Of a stretch of DNA of 35,854 nucleotides, positions 1 through 35,854 are shown one piece after another; position 1 is the stretch's first letter; every line of letters starts with the position of its first letter. The notes below the pieces were generated by a model. The model was not told where the DNA came from. It saw nothing but the letters and a program-made list of their open reading frames with translations, and ran no database searches. This stretch comes from a virus, in IMG/VR virus record IMGVR_UViG_3300044617_001092, positions 1 through 35,854 of that record. One strand, given 5' to 3'. Made by a program: the position numbers and the translations under genes.

Positions 1-24
1 GGCCAGATTTTCAACTCGCCATTT
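1..24. other. Inverted copy of 125-148 at the left edge; probable assembly fold-back
   Basis: Bases 1-24 are the exact reverse complement of 125-148. Pairing stops at base 25, exactly where the 11 bases shared with the right end of the window (25-35 and 35844-35854) begin. The simplest explanation is a chimeric fold-back joined to the true genome at base 25. A natural inverted repeat is possible but would not explain why its limit coincides with the end overlap. The reading frame stays open through these bases by chance. Confidence 0.7.
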
Positions 25-1331
25 GCGACACTGAGCCTGTTATCCGCGTCACTACAGGCAGCGTCTTCAACAACGGCAGCGGCCTCGTTCCGCTTGTTCC
101 GACGGACGGCGTTATCAATATCGAAAATGGCGAGTTGAAAATCTGGCCTGATTTGGACGGCGACGGCGATTACGACGCCGACCTGTGGGCAAGGTCAAAC
201 TTTTATCTTGCTGCTTCCTCTCGTATTCATCTGCGCACTCAAATACCCGAGAGCGGGGGCGCCGGCAGCGACGAAGGCCGGTTAGTGATCGGCGCGACGA
301 CCACGACTAACTATATCCAGAGCGCGAAAAATTTTAGTGGTACTACTCTAAAAGACCTCGCCATCGGCGAATATAACTCGACCGCATGGTGGATGTATTT
401 CAAGCAGACATCTGGCGGTTTTGTTGGTGTAGGGAACAGCGACCCTTTAGCGCGGCTTCACGTCACCGAAACAGGGGCGAACGATGTTTTTCGTGTTGAT
501 GACAGCACGTCGCCCGACGCAACGCCATTCATAATCAATCAAACAGGGCGCGTAATAAACGGGTACACGGTTCCCGTCGCGACTAGAAACTACGCCAATT
601 CAGCCGTGGATACGCCGCGCTATCAGCAGCACGGTCTGTCGCAGGCTGACACAACCACCGCTGTTTTTAACTGGGGAACTAGCGCCAGTTCTCCTGCCAA
701 CATTATTCTAAACAAAAGCATAAGCGGGACTGTCGGAACGCGGGGCGCGCTGTCAGCCGCAGGGACTGATATTGGCTCCGTGACGTTCAATGGGGATGAT
801 GGAACTAACTTTATCCCCGCCGCTGCCATTCTGGCAGAACTTGACGGCACACCGGGCACCAATGATATGCCGGGTCGCCTTGTATTCAGCACCACGGCTG
901 ATGGGGCTTCTTCTGTCACCGAACGGTTGCGGATCGCTTCCGCTGGGCAGATTGGGCTTGGTGGGGCAAACTACGGAGACGCCGGACAAGTTTTAGCCTC
1001 TCAAGGCGCTTCCGCAGCGCCAATATGGCTTTCTATGGGTGTTCGATCCAACGGCCAAGTCGTCATCTCAACAAGCACAACGCTCGGTGCTGGCGAAAAA
1101 GGCACGAACATTCTCATCACCGCGTCTGGCATTACGATTACATTTCCCTCCACTGGTTATGAGTCCGGCGAAGGCGTAGTTATCAGTAACATCAGCGGCG
1201 GTAACGTCACGCTGTCTGCTCCCGGCGGCAGCGACTTTGGCACAACGCTGCCGAACGATGGCACTTTCTTCGCGTTTTGCGACGGGGGCGGCTTCTGGCG
1301 GCAGTATTGCTATTCAACGAGCCGCCTGTGA
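3..1331 (+). CDS. Tail fibre, C-terminal part (continues the gene at 34517)
   Basis: The frame is open from the left edge and ends with TGA at 1329-1331; no start codon is needed, although a TTG lies at 135. Joining base 35854 to base 36 makes one continuous protein of about 877 residues with the ORF starting at 34517. The sequence is rich in Gly, Thr, Ser and Asn. It contains a module typical of phage fibres, VTERLRIASAGQIGLG (about 915-963), related to the ERVRVTS modules of the protein at 28250. The predicted role is receptor binding or adhesion at the virion surface. Base composition is less GC-rich than in the neighbouring replication genes, as is common for exchanged fibre tips. No enzymatic motif was seen. 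The real N-terminal limit in this window is probably base 25, since 1-24 look artefactual. Confidence 0.8.
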   Translation, partial: PDFQLAICDTEPVIRVTTGSVFNNGSGLVPLVPTDGVINIENGELKIWPDLDGDGDYDADLWARSNFYLAASSRIHLRTQIPESGGAGSDEGRLVIGATTTTNYIQSAKNFSGTTLKDLAIGEYNSTAWWMYFKQTSGGFVGVGNSDPLARLHVTETGANDVFRVDDSTSPDATPFIINQTGRVINGYTVPVATRNYANSAVDTPRYQQHGLSQADTTTAVFNWGTSASSPANIILNKSISGTVGTRGALSAAGTDIGSVTFNGDDGTNFIPAAAILAELDGTPGTNDMPGRLVFSTTADGASSVTERLRIASAGQIGLGGANYGDAGQVLASQGASAAPIWLSMGVRSNGQVVISTSTTLGAGEKGTNILITASGITITFPSTGYESGEGVVISNISGGNVTLSAPGGSDFGTTLPNDGTFFAFCDGGGFWRQYCYSTSRL

Positions 1332-1408
1332 CCGAGCAATTTACATTCGCGCCTCGACACGGTAAGATTGTGCCGCGCTCGCCGCGGCTTCAAGAGAAGG
1401 ATTGGTAA
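1328..1408 (+). CDS. Coupled micro-ORF, 26 residues, between fibre and tailspike
   Basis: A GTG codon overlaps the fibre stop as GTGA, and the ORF ends in TAA that overlaps the tailspike start as TAATG. It therefore fills exactly the 76-base gap between the two large genes. The product begins MTEQFTFAPRHGK and ends PRLQEKDW; it is basic and has no membrane segment. The exact fit at both ends, the same style of coupling used elsewhere in this genome, argues for translation. It is too short to assign to a family. It could be a leader that carries ribosomes from one gene to the next rather than a functional protein. Confidence 0.5.
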   Translation: MTEQFTFAPRHGKIVPRSPRLQEKDW

Positions 1409-3321
1409 TGGCGGTTAATCTTTCATCGCTCGGCGGCGCTGGGTGGCAGTTCTTCGACAACAACGGCGTCCCGCTTTCGGGCGGCAAGCTGTACACCTAT
1501 GCTGCCGGAACGACCACCCCTGCGACCACGTACACGTCGGAGGACGGCGGTACTGCCAACGCGAACCCGATCATTCTGAACTCGGCTGGGCGCCCACCGT
1601 CGCAAATCTGGCTCGACAATAATGCCACGTACAAGTTCGTGCTGGCCACTTCGGCTGACGTTGTGCTGTGGACGATGGACAACATCCCCGGCATTGCGTC
1701 CTTCTCCACGACCACCATCGCTAATCTGCCTTCTGTGCCGCCGGCAGCCGGCGACGTTACGTTTGTCACCGATACGGGGCGTGAGGGGCTTTTCATATGC
1801 CGCGCGGGCACCGCGCCCAGCGACCCGCTGCAAGGCATTTATGTCGCGTCGAACACCGCCAACTTCTACTGGGAGCGCCAGTGGGATAACATCAACGGCT
1901 ACCCGGAGTGGTTCGGCGCCGTTGTCAACTCCAATTCGGGCGGCATCCCTGCGGCTAACTTGGCCGCGCTTCAGGCGTGTGTGGCGCTCTGCCCCGTCAC
2001 TAATCTTCAGCCGGAAGACTACTGGATCAGCACGACTTGGAAAATCCAGACGCAGTACCGGACGGTGCGCGGTCAGGTTATGTCGGACGGCTACAACACC
2101 GGCACTGGCACTCGCGTGCTGTCGCTTGATACGGCAGCTAACGTCATTCAAGTCGGCCCCGACAGCGCGCCCGGCGGCGGCACCAGTGCCTACTTCCGCA
2201 ACATCACCGTCGAAAACATTTGCGCGCGGTGGGCCGCTGCGCTCACCCCGCCGGCGTCTGGCAGCGAGAGCACTGCGGTTAAGGCGTGGCTTTGCAACTA
2301 TCTGCTGTACTGCCAGTTCAAGAACCTTGCCGCGTGGGAGCCGATCATCGGCTTCTATTTCTACGGCTGCGTCTATACCAAGTTCGATGACTGCGTCGCG
2401 TTTCGATCTGGTACTTATGGCGGCCTTAACGACTTTTTCCGTGGCTTCTGGGCGCAAGGCATCCCGCCGATTTTGACGGGCGGCAACCCCTCGCTGTTTC
2501 TCAACCGATGCAGCGTTTCGATAGGCGGCTCGCCGGCGCTGGTCAGCCCGACCGGCTTTTACGCGAACGGCAACTTCTCGGATATGTTTATCGACAAGTT
2601 CGAAACCTCCGGCGTACACACGGGGATTTGGATTGACGGAACCGGCGGTAACGCCGGCGCCAGCAAGATCAATCTACACATTCGCGACTGCATTTTGGAT
2701 CAGTGCTCACAGAACGGGATCATTGTCGGCAACCTCAACGATATGGGCATGGTCACGATTAACGGCGGCTATGCGCAGGTCAACGACAACGGCACTACCG
2801 GGAAAGGTATTTGGCTGACTGGCGGCGCTAATAATGGGTCGGTCTCTATCGGTGGCGGCATCCAGCTTTTGAGCGGGACGGGCACTACCAACTACGGTAT
2901 CTACGTCAGCCAGCAGTCTAACGTTAAGGTGGACAGCACCGTCATTGTCGAGGACTTCTACAACCCGATTGTGATCGACGGCGGTTCTGAGCGGTGCGAC
3001 ATCCGCGCGACTATCAACAACCCCAACACCGGCAACGCGCTGTCGCGGGCCGTGTCGATCAACTCCGCTGTTGAGTGCTATATTGCCCCGTCCATTGATG
3101 GTAAGGCAGCCGCTTTTGCGCAGGGCGTATTGAGCGTCGGGACAGCCCTCAACCGCAGCACGATTGACCCGACGATGTTTAACTCAACCGCAATCAACGC
3201 CGGCGCGGCAGATAAGGTTCTAATCAACAGCGTGCAGATTACGTCGCCCGGCTACTACACAACTGCGGGCGTTGCGGGCACCAGCGGCGCGGGCATTTAT
3301 GTGACCGGCATCACGGCATAA
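1408..3321 (+). CDS. Tailspike with P22-like head-binding N-terminus
   Basis: The 637-residue product starts with a domain (about residues 5-100) of the kind found at the N-terminus of P22-like tailspikes. Its pattern is FFDNNGVPLSGGKLYTYAAG, a short T/P/A stretch, then NANPIILNSAGRP and a YKFVL strand. That domain attaches the spike to the tail machine. The rest is a long stretch of short beta-prone, Gly/Asn-rich segments consistent with a right-handed parallel beta-helix (about 190-560), the fold of polysaccharide-binding or polysaccharide-degrading spikes. Catalytic residues cannot be picked out by eye. ATG 1408 is chosen over TTG 1402 because GAAGG (1396-1400) sits 7 nt before it. The gene follows the long fibre, so the virion probably carries two receptor-recognising proteins. 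Confidence 0.8.
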   Translation: MAVNLSSLGGAGWQFFDNNGVPLSGGKLYTYAAGTTTPATTYTSEDGGTANANPIILNSAGRPPSQIWLDNNATYKFVLATSADVVLWTMDNIPGIASFSTTTIANLPSVPPAAGDVTFVTDTGREGLFICRAGTAPSDPLQGIYVASNTANFYWERQWDNINGYPEWFGAVVNSNSGGIPAANLAALQACVALCPVTNLQPEDYWISTTWKIQTQYRTVRGQVMSDGYNTGTGTRVLSLDTAANVIQVGPDSAPGGGTSAYFRNITVENICARWAAALTPPASGSESTAVKAWLCNYLLYCQFKNLAAWEPIIGFYFYGCVYTKFDDCVAFRSGTYGGLNDFFRGFWAQGIPPILTGGNPSLFLNRCSVSIGGSPALVSPTGFYANGNFSDMFIDKFETSGVHTGIWIDGTGGNAGASKINLHIRDCILDQCSQNGIIVGNLNDMGMVTINGGYAQVNDNGTTGKGIWLTGGANNGSVSIGGGIQLLSGTGTTNYGIYVSQQSNVKVDSTVIVEDFYNPIVIDGGSERCDIRATINNPNTGNALSRAVSINSAVECYIAPSIDGKAAAFAQGVLSVGTALNRSTIDPTMFNSTAINAGAADKVLINSVQITSPGYYTTAGVAGTSGAGIYVTGITA

Positions 3322-3331
3322 GGACGAGACC

Positions 3332-3667
3332 ATGACCGTAAACGTCAGCAACATCATTCCGGCCAAGACCGCTGAGAACACCCAGACGACGCAGTACACC
3401 TCGACGGGTGTGCAGACGATCATCGACAAGTTTACGGCGACCAACTACAGCGCGGCCGCGGCGACGATCAGCGTCAACCTCGTGACCGCTGCGGGCAGCG
3501 CGGGCAACGATAACCTGATCGTCAAGACCAAAACGCTCCAGCCGTCGGAGACCTATACCTTCCCGGAACTGGTCGGCCACGTCCTGCCGCTGAACGGCTT
3601 TATCTCGACCATCGCCGGCACGGCGTCGGCCATCAACATCCGCGCCTCGGGTCGCCTCGTCAGCTAA
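3332..3667 (+). CDS. Small structural-type protein of unknown function
   Basis: The 111-residue product is rich in Thr, Ala, Val and Asn and appears to be an all-beta protein: alternating hydrophobic stretches such as SVNLVTAAG, TYTFPELVG and LNGFISTIAG, and no membrane segment or catalytic motif. It starts 10 nt after the tailspike stop, with AAGGA a few bases upstream of ATG. Its stop overlaps the next gene as TAATG. Proteins of this appearance are often found beside tail fibres or capsid decoration genes of short-tailed phages; that role is inferred from location only. Confidence 0.6.
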   Translation: MTVNVSNIIPAKTAENTQTTQYTSTGVQTIIDKFTATNYSAAAATISVNLVTAAGSAGNDNLIVKTKTLQPSETYTFPELVGHVLPLNGFISTIAGTASAINIRASGRLVS

Positions 3668-4131
3668 TGGACATTGTCGTCCGCCCTCTGACGGAAGACG
3701 ATCTTCCTGCGTACATCGAGATGGCCGCAGCGTTCCATACCGACTGTCCTGTCAACGATCTTATCCCGTTCGACCCGGAAGGCACCGCCGACTTCTTGAC
3801 GGGCATCATGAGCAACGAGAACGTCCGTGCGGTGCTGGCGGAACTGGACGGCGTCCCGGTCGGTATCGCAGGGGCGGCGCTCTACCCTATGTACTTCAGC
3901 CCGGACAGTCACGTCGTGCAAGAGTTGTGGTGGTGGCTGTCGCCCGACCACCGCGGCAGTGGCGCGGCGCAGCGGATGTACAAGGACATTGAAAACTGGG
4001 CGAAGGATAGTGGCGCGGTCGCATTGTTTATGATAGCATTGCACAACGACAACGTTGACCGCATGGCGAAGATGTACGGGCGTTCGGGATTTAGACCTAT
4101 GGAACGCACCTTTGTGAAAGGCTTGTTGTAA
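3667..4131 (+). CDS. GNAT-family N-acetyltransferase
   Basis: The 154-residue product has the layout of a GNAT acetyltransferase, which moves an acetyl group from acetyl-CoA to an amine. The N-terminal strand (IVVRPLTEDDLPAYIEMA) is typical of the fold. The central strand ELWWWLSPDHRGSGAA carries the acetyl-CoA pyrophosphate-binding R/HRGxGxA loop at about residues 95-101. The C-terminal part contains the usual N-x-x-x-x-x-MYGRSGFRPMER stretch (about 127-146). Genes like this recur among virion genes of short-tailed phages, and the target is unknown. Start and stop overlap the neighbouring genes by single-base TAATG junctions, so translation is coupled. Confidence 0.85.
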   Translation: MDIVVRPLTEDDLPAYIEMAAAFHTDCPVNDLIPFDPEGTADFLTGIMSNENVRAVLAELDGVPVGIAGAALYPMYFSPDSHVVQELWWWLSPDHRGSGAAQRMYKDIENWAKDSGAVALFMIALHNDNVDRMAKMYGRSGFRPMERTFVKGLL

Positions 4132-5132
4132 TGGCTGTTGCATCTGCTCTCATCGGCGGCGCTGCTGCGCTCGGAAGCGGTTTGCTCGCGTCCAGCGGCG
4201 CCAAGAAGGCCGCCAAGGCACAGACGCAGGCCGCGCAGGCCGCGGAGCAGACCCAGCGTCAGATGTTCGAGCGGCAGGTTGAACTGCAAGAGCCGTTCCG
4301 TCAGGCAGGGATGACCGCCCAGCAGCAGATCATGAATTTGCTGGGGATTGGCCCACGCCCACAGGCGGCTGGCGCGGCGGTGAACATCCGCGAGAACCCG
4401 GAAGCCTACGGTCTGCGCGCCATCAACATTCCCGCCATGTTTGGTGGGCAGGCGCAGACGCTGTACACCGACCGCGAGGGTAACTTCGTCCGCGATCTTG
4501 ACGCATACGCTGCCCAGAACCCTGTGATGGCTCCCGGCCCGGTCGATGAAAGGGCCGCCGCCGAGTACGGCAGTCTCGCCCGGCCGTTCGGGATGCAGGA
4601 CTTCCAGCAAGACCCCGGCTACGCCTTCCGGCAGGCCGAAGGCATGAAGGCGCTGGAGCGGTCGGCCGCTGCCCGCGGCGGTCTCATGTCGGGCGCCACC
4701 ATGAAGGGCATCCAGCGCTTTGGTCAGGACTTGGCCAGCCAAGAGTACCAGAACGCTTTCAACCGCTATCAGATCGAACGCGCCGCGCGCCTCAACCCGC
4801 TCCAGTCGCTGATGGGTTCGGGCCAATCAGCCGCCAATGTCATGACCGGCGCGACCGGACAGGCCGCGTCGAACATCGGCCAAATGCAGCTTGGGGCCGG
4901 GCAGGCCCGCGCGTCGGGCTACGTCGGTCAGGCGAATGCGCTAGCCGGCGCTCTCGGCAGCATTGGCCAAGCGGCGTTGCAATACCCGCTGTATCAGGCG
5001 CAGATGGACTATCTTAAGCGCGGCGGCATGACGCCGGGGGGCGGCGCTGACGGCCCATACGGCACGCCCCCGTATAACCCCGGAAACTTTTTCCCCTCTA
5101 ATCGCCCCGGTCAGTTTGGCGGATTTATTTAA
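4131..5132 (+). CDS. Putative ejection protein 1 (gp7-like position)
   Basis: The 333-residue product opens with a hydrophobic Gly/Ala segment (residues 3-22). An Ala/Gln/Lys-rich helical stretch (AAKAQTQAAQAAEQTQRQMF) and a Gln-rich body with many AGQA/GQAA motifs follow. The C-terminus is Gly/Pro-rich. Proteins of this kind lie inside the heads of P22-like phages and leave with the DNA, helping to build a channel across the cell envelope. It is first of three consecutive large genes between the spike and the lysis cassette, where P22-like phages often keep their internal virion proteins. The role is inferred from composition and location; no sequence identity to P22 gp7 can be claimed here. 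Confidence 0.6.
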   Translation: MAVASALIGGAAALGSGLLASSGAKKAAKAQTQAAQAAEQTQRQMFERQVELQEPFRQAGMTAQQQIMNLLGIGPRPQAAGAAVNIRENPEAYGLRAINIPAMFGGQAQTLYTDREGNFVRDLDAYAAQNPVMAPGPVDERAAAEYGSLARPFGMQDFQQDPGYAFRQAEGMKALERSAAARGGLMSGATMKGIQRFGQDLASQEYQNAFNRYQIERAARLNPLQSLMGSGQSAANVMTGATGQAASNIGQMQLGAGQARASGYVGQANALAGALGSIGQAALQYPLYQAQMDYLKRGGMTPGGGADGPYGTPPYNPGNFFPSNRPGQFGGFI

Positions 5133-5143
5133 GGGATTAGATC

Positions 5144-6898
5144 GTGGCTAATCAAGCAATCGCACTTCAGGCCCGCGCCCCGCAGTCTAACTTTCTTGGC
5201 GGCGCGATCCAGCAGAACGCGCAGATGATGAACATGCTGGCGCAGCAGCGCGCGGCCGAGCGTCAAACCGCGGTCGCGGCGCAAGAGATGGCAATTGCGC
5301 GGGCCAAGGAAGGCCGCGAAGCCTCGGCGGCCGAAATCGACATGGCTGGCAAGAAGATTGACTTCTACACCAAGCGCGCCGGTCAGACCATGACGCCGGA
5401 AGGCTACTCGCTGCTGCTGAAAGACTTGGACCGAGACGCCCCGGAAATCGCCGCCGCTTTCCGCGCCAACCTGCCGGAAGCGAACTTCGACCGCAACACG
5501 CTGCTGCGCATGGTCGGCAGCATCAGCGACAACTTTAGGGCGACTTACGGCCCGCTGGAAACTGAAGTTGTGCAAATGAAGGACGGCACCTACGCCGTCG
5601 CCCGCACCGGCGGTTTTGGTAAGCCGGGCGTGTTTCAGTTGGAAGAGTTTCAGCTTGCGCCCAGCGGCGCTGCCCCTACGCAGACACCGACTGCGCCTGC
5701 TCGCGCGCCGATGTCGGCCCCCGCGGCGCGGGCAACCGACGCGCAGATCGACGAAGCGGCGCGTAAGATTATCCGCGGCGCGGGCGTCGGCGAGTTGGGC
5801 ATCAGCATGGAAGACTTCGACCGTGCGTCGGAGCGCGCCAACCAGATGACCGCAGGCGGCGGCGCTCGGATGCAGCCCATCAGCATGACGACTGGCCCGC
5901 AGATGGGCGGTCAGCCCGACATGGCGGCTGTAGTGCAGGACATGATGTCGTCGGGGCAGATTTCGCAGTCGAACCTGCAACTGATGCGTGACATGGCTGG
6001 CCCTGACAAGGACGCCCAACTGGCCGAAATCCTCAAGGCCAACAACATTCAGATCGTGCCGGACGAGCAGCCGTCTATGCGCAGCGCCGTGTTTCGCCCG
6101 GGCGAAGGCGCCGCGCCGCAGACGCGCAGCGCTGTGTTTCGCCCGGGCGAAGACGCCGCGCCGCAGATGCAGTTGGCGCAGTCGATGGAAGATTACCGCC
6201 CGACTGGTCGTCCGGCGCGCGGCAAAGACCCGATGCAGTCGCCGGCACCGGGGTCGGCGTTGGTGCCAACGCCGGTCATTAGGGAGCAGGCCGAAGCCGA
6301 GCGCCCGTCAGAAAAAGAAACTTACACTAAAAAACGTGCTGAAGAGCAAGCCGCGGCCGACGTTAAGTTCTTGGAGTCGGCGCCCGCGGCGATTGAGACG
6401 GTTTCAAATAACTTAAGACTGCTAGACCGCATGATCGGCGACGCGCGCGTTAATGAAAAAACGGGCGAAGTAATTTACCCGCCTAAAGGCCGCAAGCCGC
6501 ATCCCGGTTTTGAGTCGGTTGTTGGCGTGGGCTTTCCGGGGCTTCGGTTTGTTCCGGGGTCAAGCGAGGCAGACTTCGATGCGCTCTTCAAGCAAGTCAC
6601 GGGTGCAGCGTTTTTGGAGGCTTTTGAGACTTTAAAAGGCGGCGGCCAGATTACGGAAAAAGAAGGCGAAAAGGCTACGCAAGCCATCAGCCGTCTGGGC
6701 CGCAACATCTCTGAAAAAGAATTTATTATCGCTACGAACGAACTTCGTTCGATCATGCGGCGCGGGCTGGAGCGCGCTGAAGCGCGCCGCGCGCGTCTTA
6801 AAGGCGGCGCGGCGCCCGCGAGCGGCGAGCGCCGGACGCCGACCAAATCCAAGGCGAAACAACTGCGCTATAACCCGGCGACGGGAGATTTTGAGTAA
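5144..6898 (+). CDS. Putative ejection/internal virion protein 2
   Basis: The product has 584 residues and starts at GTG 5144 after AAGGG. Its N-terminal quarter is Gln/Ala-rich and likely helical (QQNAQMMNMLAQQRAAERQ, then an AREGREA-type segment). A low-complexity Pro/Ala linker (about residues 170-200) follows, then a Met/Gln/Gly-rich region. Two tandem 15-residue units of RSAVFRPGEGAAPQT type lie at 6080-6169. A more ordered, charged C-terminal domain spans about 390-560. No enzyme motif is apparent. The length, the Gln-rich helices and the place between two other internal-protein candidates suggest a DNA ejection protein packed in the capsid. The end overlaps the next start as TAATG. Confidence 0.55.
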   Translation: MANQAIALQARAPQSNFLGGAIQQNAQMMNMLAQQRAAERQTAVAAQEMAIARAKEGREASAAEIDMAGKKIDFYTKRAGQTMTPEGYSLLLKDLDRDAPEIAAAFRANLPEANFDRNTLLRMVGSISDNFRATYGPLETEVVQMKDGTYAVARTGGFGKPGVFQLEEFQLAPSGAAPTQTPTAPARAPMSAPAARATDAQIDEAARKIIRGAGVGELGISMEDFDRASERANQMTAGGGARMQPISMTTGPQMGGQPDMAAVVQDMMSSGQISQSNLQLMRDMAGPDKDAQLAEILKANNIQIVPDEQPSMRSAVFRPGEGAAPQTRSAVFRPGEDAAPQMQLAQSMEDYRPTGRPARGKDPMQSPAPGSALVPTPVIREQAEAERPSEKETYTKKRAEEQAAADVKFLESAPAAIETVSNNLRLLDRMIGDARVNEKTGEVIYPPKGRKPHPGFESVVGVGFPGLRFVPGSSEADFDALFKQVTGAAFLEAFETLKGGGQITEKEGEKATQAISRLGRNISEKEFIIATNELRSIMRRGLERAEARRARLKGGAAPASGERRTPTKSKAKQLRYNPATGDFE

Positions 6899-8706
6899 TG
6901 CCTGACATCGTCGTAGTCGGCCCAGACGGTAACGAGTACGTGTTCCCGGAAGGGACGACGCGCGATGAAATGCGCGCTGCGATGGCCAAGCGGTTTCCGC
7001 CGCCGCCGGAACAGCCGCCAGCCCCCCAACCTGACACGTCGCTGGCACAGAACGTCGGCGTGCTCACCAGCGCCATCTCGCCGTATGCGACGGCCGCTGG
7101 GTTGGGCGCGGCGGCCGGCGCCCCGTTCGCCGGCGTCGGCGCTATCCCCGGCGCGGCTGGCGGTGTGCTGTCGCTTGGTCTGGCTGACCTCGGCACTGGA
7201 ATTTACAACGTCGCGGCGCCCATATTCGGCGGGCAGCGCGTACCGCTGCCGTCTGAGACAATCCGCTCAGGCTTCGAAAGCGTCGGCGTTGGCCGCGCGC
7301 CGCAGACGCCGGGCCAAGAGGTGTTGTTCCGCACGGCTGAAGGTGCTGCTGGCGCGCTCGGCGGCGCGTCTGCATTGGGTACGCTTGCGGGGCGCCAAGC
7401 GCCCGGCGTAACGCGCAATATCATGCAGCAGCTTGCGCAACAGCGCGGCGCGCAGACGGCGGCGGGCGCTGGCGCTGGTGCTCTTCCAACTGCCGCGCAG
7501 CAGTACGGCGGCGTCACTGATCCGCTCGCCCTTGCGGGCCTTTCGTTTGCTGGTGGTATGGCCGCCGGCGCACCGTTCATGCCGCGGCGCGGCGCGATGA
7601 TCGTCCCCGCCGAACGCCTGCGTCAGCAGGCGCAAGCCGCGTATCTGCGCGCGGAGCAGGCCGGCGTTCAGTTCGACCCTACGTCTATTGCTGGCCTAAG
7701 CAACGACATCCGCCAGTCGTTTACGACGCACCCTTCCGTTCAATTCGACCCTGTTCTGCACCCGCGGATTAACCGGGCATTGCAGCGGATGGATGAAGTC
7801 GCGGCCGAAGCGCAGACGAGCGGCACCCCGATTTCGTTTTCGCAGCTTGAAATGCTGCGCCGCGTTGGTCGCACGGCTGCCAACAGCATGGACCGCGACG
7901 AGCGCCGTCTCGGCTACCAACTCATTCGGCAGATCGACGATTTTGTGCAGGCACCCCCGCAGAACGCTATTATCGCCGGCGCGGGCGACGAAGCCGCTTC
8001 TGCTATACGCGAGGCCCGCACGGCGTGGCGAAAGATGTCGCAAGGCGACGCCATCGAAAACATCATTACGCGTGCCGAAAATTCCGCCGCCGGCCTTAGC
8101 GCGGCGTCGATCCGCCAGCAAGCGCGCAACATCGCCAACAACGAAAACCGGATGCGCGCCTTTGACCCCGCCATCCAGACGCAGATCAAAGACCTCGCGC
8201 AAGGCAAAGGCGGTCTTAACATTGCCCAAGGCGTCGGTGCGTTGGCGCCGACCATCAACGTGCGCAATCTTCCGGCGCAGGCAGTCGCGTCGGGTACAGG
8301 CTATGGTCTGTACACTGGCGACCCGCTGCTCGCTGGTTTGGGCGCAGTGACGGCCGCCGGTGCTCTAGGTTCGCGCGCGGCCGCTAACCGCATGGCGCAG
8401 TCGCGTGTGCAGAATATGTTGGGTGACGTGCGCGGACGCGTCTCGCGAGCACCGCGGAACCAAGTCGCAATCCAGTCGGCTATGCAGGCCGCGCCGCAAG
8501 GCCAAGTCCTTCTCGGTTTTGGTATTGGCGTGGGTGGCGAGCAGTACCCGATCTATGGGCAGCCCGGCGTCCAACTTCCTGATGTCAATCTTCCTGACAT
8601 CGGCGGCGAGGACGAGCCGTTCCGCGGACGGCTGTCGGACTACGACCCCAATGAAATCAGATTGTCTGACTTCGATCAATACGGCAACTACATCGGGCCT
8701 CGCTAG
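6898..8706 (+). CDS. Putative ejection/internal virion protein 3
   Basis: The 602-residue product begins with a compact motif (IVVVGPDGNEYVFPEGTTRD) followed by a Pro-rich linker; similar openings are common in internal virion proteins of phages. Residues about 55-110 form a Gly/Ala-rich hydrophobic stretch (AAGLGAAAGAPFAGVGAIPG and onward) that could insert in a membrane. A second such stretch lies near 185-230. The middle (about 240-430) is helical and charged, and the last 50 residues are acidic (LPDVNLPDIGGEDE). No lysozyme or protease signature is clear. Membrane-active Gly/Ala segments within a large capsid-internal protein fit the trans-envelope channel role known for P22 gp16-type proteins. 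That assignment is an inference. Confidence 0.55.
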   Translation: MPDIVVVGPDGNEYVFPEGTTRDEMRAAMAKRFPPPPEQPPAPQPDTSLAQNVGVLTSAISPYATAAGLGAAAGAPFAGVGAIPGAAGGVLSLGLADLGTGIYNVAAPIFGGQRVPLPSETIRSGFESVGVGRAPQTPGQEVLFRTAEGAAGALGGASALGTLAGRQAPGVTRNIMQQLAQQRGAQTAAGAGAGALPTAAQQYGGVTDPLALAGLSFAGGMAAGAPFMPRRGAMIVPAERLRQQAQAAYLRAEQAGVQFDPTSIAGLSNDIRQSFTTHPSVQFDPVLHPRINRALQRMDEVAAEAQTSGTPISFSQLEMLRRVGRTAANSMDRDERRLGYQLIRQIDDFVQAPPQNAIIAGAGDEAASAIREARTAWRKMSQGDAIENIITRAENSAAGLSAASIRQQARNIANNENRMRAFDPAIQTQIKDLAQGKGGLNIAQGVGALAPTINVRNLPAQAVASGTGYGLYTGDPLLAGLGAVTAAGALGSRAAANRMAQSRVQNMLGDVRGRVSRAPRNQVAIQSAMQAAPQGQVLLGFGIGVGGEQYPIYGQPGVQLPDVNLPDIGGEDEPFRGRLSDYDPNEIRLSDFDQYGNYIGPR

Positions 8707-8707
8707 A

Positions 8708-8884
8708 ATGGATACGATTGGACACACTGAAGCGCGTTTGAATACCCACGAGGAGATTTGCGCCCTGCGATATGAAAGCATCTGCGCCCGGCTCAAGCGG
8801 CTGGAGGGCGTTGGCATCGCCGTGGCGGGCACGGTCATCCTGATGTTGGTCGGCATCCTGCTGGCGCTGTTAGGTCTGAAATGA
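8708..8884 (+). CDS. XhlA-like small membrane protein, probable holin component
   Basis: The 58-residue product has a charged, helical N-terminal part (MDTIGHTEARLNTHEEICAL, then CARLKRLEG) and one C-terminal membrane segment (about residues 36-56, GIAVAGTVILMLVGILLALL). This is the layout of XhlA/haemolysin-type accessory lysis proteins. It starts 2 nt after the upstream stop and ends with an ATGA overlap into the endolysin gene, which ties its production to lysis. It may work with the second holin candidate at 9376. The longer open frame reaching back to 8405 lies inside the upstream gene and is not supported. Confidence 0.7.
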   Translation: MDTIGHTEARLNTHEEICALRYESICARLKRLEGVGIAVAGTVILMLVGILLALLGLK

Positions 8885-9366
8885 GCACCACCCCGCGCTG
8901 GCTGGAGATCGCGCGCTCTTACGAGGGCGTGCGTGAAGTGCCCGGTGCGAAGCACAACAACATCATCCTCGGCTGGCTCAAGCGCCTGAAGGCGTGGTGG
9001 GCCGACGACGAAACGCCGTGGTGCGGTGTGTTCGTCGCCGAATGCATGAAGCAGGCCGGCTTCGACCTGCCGAAGACGTGGATGCGCGCGAAGTCGTGGA
9101 GCCTTTGGGGCGCCAACCTGCGCGCGTCGCATGTCGCGCCGGGGGCTATTCTTGTCTTCACCCGTAAGGGCGGAGGCCATGTTGGGTTCTACGTGGGCGA
9201 GAGCGCGTCGTTCTACTACGTCCTCGGCGGCAACCAGAACAACATGGTGAACGTGGCCAAGATCGCCAAGGCTCGCTGCACGGCTATTCGCTGGCCCAAG
9301 GGCGAGCCGGTCATTGGTGGTCCGGTTCACATGAAGGGTGGCATGGTGTCCACCAGCGAAGCGTAG
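8881..9366 (+). CDS. Endolysin-like cysteine peptidase/amidase (TIGR02594/CHAP-like)
   Basis: The 161-residue product looks like a single-domain NlpC/P60- or CHAP-type peptidoglycan hydrolase. The probable nucleophile is Cys48 in TPWCGVFVAECM. The probable general base is His100 in KGGGHVGFYVGE, with a polar GGNQNN stretch (about 116-121) that could hold the third residue. These patterns match the TIGR02594 family widely found in phages of Gram-negative bacteria. It would cut peptide or amide bonds in the cell wall after the holin opens the inner membrane. No signal peptide or membrane anchor was seen, so it needs holin for export. Four-base ATGA overlap with the gene before it and a holin 9 nt after it make this the core of the lysis cassette. 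Confidence 0.85.
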   Translation: MSTTPRWLEIARSYEGVREVPGAKHNNIILGWLKRLKAWWADDETPWCGVFVAECMKQAGFDLPKTWMRAKSWSLWGANLRASHVAPGAILVFTRKGGGHVGFYVGESASFYYVLGGNQNNMVNVAKIAKARCTAIRWPKGEPVIGGPVHMKGGMVSTSEA

Positions 9367-9375
9367 GAGATGACT

Positions 9376-9552
9376 ATGAACTTTGTGCACTGGCTTCTGG
9401 CTCGACTGAAGGAGCCGAGTACCTATGCAGGCTTCGCCGGCCTCGCGCTGGCGGTTGGCCTGTCGGACGTGCAGTGGGCGGCCATCTCCACGGCGGTCGC
9501 TGGTCTGGCAGGGGTCGCCGCTGTGTTCCTGTCCGAGACGCCCAAGGCGTGA
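9376..9552 (+). CDS. Holin, small two-segment membrane protein
   Basis: The 58-residue product has two likely membrane segments (about residues 16-30 and 34-53), a positively charged N-terminal helix (HWLLARLKEP) and a short polar end. It lies directly between endolysin and spanin genes, the usual place of a holin that sets the timing of lysis. ATG 9376 is preferred to ATG 9370: the sequence AGGAG (9365-9369) abuts 9370 but sits 6 nt before 9376. A dual-start arrangement, as in some known holins, cannot be excluded because both starts are in frame and differ by two residues. The stop overlaps the next gene as GTGA. Confidence 0.75.
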   Translation: MNFVHWLLARLKEPSTYAGFAGLALAVGLSDVQWAAISTAVAGLAGVAAVFLSETPKA

Positions 9553-9767
9553 TCAAACTTCTGTCGTCCCTGTTGTCGTTGCTGGACCGCCTCTGGGCGG
9601 CGTGGGATCAATCCAAGTACCGGCAGCAGGGGCGGCAAGAAGCGCAGAAGGAAGCGGCCGATGAAGTCCAACGGCAACTTGATCTGGCGGAACACGCTGC
9701 TCGGCTTGACGATCTTGAGCGTAACGAGCGCCTGCGCGCACGTTTCGACGACGCCGCCGGCGACTAA
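9549..9767 (+). CDS. Rz: Inner-membrane spanin (Rz-like)
   Basis: The 72-residue product starts at GTG 9549, which overlaps the holin stop (GTGA). An N-terminal hydrophobic helix (LLSSLLSLLDRLWAAW, about residues 4-19) is followed by a long charged helix rich in Gln, Arg, Glu and Ala that should form a periplasmic coiled coil. This is the design of an i-spanin, which joins an outer-membrane lipoprotein to fuse both membranes at the end of lysis. The identification rests on this layout plus the lipoprotein gene that begins inside it. The longer open frame from 9474 would overlap the holin heavily and is rejected as the start. Confidence 0.8.
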   Translation: MIKLLSSLLSLLDRLWAAWDQSKYRQQGRQEAQKEAADEVQRQLDLAEHAARLDDLERNERLRARFDDAAGD

Positions 9768-9918
9768 CTCTTACTGCCTGCTGGCAAATCCCATTCGCTA
9801 CGATAGCCGGATCGACCGGCCGGCGACGGTGGCGCAGATTGAGCAGCATAATTCGGTGTGGGCGTGCCTGTGCGGCTCGCCTCCAGACTGCCCTTCCAGC
9901 GCTCCAGATACCAAATAG
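9661..9918 (+). CDS. Rz1: Outer-membrane spanin lipoprotein (Rz1-like), embedded in Rz
   Basis: The 85-residue product starts inside the Rz gene in another frame, the classic Rz/Rz1 arrangement, and extends 151 nt beyond it. A signal peptide (LLGLTILSVTSAC) ends at a lipobox-type cysteine, Cys25. The mature part carries the pattern CLLANPIRYD, then ATVAQIEQHNSVWACLC, which is typical of Rz1-type o-spanins in phages of Gram-negative bacteria. It would be lipid-anchored in the outer membrane and pair with Rz. A purine-rich AAGGAAG lies just before ATG 9661. The last 155 bases overlap the oppositely oriented DUF3310 gene. Confidence 0.8.
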   Translation: MKSNGNLIWRNTLLGLTILSVTSACAHVSTTPPATNSYCLLANPIRYDSRIDRPATVAQIEQHNSVWACLCGSPPDCPSSAPDTK

Positions 9919-10135
9919 CCTTGCCGACCTCCTGCGCCGTGGCGTCCTTGTGCCCGGCGCGGCTTAGGTACTTCAACGCATTCCCGCGGCAATAGCCGGC
10001 AAACTCTTCCGGCGTCAGCTTGGCCTGAATGTAGTCGATGGCTTCAATGCCGCCGGTCTGATAGTGCGGCGGGCTGTTGACCATGTCAGCATCCGCGAAA
10101 CGCACTTCCGGCCGCAAGTTGATCGTGTCCGTCAC
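9764..10135 (-). CDS. DUF3310 protein
   Basis: Residues about 18-80 match the DUF3310 pattern: VNSPPHYQTGGIEAIDYIQA, then GYCRGNALKYLSRAG, then VGKAIWYLERW. The family is common in phage replication and nucleotide-metabolism regions but has no proven activity. Here it has an unusual tail of about 43 residues, low in predicted order (TGTPTPNYAAQSAPPSPAG). That tail is encoded opposite the Rz1 gene, and the TAG stop overlaps the Rz stop on the other strand. The start overlaps the upstream 63-residue gene by 4 nt (ATGA), so it belongs to the leftward nuclease-helicase operon. Confidence 0.8.
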   Translation of the reverse strand: MTDTINLRPEVRFADADMVNSPPHYQTGGIEAIDYIQAKLTPEEFAGYCRGNALKYLSRAGHKDATAQEVGKAIWYLERWKGSLEASRTGTPTPNYAAQSAPPSPAGRSGYRSEWDLPAGSKS

Positions 10136-10323
10136 AACCCCATCCTTTCCACCAGTTCCTCCCGCTCACGCATCGTCCGCAGCTTCGACAGCCGCTGGTG
10201 CAGCCGCTTGGCGATGGCGACGCGCTTGTGCTTGTTGATTTCGTCGTCGAGCATCCGCTCCAGCGTCGGCTCGTCATACTCGGGTAGCTTTACGGCAATC
10301 GTCTGCCACGGCACCTTAGCCAT
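10132..10323 (-). CDS. Small charged protein in the helicase operon
   Basis: The 63-residue product is helical and highly charged (LERMLDDEINKHKRVAIAKR, then LSKLRTMREREELVERMG). It has no membrane segment or cysteine motif and is not recognised. It overlaps the helicase stop by 8 nt at its start and the DUF3310 start by 4 nt at its end, so it is translated within the leftward operon. A helper or regulator of the replication proteins is possible on location alone. Confidence 0.65.
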   Translation of the reverse strand: MAKVPWQTIAVKLPEYDEPTLERMLDDEINKHKRVAIAKRLHQRLSKLRTMREREELVERMGL

Positions 10324-11632
10324 TCTTCAGTTCCTCTAGTGCTACGTCTGACACGGCGCGCTTGTCGTGCAGCGCCGCCCAGATGCGTTCGTCGATGGTG
10401 TTGTCCGTCAGCATGACGTAGACCCAAACGTCGCGCGTCTGCCCACTGCGGTGCAGGCGCCCAACGGTTTGTTCGTAAAGTTCTAGCGACCACGGCAGCG
10501 ACAGGAACACCATGTGGCAGCCGCCGTGCTGGAGGTTGAGGCCGTGGCCGGCCGACTTGGGGTGAACCAACAGCAACTCGACCTCGCCGCGGTTCCAGCG
10601 TTCGATCACGCCGTCGTCGTCCATCGTCTGCGCGTGCGGGAAGCGGCGCTTGAGTTCGGCCAGTTCCTCAAGGTAGCTGTAGGCGACGATGGTGTTCGCC
10701 CGCTGGTTCTCGGCCAGCAGTTCTTCCAGCCGGTCGAACTTGTGGCTGCTGAACCAGATCGACTCCTGCGCCGCGCCGCGGTTGTAGGCAAAGCCGCTGG
10801 CCATCTGCTGTAGCTTGCTCGTCACGGCCCCGGCGTTCTGGGCGATGATGCGTTCTTCGCCGAAGCGCGTCACGTATTCCCGCTTCATCTCGTCGTAGGG
10901 CGTGCGGTCGGCCAGCGCCGTGCGCACCTCGTTGACGTGGCACGGCGGCAGCTTGTCCTTGTACTCGCCCGGCTCCAGCACATAGGTCGCCGGGCGGATG
11001 CGCTCCATCACCTGCTCCAGCGCGCCGTGGGCAGGCACCCACTGGCCGAAGTCGCGGTTGATGCAGATGAAGTATTGCTGCATGAAGGCGCCCTTGGCGC
11101 GGCCCAGCAGCGTCTGATCGACGATCTTGCACTGGCCGAACACGTCCTCAAGGCCGTTCGACGTGAACGACCCGGTCAGTCCCCAGCGCACACGCACCGG
11201 CGCGATCAGCTTCTCCAGCGCCTTGAAGCGCTTGCCGCCGGGGTTCTTCAGGCGTGTGAGTTCGTCAAAGACGATCCCGTCGAAAGCGGACAGGTCGGAC
11301 AGGGTCTGAAGGTTATCGTAATTCGTGACGATAACCTGAGCGTCGCTGTTCCAAGCTGCGGTACGCTCGGTGGGGGTTCCGACTGCAACTCGCAGAGTAA
11401 CTCCCGCAGCCCACTTGGGCTGCTCGACAGGCCATACGTCGGTGCACACACGCTTTGGCGCAAGCACGAGCCACCGCTTGACATGTCCGTCATCAAGCAT
11501 CGCCTTCATAGCTGTCAGGGTGATGGCCGTCTTGCCCGCGCCGACCGGCGCGAGGATCATGGCGCGGTCCCGCTCGTACAGGAAGTCGGCCGCGTCCTCT
11601 TGGTAGGGTCTCAGGCGAAGCGGCTGCACCAT
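10316..11632 (-). CDS. SNF2/DEAD-like superfamily 2 helicase
   Basis: The 438-residue product starts with a Q-like motif, LRLRPYQEDA. It has Walker A APVGAGKT (residues 28-35), a Walker B/DEAD-type box VFDELTRLKN (121-130), a motif III-like LTGSFTSNG, and the C-terminal motif VI QTVGRLHRSGQ (388-398). The arrangement fits the SNF2-like helicases that accompany VRR-NUC nucleases and family A polymerases in many phages, with ATP-driven DNA remodelling during replication or recombination. ATG 11632 is chosen because the frame upstream (to 11755) is the shadow of VRR-NUC; the two genes overlap by 22 nt. Translation from the VRR-NUC message is therefore likely coupled. Confidence 0.9.
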   Translation of the reverse strand: MVQPLRLRPYQEDAADFLYERDRAMILAPVGAGKTAITLTAMKAMLDDGHVKRWLVLAPKRVCTDVWPVEQPKWAAGVTLRVAVGTPTERTAAWNSDAQVIVTNYDNLQTLSDLSAFDGIVFDELTRLKNPGGKRFKALEKLIAPVRVRWGLTGSFTSNGLEDVFGQCKIVDQTLLGRAKGAFMQQYFICINRDFGQWVPAHGALEQVMERIRPATYVLEPGEYKDKLPPCHVNEVRTALADRTPYDEMKREYVTRFGEERIIAQNAGAVTSKLQQMASGFAYNRGAAQESIWFSSHKFDRLEELLAENQRANTIVAYSYLEELAELKRRFPHAQTMDDDGVIERWNRGEVELLLVHPKSAGHGLNLQHGGCHMVFLSLPWSLELYEQTVGRLHRSGQTRDVWVYVMLTDNTIDERIWAALHDKRAVSDVALEELKNG

Positions 11633-11886
11633 TCGTCCACCTGTTCCTTCGACCACAGGCAGGCGTAGTGCTGCCGGGTGTGCGCCATCTCTTCGGCAAA
11701 GATTTCCTGCAAGGCAGACAGCCTGCCGCCGGGCTTCTTCAACTCCACGAACCACGCCTCGCCGTTCGGCATACAGGCGATGCGGTCAGCGACGCCCCGC
11801 TGGCTCACGCTGCGGAACTTGTAGGCGTAACCGCCCAGCGCCTTCACGCGCTTCACAAAATAGGTCTCGATTTCCTTTTCGGTCAT
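11611..11886 (-). CDS. VRR-NUC domain nuclease
   Basis: The 91-residue product is a stand-alone VRR-NUC domain. It contains RGVADRIACMP (Asp34), WFVELKKPGG (Glu48 and Lys50) and a following Gln60, the signature of the PD-(D/E)XK fold in this family. Such proteins cut branched DNA, such as Holliday junctions or flaps, and are usually encoded beside an SNF2-like helicase, as here. It is the first gene of the leftward operon. An AGGGG sequence lies 7 nt upstream of ATG 11886, and transcription would start in the divergent region 11887-11983. Confidence 0.9.
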   Translation of the reverse strand: MTEKEIETYFVKRVKALGGYAYKFRSVSQRGVADRIACMPNGEAWFVELKKPGGRLSALQEIFAEEMAHTRQHYACLWSKEQVDEWCSRFA

Positions 11887-11983
11887 GCGAGACCCCTATC
11901 CCAAAATTTTTTGTGTTTCAAGAGTTGACTCACTTTTTGTGTCGTGTAGTGTGGGCCTTCTAGACAGTAAAGTGAGGTACAGT
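11887..11983. promoter_or_regulatory. Divergent promoter/operator region between nuclease-helicase and replication operons
   Basis: This 97-base AT-rich gap separates divergent genes. On the + strand TTGACT (11925-11930) lies 16 nt before TAGTGT (11947-11952), a sigma70-like promoter for the replication operon. The -35 sits in the palindrome GAGTTGACTC (11922-11931). A direct repeat TTTTTGTGT occurs at 11908-11916 and 11934-11942, 26 bp apart, and could bind a regulator. On the - strand TTGAAA followed 17 nt later by TAGGGG is a weak candidate. GAGG (11974-11977) is the ribosome site for the + gene. Confidence 0.6.
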
Positions 11984-13105
11984 ATGCAGCACAGTAGGAT
12001 CGTCGGCGGTTCGACCGCCAAGCGCGTCATCAATTGCCCCGGCAGCGTGGCGCTGGTGGACAAGATGCCGCCGCAACCCAGCAGCAGCTACGCCGACGAA
12101 GGCACGCTGCTGCACGACGCCATCGCAGACGTGTTGGACGCCAAGGGCACAATCGAAAGCTATATCGGCCGCAAGCACAACGACGTTGTCCTGACCGAAG
12201 ACCTGATCGACGCCAAGCTGCGCCCGGCGCTGGCGGCGCTCGACCAGATCGACCCCGATAGCGTGATGGAGTTCATGGTCGAGAGCCGTGTCGGCTTCGG
12301 CGATCTCTTGCCCGACGTGTTCGGCTCGACCGATATGCTGGGCCGCATCGAAAACCGCGCCATCGTGCTGGACTGGAAGTTCGGCGACGGCGTGCCGGTC
12401 GGCGTCGAAGAGAACCCGCAACTGTTGTTCTACGCCGCGGCGGCCATGCGGACGCCCGCGACCAAGTGGGTGTTCGAGGGCGTTGACGAAGTCGAACTGG
12501 TGATTGTCCAGCCGCCGAGCGTCAAGCGCTGGGTAACGACGCCGAAGCGCGTCAAGGCGTTCGAGACAGAACTGGTGGCGGCTGTCAAGACCGCTCTCAA
12601 GCCTGACGCGCCGCTGGCGGTGGGCGACCACTGCCGCTGGTGCGCCGCCAAGCCGATCTGCCCGCTGATGACGGGCGCGGTGGACCGTATGGTCAAGGCC
12701 AAGCTGGAGGCGCTCCCGCATGAGCAGATCGCCCGCTATCTCGACATGGTGCCGACCGTCGAGTCCTTCATCAAGGACTTGCAGCAGTTGGCGCACGGGC
12801 TGCTGGAGGAAGGCCAGCCGGTGCCCGGCTACAAGCTGGTGCCCAAGCGCGCGACGCGCCAGTGGGTCAATGAGGACAAGGCCGTGGCGTTCCTGACGAG
12901 CGCCGGCGTTGAGGCGTGGGCCGAGCCGAAGGCGCTGTCGCCGGCGCAGGCCGAGAAGGCGCTCAAGAAGGCCAAGATAGAATTGCCGGATGACCTCGTA
13001 GTCTCCGTCTCCACAGGTAACACGTTGGCGCCCGAGAGCGATCCGAGGCCGGCGGTGTTGCAGATCGGTCAGATGCTGTCGAAGGCTATGGCTAAAATCC
13101 AGTAA
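11984..13105 (+). CDS. DUF2800 protein, Cas4/RecB-like exonuclease
   Basis: The 373-residue product has the DUF2800 hallmarks: SRIVGGSTAKRVINCPGS near the start, a YADEGTLLHDAIADVL helix with its His, and the PD-(D/E)XK core FGSTDMLGR, then IVLDWKFGDG, then ENPQLLFYAAA. Four cysteines, Cys18 in NCPGS and Cys217, Cys220 and Cys226 in HCRWCAAKPICP, are placed as in Cas4 and AddB nucleases that hold an iron-sulphur cluster. A role in DNA end resection or recombination is likely. ATG 11984 is chosen because GAGG sits 6 nt upstream; the frame open from 11885 crosses the promoter region. It is first in the rightward replication operon. Confidence 0.85.
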   Translation: MQHSRIVGGSTAKRVINCPGSVALVDKMPPQPSSSYADEGTLLHDAIADVLDAKGTIESYIGRKHNDVVLTEDLIDAKLRPALAALDQIDPDSVMEFMVESRVGFGDLLPDVFGSTDMLGRIENRAIVLDWKFGDGVPVGVEENPQLLFYAAAAMRTPATKWVFEGVDEVELVIVQPPSVKRWVTTPKRVKAFETELVAAVKTALKPDAPLAVGDHCRWCAAKPICPLMTGAVDRMVKAKLEALPHEQIARYLDMVPTVESFIKDLQQLAHGLLEEGQPVPGYKLVPKRATRQWVNEDKAVAFLTSAGVEAWAEPKALSPAQAEKALKKAKIELPDDLVVSVSTGNTLAPESDPRPAVLQIGQMLSKAMAKIQ

Positions 13106-13123
13106 GAAGAAAGGTACAGTACA

Positions 13124-13789
13124 ATGAATGATGTCGTGAAGTTTGGCGGGTCGAACCTGCCGTCGGTCAAGTCGCTGTCGTCGGCGCTGCGTTCGGTTGC
13201 GGCCGACGTGGGCGTGGGCGCAGGCGGTATGGTCATCCTCAAGATGGACAAGACCGGCCACTGGGTGTTCGGCGCGGATCAAACCGAAGTCGAAGATGAT
13301 AGCATCTGGGCCGTCAATCCCTTCTCGTTCGTCCACGGCTATATCTGCTGGGGCGAAGGCGAAGTGCTGGGCGAAAAGATGGTCGGCGTTGCCGAGCCGC
13401 TGCCTGAGTTGGAGCCGGCGCCGGCTGCATCGAAGCGCGGCTGGGAGATGCAGGTCGGCATGACGCTGGCGTGCACCAACGGCGAAGACGAAGGGATGCA
13501 GGCGCGTTATTCGGCCACATCCGTCGGCGGTAAGAAGGCCGTGCAGGCTCTTGCCGTTGCCATCGCCGAACAGGTGGACAAGGACCAAGACCATCCCGTG
13601 CCGCTGGTGCGTCTCAAGAAGGAGCATTACCAGCACAAGTCCTATGGCCGCATCTTTACGCCCGTGTTCGAGGTCGTGAAGTGGGTGGGACTTGACGCCG
13701 AGTCCGTTGCGGACGAAGCTGACCCTGCTGTCGAAGACGAAGTGGCTGCGGACGAGGCACCGCGCCGTCGTCGCCGCGCGACAGTCTAA
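13124..13789 (+). CDS. Conserved replication-operon protein, possible ssDNA-binding protein
   Basis: The 221-residue product follows DUF2800 and precedes DNA polymerase, a place often taken by a single-stranded DNA-binding protein. It has a Ser-rich N-terminus (SNLPSVKSLSSALRS), a compact aromatic and Gly region (TGHWVFGADQTEVEDDSIWA, then FVHGYICWGEGE), a basic middle (RLKKEHYQHKSYGR), and an acidic tail (about 195-213) ending in RRRRRATV. An acidic tail is common in SSB proteins, but the basic end is unusual. No firm family is claimed. Its leader contains AGGTACAGTA (13112-13121), the same 10-mer found at the start of the DUF2800 gene. Confidence 0.6.
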   Translation: MNDVVKFGGSNLPSVKSLSSALRSVAADVGVGAGGMVILKMDKTGHWVFGADQTEVEDDSIWAVNPFSFVHGYICWGEGEVLGEKMVGVAEPLPELEPAPAASKRGWEMQVGMTLACTNGEDEGMQARYSATSVGGKKAVQALAVAIAEQVDKDQDHPVPLVRLKKEHYQHKSYGRIFTPVFEVVKWVGLDAESVADEADPAVEDEVAADEAPRRRRRATV

Positions 13790-13801
13790 GGGGGCGCGAA
13801 A

Positions 13802-13833
13802 GCCGGGGGCAGTCTTTCCCTTCTGCCCCCGGC
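13802..13833. promoter_or_regulatory. Strong GC stem-loop before the DNA polymerase gene
   Basis: GCCGGGGGCAG (13802-13812) pairs perfectly with CTGCCCCCGGC (13823-13833) around a 10-nt loop. There is no T-run after it, so it is not a standard terminator. It fills most of the 53-base gap before the polymerase gene and may slow transcription, act as an RNA processing site, or limit polymerase translation. Confidence 0.6.
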
Positions 13834-13842
13834 GAGTAGCGG

Positions 13843-15825
13843 ATGAGTGAGGCATCCGTGGCTATTCTTTGGATCGATTTCGAGACGCGCAGCCGGTGCA
13901 ATCTGCCTGAGCGCGGCGTCTACAACTACGCGATGGACCTGAGCACCGAGGTGCTGTGTATGTCCTACGCGTTCGACGACGGCGAGGTGCGGACGTGGCT
14001 CCCTAGCGAGCCTTTCCCGCAGGACGTGGCCAAGCACAAGGGCCAGATACGCGCGCACAACGCCGCGTTCGAGCGCCTGATCTTCTGGTATGTGCTCCAG
14101 TGCGACTTTAAGCTGGAGCAGTTCTACTGCACCGCTGCGCAGGCCCGCGCCAACTGCGCGCCGGGCAGCCTAGAGGACGTGGGCCGCTTCGCTGGCGCAG
14201 GGATGCGCAAGGACCACCGCGGCAACCAACTCATTCGTCTGTTGTCCATCCCGCAGGCTGACGGGTCGTTCCGCGCGGACGAAGACCTGATGGCCGAGAT
14301 GGTCCAATACTGCGAACAGGATGTCCGCGCCATGCGCGCGATCAGTCAGGCACTGCGGGAGTTGTCGGCCGATGAGTTGCGAGACTATCATGTTAATGAG
14401 CGCATCAACGACCGCGGTGTCCTGCTTGATAAACCTCTGGCTCTGGCGGCGGTGCGTTACGCTGAACAAGAGGCTGTCGAGATACAAGACCTCGTTCGTG
14501 AAATTACTGAAGGCGAAATCACGTCGGTCCGCAGCCCGAAGATGCGCCAATGGGTTCTCGACCGCGTCGGCCCCCAAGCGCTAAGACTGGCCACGGTTCA
14601 CAAGGACGGCGAAGCCAAGCTATCTATCGACAAGAACGTGCGCGCCAACCTGCTGGCGCTGGCGGAGGAAAACGCGGATGAAGTCCCGGCGGAAGTGGCA
14701 GACGTTATCCAATGCGCAGACGACCTGTGGGCATCGTCTGTGGCGAAGTTCAGCCGTGCGGCGGCGCTGGCTGATGAGGAAGATAGCCGAGTTAGAGGTG
14801 CGTTCGTATTTGCAGGAGGCAGCGCTACTGGCCGTGCTTCATCATTTGGACTCCAAGTCCACAACTTCCCCCGCCGCTGCGCCGACGACCCTGCACTAGC
14901 CCGCGAGGCTATGGTGCGCGGCCATAAGGTCGTGCCTAAGTTCGGCCCCCGCGTGACGGACGTGCTGAAGGGTATGCTGCGCCCCGCGCTGATGGCTGCG
15001 CCGGGCAAGGTGCTGGTCGTGGCCGACTGGGCCGCCATCGAAGCGCGGGTGACGCCGTGGGCGTCGAACAGCCAGAGCGGCCGCGCCAAGCTGGACATCT
15101 TCGCCAAGGGCGAGGACGTTTACAAGCACAACGCCGCCGCGACCTTCCGCGTGCCCTACGCCGAGGTTGACAAGGATCAGCGCCAGATCGGCAAGGTGCA
15201 AGAGTTGGCGTGCGGCTTCGCCGGCGGCGTGGGTGCCTTCGCGTCGATGGGCCGCATCTACAACATCATCCTGTCCGAGAGCGAGAGCAAGCGCATGGTC
15301 GATGCGTGGCGCCGGGCGAACGGCTGGTCGGTGCCCTACTGGTCGAAGCTGGAGCATTCCTATCTGGCCGCCATGCGCAACCCCGGTCACGAGTTCACCG
15401 CCGGCCGGGTCACATATTTATTCGACAAACAGCATCTATGGTATGCCCTGCCGAGCGGACGTGTGCTATGTTATCCTTTCGCCTGCTTCAATGACGAGGG
15501 CGATCTGACCTACGCGAAGGCGTCGTGGAAGCCGTCAGCCGACGCGAAGGAATGGCCGCGCGCCCGTCTCTGGCGCGGTCTGGCCTGTGAGAACATTACG
15601 CAAGCCGTGGCCAACGACCTGTTGCGCCACACGCTGAAGCGGCTGGACGAGGAGGGGCTGGACGTGGTGCTTCATGTGCATGACGAAGTGGTGCTGGAAG
15701 TGCCCGAGGCGGACGCGGACGACGCGGCCGCACGGCTCGTGGAGATCATGTGTCAACCGCCGGAATGGGCCAAGGGGCTGCCGCTGAACGCGGAAGTCGC
15801 CACAATGGTCAGATATGGCAAGTGA
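13843..15825 (+). CDS. Family A DNA polymerase with 3'-5' exonuclease
   Basis: The 660-residue product contains both domains of a replicative phage Pol I. Exonuclease motifs are ILWIDFETRS (residues 8-17), IRAHNAAFERL (about 67-77) and YCEQDVRAM (about 155-164; DEDDy type). Polymerase motif A is VVADWAAIEAR (about 392-402), motif B is IGKVQELACGFAGG (about 449-462) and motif C is HVHDEVVLEVP (about 611-621). No 5'-3' exonuclease domain is present. The residue after Asp in motif A is Trp instead of the more usual Tyr. ATG 13843 has a weak ribosome site, while GTG 13858 has GAGG 5 nt upstream, so the true start may be 13858 (five residues shorter). Confidence 0.95.
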   Translation: MSEASVAILWIDFETRSRCNLPERGVYNYAMDLSTEVLCMSYAFDDGEVRTWLPSEPFPQDVAKHKGQIRAHNAAFERLIFWYVLQCDFKLEQFYCTAAQARANCAPGSLEDVGRFAGAGMRKDHRGNQLIRLLSIPQADGSFRADEDLMAEMVQYCEQDVRAMRAISQALRELSADELRDYHVNERINDRGVLLDKPLALAAVRYAEQEAVEIQDLVREITEGEITSVRSPKMRQWVLDRVGPQALRLATVHKDGEAKLSIDKNVRANLLALAEENADEVPAEVADVIQCADDLWASSVAKFSRAAALADEEDSRVRGAFVFAGGSATGRASSFGLQVHNFPRRCADDPALAREAMVRGHKVVPKFGPRVTDVLKGMLRPALMAAPGKVLVVADWAAIEARVTPWASNSQSGRAKLDIFAKGEDVYKHNAAATFRVPYAEVDKDQRQIGKVQELACGFAGGVGAFASMGRIYNIILSESESKRMVDAWRRANGWSVPYWSKLEHSYLAAMRNPGHEFTAGRVTYLFDKQHLWYALPSGRVLCYPFACFNDEGDLTYAKASWKPSADAKEWPRARLWRGLACENITQAVANDLLRHTLKRLDEEGLDVVLHVHDEVVLEVPEADADDAAARLVEIMCQPPEWAKGLPLNAEVATMVRYGK

Positions 15826-15838
15826 GAAGGGAAACGCG

Positions 15839-18178
15839 ATGAGTGAGGATCGCAAAGACTTTATCGACTACATCACAGGCTTGACGGACGTGGACGGCGA
15901 GACCGTCCTGCTGCTCAAGCAGAAGCCTAAGAAGGATGGTGAGGGCAACATCATCTACCACGGCGACGGCGCTCCAAAGGCGGTCTTCCCCGCGTTCCTG
16001 CCCGACAAGGCGCGCATCAAGGACGGCGAGGCGTGGTATGTGAACACCGGCTCGTTTGTCGTTGACCGCTTCGAGGACGGCAAGCCAAGCGCGAAGGCTG
16101 AGAATTGCGAATACGTCCTGTTCATGATGCTGGACGACATCGGCACCAAGTCGAAAGAGCCGCCGCTGCCGCCGACGTGGATCATGGAGACCAGCGCCGG
16201 CTCGTTCCAGTGGGGCTACGCCTTCAGCCAGCAGCCGACCAAGCACGAGTTCACCGCCGCCATCAAGGCCATCGCCGAGGCGGGCTACACCGACCCCGGC
16301 GCGACCAACGCCGTGCGCAACTGCCGCATCCCCGGCAGCGTCAATCTGAAGCAGGGCCGTGACCTGTTCCCCGCGCGGCTGGTCGAGTTCCACACTGACC
16401 GCGAGTATACGCTGGCCGAGATTTGCGAAGCGCTGGACGTGACGCCTGCCGAGCCAGACACGGCCGAGTTCCGCCGCATCGCCATCCGCGACACCGGCGG
16501 CGACACGGTGCTGCAATGGCTGTCCGACAACAACCTTGTGCTGACCAAGGTCAACAATGAGGGCTGGTGCGGCGTGGTCTGCCCCAACCATGCCGAGCAT
16601 ACGGACGGCAACATCGAAGGCCGTTACAAGCCGCTGGATCGCTCCTACTGCTGCTATCACGGCCACTGCCAGCACATTGACAGCCGCACCTTCCTTGAGT
16701 GGGTCGCCGAGAACGACGGCCCGAAGGTGACGCCCGGCTTGCGCGAGGAGTTGCTGACCGAGCGGCTGCGCCTGATGAGCGAGAAAATCCAGCCGACCGA
16801 CGCCTTCCCTGACGAGGCGGCCGCGCGCATCCGTGAGGTCGAGCGCAAGGAAGCCGGGCGGCTGGAGCGTTCGGAGTGGTTCGATCGGTTCGCCTACGTC
16901 CAGTCGGACGATGCCTATTTCGACATGGTGACGCGGCGCGAGGTGGCGCGGGGTGTGTTCAACGCGCTGTTCCGCCACGTCGATTGCCGGTCGGTGCACA
17001 ACAAGAAGAAGCCGGTGCAGGCGGCCACCTATTTCGACGAGCGGCGGCAGGAATACGGCGCGAAGGCGCTGATCGGCGTGACGTTCGCGCCGGGCGAAGA
17101 TGTGCTGGTGACGCGCGACGGGCTGGTCTACGGCAATCGGTGGGTCAACCATCGCCCCGACATGAGCGGTTCCGATCAGATGTCCGACGCCGACGTGGAG
17201 CGCTGGCTTGACCACTGCCGCGTGCTGGTGCCCGACGATAAAGAGTTGGCGCACGTCCTCAACGTTATGGCCTACAAGGTGCAGCACCCCAACGTGAAGA
17301 TCAATCACGCGGTGCTGCACGGCGGCGACGAGGGCAGCGGCAAGGACACCATGTGGGCGCCGTTCCTGTGGGCCATCGGCGGGCCGCACCAGCACAACAG
17401 GTCGATCATTGAGACCGGCGGTCTGGACAGCCAGTGGGGTTATGGTCTTGAGGCCGAGGTGGTCATCCTCAACGAGTTGAAGGAACCCGAGGCGCGCGAG
17501 CGCCGGGCGCTGGCTAACAAGCTAAAGCCGATCATCGCCGCACCGCCGGAGACGATCTCCATCAACCGCAAGGGGCTGCACCCTTACGAGATGCTCAACC
17601 GCTTGCAGGTGATTGCCTTTACCAACGACCCGTTGCCGATCACGATACCGACGCAGGATCGCCGCTGGTTCTGCCTGTGGTCGCACGCGCCGCGCATGGC
17701 CGAGGACGCAGGGCCGGCGCTGTGGGCGTGGTATAAGTCAGGCGGCTTCGAAAAGGTCGCCGCGTGGCTGTGGCAGCGCGACGTGACGCGCTTCAACCCA
17801 GCGGGCGCACCGCCGGTGACGGAATGGAAACTCAACATGGTCGAGCATGGCCTGTCGGTTGCCGAGAGCTATCTGGTGGACATGCTGCGCGGGCGCACGA
17901 GCGTGTTTTCGCGGGGCGTTATTGGTGGGCCGTTCCACAAGGTGTGCGACACCATCGCCAGCAGTCTCCCGGCTGGCACGAAAGTGCCGCAGGCGGCGCT
18001 GCTGCACGCCTTCAAGGAAGCGGGCTGGATCGACTGCGGTCGGATCGCGTCGGTCGAATACGCGACAAAGAAACAAATCTTCGCCGCGCCGGACATGCTT
18101 ACCAAGCACAGCAAGAGCGAATTGCGCCGCATGGTGGAATATGTTGCACCTTCCGACGGCGGTGTGGTAAAGACCTGA
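15839..18178 (+). CDS. Primase-helicase (RepB-like primase region plus DUF5906 helicase)
   Basis: The 779-residue product joins an N-terminal primase-like part (about 1-210; AFLPDKARIKDGEAWYVN, LFMMLDDIG, NCRIPGSVNLK) to a superfamily 3-like helicase. A Cys/His cluster (WCGVVCPNHAEHT, then YCCYHGHCQH; about 240-275) may bind zinc. The ATPase part has Walker A GGDEGSGKDT (about 495-504), Walker B VVILNEL (about 540) and a sensor-like VIAFTNDP (about 590), as in DUF5906/D5-like helicases. It would unwind DNA and prime synthesis for the polymerase encoded just before it. ATG 15839 is preferred over the earlier frame start at 15815, which overlaps the polymerase stop, because AAGGG lies 7 nt upstream. 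Confidence 0.85.
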   Translation: MSEDRKDFIDYITGLTDVDGETVLLLKQKPKKDGEGNIIYHGDGAPKAVFPAFLPDKARIKDGEAWYVNTGSFVVDRFEDGKPSAKAENCEYVLFMMLDDIGTKSKEPPLPPTWIMETSAGSFQWGYAFSQQPTKHEFTAAIKAIAEAGYTDPGATNAVRNCRIPGSVNLKQGRDLFPARLVEFHTDREYTLAEICEALDVTPAEPDTAEFRRIAIRDTGGDTVLQWLSDNNLVLTKVNNEGWCGVVCPNHAEHTDGNIEGRYKPLDRSYCCYHGHCQHIDSRTFLEWVAENDGPKVTPGLREELLTERLRLMSEKIQPTDAFPDEAAARIREVERKEAGRLERSEWFDRFAYVQSDDAYFDMVTRREVARGVFNALFRHVDCRSVHNKKKPVQAATYFDERRQEYGAKALIGVTFAPGEDVLVTRDGLVYGNRWVNHRPDMSGSDQMSDADVERWLDHCRVLVPDDKELAHVLNVMAYKVQHPNVKINHAVLHGGDEGSGKDTMWAPFLWAIGGPHQHNRSIIETGGLDSQWGYGLEAEVVILNELKEPEARERRALANKLKPIIAAPPETISINRKGLHPYEMLNRLQVIAFTNDPLPITIPTQDRRWFCLWSHAPRMAEDAGPALWAWYKSGGFEKVAAWLWQRDVTRFNPAGAPPVTEWKLNMVEHGLSVAESYLVDMLRGRTSVFSRGVIGGPFHKVCDTIASSLPAGTKVPQAALLHAFKEAGWIDCGRIASVEYATKKQIFAAPDMLTKHSKSELRRMVEYVAPSDGGVVKT

Positions 18179-18204
18179 GGTCAGTTTGCTCCTGACACCA
18201 GCAC

Positions 18205-18241
18205 AAAGCCCCCGGCAGTCCTCACTACTGCCGGGGGCTTT
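18205..18241. terminator. Strong rho-independent terminator between convergent operons
   Basis: AAAGCCCCCGGCAGT (18205-18219) and ACTGCCGGGGGCTTT (18227-18241) form a 15-bp stem with the 7-nt loop CCTCACT, followed by TCTTT. It ends the rightward replication operon. Since it also lies just past the last leftward minigene (stop at 18245), it may serve both strands, though the T-run is better on the + strand. Confidence 0.85.
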
Positions 18242-18244
18242 TCT

Positions 18245-18436
18245 TTATACGAGCCTCGTTACTGTCGTCTGGCCGTTTTCTGTCAGGCACTGGTAGAAGC
18301 GCCCATGCCTCACGCCGTATTGGCTGGCGTTGCTACAGATGCGCTTGGCGGCGGCGCGGTCGGGCGCTGGCAGGGTGACGGTCTCACCCACGGCCATGTG
18401 CCTGAAGGGATAGGTCGGCGGTCGTCCTACGGGCAT
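18245..18436 (-). CDS. Small protein, last gene of the minigene operon
   Basis: The 63-residue product has an ordered-looking pattern (RPPTYPFRHMAVGETVTLPA, then AAAKRICSNASQYGVRHGRF) resembling small phage proteins that pair a beta hairpin with a DNA-binding-like helix. It is not assigned to a named family. Its start overlaps the upstream gene by 10 nt, and its stop lies 4 bases from the bidirectional terminator. Confidence 0.65.
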   Translation of the reverse strand: MPVGRPPTYPFRHMAVGETVTLPAPDRAAAKRICSNASQYGVRHGRFYQCLTENGQTTVTRLV

Positions 18437-18618
18437 AGTTCGATCACCTCAATGTCGTCGATGTGCGCGACTGCGCGGCGTTTGTCGCGGGTGACGCGCC
18501 GCGTGGCGACGGTCGCCGCCCGCTCAGGGTCAGGCGCGAGGGCACGCACTGAGGTCGTCCGGCGGTGGCCGAAAGGCGTGGTGTAGGTCACGCGGCAGAA
18601 ATAGTGGAAATCGCGCAT
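18427..18618 (-). CDS. Small basic protein of the minigene operon
   Basis: The 63-residue product starts at ATG 18618 (MRDFHYFCRVTYTTPFGHRR) and is Arg-rich in its middle (ATVATRRVTRDKRRAVAH), ending in the acidic stretch DDIEVIELCP. The frame is open back to 18843, but that part is a shadow of two other small genes. It overlaps the upstream Cys-rich gene by 31 nt, the longest overlap in this operon. Function is unknown. Confidence 0.6.
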   Translation of the reverse strand: MRDFHYFCRVTYTTPFGHRRTTSVRALAPDPERAATVATRRVTRDKRRAVAHIDDIEVIELCP

Positions 18619-18758
18619 CGCTCTTGCTCCCTCTGCTTCAGCTTGTCCTTCGATTGGCAGTCGGCGCGCAGGCAGCCGCGCACACCTGCCGGGGCGATGT
18701 CGGCGCGGCAGTGGTCGCACCATATGGCCTGCGGGTGTGGCTTCAGTTGACGGGTCAT
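18588..18758 (-). CDS. Cys-rich small protein, possible zinc ribbon
   Basis: The 56-residue product carries CDHC (Cys14, Cys17), Cys29 and Cys34, the spacing of a small zinc-binding ribbon, followed by a Lys/Gln/Glu-rich helix (CQSKDKLKQREQER). It starts with a 4-nt ATGA overlap with the stop of the upstream gene. Small zinc proteins of phages often bind DNA, RNA or a host protein; which applies here is unknown. The C-terminal 10 residues are encoded in the overlap with the next gene. Confidence 0.6.
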   Translation of the reverse strand: MTRQLKPHPQAIWCDHCRADIAPAGVRGCLRADCQSKDKLKQREQERCAISTISAA

Positions 18759-18925
18759 GGTTCGGCCCTTCTAGCAAGCATCGCGTCGGCCGCGTCGTAA
18801 GCGTCGTGCGCTTCAAAACTCCAGTCGGTAGCGCAACGATCATCTTCGGTCATGGTGGCGGCGATGCCCGCGAGGGCTTGACCGGCGAACCAGTCACGCA
18901 AGGTCATGTCTTTGACGTTTGTCAC
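18755..18925 (-). CDS. Small LRDWFAGQALAG-type phage protein
   Basis: The 56-residue product contains MTLRDWFAGQALAGIAA near the start and YDAADAMLARRAEP at the end. This is a recognisable pattern of tiny, widespread phage proteins of unknown function. GTG 18925 overlaps the upstream stop as GTGA; an internal ATG six codons later is an alternative. It ends in an ATGA overlap with the next gene. The pattern repeated in unrelated phages makes this the best supported gene of the minigene operon. Confidence 0.75.
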   Translation of the reverse strand: MTNVKDMTLRDWFAGQALAGIAATMTEDDRCATDWSFEAHDAYDAADAMLARRAEP

Positions 18926-19080
18926 GCGGCGACCCTCCGCAGTAGCACTTCCATGCGGGGCAGCATCAGCAGCCCTTGCGAGCGTGCCTCGGCGGCGGCT
19001 TCCAGCTTGATCTCGCGTTCGAGCGCGGCGAGTTCGCGTTTCATGCGCGCGTAGCGGCGCAGTTTGGCGTCTAGTTTCAT
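18922..19080 (-). CDS. Short coiled-coil protein of the minigene operon
   Basis: The 52-residue product is basic and strongly helical (KLRRYARMKRELAALEREIK, then LEAAAEARSQG) and is a likely short coiled coil. ATG 19080 overlaps the upstream stop as ATGA, so the open frame extending to 19143 is not needed. No family was recognised. Confidence 0.6.
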   Translation of the reverse strand: MKLDAKLRRYARMKRELAALEREIKLEAAAEARSQGLLMLPRMEVLLRRVAA

Positions 19081-19304
19081 TTCAGATGCTCCTTGCTCTC
19101 TATCTTCATTGCGACTTGTCTGTAGCCGTGCTTGCGCAGCCACTTGATGATGGCTTCACGCTCGGCCTTCACGGCGTTGTCGATCTCAATCTGGCGGGCT
19201 GCGTGTTGCGCGTCGAGGCTGTGTTCAAACCACAGCACTTCATCGCCGTTGGATACCCAGTATTTCTCGTCACGCTCCGACCAGTTGACCTTTGGTGCTG
19301 TCAT
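19077..19304 (-). CDS. Small protein of the minigene operon, 75 residues
   Basis: The product starts at ATG 19304 (MTAPKVNWSERDEKYWVSNG) and continues with an aromatic strand (EVLWFEHSLDAQHAA) and a charged helix (AVKAEREAIIKWLRKHGYRQ). It looks like a folded alpha/beta mini-domain. Both ends overlap neighbours by 4 nt (ATGA). GGAGAG upstream of the ATG could serve as the ribosome site. Function is unknown. Confidence 0.65.
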   Translation of the reverse strand: MTAPKVNWSERDEKYWVSNGDEVLWFEHSLDAQHAARQIEIDNAVKAEREAIIKWLRKHGYRQVAMKIESKEHLK

Positions 19305-19480
19305 TTCGTCTCTCCTAATGCGGCGCGGTGATATTCGAGCGCGGCCTCTCCGACACGCTTCCACGCGGCCATTGTGTAAGCGCATGACGGTGCGCGCAGT
19401 TCAGGTGGCAACTGGTCGGGCCTGACATTCAGCCAAGCCGCCAGCATCGCCAGTTCGAGGGGTGTGCGTTCCTCACTCAC
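19301..19480 (-). CDS. Small protein of the minigene operon, 59 residues
   Basis: Starts at GTG 19480 (GTGA overlap with the upstream stop) and ends in an ATGA overlap with the next gene. The product reads as a helical protein: SEERTPLELAMLAAWLNVRP, then LRAPSCAYTMAAWKRVGEAA. It falls just under a 60-residue ORF cut-off and is easily missed. Function is unknown. Confidence 0.6.
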   Translation of the reverse strand: MSEERTPLELAMLAAWLNVRPDQLPPELRAPSCAYTMAAWKRVGEAALEYHRAALGETK

Positions 19481-19602
19481 CAGTCGTTTTCCTCTTCTAT
19501 TAGGTCGGCCATATGCTCACGCATCCATGCGCGGCGGCGTATCTCGGCCATGTAGTCGGCTTGCCGCTCGGCCCACTCGGCTAGGTAGCGGTCGGGGATC
19601 AC
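19477..19602 (-). CDS. Short charged protein, 41 residues
   Basis: GTG 19602 overlaps the upstream stop as GTGA and has the best Shine-Dalgarno sequence of this operon, AAGGAGG, 7 nt upstream. The product is helical and rich in Arg, Glu and Trp (RYLAEWAERQADYMAEIRRR, ending DLIEEENDW). The frame continues upstream to 19725 but runs through the gene before it. Function is unknown. Confidence 0.6.
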   Translation of the reverse strand: MIPDRYLAEWAERQADYMAEIRRRAWMREHMADLIEEENDW

Positions 19603-19769
19603 TGGTCGCCTCCTTTGCGGGCCAGAACCACGCAGGTAAGGCCCCAGACCATCGCTTCGACAATCGCAGTGTCGCGCAGCGACCATCCGAACGCCTTGGT
19701 GCAAAACAGATGGGCCAAAAGCCAAACACTCATGCCGACGGTAAAACGAACAATTCGGTTGTCGGTCAT
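19599..19769 (-). CDS. Small two-segment membrane protein
   Basis: The 56-residue product, starting at ATG 19769, has two hydrophobic stretches, about residues 8-22 (RFTVGMSVWLLAHLF) and 35-50 (AIVEAMVWGLTCVVLA), with a short polar link and a basic end. It is predicted to sit in the inner membrane. It is followed by another membrane peptide gene and coupled to both neighbours by ATGA/GTGA overlaps. Superinfection exclusion or host envelope interference are possible roles but unproven. Confidence 0.6.
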   Translation of the reverse strand: MTDNRIVRFTVGMSVWLLAHLFCTKAFGWSLRDTAIVEAMVWGLTCVVLARKGGDQ

Positions 19770-19879
19770 GTCAGGCTCCATACGATGAGTGCCCCCAGCG
19801 CGATCAGATACGCGCCCAGCAGGCAGAGAATGACGGCCCAAGCGATGCTGGCCTCTCGGTCAAAAGGTTCGTGGGACAT
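19766..19879 (-). CDS. Single-segment membrane peptide, 37 residues
   Basis: ATG 19879 gives MSHEPFDREASIAWAVILCL and continues through one membrane segment (about residues 12-33, ending LGALIVWSLT). The charged N-terminus suggests it faces the cytoplasm. It overlaps the next gene by ATGA and the tiny upstream ORF by a TAATG junction; a GGAGG lies a short way upstream. Function is unknown. Confidence 0.55.
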   Translation of the reverse strand: MSHEPFDREASIAWAVILCLLGAYLIALGALIVWSLT

Positions 19880-19941
19880 TAGCCCAAATCCTCCAGAATG
19901 AGCGCCAGCGCTGCCAGCGCCAGCGCAAACACTACGGCCAT
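19879..19941 (-). CDS. Putative 20-residue hydrophobic peptide
   Basis: ATG 19941 overlaps the upstream stop as TGATG, and the TAA at 19881-19879 overlaps the next ATG as TAATG. The peptide (MAVVFALALAALALILEDLG) is almost wholly hydrophobic and would span a membrane once. The exact fit between neighbours is the main evidence. It may be only a coupling leader. Confidence 0.4.
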   Translation of the reverse strand: MAVVFALALAALALILEDLG

Positions 19942-20183
19942 CACGCATCGGCCTCGGCGTCATAGAACGCCTTCAGGTCGGCCATCAGCACATCCACACG
20001 CGCGTCCAGTTCATCGACTGTCGCGCGCAGGTCGGCATTCTCGGCCTCAGCGTTTTCGAGTTCTTCCAGCCGTTCGCCTAGGGCGATGGCCAGTTCGTGC
20101 GGGCAGTCCCGCGCGGCTTCGATCAGTGTGCGGGTCGAGAGCGCGCGCCAATCGGTGCGGTCATGGGTTGGGTTGTAGGTCAT
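19941..20183 (-). CDS. Coiled-coil protein of the minigene operon, 80 residues
   Basis: The product begins MTYNPTHDRTDWRALSTRTL and contains a long acidic heptad-like helix (LEELENAEAENADLRATVDE, then LDARVDVLMADLKAFYDAE), a clear coiled coil. It probably forms dimers. ATG 20183 overlaps the upstream stop by 4 nt. No known family is recognised. Confidence 0.7.
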   Translation of the reverse strand: MTYNPTHDRTDWRALSTRTLIEAARDCPHELAIALGERLEELENAEAENADLRATVDELDARVDVLMADLKAFYDAEADA

Positions 20184-20398
20184 GCGTCGGTTTCCTCTTC
20201 ATAATGGCTTTTGACCATGTCGAGCACGAGCGAAACGCTCGCCTGTCCCTCGTAGGTGTCGAGCAGGTGCAACAGGTCGGTGATCAGGTCGGTGATGTCC
20301 TCATCAGGCGCGTTGAGCGTTCCACGGGCGTTGCAGTAGGCGTTGAGCGCCTCGCCCGCGAGGTAGACGCGTTGGGCGTGTGCGTCAGTGTCAGTCAT
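20180..20398 (-). CDS. Small acidic helical protein, 72 residues
   Basis: ATG 20398 starts MTDTDAHAQRVYLAGEALNA; the middle is acidic (DEDITDLITDLLHLLDTYEG) and the end is KSHYEEETDA. Its helices and negative charge would suit a DNA mimic or a protein-binding role, but this is speculation. It overlaps the upstream gene by 8 nt and the next by 4 nt. The frame running back to 20524 lies in the upstream gene and is not supported. Confidence 0.65.
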   Translation of the reverse strand: MTDTDAHAQRVYLAGEALNAYCNARGTLNAPDEDITDLITDLLHLLDTYEGQASVSLVLDMVKSHYEEETDA

Positions 20399-20609
20399 TG
20401 GGAATTCCTTGTGCTTTGTTAAGCGCGGCGTCCGCTTGTGCGTGCAGTTTGTCCAACAAGCGCCAAGCGCTCGGCGGTGCGTAGCCATGCACGGCGAGCG
20501 CGTGCGTCCATGTGGCGAGGTCATCCAGCGCGGTGAACAGGTCGGTCAATGCGTCCGCCTGCAAGCGCGCCACTTCGACGTATAGCTTTAGCTGTTTATT
20601 GTCGGCCAT
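20391..20609 (-). CDS. Small helical protein, 72 residues
   Basis: The product (MADNKQLKLYVEVARLQADA, then LTDLFTALDDLATWTHALAV) is predicted to be nearly all helix, with a Trp/His-containing turn and no cysteine. A 24-nt gap separates it from the gene upstream, one of only three real gaps in this operon. No function recognised. Confidence 0.65.
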   Translation of the reverse strand: MADNKQLKLYVEVARLQADALTDLFTALDDLATWTHALAVHGYAPPSAWRLLDKLHAQADAALNKAQGIPND

Positions 20610-20633
20610 GCTGTTTGCTCCCGGTGGTGAATG

Positions 20634-20840
20634 TTAAAGCGTTGGGTTGGGTATGCGCCCGGCGATCATGCCGAGATATTCTTCGATCAGTTCGTTATCG
20701 TTCCATTTGTCGTAGCGCTTGCGCAGCGCTTCAGCGGCGAGGTCTTCCAGATCATCGCTAGTCAGCACATCCATCCATTGATCTATGATATCGTCGATCA
20801 TGGCGGCGCGGTCGGTGCTCGGGTTCATGTTATCCGTCAT
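20634..20840 (-). CDS. Small acidic protein, 68 residues
   Basis: The product is acidic and helical (MIDDIIDQWMDVLTSDDLED, then EEYLGMIAGRIPNPTL). ATG 20840 shares one base with the TAA of the upstream gene (TAATG). No motif or family was recognised. Confidence 0.65.
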   Translation of the reverse strand: MTDNMNPSTDRAAMIDDIIDQWMDVLTSDDLEDLAAEALRKRYDKWNDNELIEEYLGMIAGRIPNPTL

Positions 20841-21025
20841 TACAGTTCATCCTCTTCTATTGCGTAGGCCCAGCCGTCGCGCACGATACGCGCGGCGGCC
20901 GTTTCGGCGTGGTGAATGTCCGTGAAGCGCGCAGCGCACGCTTCGCAGGTGGTGGTGCGCCCGTCGGCGGCTAGGTAATGCTCGCCATCCTCGGCGTTCC
21001 ATAGCGTGACGATGTAGGTGTGCAT
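20840..21025 (-). CDS. Small protein with CxxC, 61 residues
   Basis: The product starts with a beta-like segment (MHTYIVTLWNAEDGEHYLAA), carries CEAC (Cys27, Cys30) and an His-His pair (FTDIHHAETAAAR), and ends DGWAYAIEEDEL. The CxxC and nearby histidines could bind a metal. GGAG lies a few bases upstream of ATG 21025. Function is unknown. Confidence 0.65.
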   Translation of the reverse strand: MHTYIVTLWNAEDGEHYLAADGRTTTCEACAARFTDIHHAETAAARIVRDGWAYAIEEDEL

Positions 21026-21052
21026 GGGTGTGCTCTCCTGTTGGTGTTGGTG

Positions 21053-21274
21053 TCAGGCTAGGGGTTGGCGCAGGGTTGCGTTGAAATGCTGCAACCATTG
21101 CAGCGAGGTGTAGATTTCAACGCCCGGCGTGTTGCGGCTGGCGATCCGTTCCGCGAATGCGCGGTCCCACGTTTCGAGCACGGCTGTGCCGTTGTCAGCG
21201 ATGATCCAGCTATTGCAGCGATCGCAAAGCGCGGGGACGCCATTGACGTATTCGAGTGTGGTGGTGTCAGTCAT
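21053..21274 (-). CDS. Small protein with CxxC, 73 residues
   Basis: ATG 21274 gives MTDTTTLEYVNGVPALCDRC, with CDRC (Cys17, Cys20) and conserved-looking aromatic residues (VEIYTSLQWLQHF). It resembles a mini zinc-ribbon or a small host-interaction protein. AGGAGCAACAGACC precedes the ATG, a good ribosome site. The longer frame back to 21328 overlaps the upstream micro-ORF. No family was recognised. Confidence 0.65.
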   Translation of the reverse strand: MTDTTTLEYVNGVPALCDRCNSWIIADNGTAVLETWDRAFAERIASRNTPGVEIYTSLQWLQHFNATLRQPLA

Positions 21275-21297
21275 GGTCTGTTGCTCCTGTGTTGGGG

Positions 21298-21369
21298 TTA
21301 GTTGGTGCGATACGCGGCGACGAAACACATCGCTGCGACCACAAGGATGATGAAGGCTTCAAAGGGCAT
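21298..21369 (-). CDS. First ORF of the leftward operon, 23-residue membrane peptide
   Basis: ATG 21369 is preceded by AAGGAG. The peptide (MPFEAFIILVVAAMCFVAAY, then RTN) is a single membrane span with a basic end. It is the first ORF downstream of the putative leftward promoter at 21399-21427. Its good ribosome site and position support translation, although a peptide this short could be a leader. Confidence 0.5.
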   Translation of the reverse strand: MPFEAFIILVVAAMCFVAAYRTN

Positions 21370-21398
21370 CGTCTGTTTGCTCCTTGTTGATGAACCTT

Positions 21399-21427
21399 CT
21401 AATGAACCCTCAAATGCACCCTGTCAA
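21399..21427 (-). promoter_or_regulatory. Putative leftward promoter of the minigene operon
   Basis: Read on the - strand, a perfect -35 box TTGACA (complement of 21422-21427) lies 17 nt before CATTAG (complement of 21399-21404), a weak -10. A flanking inverted repeat, TGTCA at 21422-21426 and TGACA at 21439-21443, overlaps the -35 and might be a repressor site. Transcription would begin about 20 nt before the first ORF (21369). Confidence 0.5.
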
Positions 21428-21493
21428 CATAAAAAGTGTGACAAAATGCGTGAAAAGCCAAATGACCCAGAAATGTCGCAGATTTTATGTCGT

Positions 21494-21513
21494 TACTTAC
21501 ACGAGTGTAAGTA
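21494..21513. promoter_or_regulatory. Perfect 20-bp palindrome, candidate operator 1
   Basis: TACTTACAC and GTGTAAGTA flank GA, giving perfect 9-bp arms. Half-site-like AGTGTGAC and AGTGTTAC stretches lie nearby (about 21435 and 21526). It lies about 70 bp upstream of the putative leftward -35 box and inside the CTGGGTCAT array, so it is a good candidate for a regulator dimer site. Confidence 0.6.
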
Positions 21514-21675
21514 GTGCAACCGAAAGTGTTACATTCTGGGTAGTGCTGGGTAGAATTCTGGGTCATGAAAATACGGGCGATGACCCAGAGAAAATGCGCG
21601 GCGTCGCAACGGCTTAGCTATAACATTGGCTATCTGGGTCATTAGAAAGATAACAACCCAGAGATTGTATAGTTG

Positions 21676-21692
21676 TTAAGAATGGTTCTTAA
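21676..21692. promoter_or_regulatory. Perfect palindrome next to a TATAAT box, candidate operator 2
   Basis: TTAAGAA-TGG-TTCTTAA is a 17-bp palindrome with 7-bp arms. It is followed 11 nt later by TATAAT (21704-21709), the best -10 sequence in the region, and TTAAGA (21676-21681) could act as a -35 for the overlapping TATATT at 21699-21704. The rightward transcript would run toward the terminase genes. Because ATTATAAT is self-complementary, direction is uncertain. Confidence 0.5.
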
Positions 21693-21732
21693 GTAGCGTA
21701 TATTATAATGAGGTGGGCGCAATCAGATGACC

Positions 21733-21747
21733 TAGATTGCCAATCTA
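21733..21747. promoter_or_regulatory. Perfect 15-bp palindrome, candidate operator 3
   Basis: TAGATTG-C-CAATCTA has perfect 7-bp arms around one base. It is overlapped by a wider inverted pair, TTGCCAA (21737-21743) and TTGGCAA (21760-21766), and is followed by another CTGGGTCAT copy at 21781. It is likely part of the same control region. Confidence 0.5.
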
Positions 21748-21827
21748 CCCCGTATCCCTTTGGCAACGCTACGGAAAACGCTGGGTCATTCTGCAAAATG
21801 GATTGCCCAGCCCCAACCCAGCGCAGA

Positions 21828-21845
21828 CGAACCGAAACCGGTTCG
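21828..21845. promoter_or_regulatory. Small perfect hairpin in the control region
   Basis: CGAACCG (21828-21834) pairs with CGGTTCG (21839-21845) around the loop AAAC. A T-arm-like sequence follows it, but no tRNA can be folded. It might be a structural element of the control region or of a rightward leader RNA. Confidence 0.35.
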
Positions 21846-21965
21846 AGTTCGGTCGCCACGGCTACGCATTACGTTCGCGTTCTGTTCCTTATTGAAATAT
21901 TATTGCGCAGTCGCCCGGGCGTTTGCGCAATGGGCGCGCGCATCCGCGCCAGCCGAAAAGGTCAC

Positions 21966-21989
21966 GCCCAGATTGCCCAGACTGCCCAG
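21966..21989. repeat. Three tandem GCCCAG units at 9-bp spacing
   Basis: GCCCAG occurs at 21966-21971, 21975-21980 and 21984-21989. On the other strand they read CTGGGC, close to the core of the CTGGGTCAT repeat, so they may be weaker sites for the same protein. Confidence 0.45.
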
Positions 21990-22052
21990 CCGAAAGGTCA
22001 AAGCCAGCGCCGCGCAGCGCAGCGCTTTTTGCTGCAACGCAGCATCCGACAC

Positions 22053-22135
22053 CCCCCCGGGGGGCCGACGAGGGCGTGACTGTCACGGGCACGGTCCGCA
22101 AACAATTTTTTTATTTTTTATTTTTTATTTTTTTT
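22053..22135. promoter_or_regulatory. GC palindromes followed by a phased T-tract (possible unwinding element)
   Basis: CCCCCCGGGGGG (22053-22064) and CGTGAC-T-GTCACG (22075-22087) precede a 30-nt run at 22106-22135 made of T7 A T6 A T6 A T8, with A residues at 22113, 22120 and 22127, exactly 7 nt apart. In a GC-rich genome this is striking. Possible roles are the melting element of an origin, a bent or packaging (pac) site beside terminase, or a terminator for rightward transcripts from the control region. Confidence 0.5.
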
Positions 22136-22179
22136 GTCCCATCCCGACAGGTCGCATGGCTTTACGGTATAGGAGCAAC

Positions 22180-22332
22180 ATGGTGCGACGCTCCAGCGCA
22201 TCCATGTCGGGGGGCCGGGCGGCGCAATCGGGGGCGCCGTCCGGCACTTGCCCTAGTGCACGAAACATATTATCGTGCGGTCATGACCTTCTACTCACTG
22301 CCATTCACGCCCGAGCGCGTCGAAGCCACTGA
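22180..22332 (+). CDS. Possible leader ORF overlapping the start of terS
   Basis: ATG 22180 is preceded by AGGAG with 4 nt spacing, a better ribosome site than that of terS itself. The 50-codon frame (MVRRSSASMSGGRAAQSGAP, ending HARARRSH) has a Ser/Arg-rich composition with no clear fold and overlaps terS by 50 nt in another frame. It may be a translation leader rather than a protein gene. Upstream, 22136-22179 shows nothing else definite. Confidence 0.3.
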   Translation: MVRRSSASMSGGRAAQSGAPSGTCPSARNILSCGHDLLLTAIHARARRSH

Positions 22333-22780
22333 GGCGCGTCTGGAAGCCATCTATGAGGCGGCTAAGTTTGGCCTCAAGGGCGACAGCCTTGCGCTGCGCG
22401 CCGGCCTCACCCCGGCGCAGTATCGCCGGCTGCAAGAGTTTGACCCGCTGGTTGAGATGGCGGAACTCAAGGGCCGCGCTGACGGCGAGTGGATGGCGGC
22501 CAAGACGCTGCATGAGGCGGCGGCTGACGGCGACGCCAAGGCCGCGCTCGACATCCTGCGGCACCAGCATGGGTGGGTCGCCAAGCAGCAGGTTGACGTT
22601 AACATCGACCAGCAGATCAGCGTGCTTGGCGCGCTGGAGCGGGCGCAGACCCGCGTCATTGAGGGGCTGTACGAAGACGTGCCCCAGCTAGAGGACAACA
22701 GCAGTGCAGCAACCCCAGTACTCAGCGCAAGACGAGATGGAGATCATGGCGCGGCTGTGGTCGCCGACGATCAAGGATGA
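22283..22780 (+). CDS. terS: Terminase small subunit
   Basis: The 165-residue product sits directly before the large terminase. Its N-terminal half reads as a helix-turn-helix (ARLEAIYEAAKFGLKGDSLA, then LRAGLTPAQYRRLQEFDP), a long helical centre follows (AKTLHEAAADGDAKAALDIL), then HQHGWVAKQQVDVNID before a charged C-terminus. This layout and the GWVAK(Q)-type segment are usual for small terminases that recognise packaging DNA. ATG 22283 lacks a good ribosome site; GTG 22256 in frame is an alternative. It overlaps terL by 77 nt. The control region just upstream may contain the pac site. Confidence 0.8.
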   Translation: MTFYSLPFTPERVEATEARLEAIYEAAKFGLKGDSLALRAGLTPAQYRRLQEFDPLVEMAELKGRADGEWMAAKTLHEAAADGDAKAALDILRHQHGWVAKQQVDVNIDQQISVLGALERAQTRVIEGLYEDVPQLEDNSSAATPVLSARRDGDHGAAVVADDQG

Positions 22781-24239
22781 TCCATTAGCCTTCGTCTTGC
22801 TCGCCTTCCCGTGGCGCGAAGCGGGTACACCGCTGGAGCGCTTCGACGGCCCGCGCAAATGGCAGCGACAGATACTCGCCGACCTGCGCGACCACATCAA
22901 AGCGAACCACGGCCGCATCGACTTCGAGACCTTCCGCATGGCCGTGGCATCCGGACGCGGGATCGGCAAGTCGGCGCTGGTCTCGTGGCTAGTGATCTGG
23001 ATGCTGTCCACGCGCATCGGCGGGTCGGTCATCGTGTCGGCCAACTCCGAGGCGCAGCTACGCTCAGTCACATGGGCGGAAATCACCAAGTGGCTGGCCA
23101 TGTCGCTTAACAGCCACTGGTTCGAGATCGCCGCGACGCGCATCATGCCGGCCAAGTGGCTGACGGAGATCGTCGAGAAAGACCTCAAGAAAGGCACGCG
23201 CTACTGGTCCATCGAAGGGCGGCTGTGGTCGGAAGAGAACCCCGACGCATACGCCGGTCTGCACAACCACGACGGCGTCATGCTGGTGTTCGACGAAGCC
23301 AGCGGTATCCCCGACTCGATTTGGTCGGTGGCGGACGGCTTTTTCACCGAGAACACGCCGCACCGCTTCCATCTGGCGTTCTCCAACCCTCGCCGCAACA
23401 CCGGGTATTTCTACGAGACGTTCAACTCCAAGCGCAACTTCTGGCGCACACGCAACATCGACGCGCGCGATGTCGAGGGCACCGACAAGAACCTCTACCA
23501 GCGCATCATCGACGAATACGGCGCGGACAGCTATCAGGCCAACGTCGAGGTCTACGGCGCCTTCCCGAGCGAAGGCGACGACCAGTTCATCGGCGTCTCC
23601 TTAGTGGACGACGCCATGCGCCGGCCCAAGCACAAGGACGAGACCGCGCCCATCACCATCGGCGTCGATCCGGCGCGGTTCGGGTCGGACGCCACCGTCA
23701 TCGCCATACGGCAGGGGCGCGACATCATTGCGCTCAAGCGGCACCGGGGCGCGGACACGATGGAAGTGGTCGGGCACGTCATCGACGCCATCGAGGAGTA
23801 CAAACCAGCGCTCGTGTGCATCGACGAAGGCGGTCTGGGGGCGGGCGTCGTGGACCGTCTCAAGGAGCAGCGGTACAAGATCAGGGGCGTCAACTTCGGC
23901 AACAAGGCGCAGAAGCAACTCATGTACGGCAACAAGCGCGCCGAGATGTGGGGCGCCATGCGCGACTGGCTCAAGGACGCCTCGATCCCCGAGGATCGCT
24001 TCCTGAAGACCGACCTGATCGGCCCACGCGTCAAGCCCGACAGCAAGGGCACGCTGTTCCTCGAAAGCAAGAAGGACATGAAGTCGCGCGGGCTGGCCTC
24101 GCCTGACGCGGCCGACGCCATAGCCCTCACATTCGCCTTCCCGGTAGCCTCACGCGAGTCCCGCGCCGACCGCGTTGACAGAAAGCCCATGCGAGGGTAT
24201 TCTTCGGCCGGTGTATCTACTAGCTGGATGGGCAGTTAA
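22704..24239 (+). CDS. terL: Terminase large subunit, packaging ATPase-nuclease
   Basis: The 511-residue product carries the DNA packaging motor. The ATPase has Walker A ASGRGIGKS (residues 82-90) and Walker B MLVFDEAS (about 193-200). The RNase H-like nuclease has IGVDPARFGSD (Asp322), CIDEGG (Asp374/Glu375) and SPDAADAIAL (Asp468 and Asp471). GTG 22704 is 9 nt after GAGG; ATG 22737 and 22746 are alternative starts that would shorten the overlap with terS. Together with the P22-like portal this suggests headful packaging, which agrees with a circularly permuted genome. Confidence 0.95.
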   Translation: MQQPQYSAQDEMEIMARLWSPTIKDDPLAFVLLAFPWREAGTPLERFDGPRKWQRQILADLRDHIKANHGRIDFETFRMAVASGRGIGKSALVSWLVIWMLSTRIGGSVIVSANSEAQLRSVTWAEITKWLAMSLNSHWFEIAATRIMPAKWLTEIVEKDLKKGTRYWSIEGRLWSEENPDAYAGLHNHDGVMLVFDEASGIPDSIWSVADGFFTENTPHRFHLAFSNPRRNTGYFYETFNSKRNFWRTRNIDARDVEGTDKNLYQRIIDEYGADSYQANVEVYGAFPSEGDDQFIGVSLVDDAMRRPKHKDETAPITIGVDPARFGSDATVIAIRQGRDIIALKRHRGADTMEVVGHVIDAIEEYKPALVCIDEGGLGAGVVDRLKEQRYKIRGVNFGNKAQKQLMYGNKRAEMWGAMRDWLKDASIPEDRFLKTDLIGPRVKPDSKGTLFLESKKDMKSRGLASPDAADAIALTFAFPVASRESRADRVDRKPMRGYSSAGVSTSWMGS

Positions 24240-24241
24240 GC

Positions 24242-24508
24242 ATGGCCGACAAGCGCAAGTCAGTGTCGCTGGCCGTCGGGCGCGGCGAAAAGCTGCCCGC
24301 ATCCAAGGGCGCGGGGCTGACGGCCAAGGGCCGGGCCAAGTATAACGCCGCCACGGGCAGCAAACTGAAGGCGCCGGCGCCCAACCCTAAGACCAAGGCC
24401 GACGCGGCCCGTAAAAAGTCGTTTTGCGCCCGTATGGGCGCCGTTGCAGCCAAGGCCAAGGACGGCGAACGCGCCCGTGCCAGCCTCAAGCGGTGGAAAT
24501 GCTCATGA
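24242..24508 (+). CDS. DUF6321-like basic protein
   Basis: The 88-residue product is very Lys/Ala-rich, with the recognisable pattern GAGLTAKGRAKYNAATGSKL, KAPAPNPKTKADAARKKSFC and ARASLKRWKC found in a phage family of unknown function (DUF6321). It starts 2 nt after the terL stop, and its own stop overlaps the next start as ATGA. Highly basic, it may bind nucleic acid; four similar basic genes follow terL. Confidence 0.75.
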   Translation: MADKRKSVSLAVGRGEKLPASKGAGLTAKGRAKYNAATGSKLKAPAPNPKTKADAARKKSFCARMGAVAAKAKDGERARASLKRWKCS

Positions 24509-24666
24509 AGCCGGGTCTTTACGCCAATATTCACAAAAAGCGCGCCAGAATTGCCGCCGGATCGGGCGAAAAAATGCGCAAACCGGGCACAAAAGGCGCC
24601 CCCACCGCCAAGGCGTTCCGCGAAAGCGCCAAAACCGCCAAAAAACCCACCAAGAAAGGCAAATAA
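24505..24666 (+). CDS. Small Lys-rich phage protein, 53 residues
   Basis: Starts at ATG 24505 (ATGA overlap). The product, MKPGLYANIHKKRARIAAGS followed by GEKMRKPGTKGAPTAKAF, matches a small conserved phage protein usually placed after a DUF6321 gene. Positively charged throughout. Function unknown; possible virion or DNA-binding protein. The open frame back to 24424 belongs to the preceding gene's shadow. Confidence 0.7.
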   Translation: MKPGLYANIHKKRARIAAGSGEKMRKPGTKGAPTAKAFRESAKTAKKPTKKGK

Positions 24667-25002
24667 ATGGCCAAGCCGTTCATGCGTGTCCGTCTCGACA
24701 AGCCCAAGCTGCCGTCGCAAAATGCGGCCGCTATGCGCCTGAAAGCGGCTGCCAAGCCAGTAGCCGCTAAGGCAACCGCTAAGGCCGCTAACTCGGCCAT
24801 CGACCGCGCCAACCGCGCTCAGGCGATGGAAGCCCGCGAGGCCCGCATGATGGGCGTCGGCGCCAAGAAGCCGGCCGCCAAGCTGAAGGCTACGGCTGCT
24901 GAAGCCGCGGCTATCGACCGCGCCAACCGCGCGCAGGCCCGCGAAGCGCAGATCATTCGCACCACCGTGCGCGAGCGCACCACGCCGATGAAGAAGAAGT
25001 AA
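24667..25002 (+). CDS. Ala/Lys-rich basic protein with internal repeat
   Basis: The 111-residue product is Ala, Lys and Arg-rich, with a duplicated motif [10 protein letters not shown] (about residues 44-53 and 81-90). The centre ([20 protein letters not shown]) resembles bacterial histone-like tails. ATG follows immediately on the upstream TAA. It may condense or escort DNA in the head, but this is inferred only from composition. Confidence 0.65.
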
Positions 25003-25003
25003 G

Positions 25004-25144
25004 ATGCCTCTCGTCAAATCCACCAGCAAATCGGCGTTTCGCAAGAACATTAAGGCCGAAATCAAGGCTGGAAAGCCGCAGAAGCAGGCCGTGGCCATCG
25101 CCTATTCGGTGAAGCGCCAAGCGGCCAAGAAGGGCAAAAAGTAA
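25004..25144 (+). CDS. Small basic phage protein, 46 residues
   Basis: The product ([20 protein letters not shown], then [20 protein letters not shown]) has the familiar [17 protein letters not shown] pattern of tiny conserved phage proteins found near portal genes. It is below common ORF cut-offs. It starts 1 nt after the upstream TAA and ends 4 nt before the portal start. Confidence 0.7.
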
Positions 25145-25148
25145 CATC

Positions 25149-27386
25149 ATGGCGGACCCTACGGGCATCAATACGGCGGGTAAGGTCGCCAATATAGGGT
25201 CTAACCCTGCCAAATCGTCGGGTGACGACGACAAGATGGCGACCATGCGCAGCCGTCTCCAGATGGCGATGGCTGCGTATTCTGACAGCCGCGAGGACGA
25301 GTTGGACGACCTGCGCTTTATGGCAGGCTCGCCCGACAACCAGTGGCAATGGCCCGCCGACGTGCTTCAGACCCGCGGGGCCGTGCAGGGCCAGACGATC
25401 AACGCACGCCCGTGCCTCACGATCAACAAGCTGCCGCAGCACGTTCGCATGGTGACGAACGAGCAGCGTCAGAACCGCCCCTCCGGCAAGGTCATCCCGG
25501 CCGACGACAACGCTGACGTGCAGGTTGCCGAGATTTTCAACGGTGTGGTGCGCCACATCGAGTACATGTCGGACGCCGACGTGGCCTACGACACGGCCTG
25601 CGACAATCAGGTCACGTACGGCGAAGGCTACATCCGCCTGCTGACCGAGTACTGCAACGACGAGACGTTCGATCAGGACATCAAGATCGGCCGCGTGCGC
25701 AACGCCTTCAGCGTCTACATGGACCCCACGATCCAAGACCCGTGCGGTGCGGACGCCAAGTGGTGCTTCATCACTGAGGACATCCTCAAGACCGAATACG
25801 AAGAGATGTTCCCGGACGCCACGCCGATCAGCACGCTGATGGCGCAGGGCGTCGGTAACGAAAGCATGGCGCAGTGGCTGGTGGAAGACACCATCCGCAT
25901 CGCGGAGTATTTCTACTACCAGACCGAGCGCGCCACGCTCCACCTTTACCCGGACAACCAGACTGCGTTCCGCGGCACCCCGCAGGACAAGATGCTGTCT
26001 GGCATGTTCGGCAAACCCATCCGCAGCCGTGAGGTAGACCGCAAGAAGGTCATGTGGATGAAGACCAACGGGTTCGACATTCTCGAAGAGCGAGAGTGGC
26101 CCGGCAAGTGGATACCCGTCGTTCGCGTCATCGGGAACGAGTGGGAAGTGGAAGGCCGTCTGTACATCTCCGGCCTCGTGCGCAACGCCAAGGACGCGCA
26201 GCGCATGTACAACTATTGGACCAGCCAAGAGGCAGAAATGCTCGCGCTGGCGCCCAAGGCACCCTTCATTGGCTATGGCGGCCAGTTCGAAGGGTATGAG
26301 ATGCAGTGGAAGACCGCCAATACGACCAACTGGCCGTATCTGGAGGTCAATCCCGACGTGACGGATGGCGCGGGTAACGTCCTCCCTCTCCCGCAACGCG
26401 CGCCGCCGCCGTTGCCCCAGACTGGCCTGATCCAAGCCAAGATGGGGGCTGCTGAAGACATCAAGGGCACCACCGGCCAGTATGACGCCTCGCTGGGCAT
26501 CGGCGGCAACGAGCGGTCCGCCAAGGCCATCGTAGCCCGCGAAAAGCAGGGCGACACCGGCACCTATCACTACGTGGACAATCTGGCCCGCGCGATCCGC
26601 CACCTGACTCGTCAGATCGTGGACATCATCCCGAAGATTTACGACACCCAGCGCATCGCCCGCATCATCGGGGTCGATGGCGAAGTCGATATGGTCAAGT
26701 TTAACCCCATGCAGCCGGAACCCGTCAAGGAAGTCCGGGACATGCAAACGGGCGCGCTGATCGAAAAAATCTACAACCCCGGCGTCGGCACCTACGACGT
26801 GATGGTCACGACTGGCCCCGGCTACATGACGAAGCGTCAGGAAGCCCTCGAAGCCATGAGCCAGATTTTGCAGGCCAACCCTGCGCTCTGGACTGTGGCG
26901 GGCGATCTGTTCATCAAGAACATGGACTGGCCCGGCGCGCAGGAGATGGCCGCGCGGTTCAAGAAGATTTTGGACCCCAAGGTGCTGTCCGAAGGCGATC
27001 AGTCGCCCGAAATGATGGCCGCACAGCAGCAGATCGAAGCCATGACGCAGGAGTTGAACCGCGTCACGGACATCCTGCAAAACATTCAGGACAGCACCGA
27101 GCAGCAGAAGGTCGAGATCGACCGCTACAAGTCGGAAATCGACGCCTACAACGCCGAAACCAAGCGCATCGCCGCCGTTCAGCAATCCATGACGCCCGAG
27201 CAAATTCAAGACATCGTCATGGGCACCATTGCCGCGGCGCTCGACACGGGCGACCTGATCGACGGTGCGCCTGAGATGCGCGAGATGCCGATGGAACAGG
27301 AAATGCCGCCGGAAATGCCGATGCAGCCGCAAATGCCAATGGAAGGCGAAATGCCGCCTGAAATGCCCCCTGAAGGAATGATCTGA
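25149..27386 (+). CDS. Portal protein, P22 gp1-like
   Basis: The 745-residue product is close to the length of P22 portal (725). It contains family features: YSDSREDELDDLRFMAGSPD, RPCLTINKLPQHVRMVTNEQ, then VRHIEYMSDADVAYDTACDN and FSVYMDPTIQDP. A ring of portals forms the DNA gate and nucleates capsid assembly. The C-terminal barrel-type helices are Gln/Glu-rich (about 600-700), and the last 35 residues are repeats of (E/Q)MP, with Met-Pro every third to fourth residue (27280-27383). The stop overlaps the next start as TGATG. Confidence 0.9.
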   Translation: MADPTGINTAGKVANIGSNPAKSSGDDDKMATMRSRLQMAMAAYSDSREDELDDLRFMAGSPDNQWQWPADVLQTRGAVQGQTINARPCLTINKLPQHVRMVTNEQRQNRPSGKVIPADDNADVQVAEIFNGVVRHIEYMSDADVAYDTACDNQVTYGEGYIRLLTEYCNDETFDQDIKIGRVRNAFSVYMDPTIQDPCGADAKWCFITEDILKTEYEEMFPDATPISTLMAQGVGNESMAQWLVEDTIRIAEYFYYQTERATLHLYPDNQTAFRGTPQDKMLSGMFGKPIRSREVDRKKVMWMKTNGFDILEEREWPGKWIPVVRVIGNEWEVEGRLYISGLVRNAKDAQRMYNYWTSQEAEMLALAPKAPFIGYGGQFEGYEMQWKTANTTNWPYLEVNPDVTDGAGNVLPLPQRAPPPLPQTGLIQAKMGAAEDIKGTTGQYDASLGIGGNERSAKAIVAREKQGDTGTYHYVDNLARAIRHLTRQIVDIIPKIYDTQRIARIIGVDGEVDMVKFNPMQPEPVKEVRDMQTGALIEKIYNPGVGTYDVMVTTGPGYMTKRQEALEAMSQILQANPALWTVAGDLFIKNMDWPGAQEMAARFKKILDPKVLSEGDQSPEMMAAQQQIEAMTQELNRVTDILQNIQDSTEQQKVEIDRYKSEIDAYNAETKRIAAVQQSMTPEQIQDIVMGTIAAALDTGDLIDGAPEMREMPMEQEMPPEMPMQPQMPMEGEMPPEMPPEGMI

Positions 27387-27748
27387 TGAAGTGCGCTGAT
27401 TTTGTCGGAATGCTGTTTCTGGCCCGCGATGTGACGCACAGCGCGCACCTGAACACGCGCAGCTACGCCAAGCACAAGGCGCTAGGTAAGTTCTACGAGG
27501 GGATTATCGACCTCGCGGACAAGTTTGCCGAAGCCTATCAGGGCAAATATGGCCTGATCGGCCCGATCTCGCTCATGTCGGCCAAGAAGACCAACAACGT
27601 GGTCGAGTTCCTTGAGGGTCAAGTGGACGACCTCATGGAAATGCGGTATAAAGTAGTCGATAAGGATTGCACACCGATCCAGAACATCATCGACGAGATT
27701 TTCGGGCTGTATTACAGCACCCTGTATAAACTCAAATTTTTGGCGTGA
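27386..27748 (+). CDS. DUF5856 (Dps/ferritin-like) small protein
   Basis: The 120-residue product is helical, with the pattern GMLFLARDVTHSAHLNTRSY, AKHKALGKFYEGIIDLADKF and AEAYQGKYG, the hallmarks of phage DUF5856, a family distantly resembling Dps and ferritin helices. It is commonly encoded next to the portal. The function is not known. Metal-binding His/Glu residues (His18, His21, His30, Glu39) could be retained, but iron binding is unproven. Confidence 0.75.
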   Translation: MKCADFVGMLFLARDVTHSAHLNTRSYAKHKALGKFYEGIIDLADKFAEAYQGKYGLIGPISLMSAKKTNNVVEFLEGQVDDLMEMRYKVVDKDCTPIQNIIDEIFGLYYSTLYKLKFLA

Positions 27749-27757
27749 GGCTGACCT

Positions 27758-28063
27758 ATGGAACTGCTTAATCCCTGCGATCAAACCGCATACCCGTCCT
27801 ATAGCGTGGCCTACACGGGCACCGCAGGCAATACGACCGCATGGGCGCCCGGCCCGCAGGGCGTGCTGGTTTGGTCGGATCAGGCTTGCTACGTCGAAGT
27901 CGGCGTCGGCGCCGTGGCGACCACTGCCAGCACACCGATCCCGCCGTTCACGCCGATCCCGTTTGTGCTAGATGTAAGTTCGTCGGGCGCCCCGTGGCGC
28001 GTAAGCGCGATCCGCGTCACGGCTGACGGAACCATTTACTGCAAGCCGATCAACCGGAACTGA
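27758..28063 (+). CDS. Small beta-rich virion-type protein
   Basis: The 101-residue product has alternating hydrophobic residues and Pro/Gly turns (AWAPGPQGVLVWSDQACYVE, then PIPPFTPIPFVLDVSSSG, then SAIRVTADGTIYCKPI), consistent with a beta-sandwich such as a head or tail decoration protein. GAGG lies 8 nt upstream of ATG. It sits in the head region between portal and coat. No family assigned. Confidence 0.65.
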   Translation: MELLNPCDQTAYPSYSVAYTGTAGNTTAWAPGPQGVLVWSDQACYVEVGVGAVATTASTPIPPFTPIPFVLDVSSSGAPWRVSAIRVTADGTIYCKPINRN

Positions 28064-28066
28064 TCT

Positions 28067-28228
28067 GTGAGTTTCGGCGTCGCCTTGCGCAACGGTGTAT
28101 CAATAGGTGTGGGAAGGGTTGTTTCTCTTGCCTACAACGTGGCCGCGTTAATTTTTGAAGGCTATCTTTTAGCCGAAGATGGCGATTTTCTTGTCCAAGA
28201 AAACGGCGACAAACTGCTTTTGGATTAA
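28067..28228 (+). CDS. Small LLAEDGD-type phage protein, 53 residues
   Basis: GTG 28067 gives a product beginning SFGVALRNGVSIGVGRVVSL and ending LLAEDGDFLVQENGDKLLLD. The repeated EDGDFL/ENGDKLLL pattern is typical of short proteins found near phage fibre genes. It is shorter than a usual ORF cut-off and lies between two structural genes with 3- and 21-nt gaps. Confidence 0.65.
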   Translation: MSFGVALRNGVSIGVGRVVSLAYNVAALIFEGYLLAEDGDFLVQENGDKLLLD

Positions 28229-28249
28229 CTTTGACCGAAAGACTGGGCT

Positions 28250-29014
28250 ATGGCTGATAAGAAAATTTCTGAACTTGCGCTGGCTTCGACGCCCTTGGCC
28301 GGTAGCGAAACGCTGCCTATCGTTCAGACCGGCGCTACTGTTCAGGTTAGCGTGAGCAACCTGACCGCGGGGCGCGGCGTCAGCGCTACGTCAGTAGCTA
28401 ACGGCCTCGGCGCGGCTGGCACGCCGTCCTACACCTTTACGGGCGACCTCAACACCGGAATGTGGTCTCCCGCCGCAGATACCTTAGCGGTATCGACCGG
28501 CGGCACCGAACGCGTGCGCGTCACAAGCGTGGGCAGTATGTTGGTGGCGACCACTAGCGCGTCTACTACCAGTACGCTGGATGGGCTGGTAGTATCTGGA
28601 ACTACTAGCGCGATTGTATCCCGCAGAGCTTCGGGGGCTTCACAAACCCACATAAACTTCGTAAACAACGGGGTGAGCGTCGGCACTATTAACACCAGCA
28701 CTACGGCCACCACCTACAACACATCTAGCACTTCCGGCGTCACGGGAGTTGACGCGAACACCATCACGGTTCGGACAAACTCCGCCGAACGCGTGCGCGT
28801 CACAAGCACGGGTGCCGTTGGGATTGGAACAGCGTCACCGAACGCCGCCGCGCAGCTTGATGTAACATCTACTACGAGCGGCTTTTTGCCTCCTCGCATG
28901 ACTGAGGCGCAGCGCGATCTTATCGCTACGCCCCCCAATGGTCTGATGCTGTACAACACCACCACCGACAAACTTCAAGTCCGCGCCGCCGGCGCTTGGG
29001 TTGATCTGCACTAA
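28250..29014 (+). CDS. Fibre-like protein located in the head module
   Basis: The 254-residue product starts with MADKKISELALASTPLAGSE, a common opening of fibre or head-fibre proteins. It has a middle GDLNTGMWSPAADTLAVSTG and repeats of ERVRVTS-type modules. It ends with a GFLPPRMTEAQRDL, GLMLYNTTTDKLQV, GAWVDLH pattern usual in phage fibre tips. A 23-bp exact repeat (28506-28528 and 28785-28807, 279 bp apart, in frame) encodes part of two such modules. Its place between portal and scaffold instead of near the tail suggests a capsid fibre or decoration. It shares modules with the long fibre across the window junction. Confidence 0.7.
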   Translation: MADKKISELALASTPLAGSETLPIVQTGATVQVSVSNLTAGRGVSATSVANGLGAAGTPSYTFTGDLNTGMWSPAADTLAVSTGGTERVRVTSVGSMLVATTSASTTSTLDGLVVSGTTSAIVSRRASGASQTHINFVNNGVSVGTINTSTTATTYNTSSTSGVTGVDANTITVRTNSAERVRVTSTGAVGIGTASPNAAAQLDVTSTTSGFLPPRMTEAQRDLIATPPNGLMLYNTTTDKLQVRAAGAWVDLH

Positions 29015-29041
29015 CAGTGGCCTTTTGCAGATTGCGTTGCG

Positions 29042-29182
29042 ATGATTGATTTTATGCTCGCCGTTTTGGAAGTCAGCCAACATAAGGCGCAACGTATTTG
29101 CGCGCCGGGCAAATGGCGTGTGTGGCGCGAAAACAACCAGATAAAATGTGAGATTTTTGAAAAAGCCGCCCCCGCGGCATGA
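29042..29182 (+). CDS. Possible small protein, 46 residues
   Basis: ATG 29042 opens a frame reading MIDFMLAVLEVSQHKAQRIC, then APGKWRVWRENNQIKCEIFE. It has aromatic and charged residues placed as in a real mini-domain, two cysteines and no low-complexity stretch. No strong ribosome site is seen. It lies in an otherwise unexplained 279-base gap (29015-29293); the rest, 29183-29293, shows a TAAAAT and a CAACA-AA-TGTTG palindrome but no clear promoter. Confidence 0.4.
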   Translation: MIDFMLAVLEVSQHKAQRICAPGKWRVWRENNQIKCEIFEKAAPAA

Positions 29183-29293
29183 CGCAAAGCACGTTAAAAT
29201 AGACGCGAGATTGCCAGCCCGCAACAAATGTTGTAGTCTGGCCGATAACCGTACTGATGCGGATCATCAGGTGACTGGAAAGGTCAAAACCAA

Positions 29294-30079
29294 ATGAGCG
29301 ATAATGCTCCTGAACTAGCGGATGTGCCCGCGCCGGAACTGGAAACCACGGCGGCTCCAGAACCCGTAGAAACCGAAACGCCGGAAGAGCAGCCTGTCGA
29401 ACAGGAAGCGTCCAAGACTTTCACTCAGGAAGAACTTGACGCCATTGTCGGCAAGCGTCTTGCAAGAGAGCAGCGCAAGTGGGAACGCGAACAGGCTCAA
29501 CGTCTTGCGGAGCAGCAGGCTCGGCAACAGCCGACCGACATCGCCCCGGAGCAGTTTGAGACCTATGAGGATTACGCAGAGGCTTTGGCCGAGCGTAAGG
29601 CTCAAGAATTGCTGGCTCGCCGCGAAGCGGAACAGCAGCAGCGCGCGTATCTCGAAGCCTATCACGACCGTGAAGAGGTGGCGCGGGACAGGTATGACGA
29701 CTTTGAACAAGTCGCCTACAACCCAAACCTCCCCGTGACGGAAGCGATGGCTCGGGCAATCCAAGCGTCTGAGATCGGCCCCGACGTGTTATACCACCTA
29801 GGGAGCACTCCGAGCGAAGCCGCACGCATTTCGCGTCTTGACCCTATCTTGCAGGCTCGGGAAATTGGAAAGATCGAAGCGAGGCTCGCCGCCGAACCTT
29901 TGGTCAAGAAAACCTCCAACGCCCCGGCACCGATTGCTCCTGTCACGGCTCGCTCCAATGGGGCGCCGCGGTATGACACCACCGACCCTCGCTCGACCAA
30001 GTCGATGAGCACGTCGGAATGGATCGAAGCGGAACGGCTGCGGCAGATCAAGAAGTACGAGGCACAACGCAACCGCTAA
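29294..30079 (+). CDS. Capsid scaffolding protein
   Basis: The 261-residue product is acidic and Glu/Pro-rich at its start (PELETTAAPEPVETETPEEQ), becomes a long Gln/Arg/Glu/Ala helix (about 60-130; KRLAREQRKWEREQAQRLAE), and ends in a short basic helix (WIEAERLRQIKKYEAQRNR). P22-type scaffolds likewise use a C-terminal basic element to bind coat. The gene directly precedes the coat protein, the usual scaffold position. GAAAGG lies 9-14 nt before ATG. Confidence 0.85.
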   Translation: MSDNAPELADVPAPELETTAAPEPVETETPEEQPVEQEASKTFTQEELDAIVGKRLAREQRKWEREQAQRLAEQQARQQPTDIAPEQFETYEDYAEALAERKAQELLARREAEQQQRAYLEAYHDREEVARDRYDDFEQVAYNPNLPVTEAMARAIQASEIGPDVLYHLGSTPSEAARISRLDPILQAREIGKIEARLAAEPLVKKTSNAPAPIAPVTARSNGAPRYDTTDPRSTKSMSTSEWIEAERLRQIKKYEAQRNR

Positions 30080-30094
30080 TTTGGGAATACGACC

Positions 30095-31303
30095 ATGTCC
30101 AACAGCATTCTTACTATCGACATGATCACGCGGAAGGCTCTCGAAATCCTCGAGAACAACCTCGTGCTCACCCGCAACGTCAACCGTCAGTACGACGACA
30201 GCTTCGCAGTGGAAGGCGCCAAGATCGGCTCGACCCTGCGCATCCGTCTGCCTGACCGCGCTCTCGTCACCGACGGCGCGGCCCTTCAGGTGCAGGACGA
30301 CAACGAGCAGTTCACCACCCTGACCGTTGCTTCGCAGAAGCACATCGGCGTGAACTTCACCACCGCCGAACTGACCATGCAGCTTGACGACTTTGCCGAG
30401 CGCGTTCTCAAGCCGCGTATTTCGCAGCTTGCGTCCAGCATCGATGCGGACACTGCCAACTCGTTCAAGACCATCGGTAACTCGGTCGGTACTCCGGGCA
30501 TCACCCCGGCGACCTCGGCCGTGCTGCTGGCTGCCCAGCAGAAGCTGAACGAAAACGCTGCTGTGATGTCGCCGCGCTACGCGACCGTTAACCCGGCTGC
30601 CAACGCTGGTCTGGTCGAGGGCATGAAGGGTCTCTTCAACCCCACCGACACCATCAGCAAGCAGTTCAAGAACGGCCTGATGGGCACCGGCGTGCTCGGC
30701 TTCGACGAAATCAACATGTCGCAGTCGATCAAGCAGTTCACCTGCGGCACCCGCGACGCTGTCGGCGGCACCCTCTCGGCGTCTGTGACGACCGAAGGCG
30801 CTGACACCATCGCTATCACCGGCGCTGGTAACGGCGACACCGTCAAGGCTGGCGACGTGTTCACCGTCAACGGCTGCTTCGCTGTCAACCCGCAGACCCG
30901 TGAAAGCACCGGCTCGCTGTTCCAGTTCGTCGCTCTCGCCGACGTGACTCTGGGGTCGTCGGGCGAAGGCAACATCACCGTGGCTCCGATTTACTCGGCC
31001 GGTCACGCGCTTGCCACCGTCTCGTCGCTGCCGGCCAGCGGGGAAGCTGTCGTGTTCGTGGGCGCCTCGGGCGGCCAGTACGCGCAGAACCTCGTGTACC
31101 ACAAGGACGCCATCACCTTCGCCACCGCCGACCTCCTGCTCCCGCAGGGTGTCGATATGGCGTCGCGTGCCGTCCACAACGGCATCAGCCTGCGCGTTGT
31201 TCGTCAGTACGACATCAACAACGACCGTATGCCCTGCCGTATCGACGTGCTGTACGGCTACAGCACCATCCGTCCGCAGATGGCTTGCCGTCTCTGGGGC
31301 TAA
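30095..31303 (+). CDS. Major capsid protein, P22 coat-like
   Basis: The 402-residue product matches the P22 coat type in length (P22 gp5 is 430) and pattern: an N-terminal helix ITRKALEILENNLVLTRNVN, then IGSTLRIRLPDRALVTDG, HIGVNFTTAELTMQLDDFAE and KPRISQLASSIDADTANSFK, an insertion-domain-like region (about 220-320), and a C-terminal strand set (DINNDRMPCRIDVLYGYSTI). It forms the icosahedral shell on the scaffold encoded just before. The gene's codon use is strongly biased, as expected of a highly expressed coat gene. A UUCG hairpin follows. Confidence 0.9.
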   Translation: MSNSILTIDMITRKALEILENNLVLTRNVNRQYDDSFAVEGAKIGSTLRIRLPDRALVTDGAALQVQDDNEQFTTLTVASQKHIGVNFTTAELTMQLDDFAERVLKPRISQLASSIDADTANSFKTIGNSVGTPGITPATSAVLLAAQQKLNENAAVMSPRYATVNPAANAGLVEGMKGLFNPTDTISKQFKNGLMGTGVLGFDEINMSQSIKQFTCGTRDAVGGTLSASVTTEGADTIAITGAGNGDTVKAGDVFTVNGCFAVNPQTRESTGSLFQFVALADVTLGSSGEGNITVAPIYSAGHALATVSSLPASGEAVVFVGASGGQYAQNLVYHKDAITFATADLLLPQGVDMASRAVHNGISLRVVRQYDINNDRMPCRIDVLYGYSTIRPQMACRLWG

Positions 31304-31313
31304 CCTGAAACCC

Positions 31314-31335
31314 GCCCCCGGCTTCGGCCGGGGGC
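31314..31335 (+). terminator. UUCG-tetraloop hairpin after the coat gene
   Basis: GCCCCCGGC (31314-31322) and GCCGGGGGC (31327-31335) close a TTCG loop, an exceptionally stable RNA hairpin. There is no strong T-run after it. It may be a partial terminator or an mRNA-stabilising end that favours coat expression. Confidence 0.65.
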
Positions 31336-31358
31336 ACACCATTTGAAAGGATATTATC

Positions 31359-31763
31359 ATGGCTCTTCCTAACGGTGCCGGCGGTTATCAGGTCGGCGAT
31401 GGCAACCTCAACGAAGCCACTCTTGGCGTGCAGGCCATTCCGGTGGCCTACACCGCAGCGGCGACGCTGACCCCGCTTGATCTTGAGCAGGGTCTGGTCG
31501 TCTACACCGCCAGCGGCAACAACAACCTTGCTCTTCCGGCAGTCACCGGCGCGACCGGCGTTGACGCTCGCATCAGCAGCGCCAAGGTCGGTTCGTGCTT
31601 CGACTTCTCGCTGGTTTGCACCAGCACCGGCGTCGGTACGCTGACGGCCGGTACGGGCTGGACGCTGGTCGGCGTGGGCACTGGCGAAGCCGCCAAGGCT
31701 GTTCGTTTCCGCGCCGTCAAGACCGGCGACGGCACCTACACCCTGTACCGCATCGCCAACTAA
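31359..31763 (+). CDS. Putative capsid decoration protein
   Basis: The 134-residue product is rich in Gly, Thr, Ala and Val and predicted all-beta (VVYTASGNNNLALPAVTGAT, then GVGTLTAGTGWTLVG). Its high codon bias resembles that of coat, and it has hairpins on both sides, suggesting high expression. Proteins of this type after the coat gene often decorate the capsid. The family is not certain. A purine-rich GAAAGG lies upstream of ATG. Confidence 0.65.
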   Translation: MALPNGAGGYQVGDGNLNEATLGVQAIPVAYTAAATLTPLDLEQGLVVYTASGNNNLALPAVTGATGVDARISSAKVGSCFDFSLVCTSTGVGTLTAGTGWTLVGVGTGEAAKAVRFRAVKTGDGTYTLYRIAN

Positions 31764-31770
31764 TCGGTTC

Positions 31771-31790
31771 GCCCCGGCTTCGGCCGGGGC
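31771..31790 (+). terminator. Second UUCG-tetraloop hairpin
   Basis: GCCCCGGC (31771-31778) and GCCGGGGC (31783-31790) enclose TTCG, followed by AGCCTTTT. It resembles the hairpin after coat and lies between two small structural genes. Partial termination or RNA protection is likely. Confidence 0.65.
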
Positions 31791-31811
31791 AGCCTTTTAA
31801 GGAGAAACGAA

Positions 31812-32096
31812 ATGCCTAATACCAAGGCTATTGGCGTCGCCTACGCTGACCCGGAGTTCGAGAGCGTAACCGTCACTGGCGCTGTCACTGCTAACACTGT
31901 GACTTCGTCGGCGTCTTCGGGCGTCGTAGCCGCCAACGCGAATGCTGGCGTCTACATCCTGAGCACTGCCATCACGGCCGGCACCACCCTCACTAACGCA
32001 CCCGCCGGTTCGCTGGGCATCACAACTAACGCGACTGGCATCGGCAAGCTGTTTTACTCGGACGGCACCGAGTGGCAGTTCATGGCGATCACCTAA
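31812..32096 (+). CDS. Small beta-rich structural-type protein, 94 residues
   Basis: The product is Thr/Ala/Gly/Ser-rich (VTVTGAVTANTVTSSASSGV, then GVYILSTAITAGTTLTNAPA), with a short aromatic end (KLFYSDGTEWQFMAIT) like those of fibre or decoration proteins. AAGGAG lies before ATG, an excellent ribosome site. It resembles the preceding decoration candidate in composition but is not visibly a duplicate. Confidence 0.65.
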   Translation: MPNTKAIGVAYADPEFESVTVTGAVTANTVTSSASSGVVAANANAGVYILSTAITAGTTLTNAPAGSLGITTNATGIGKLFYSDGTEWQFMAIT

Positions 32097-32102
32097 CCTA
32101 GT

Positions 32103-32122
32103 GGGCGGCCTTCGGGCCGTCC
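32103..32122 (+). terminator. Third UUCG-tetraloop hairpin with T-run
   Basis: GGGCGGCC (32103-32110) and GGCCGTCC (32115-32122) pair around TTCG, with one G-T wobble, and are followed by ATTTTT. This is the best terminator of the three UUCG hairpins, although the next gene begins only 17 nt later and must be transcribed by read-through or from another promoter. Confidence 0.7.
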
Positions 32123-32139
32123 ATTTTTACGAGGTACGT

Positions 32140-32373
32140 ATGTCAGTCATCTATTTGGTTCACCCTGTGCACGGCGCTAAGGTCGCTATCAGCGAGCATG
32201 AAGCGATTTCAGATGAAATGCACGGCTGGGAGCGCTATGATGTCAGCACGCCTGCTGTGGCGGACGTTGACGAGGACGACGAGGAAGCGGCGGAAGCCGA
32301 GCCTGTCGAAGTCGTGAACGAATTGGCGGCACCCAAGCGCCGTGGACGCCGACGCGCATCGCAGGAAGACTAA
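32140..32373 (+). CDS. Small protein with acidic linker and basic tail
   Basis: ATG 32140 (after GAGG) yields 77 residues: a short folded start (SVIYLVHPVHGAKVAISEHE), a WERYDV stretch, then an acidic run (DVDEDDEEAAEAEPVEVV) and the basic end APKRRGRRRASQED. It is unassigned. The earlier frame start at 32101 falls inside the hairpin region and is rejected. The charge pattern could suit binding to DNA or to the head-tail connector. Confidence 0.6.
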   Translation: MSVIYLVHPVHGAKVAISEHEAISDEMHGWERYDVSTPAVADVDEDDEEAAEAEPVEVVNELAAPKRRGRRRASQED

Positions 32374-32376
32374 GCA

Positions 32377-33087
32377 ATGACCACGGCCGGCGACATCATC
32401 AATGGTTCGCTCAGGCTTCTAGGCGTTCTGGCCGAAGGTGAAGTGCCTTCGGCCGAAACGTCTCAGGACGCTCTGAACGCTATGAACCAAATGATCGACA
32501 GTTGGAACACGGAACGTCTGTCCGTGTTCGCGACGCAGGATCAGGTGTTCACTTGGCCGGCTGGTCAGCTTTCGCGCACGCTCGGGCCGACCGGCAACTT
32601 TGTCGGCAACCGTCCCGTGCTGCTCGATGATAGCACCTATTTTAAAGACCCCGGCACCGGCGTCAGCTACGGCATCAAGTTCATCAACCAGCAGCAGTAC
32701 AACGGGATCGCGGTCAAAACCGTGACCTCGACGTACCCGCAGGTGATCTTTGTCAACAACACGTTCCCTGACGTGGAGATGTACGTCTACCCGCGCCCGA
32801 CGCGCGATCTGGAATGGCACTTCATTTCCGTCGAGGAACTGACCAAGCCTGCGAACCTTTCCACGCAGCTTCATTTTCCGCCGGGCTACCTGCGCGCTTT
32901 CCGCTACAACTTGGCCACCGAAATGGCGCCCGAGTTTGGCATGGAGCCGACGCCGCAGGTGCAGCGCATCGCTATGACCAGCAAGCGCAACCTCAAGCGG
33001 ATCAACAACCCTGACGACATTATGTCGATGCCGTACAGCATCGTGGCGACCCGTCAGCGGTTCAACATCTACGCCGGGAACTACTGA
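32377..33087 (+). CDS. Tail accessory factor, P22 gp4-like head completion protein
   Basis: The 236-residue product has the family-like N-terminus TTAGDIINGSLRLLGVLAEG followed by EVPSAETSQDALNAMNQMID and SWNTERLSVF, and a C-terminal YPRPTRDLEWHFISVEEL pattern. It is typical of P22 gp4-type proteins that close the portal after packaging and connect it to the tail. It is directly followed by the gp10-like gene with a TGATG overlap, the same pairing as in P22-like phages. Confidence 0.8.
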   Translation: MTTAGDIINGSLRLLGVLAEGEVPSAETSQDALNAMNQMIDSWNTERLSVFATQDQVFTWPAGQLSRTLGPTGNFVGNRPVLLDDSTYFKDPGTGVSYGIKFINQQQYNGIAVKTVTSTYPQVIFVNNTFPDVEMYVYPRPTRDLEWHFISVEELTKPANLSTQLHFPPGYLRAFRYNLATEMAPEFGMEPTPQVQRIAMTSKRNLKRINNPDDIMSMPYSIVATRQRFNIYAGNY

Positions 33088-34517
33088 TGAAGACGCCGAT
33101 CCTCGGGTCGGCGTATGTCGCTCGCAGCGTCAACGCCGCCGACAACCGCATGGTCAACCTGTTCCCGGAAATTGTTCCGGAGGGCGGCAAGGAGCCTGCT
33201 TTCCTTCAGCGCGCCCCCGGCTTGGTGCGGCTGCTGACGGCTGGCACTGGCCCCATCCGCGGCCTTTGGCAGTTTGGCGGCCGCGGCTATGCCGTGTCCG
33301 GAAACACACTGTACCAGATCGACACGAACTGGAACGCGACGGCCAAAGGGTCTGTTGGTGGCGCAGGGCCGGTCAGCATGGCTGACAACGGGACGCAGCT
33401 TTTTATCGCCGCCAACCCGGACGGTTACATTTACAATTCGGCCACCGACGTGTTCCAGCAGATCACCGACCCGGATTTCCCCGGAGCGGGCACAGTTGGC
33501 TACCTTGACGGCTACTTTGTGTTCAACGAACCGAACAGCCAGAAGATTTGGGTGACGCAACTGCTTGACGGCACTAGCGTTGACCCGCTGGATTTTGCCA
33601 GCGCCGAAGGCAATCCCGATAACGTCGTGGCGATTTTCGTCGATCACCGCGAAGTTTGGGTCTACGGCACCAACTCGGCCGAAGTCTGGTATAACGCCGG
33701 CACGCTCGACTTTCCGCTGGCGCGCATTCAGGGCGCGTACAACGAACTGGGCTGCGCGGCGCCCTACTCCATCGCCAAGATGGACAACCAGATTTACTGG
33801 CTTGGCAAAGACGCCCGCGGTCAAGGGATGGTTTTCCGTGCGTCCGGTTACATGGGCCAGCGCATCTCGACGCACGCTATCGAATGGCAGCTTCAGCAAT
33901 ACACCGATTTGTCGGACGCGGTTGGCTACACTTACCAGCAGGACGGCCATAGCTTCTACGTGCTGAACTTCCCCAGCGCCAACACGACTTGGGTGTTCGA
34001 CGTGGCGACCGGCGCGTGGCATGAGCGCGCGTCATTTTCTAACGGCCAGCTTAACCGGCACCGCGGCAACTCGCAGATGTTCTTCAACGGCGAGACCGTC
34101 ATCGGCGATTACCAGAACGGCAAAATCTACAAGTTTGATCTGGATGTGTACGCCGACGATGGGGAGACGCAGAAATGGCTTCGGTCGTGGCGTGCGCTGC
34201 CGACGGGCGCGAACAACCTGACGCGCACAGTTCAACACGGTATGCAACTCGACTGCGAGACGGGTGTCGGCCTTAACACTGGGCAGGGCAGCGATCCGCA
34301 AGTCATGCTGCGCTGGTCAGATGACGGCGGCCACACTTGGTCGAACGAGCACTGGAAGTCGATGGGCCGTATTGGCCGGTACGGCTTCCGCACGATCTGG
34401 CGCCGACTAGGCGCAACAATGAAAATTCGCGACCGCGTCTATGAGGTGTCGGGGACTGACCCAGTCCGCATTTACATCATGGGGGCGGAACTAGTCCTGA
34501 GCGGGACACGCGCCTGA
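33087..34517 (+). CDS. Packaged DNA stabilisation protein, P22 gp10-like
   Basis: The 476-residue product is near P22 gp10 length (472). It is beta-rich, with repeated motifs such as RMVNLFPEIVPEGGKEPAFL near the start, IRGLWQFGGRGYAVSGNTLY, and later WYNAGTLDFPLARIQGA and SFYVLNFPSANTTWVFDVAT. In P22 gp10 forms the tail hub ring that holds the packaged DNA and carries the needle and spikes. Here it is followed by the long fibre gene, with a TGATG overlap. Confidence 0.85.
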   Translation: MKTPILGSAYVARSVNAADNRMVNLFPEIVPEGGKEPAFLQRAPGLVRLLTAGTGPIRGLWQFGGRGYAVSGNTLYQIDTNWNATAKGSVGGAGPVSMADNGTQLFIAANPDGYIYNSATDVFQQITDPDFPGAGTVGYLDGYFVFNEPNSQKIWVTQLLDGTSVDPLDFASAEGNPDNVVAIFVDHREVWVYGTNSAEVWYNAGTLDFPLARIQGAYNELGCAAPYSIAKMDNQIYWLGKDARGQGMVFRASGYMGQRISTHAIEWQLQQYTDLSDAVGYTYQQDGHSFYVLNFPSANTTWVFDVATGAWHERASFSNGQLNRHRGNSQMFFNGETVIGDYQNGKIYKFDLDVYADDGETQKWLRSWRALPTGANNLTRTVQHGMQLDCETGVGLNTGQGSDPQVMLRWSDDGGHTWSNEHWKSMGRIGRYGFRTIWRRLGATMKIRDRVYEVSGTDPVRIYIMGAELVLSGTRA

Positions 34518-35854
34518 TGGCTTCGGCACCTATCAACCCCACTGCTCTTACGCCGCCCCGCGTCGAGTTTATCGACCCGCGCACCGGCGCGATCAGTCGT
34601 GAGTGGTATCGGTTCTTTCTTTCATTGTTGACAGCAACGCAAACTAGTCAACAAGAAACGAACACGTTGCCCGACGCTTCGTCTCTGCTGGCGTCTTATG
34701 ACGCCATGTTGGGCGATCTGGCGCAGGAAGTGCAGTCCGCGCCTGATACAGCATCGGCCGTCGCGTCTTTGAGTGACGGCGTCGATAATCTGGCGCAAGC
34801 CTTTGGCGTCAGCCCGCAGCCGCCGCTCGGCACGATGGCGTCAGTTCAGCAGGACAACGCGCGCTTTATCGGGTTTTCCCTCTTTCCTTCGCCCCCTGTC
34901 GTGTACAGCCCCGGCGTGTTGGCGTGGAACAATGACGACGGGACACTCGACGTTGGTCTGAACGGCGGCGCGGTGTTGCAGGTTGGTCAGGAGTCGCTTT
35001 TTTACGCCAAGAACACGAGCGGTTCGTCAATCCCTATCGGCACACCCGTCATGTTCACGGGCACTGTCGGCTCGTCGGGCAAACTGACGTTCGGCTTGGC
35101 GGTGGCAAACAACAGCGTCCCGCCAGAATATATGATGGGCGTCACGGCGCAAACCATCGCCAACAACGGCTTCGGCTACGTGACCAGCTTCGGTCTCGTG
35201 CGCGGCTTCAACACAACGGGGTCGCCATACGGTGAGACGTGGGCGGATGGCGATTTGCTGTACTTCGACCCGGCTACGCCGGGGACGTGGACGAACGTCG
35301 AGCCAGACGCGCCGAACATTCACGTACCTGTGGCTGTGGTGGTAAACGCCGCGTCGGGCGGCAGCGGATCGGTCTTTGTCCGAATGGCCGCCAGCCCGCG
35401 GCTGACTGAATTGCAGGACGTGTACATCAACGGCACAGGGACGCCCCTCGCCGGTCAGACGTTGATCTACGACGCGACGCAGCAGCGATGGGAGAACCAC
35501 CACCTTACCGCCGGCGCGAACGTCACCATCACGAACGGTGACGGCAGCATCACTATCGCATCGACCGATCAGTTTGTTGGTACGGTAACGAGCGTGGATG
35601 TGTCGGGCGGTACAACCGGCATGACGTTTAGTGGTGGCCCTATCACCACTAGCGGCACCATTACGATGGCAGGCACGCTTGGCGTAACAAATGGAGGTAC
35701 GGGTGCCACATCGCTCACTTTGGGCTATCTGGTCAAAGGCAACGGCACATCCCCCGTTAGCTCATCGGTTGTGTATGACACCGGCACAAATATCGGTATC
35801 AACACGATCACGCCCAACGCAAGGCTAGGTGTTGTTGGAGATGGCGACACTGAG
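34517..35854 (+). CDS. Tail fibre, N-terminal part (continues at base 36)
   Basis: The frame starts at ATG 34517 and runs off the right edge after exactly 446 codons. The N-terminus (PINPTALTPPRVEFIDPRTG, then AISREWYRFFLSLLTATQTS) is of the type that attaches fibres to P22-like tails. A helical stretch (about 40-95) is followed by beta-rich modules (about 110-300), then Thr/Gly repeats (TNGDGSITIASTDQF, VTNGGTGATSLTLG) and the start of a chaperone-free fibre shaft. It joins in frame to the 431 residues encoded at 36-1331. The gene is present but would be missed by callers that require a stop codon. Confidence 0.85.
   Translation, partial: MASAPINPTALTPPRVEFIDPRTGAISREWYRFFLSLLTATQTSQQETNTLPDASSLLASYDAMLGDLAQEVQSAPDTASAVASLSDGVDNLAQAFGVSPQPPLGTMASVQQDNARFIGFSLFPSPPVVYSPGVLAWNNDDGTLDVGLNGGAVLQVGQESLFYAKNTSGSSIPIGTPVMFTGTVGSSGKLTFGLAVANNSVPPEYMMGVTAQTIANNGFGYVTSFGLVRGFNTTGSPYGETWADGDLLYFDPATPGTWTNVEPDAPNIHVPVAVVVNAASGGSGSVFVRMAASPRLTELQDVYINGTGTPLAGQTLIYDATQQRWENHHLTAGANVTITNGDGSITIASTDQFVGTVTSVDVSGGTTGMTFSGGPITTSGTITMAGTLGVTNGGTGATSLTLGYLVKGNGTSPVSSSVVYDTGTNIGINTITPNARLGVVGDGDTE

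Follow-up and report, generated by a model that had tools for sequence, protein, structure and literature searches.

A noncoding repeat array in the window analysed here, one whole IMG/VR virus record of 35,854 bases, is most probably a replication origin of the iteron type, and its likely reader is the winged helix at the C-terminus of the SF3 primase-helicase that the phage itself encodes. The virus is a P22-like podovirus encoding a portal, a P22-type coat, an ejection protein, a family-A polymerase, an exonuclease and a primase-helicase. Its gene order runs from the primase-helicase (+) through a leftward cassette of tiny genes (18.2–21.3 kb) and a gap of ~0.9 kb to terS and terL (+), and the array occupies the divergent gap between the cassette and terS (Table 1). 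The gap (21.4–22.28 kb) yielded no conserved gene, in agreement with the sequence-only reading, which had described it as free of genes. Measured from the primase gene, the array lies 3.3–3.8 kb downstream and the terS start 4.1 kb downstream, with the leftward cassette between.

Table 1. Positions of the array elements and neighbouring genes in the window
Feature	Position	Strand	Basis
Primase-helicase, 787 aa, proposed initiator	15815..18178	+	
Codons 744–751 (IASVEYAT), with A745, V747 and A750 in the wing of the predicted C-terminal winged helix	18044..18067	+	
Leftward cassette, tiny and mostly unidentifiable genes between primase gene and array	18245..21274	-	
Left iteron cluster	21462..21661	.	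Repeat positions, shuffles, site model
ATGACCCAG copies, left cluster	21462-21470, 21558-21566, 21580-21588, 21634-21642	+, -, +, -	
ACCCAG cores, left cluster	21536-21541, 21546-21551, 21656-21661	-, -, +	
AT-rich segment, 74% AT, candidate unwinding element	21660..21709	.	
Right iteron cluster	21727..21821	.	Repeat positions, near copies, site model
Right-cluster sites: ATGACCTAG, ATGACCCAG, ATTGCCCAG, ACCCAG	21727-21735, 21781-21789, 21802-21810, 21816-21821	+, -, +, +	
Three GCCCAG units, 9-base steps (21966, 21975, 21984)	21966..21989	+	
TerS, first gene right of array	22283..22780	+	Position and synteny; without family match

Architecture of the Array

The window contains five exact copies of CTGGGTCAT, all within 21462–21789 and in both orientations (21462-, 21558+, 21580-, 21634+ and 21781+), as the sequence-only reading had stated. 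The count against shuffled controls that it had proposed gave a mean of 0.11 and a maximum of 1 in 100 dinucleotide shuffles of the window. Since the window is the entire record, the exact 9-mer occurs nowhere else in the virus genome, contrary to the possibility that the motif might be equally common outside the array. With one mismatch allowed there are 10 sites against a mean of 5.6 in shuffles, and because this background is high, single near-copies outside the array carry no meaning. The near copies within the array were nevertheless found as claimed, as were the near-helical spacing (CTGGGT at 21536, 21546 and 21558, at intervals of 10 and 12), the inverted pair formed by the 21558 and 21580 sites, and the three GCCCAG units at 9-base steps. 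A site model (ATGACCCAGA / ATTGCCCAGA) trained on relatives only gave seven window matches above 14.1 bits, all seven inside the array, with a top score outside of 14.1.

Repeats far above chance, noncoding and unique in the replicon, are accompanied by an AT-rich element between the iteron clusters, as in iteron-type origins; this segment contains the inverted repeat TTAAGAA-TGG-TTCTTAA. Cumulative GC skew of the window has a weak peak at 21717, with a sign opposite to that of the usual bidirectional origin, and neither favours nor rules out an origin at the array.

Other elements are present in the same region. A palindrome, TACTTACAC-GA-GTGTAAGTA (21496–21515), lies within the left iteron cluster, is separate from the iterons and resembles the operator of a dimeric regulator. 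A T-rich tract is found upstream of terS (22101–22138), with a similar GCAAACAATTTTTATTTTTTTGCA element in relatives, and in several relatives CACACTATAGTACGCCCA immediately precedes terS.

Arrays in Related Phages

A TerS scan yielded 80 loci. After three more scans of viral contigs and a scan of cellular genomes, the enlarged set comprised 68 non-redundant loci in which primase and array were both present. The primase scan of cellular genomes returned two MAG contigs only and found no isolate host. Few of the TerS-scan relatives have the window's 9-mer, so that the prediction that relatives with the same genes would share it failed for the sequence itself but held for the array: nearly all relatives with sufficient upstream sequence carry a short-motif array at the same position, with a motif particular to each phage type (GCCTAG/A, GACGTC(C), GACCTAC(C), RCCCAC, RCCCAG, AACCGCC, CTTGAC/GACAA and others). 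These arrays lie ~0.3–0.8 kb upstream of terS, contain a segment of 70–90% AT (50-mer), mostly between two site clusters, and often have clusters pointing opposite ways across it (<< AT >>). Many also have two to three same-direction units at 9-base steps to the right of the AT-rich segment. The window array follows this two-cluster plan less neatly than most.

Phage DSL-LC05 (OR003940.1) has a related TerL and the same synteny, and the corresponding gap contains a palindromic ACCCACTGGGT/TGACCCAC array of its own (reverse-complement 3600–4120), while similarity of its primase to that of this group was not detectable. This would fit an origin in that gap whose initiator was replaced, possibly at a fixed origin site. 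In relatives such as L025 and L076, the same gap ahead of terS contains recurring TTGACGTTAACGTCAA-like palindromes that differ from the phage-specific motif. In another relative (MW202483.1, 31423–31719), a small gene near the primase is annotated 'dnaa protein helix-turn-helix'.

The Primase-Helicase and Its Predicted Winged Helix

The product of the proposed initiator gene contains an N-terminal primase domain (PF16793, RepB_primase, 27.3 bits against a cut-off of 24.3) and an SF3-like helicase domain, assigned on the basis of PF19263 (DUF5906) above its cut-off, PHROG primase families and a match to 6k9c. Among PDB sequences, the primase alignment matched only a chain named Primase (6k9c/6k9e, E 1e-7), and the match covered the helicase part. 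We take these entries to be the NrS-1 C-terminal ring of PMC7102993.

An AlphaFold2 model of the C-terminal 118 residues, from a 38-sequence alignment, predicts a winged helix of topology H-E-H-H-E-wing-E with moderate confidence (pLDDT 76), in which residues 745, 747 and 750 lie in the wing loop between strands 70–75 and 84–88 of the model. Fold searches with the model returned mostly winged-helix proteins with modest Z scores (best 7.3), and the domain had no significant sequence match among PDB chains. The P4 origin-binding domain was absent among the sequence and fold matches listed for the winged helix, an absence that is no evidence against homology.

Array Motifs Covary with Wing Residues

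Column-by-column comparison of array motif with 761 variable columns of primase, TerS and TerL in 48 loci ranked primase columns 743, 745 and 748 of the trimmed numbering (ORF residues 745, 747 and 750) as the top three. With 61 loci and 1,399 variable columns of primase, PolA, TerS, TerL and portal, residues 745, 747 and 750 led again (adjusted U 0.44, 0.42 and 0.30), against 0.19 for the top non-primase column and 0.17 for the top TerS column; for 745 and 747, the best PolA, portal, TerS or TerL column was less than half as informative. Arrays were classified by class words and 6-mer spectra, an EM motif search being too loose for classes, and the class words and residue groups were defined after the data had been seen. 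Regression on unsupervised array 6-mer distances, which uses no class words, assigned the wing a beta of 0.50 and the neighbouring C-tail one of 0.26, both with P 0.001; primase body, TerS (P 0.66) and TerL distances carried no weight.

In leave-one-out nearest-neighbour prediction of motif class, eight wing residues were correct for 91% of loci, TerS for 40% and TerL for 41%, with 33% expected by chance; with near relatives barred, the wing scored 79% and TerS 42%. The matrix of motif by wing group is near-diagonal, with 4–13 copies of the own motif per array against a background below 1, one short word excepted, and loci added later mostly matched the pattern seen in the first set. A tree was built from the primase minus its winged helix, with L224, L159, L075 and L268 omitted (ambiguous, C-terminus missing or likely chimeric); on it, phylogenetically independent pairs agreed in 10.5 of 11 (p ~0.001), 7 of 7 and 6.7 of 7 cases, with none opposed. 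Linkage alone would make TerS the better predictor, since terS adjoins the array and the primase gene ends 3–7 kb from it; as terS is closer yet less informative, linkage was rejected as the cause.

The proposed wing code pairs A/H-S-V/I with RCCCAG, G-S-T/S/V with GCCTAR, G-S-K with GACCTAC, H-S-R with RCCCAC, and N-S-K with GACGTC or GACAA/CTTGAC. Wing INSKEYQN occurs with two related motifs that share a TGAC part. One exception, L075, combines an NSK wing with a GCCTAG array; this contig is probably a chimera or recombinant, because it shares 100% identity with L258 (wing GSTEL) over ~1.25–5.5 kb and diverges at both ends. Primases with ACVD wings (IACVDHPT; L120, L125, L156 and L267) have arrays mixing GCCTAR and RCCCAG sites, and these loci are possible intermediates in a specificity switch. 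At least 28 changes of putative origin specificity are counted on 61 loci, and joint switching of origin and initiator specificity, many times over, appears to be the best reading of this pattern.

Proposed Mechanism and Alternative Readings

From these patterns we infer physical binding, melting, priming and origin activity. Many copies of the primase-helicase would bind the AT(G/T)(A/G)CCCAG iterons through their C-terminal winged helices, with wing residues 745, 747 and 750 choosing the core bases. The site clusters flanking the AT-rich segment would place helicase hexamers there, the SF3 motor would melt the AT-rich DNA, and the N-terminal primase domain would lay down primers for extension by the phage-encoded family-A DNA polymerase. 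The two suggestions of the sequence-only reading that fit this scheme, a dedicated binding array for a phage protein and a candidate origin, both gain from the covariation, which points to the primase-helicase winged helix as the likely reader and associates the array with a replication protein.

The location of the array, in the window and in relatives, would suit a packaging site (pac or cos-type) at which TerS binds beside its own gene, as in many phages. This is very improbable, however, as the best TerS column reaches an adjusted U of only 0.17 against 0.44, TerS distance has no predictive weight for the motif, and the nearest TerS predicts the class little better than chance; site specificity does not follow TerS, which was rejected as the array reader. 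The divergent gap is also where a master operator might be expected, through which a phage repressor or activator would control leftward and rightward promoters, and four sigma-70-like hexamers overlap the array against 0.9 expected. This second proposal of the sequence-only reading is nonetheless quite improbable: none of the ten tiny leftward proteins tested has a Pfam DNA-binding domain, and motif specificity tracks the replication protein, so that covariation favours the primase as reader. With no candidate among the tested proteins, a local repressor or lysogeny switch was likewise rejected, although the primase could autoregulate transcription at the array as a side effect.

Covariation identifies only the probable reader of the motif, and the primase might bind the array for another role (replication control or incompatibility as at P4 crr, termination or partition) while replication starts at some other site. 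The GC skew sign, which is not origin-like, agrees with this, but the array is the sole such cluster in the genome and its iteron/AT-rich layout matches known origins, making a non-origin role unlikely.

An iteron origin read by the primase-helicase would mean that origin and likely initiator can be named from sequence for a widespread group of uncultured P22-like podoviruses, providing dozens of initiator/origin pairs that differ by few residues and few bases. Such pairs would open both the specificity change of a winged helix and the reasons for origin switching in phages to direct tests. More tentatively, the origin/initiator pairs of the group may be mutually orthogonal and form a natural library governed by a short recognition code in the wing, and frequent switching could have been selected for incompatibility with co-infecting relatives, satellites or origin-aimed nucleases.

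Comparison with Known Systems

That winged-helix SF3 initiators read iteron origins is already known; new, as far as a non-exhaustive sample of the open-access literature shows, are the probable replication origin of this phage group, the recurrent switching of origin and initiator together and what looks like a short code in the wing. The best-supported reading, by analogy, is a mode of action like that of P4 alpha and SaPI Rep (PMC4234260 and PMC7581432). P4 alpha carries primase and SF3 helicase domains in one protein, whose C-terminal winged helix binds origin repeats (Yeo et al., 2002; Ziegelin and Lanka, 1995; both via PMC4234260), and with its ori and crr it resembles the present protein, for which binding is predicted. 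In contrast, the P4 alpha primase is of the bacterial TOPRIM type (same source) and that of this phage is RepB-type, and P4 is a satellite whereas this virus is a P22-like podovirus with its own PolA. We do not claim membership of the P4-alpha family proper, because the primase type differs and winged-helix homology is inconclusive. The isolated C-terminal domain of SCCmec Cch2 binds its putative origin (PMC7581432); for SaPI Rep and Cch2 the origin is directly downstream of the helicase gene, whereas here the leftward cassette intervenes.

Like the present protein, pRN1 ORF904 and that of Bordetella phage BIP-1/BPP-1 join an SF3 helicase and a winged helix to a primase of archaeo-eukaryotic type within one chain. 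A stem-loop origin was proposed for that group, and the BIP-1 repeats were judged non-origin (PMC4234260), whereas the evidence here favours iterons and argues that primase-SF3-winged-helix initiators of such type can use them. NrS-1 phage polymerase is similar in that the primase alignment matches 6k9c/6k9e over the helicase part; the main text of the NrS-1 polymerase paper mentions neither a winged helix nor a replication origin, and calls the Tail fold novel (PMC7102993). A parallel to the covariation is the RepA/origin module of the Vibrio cholerae satellite PLE, in which DNA-binding domain and iterons covary and swap as a module, with cognate pairing demonstrated experimentally (PMC8263062); the covariation here is drawn from sequence comparison. 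PLE exchanges whole RepA_N domains, which are unrelated to the domain considered here, whereas in the present phages the domain is conserved and varies at a few residues of the wing.
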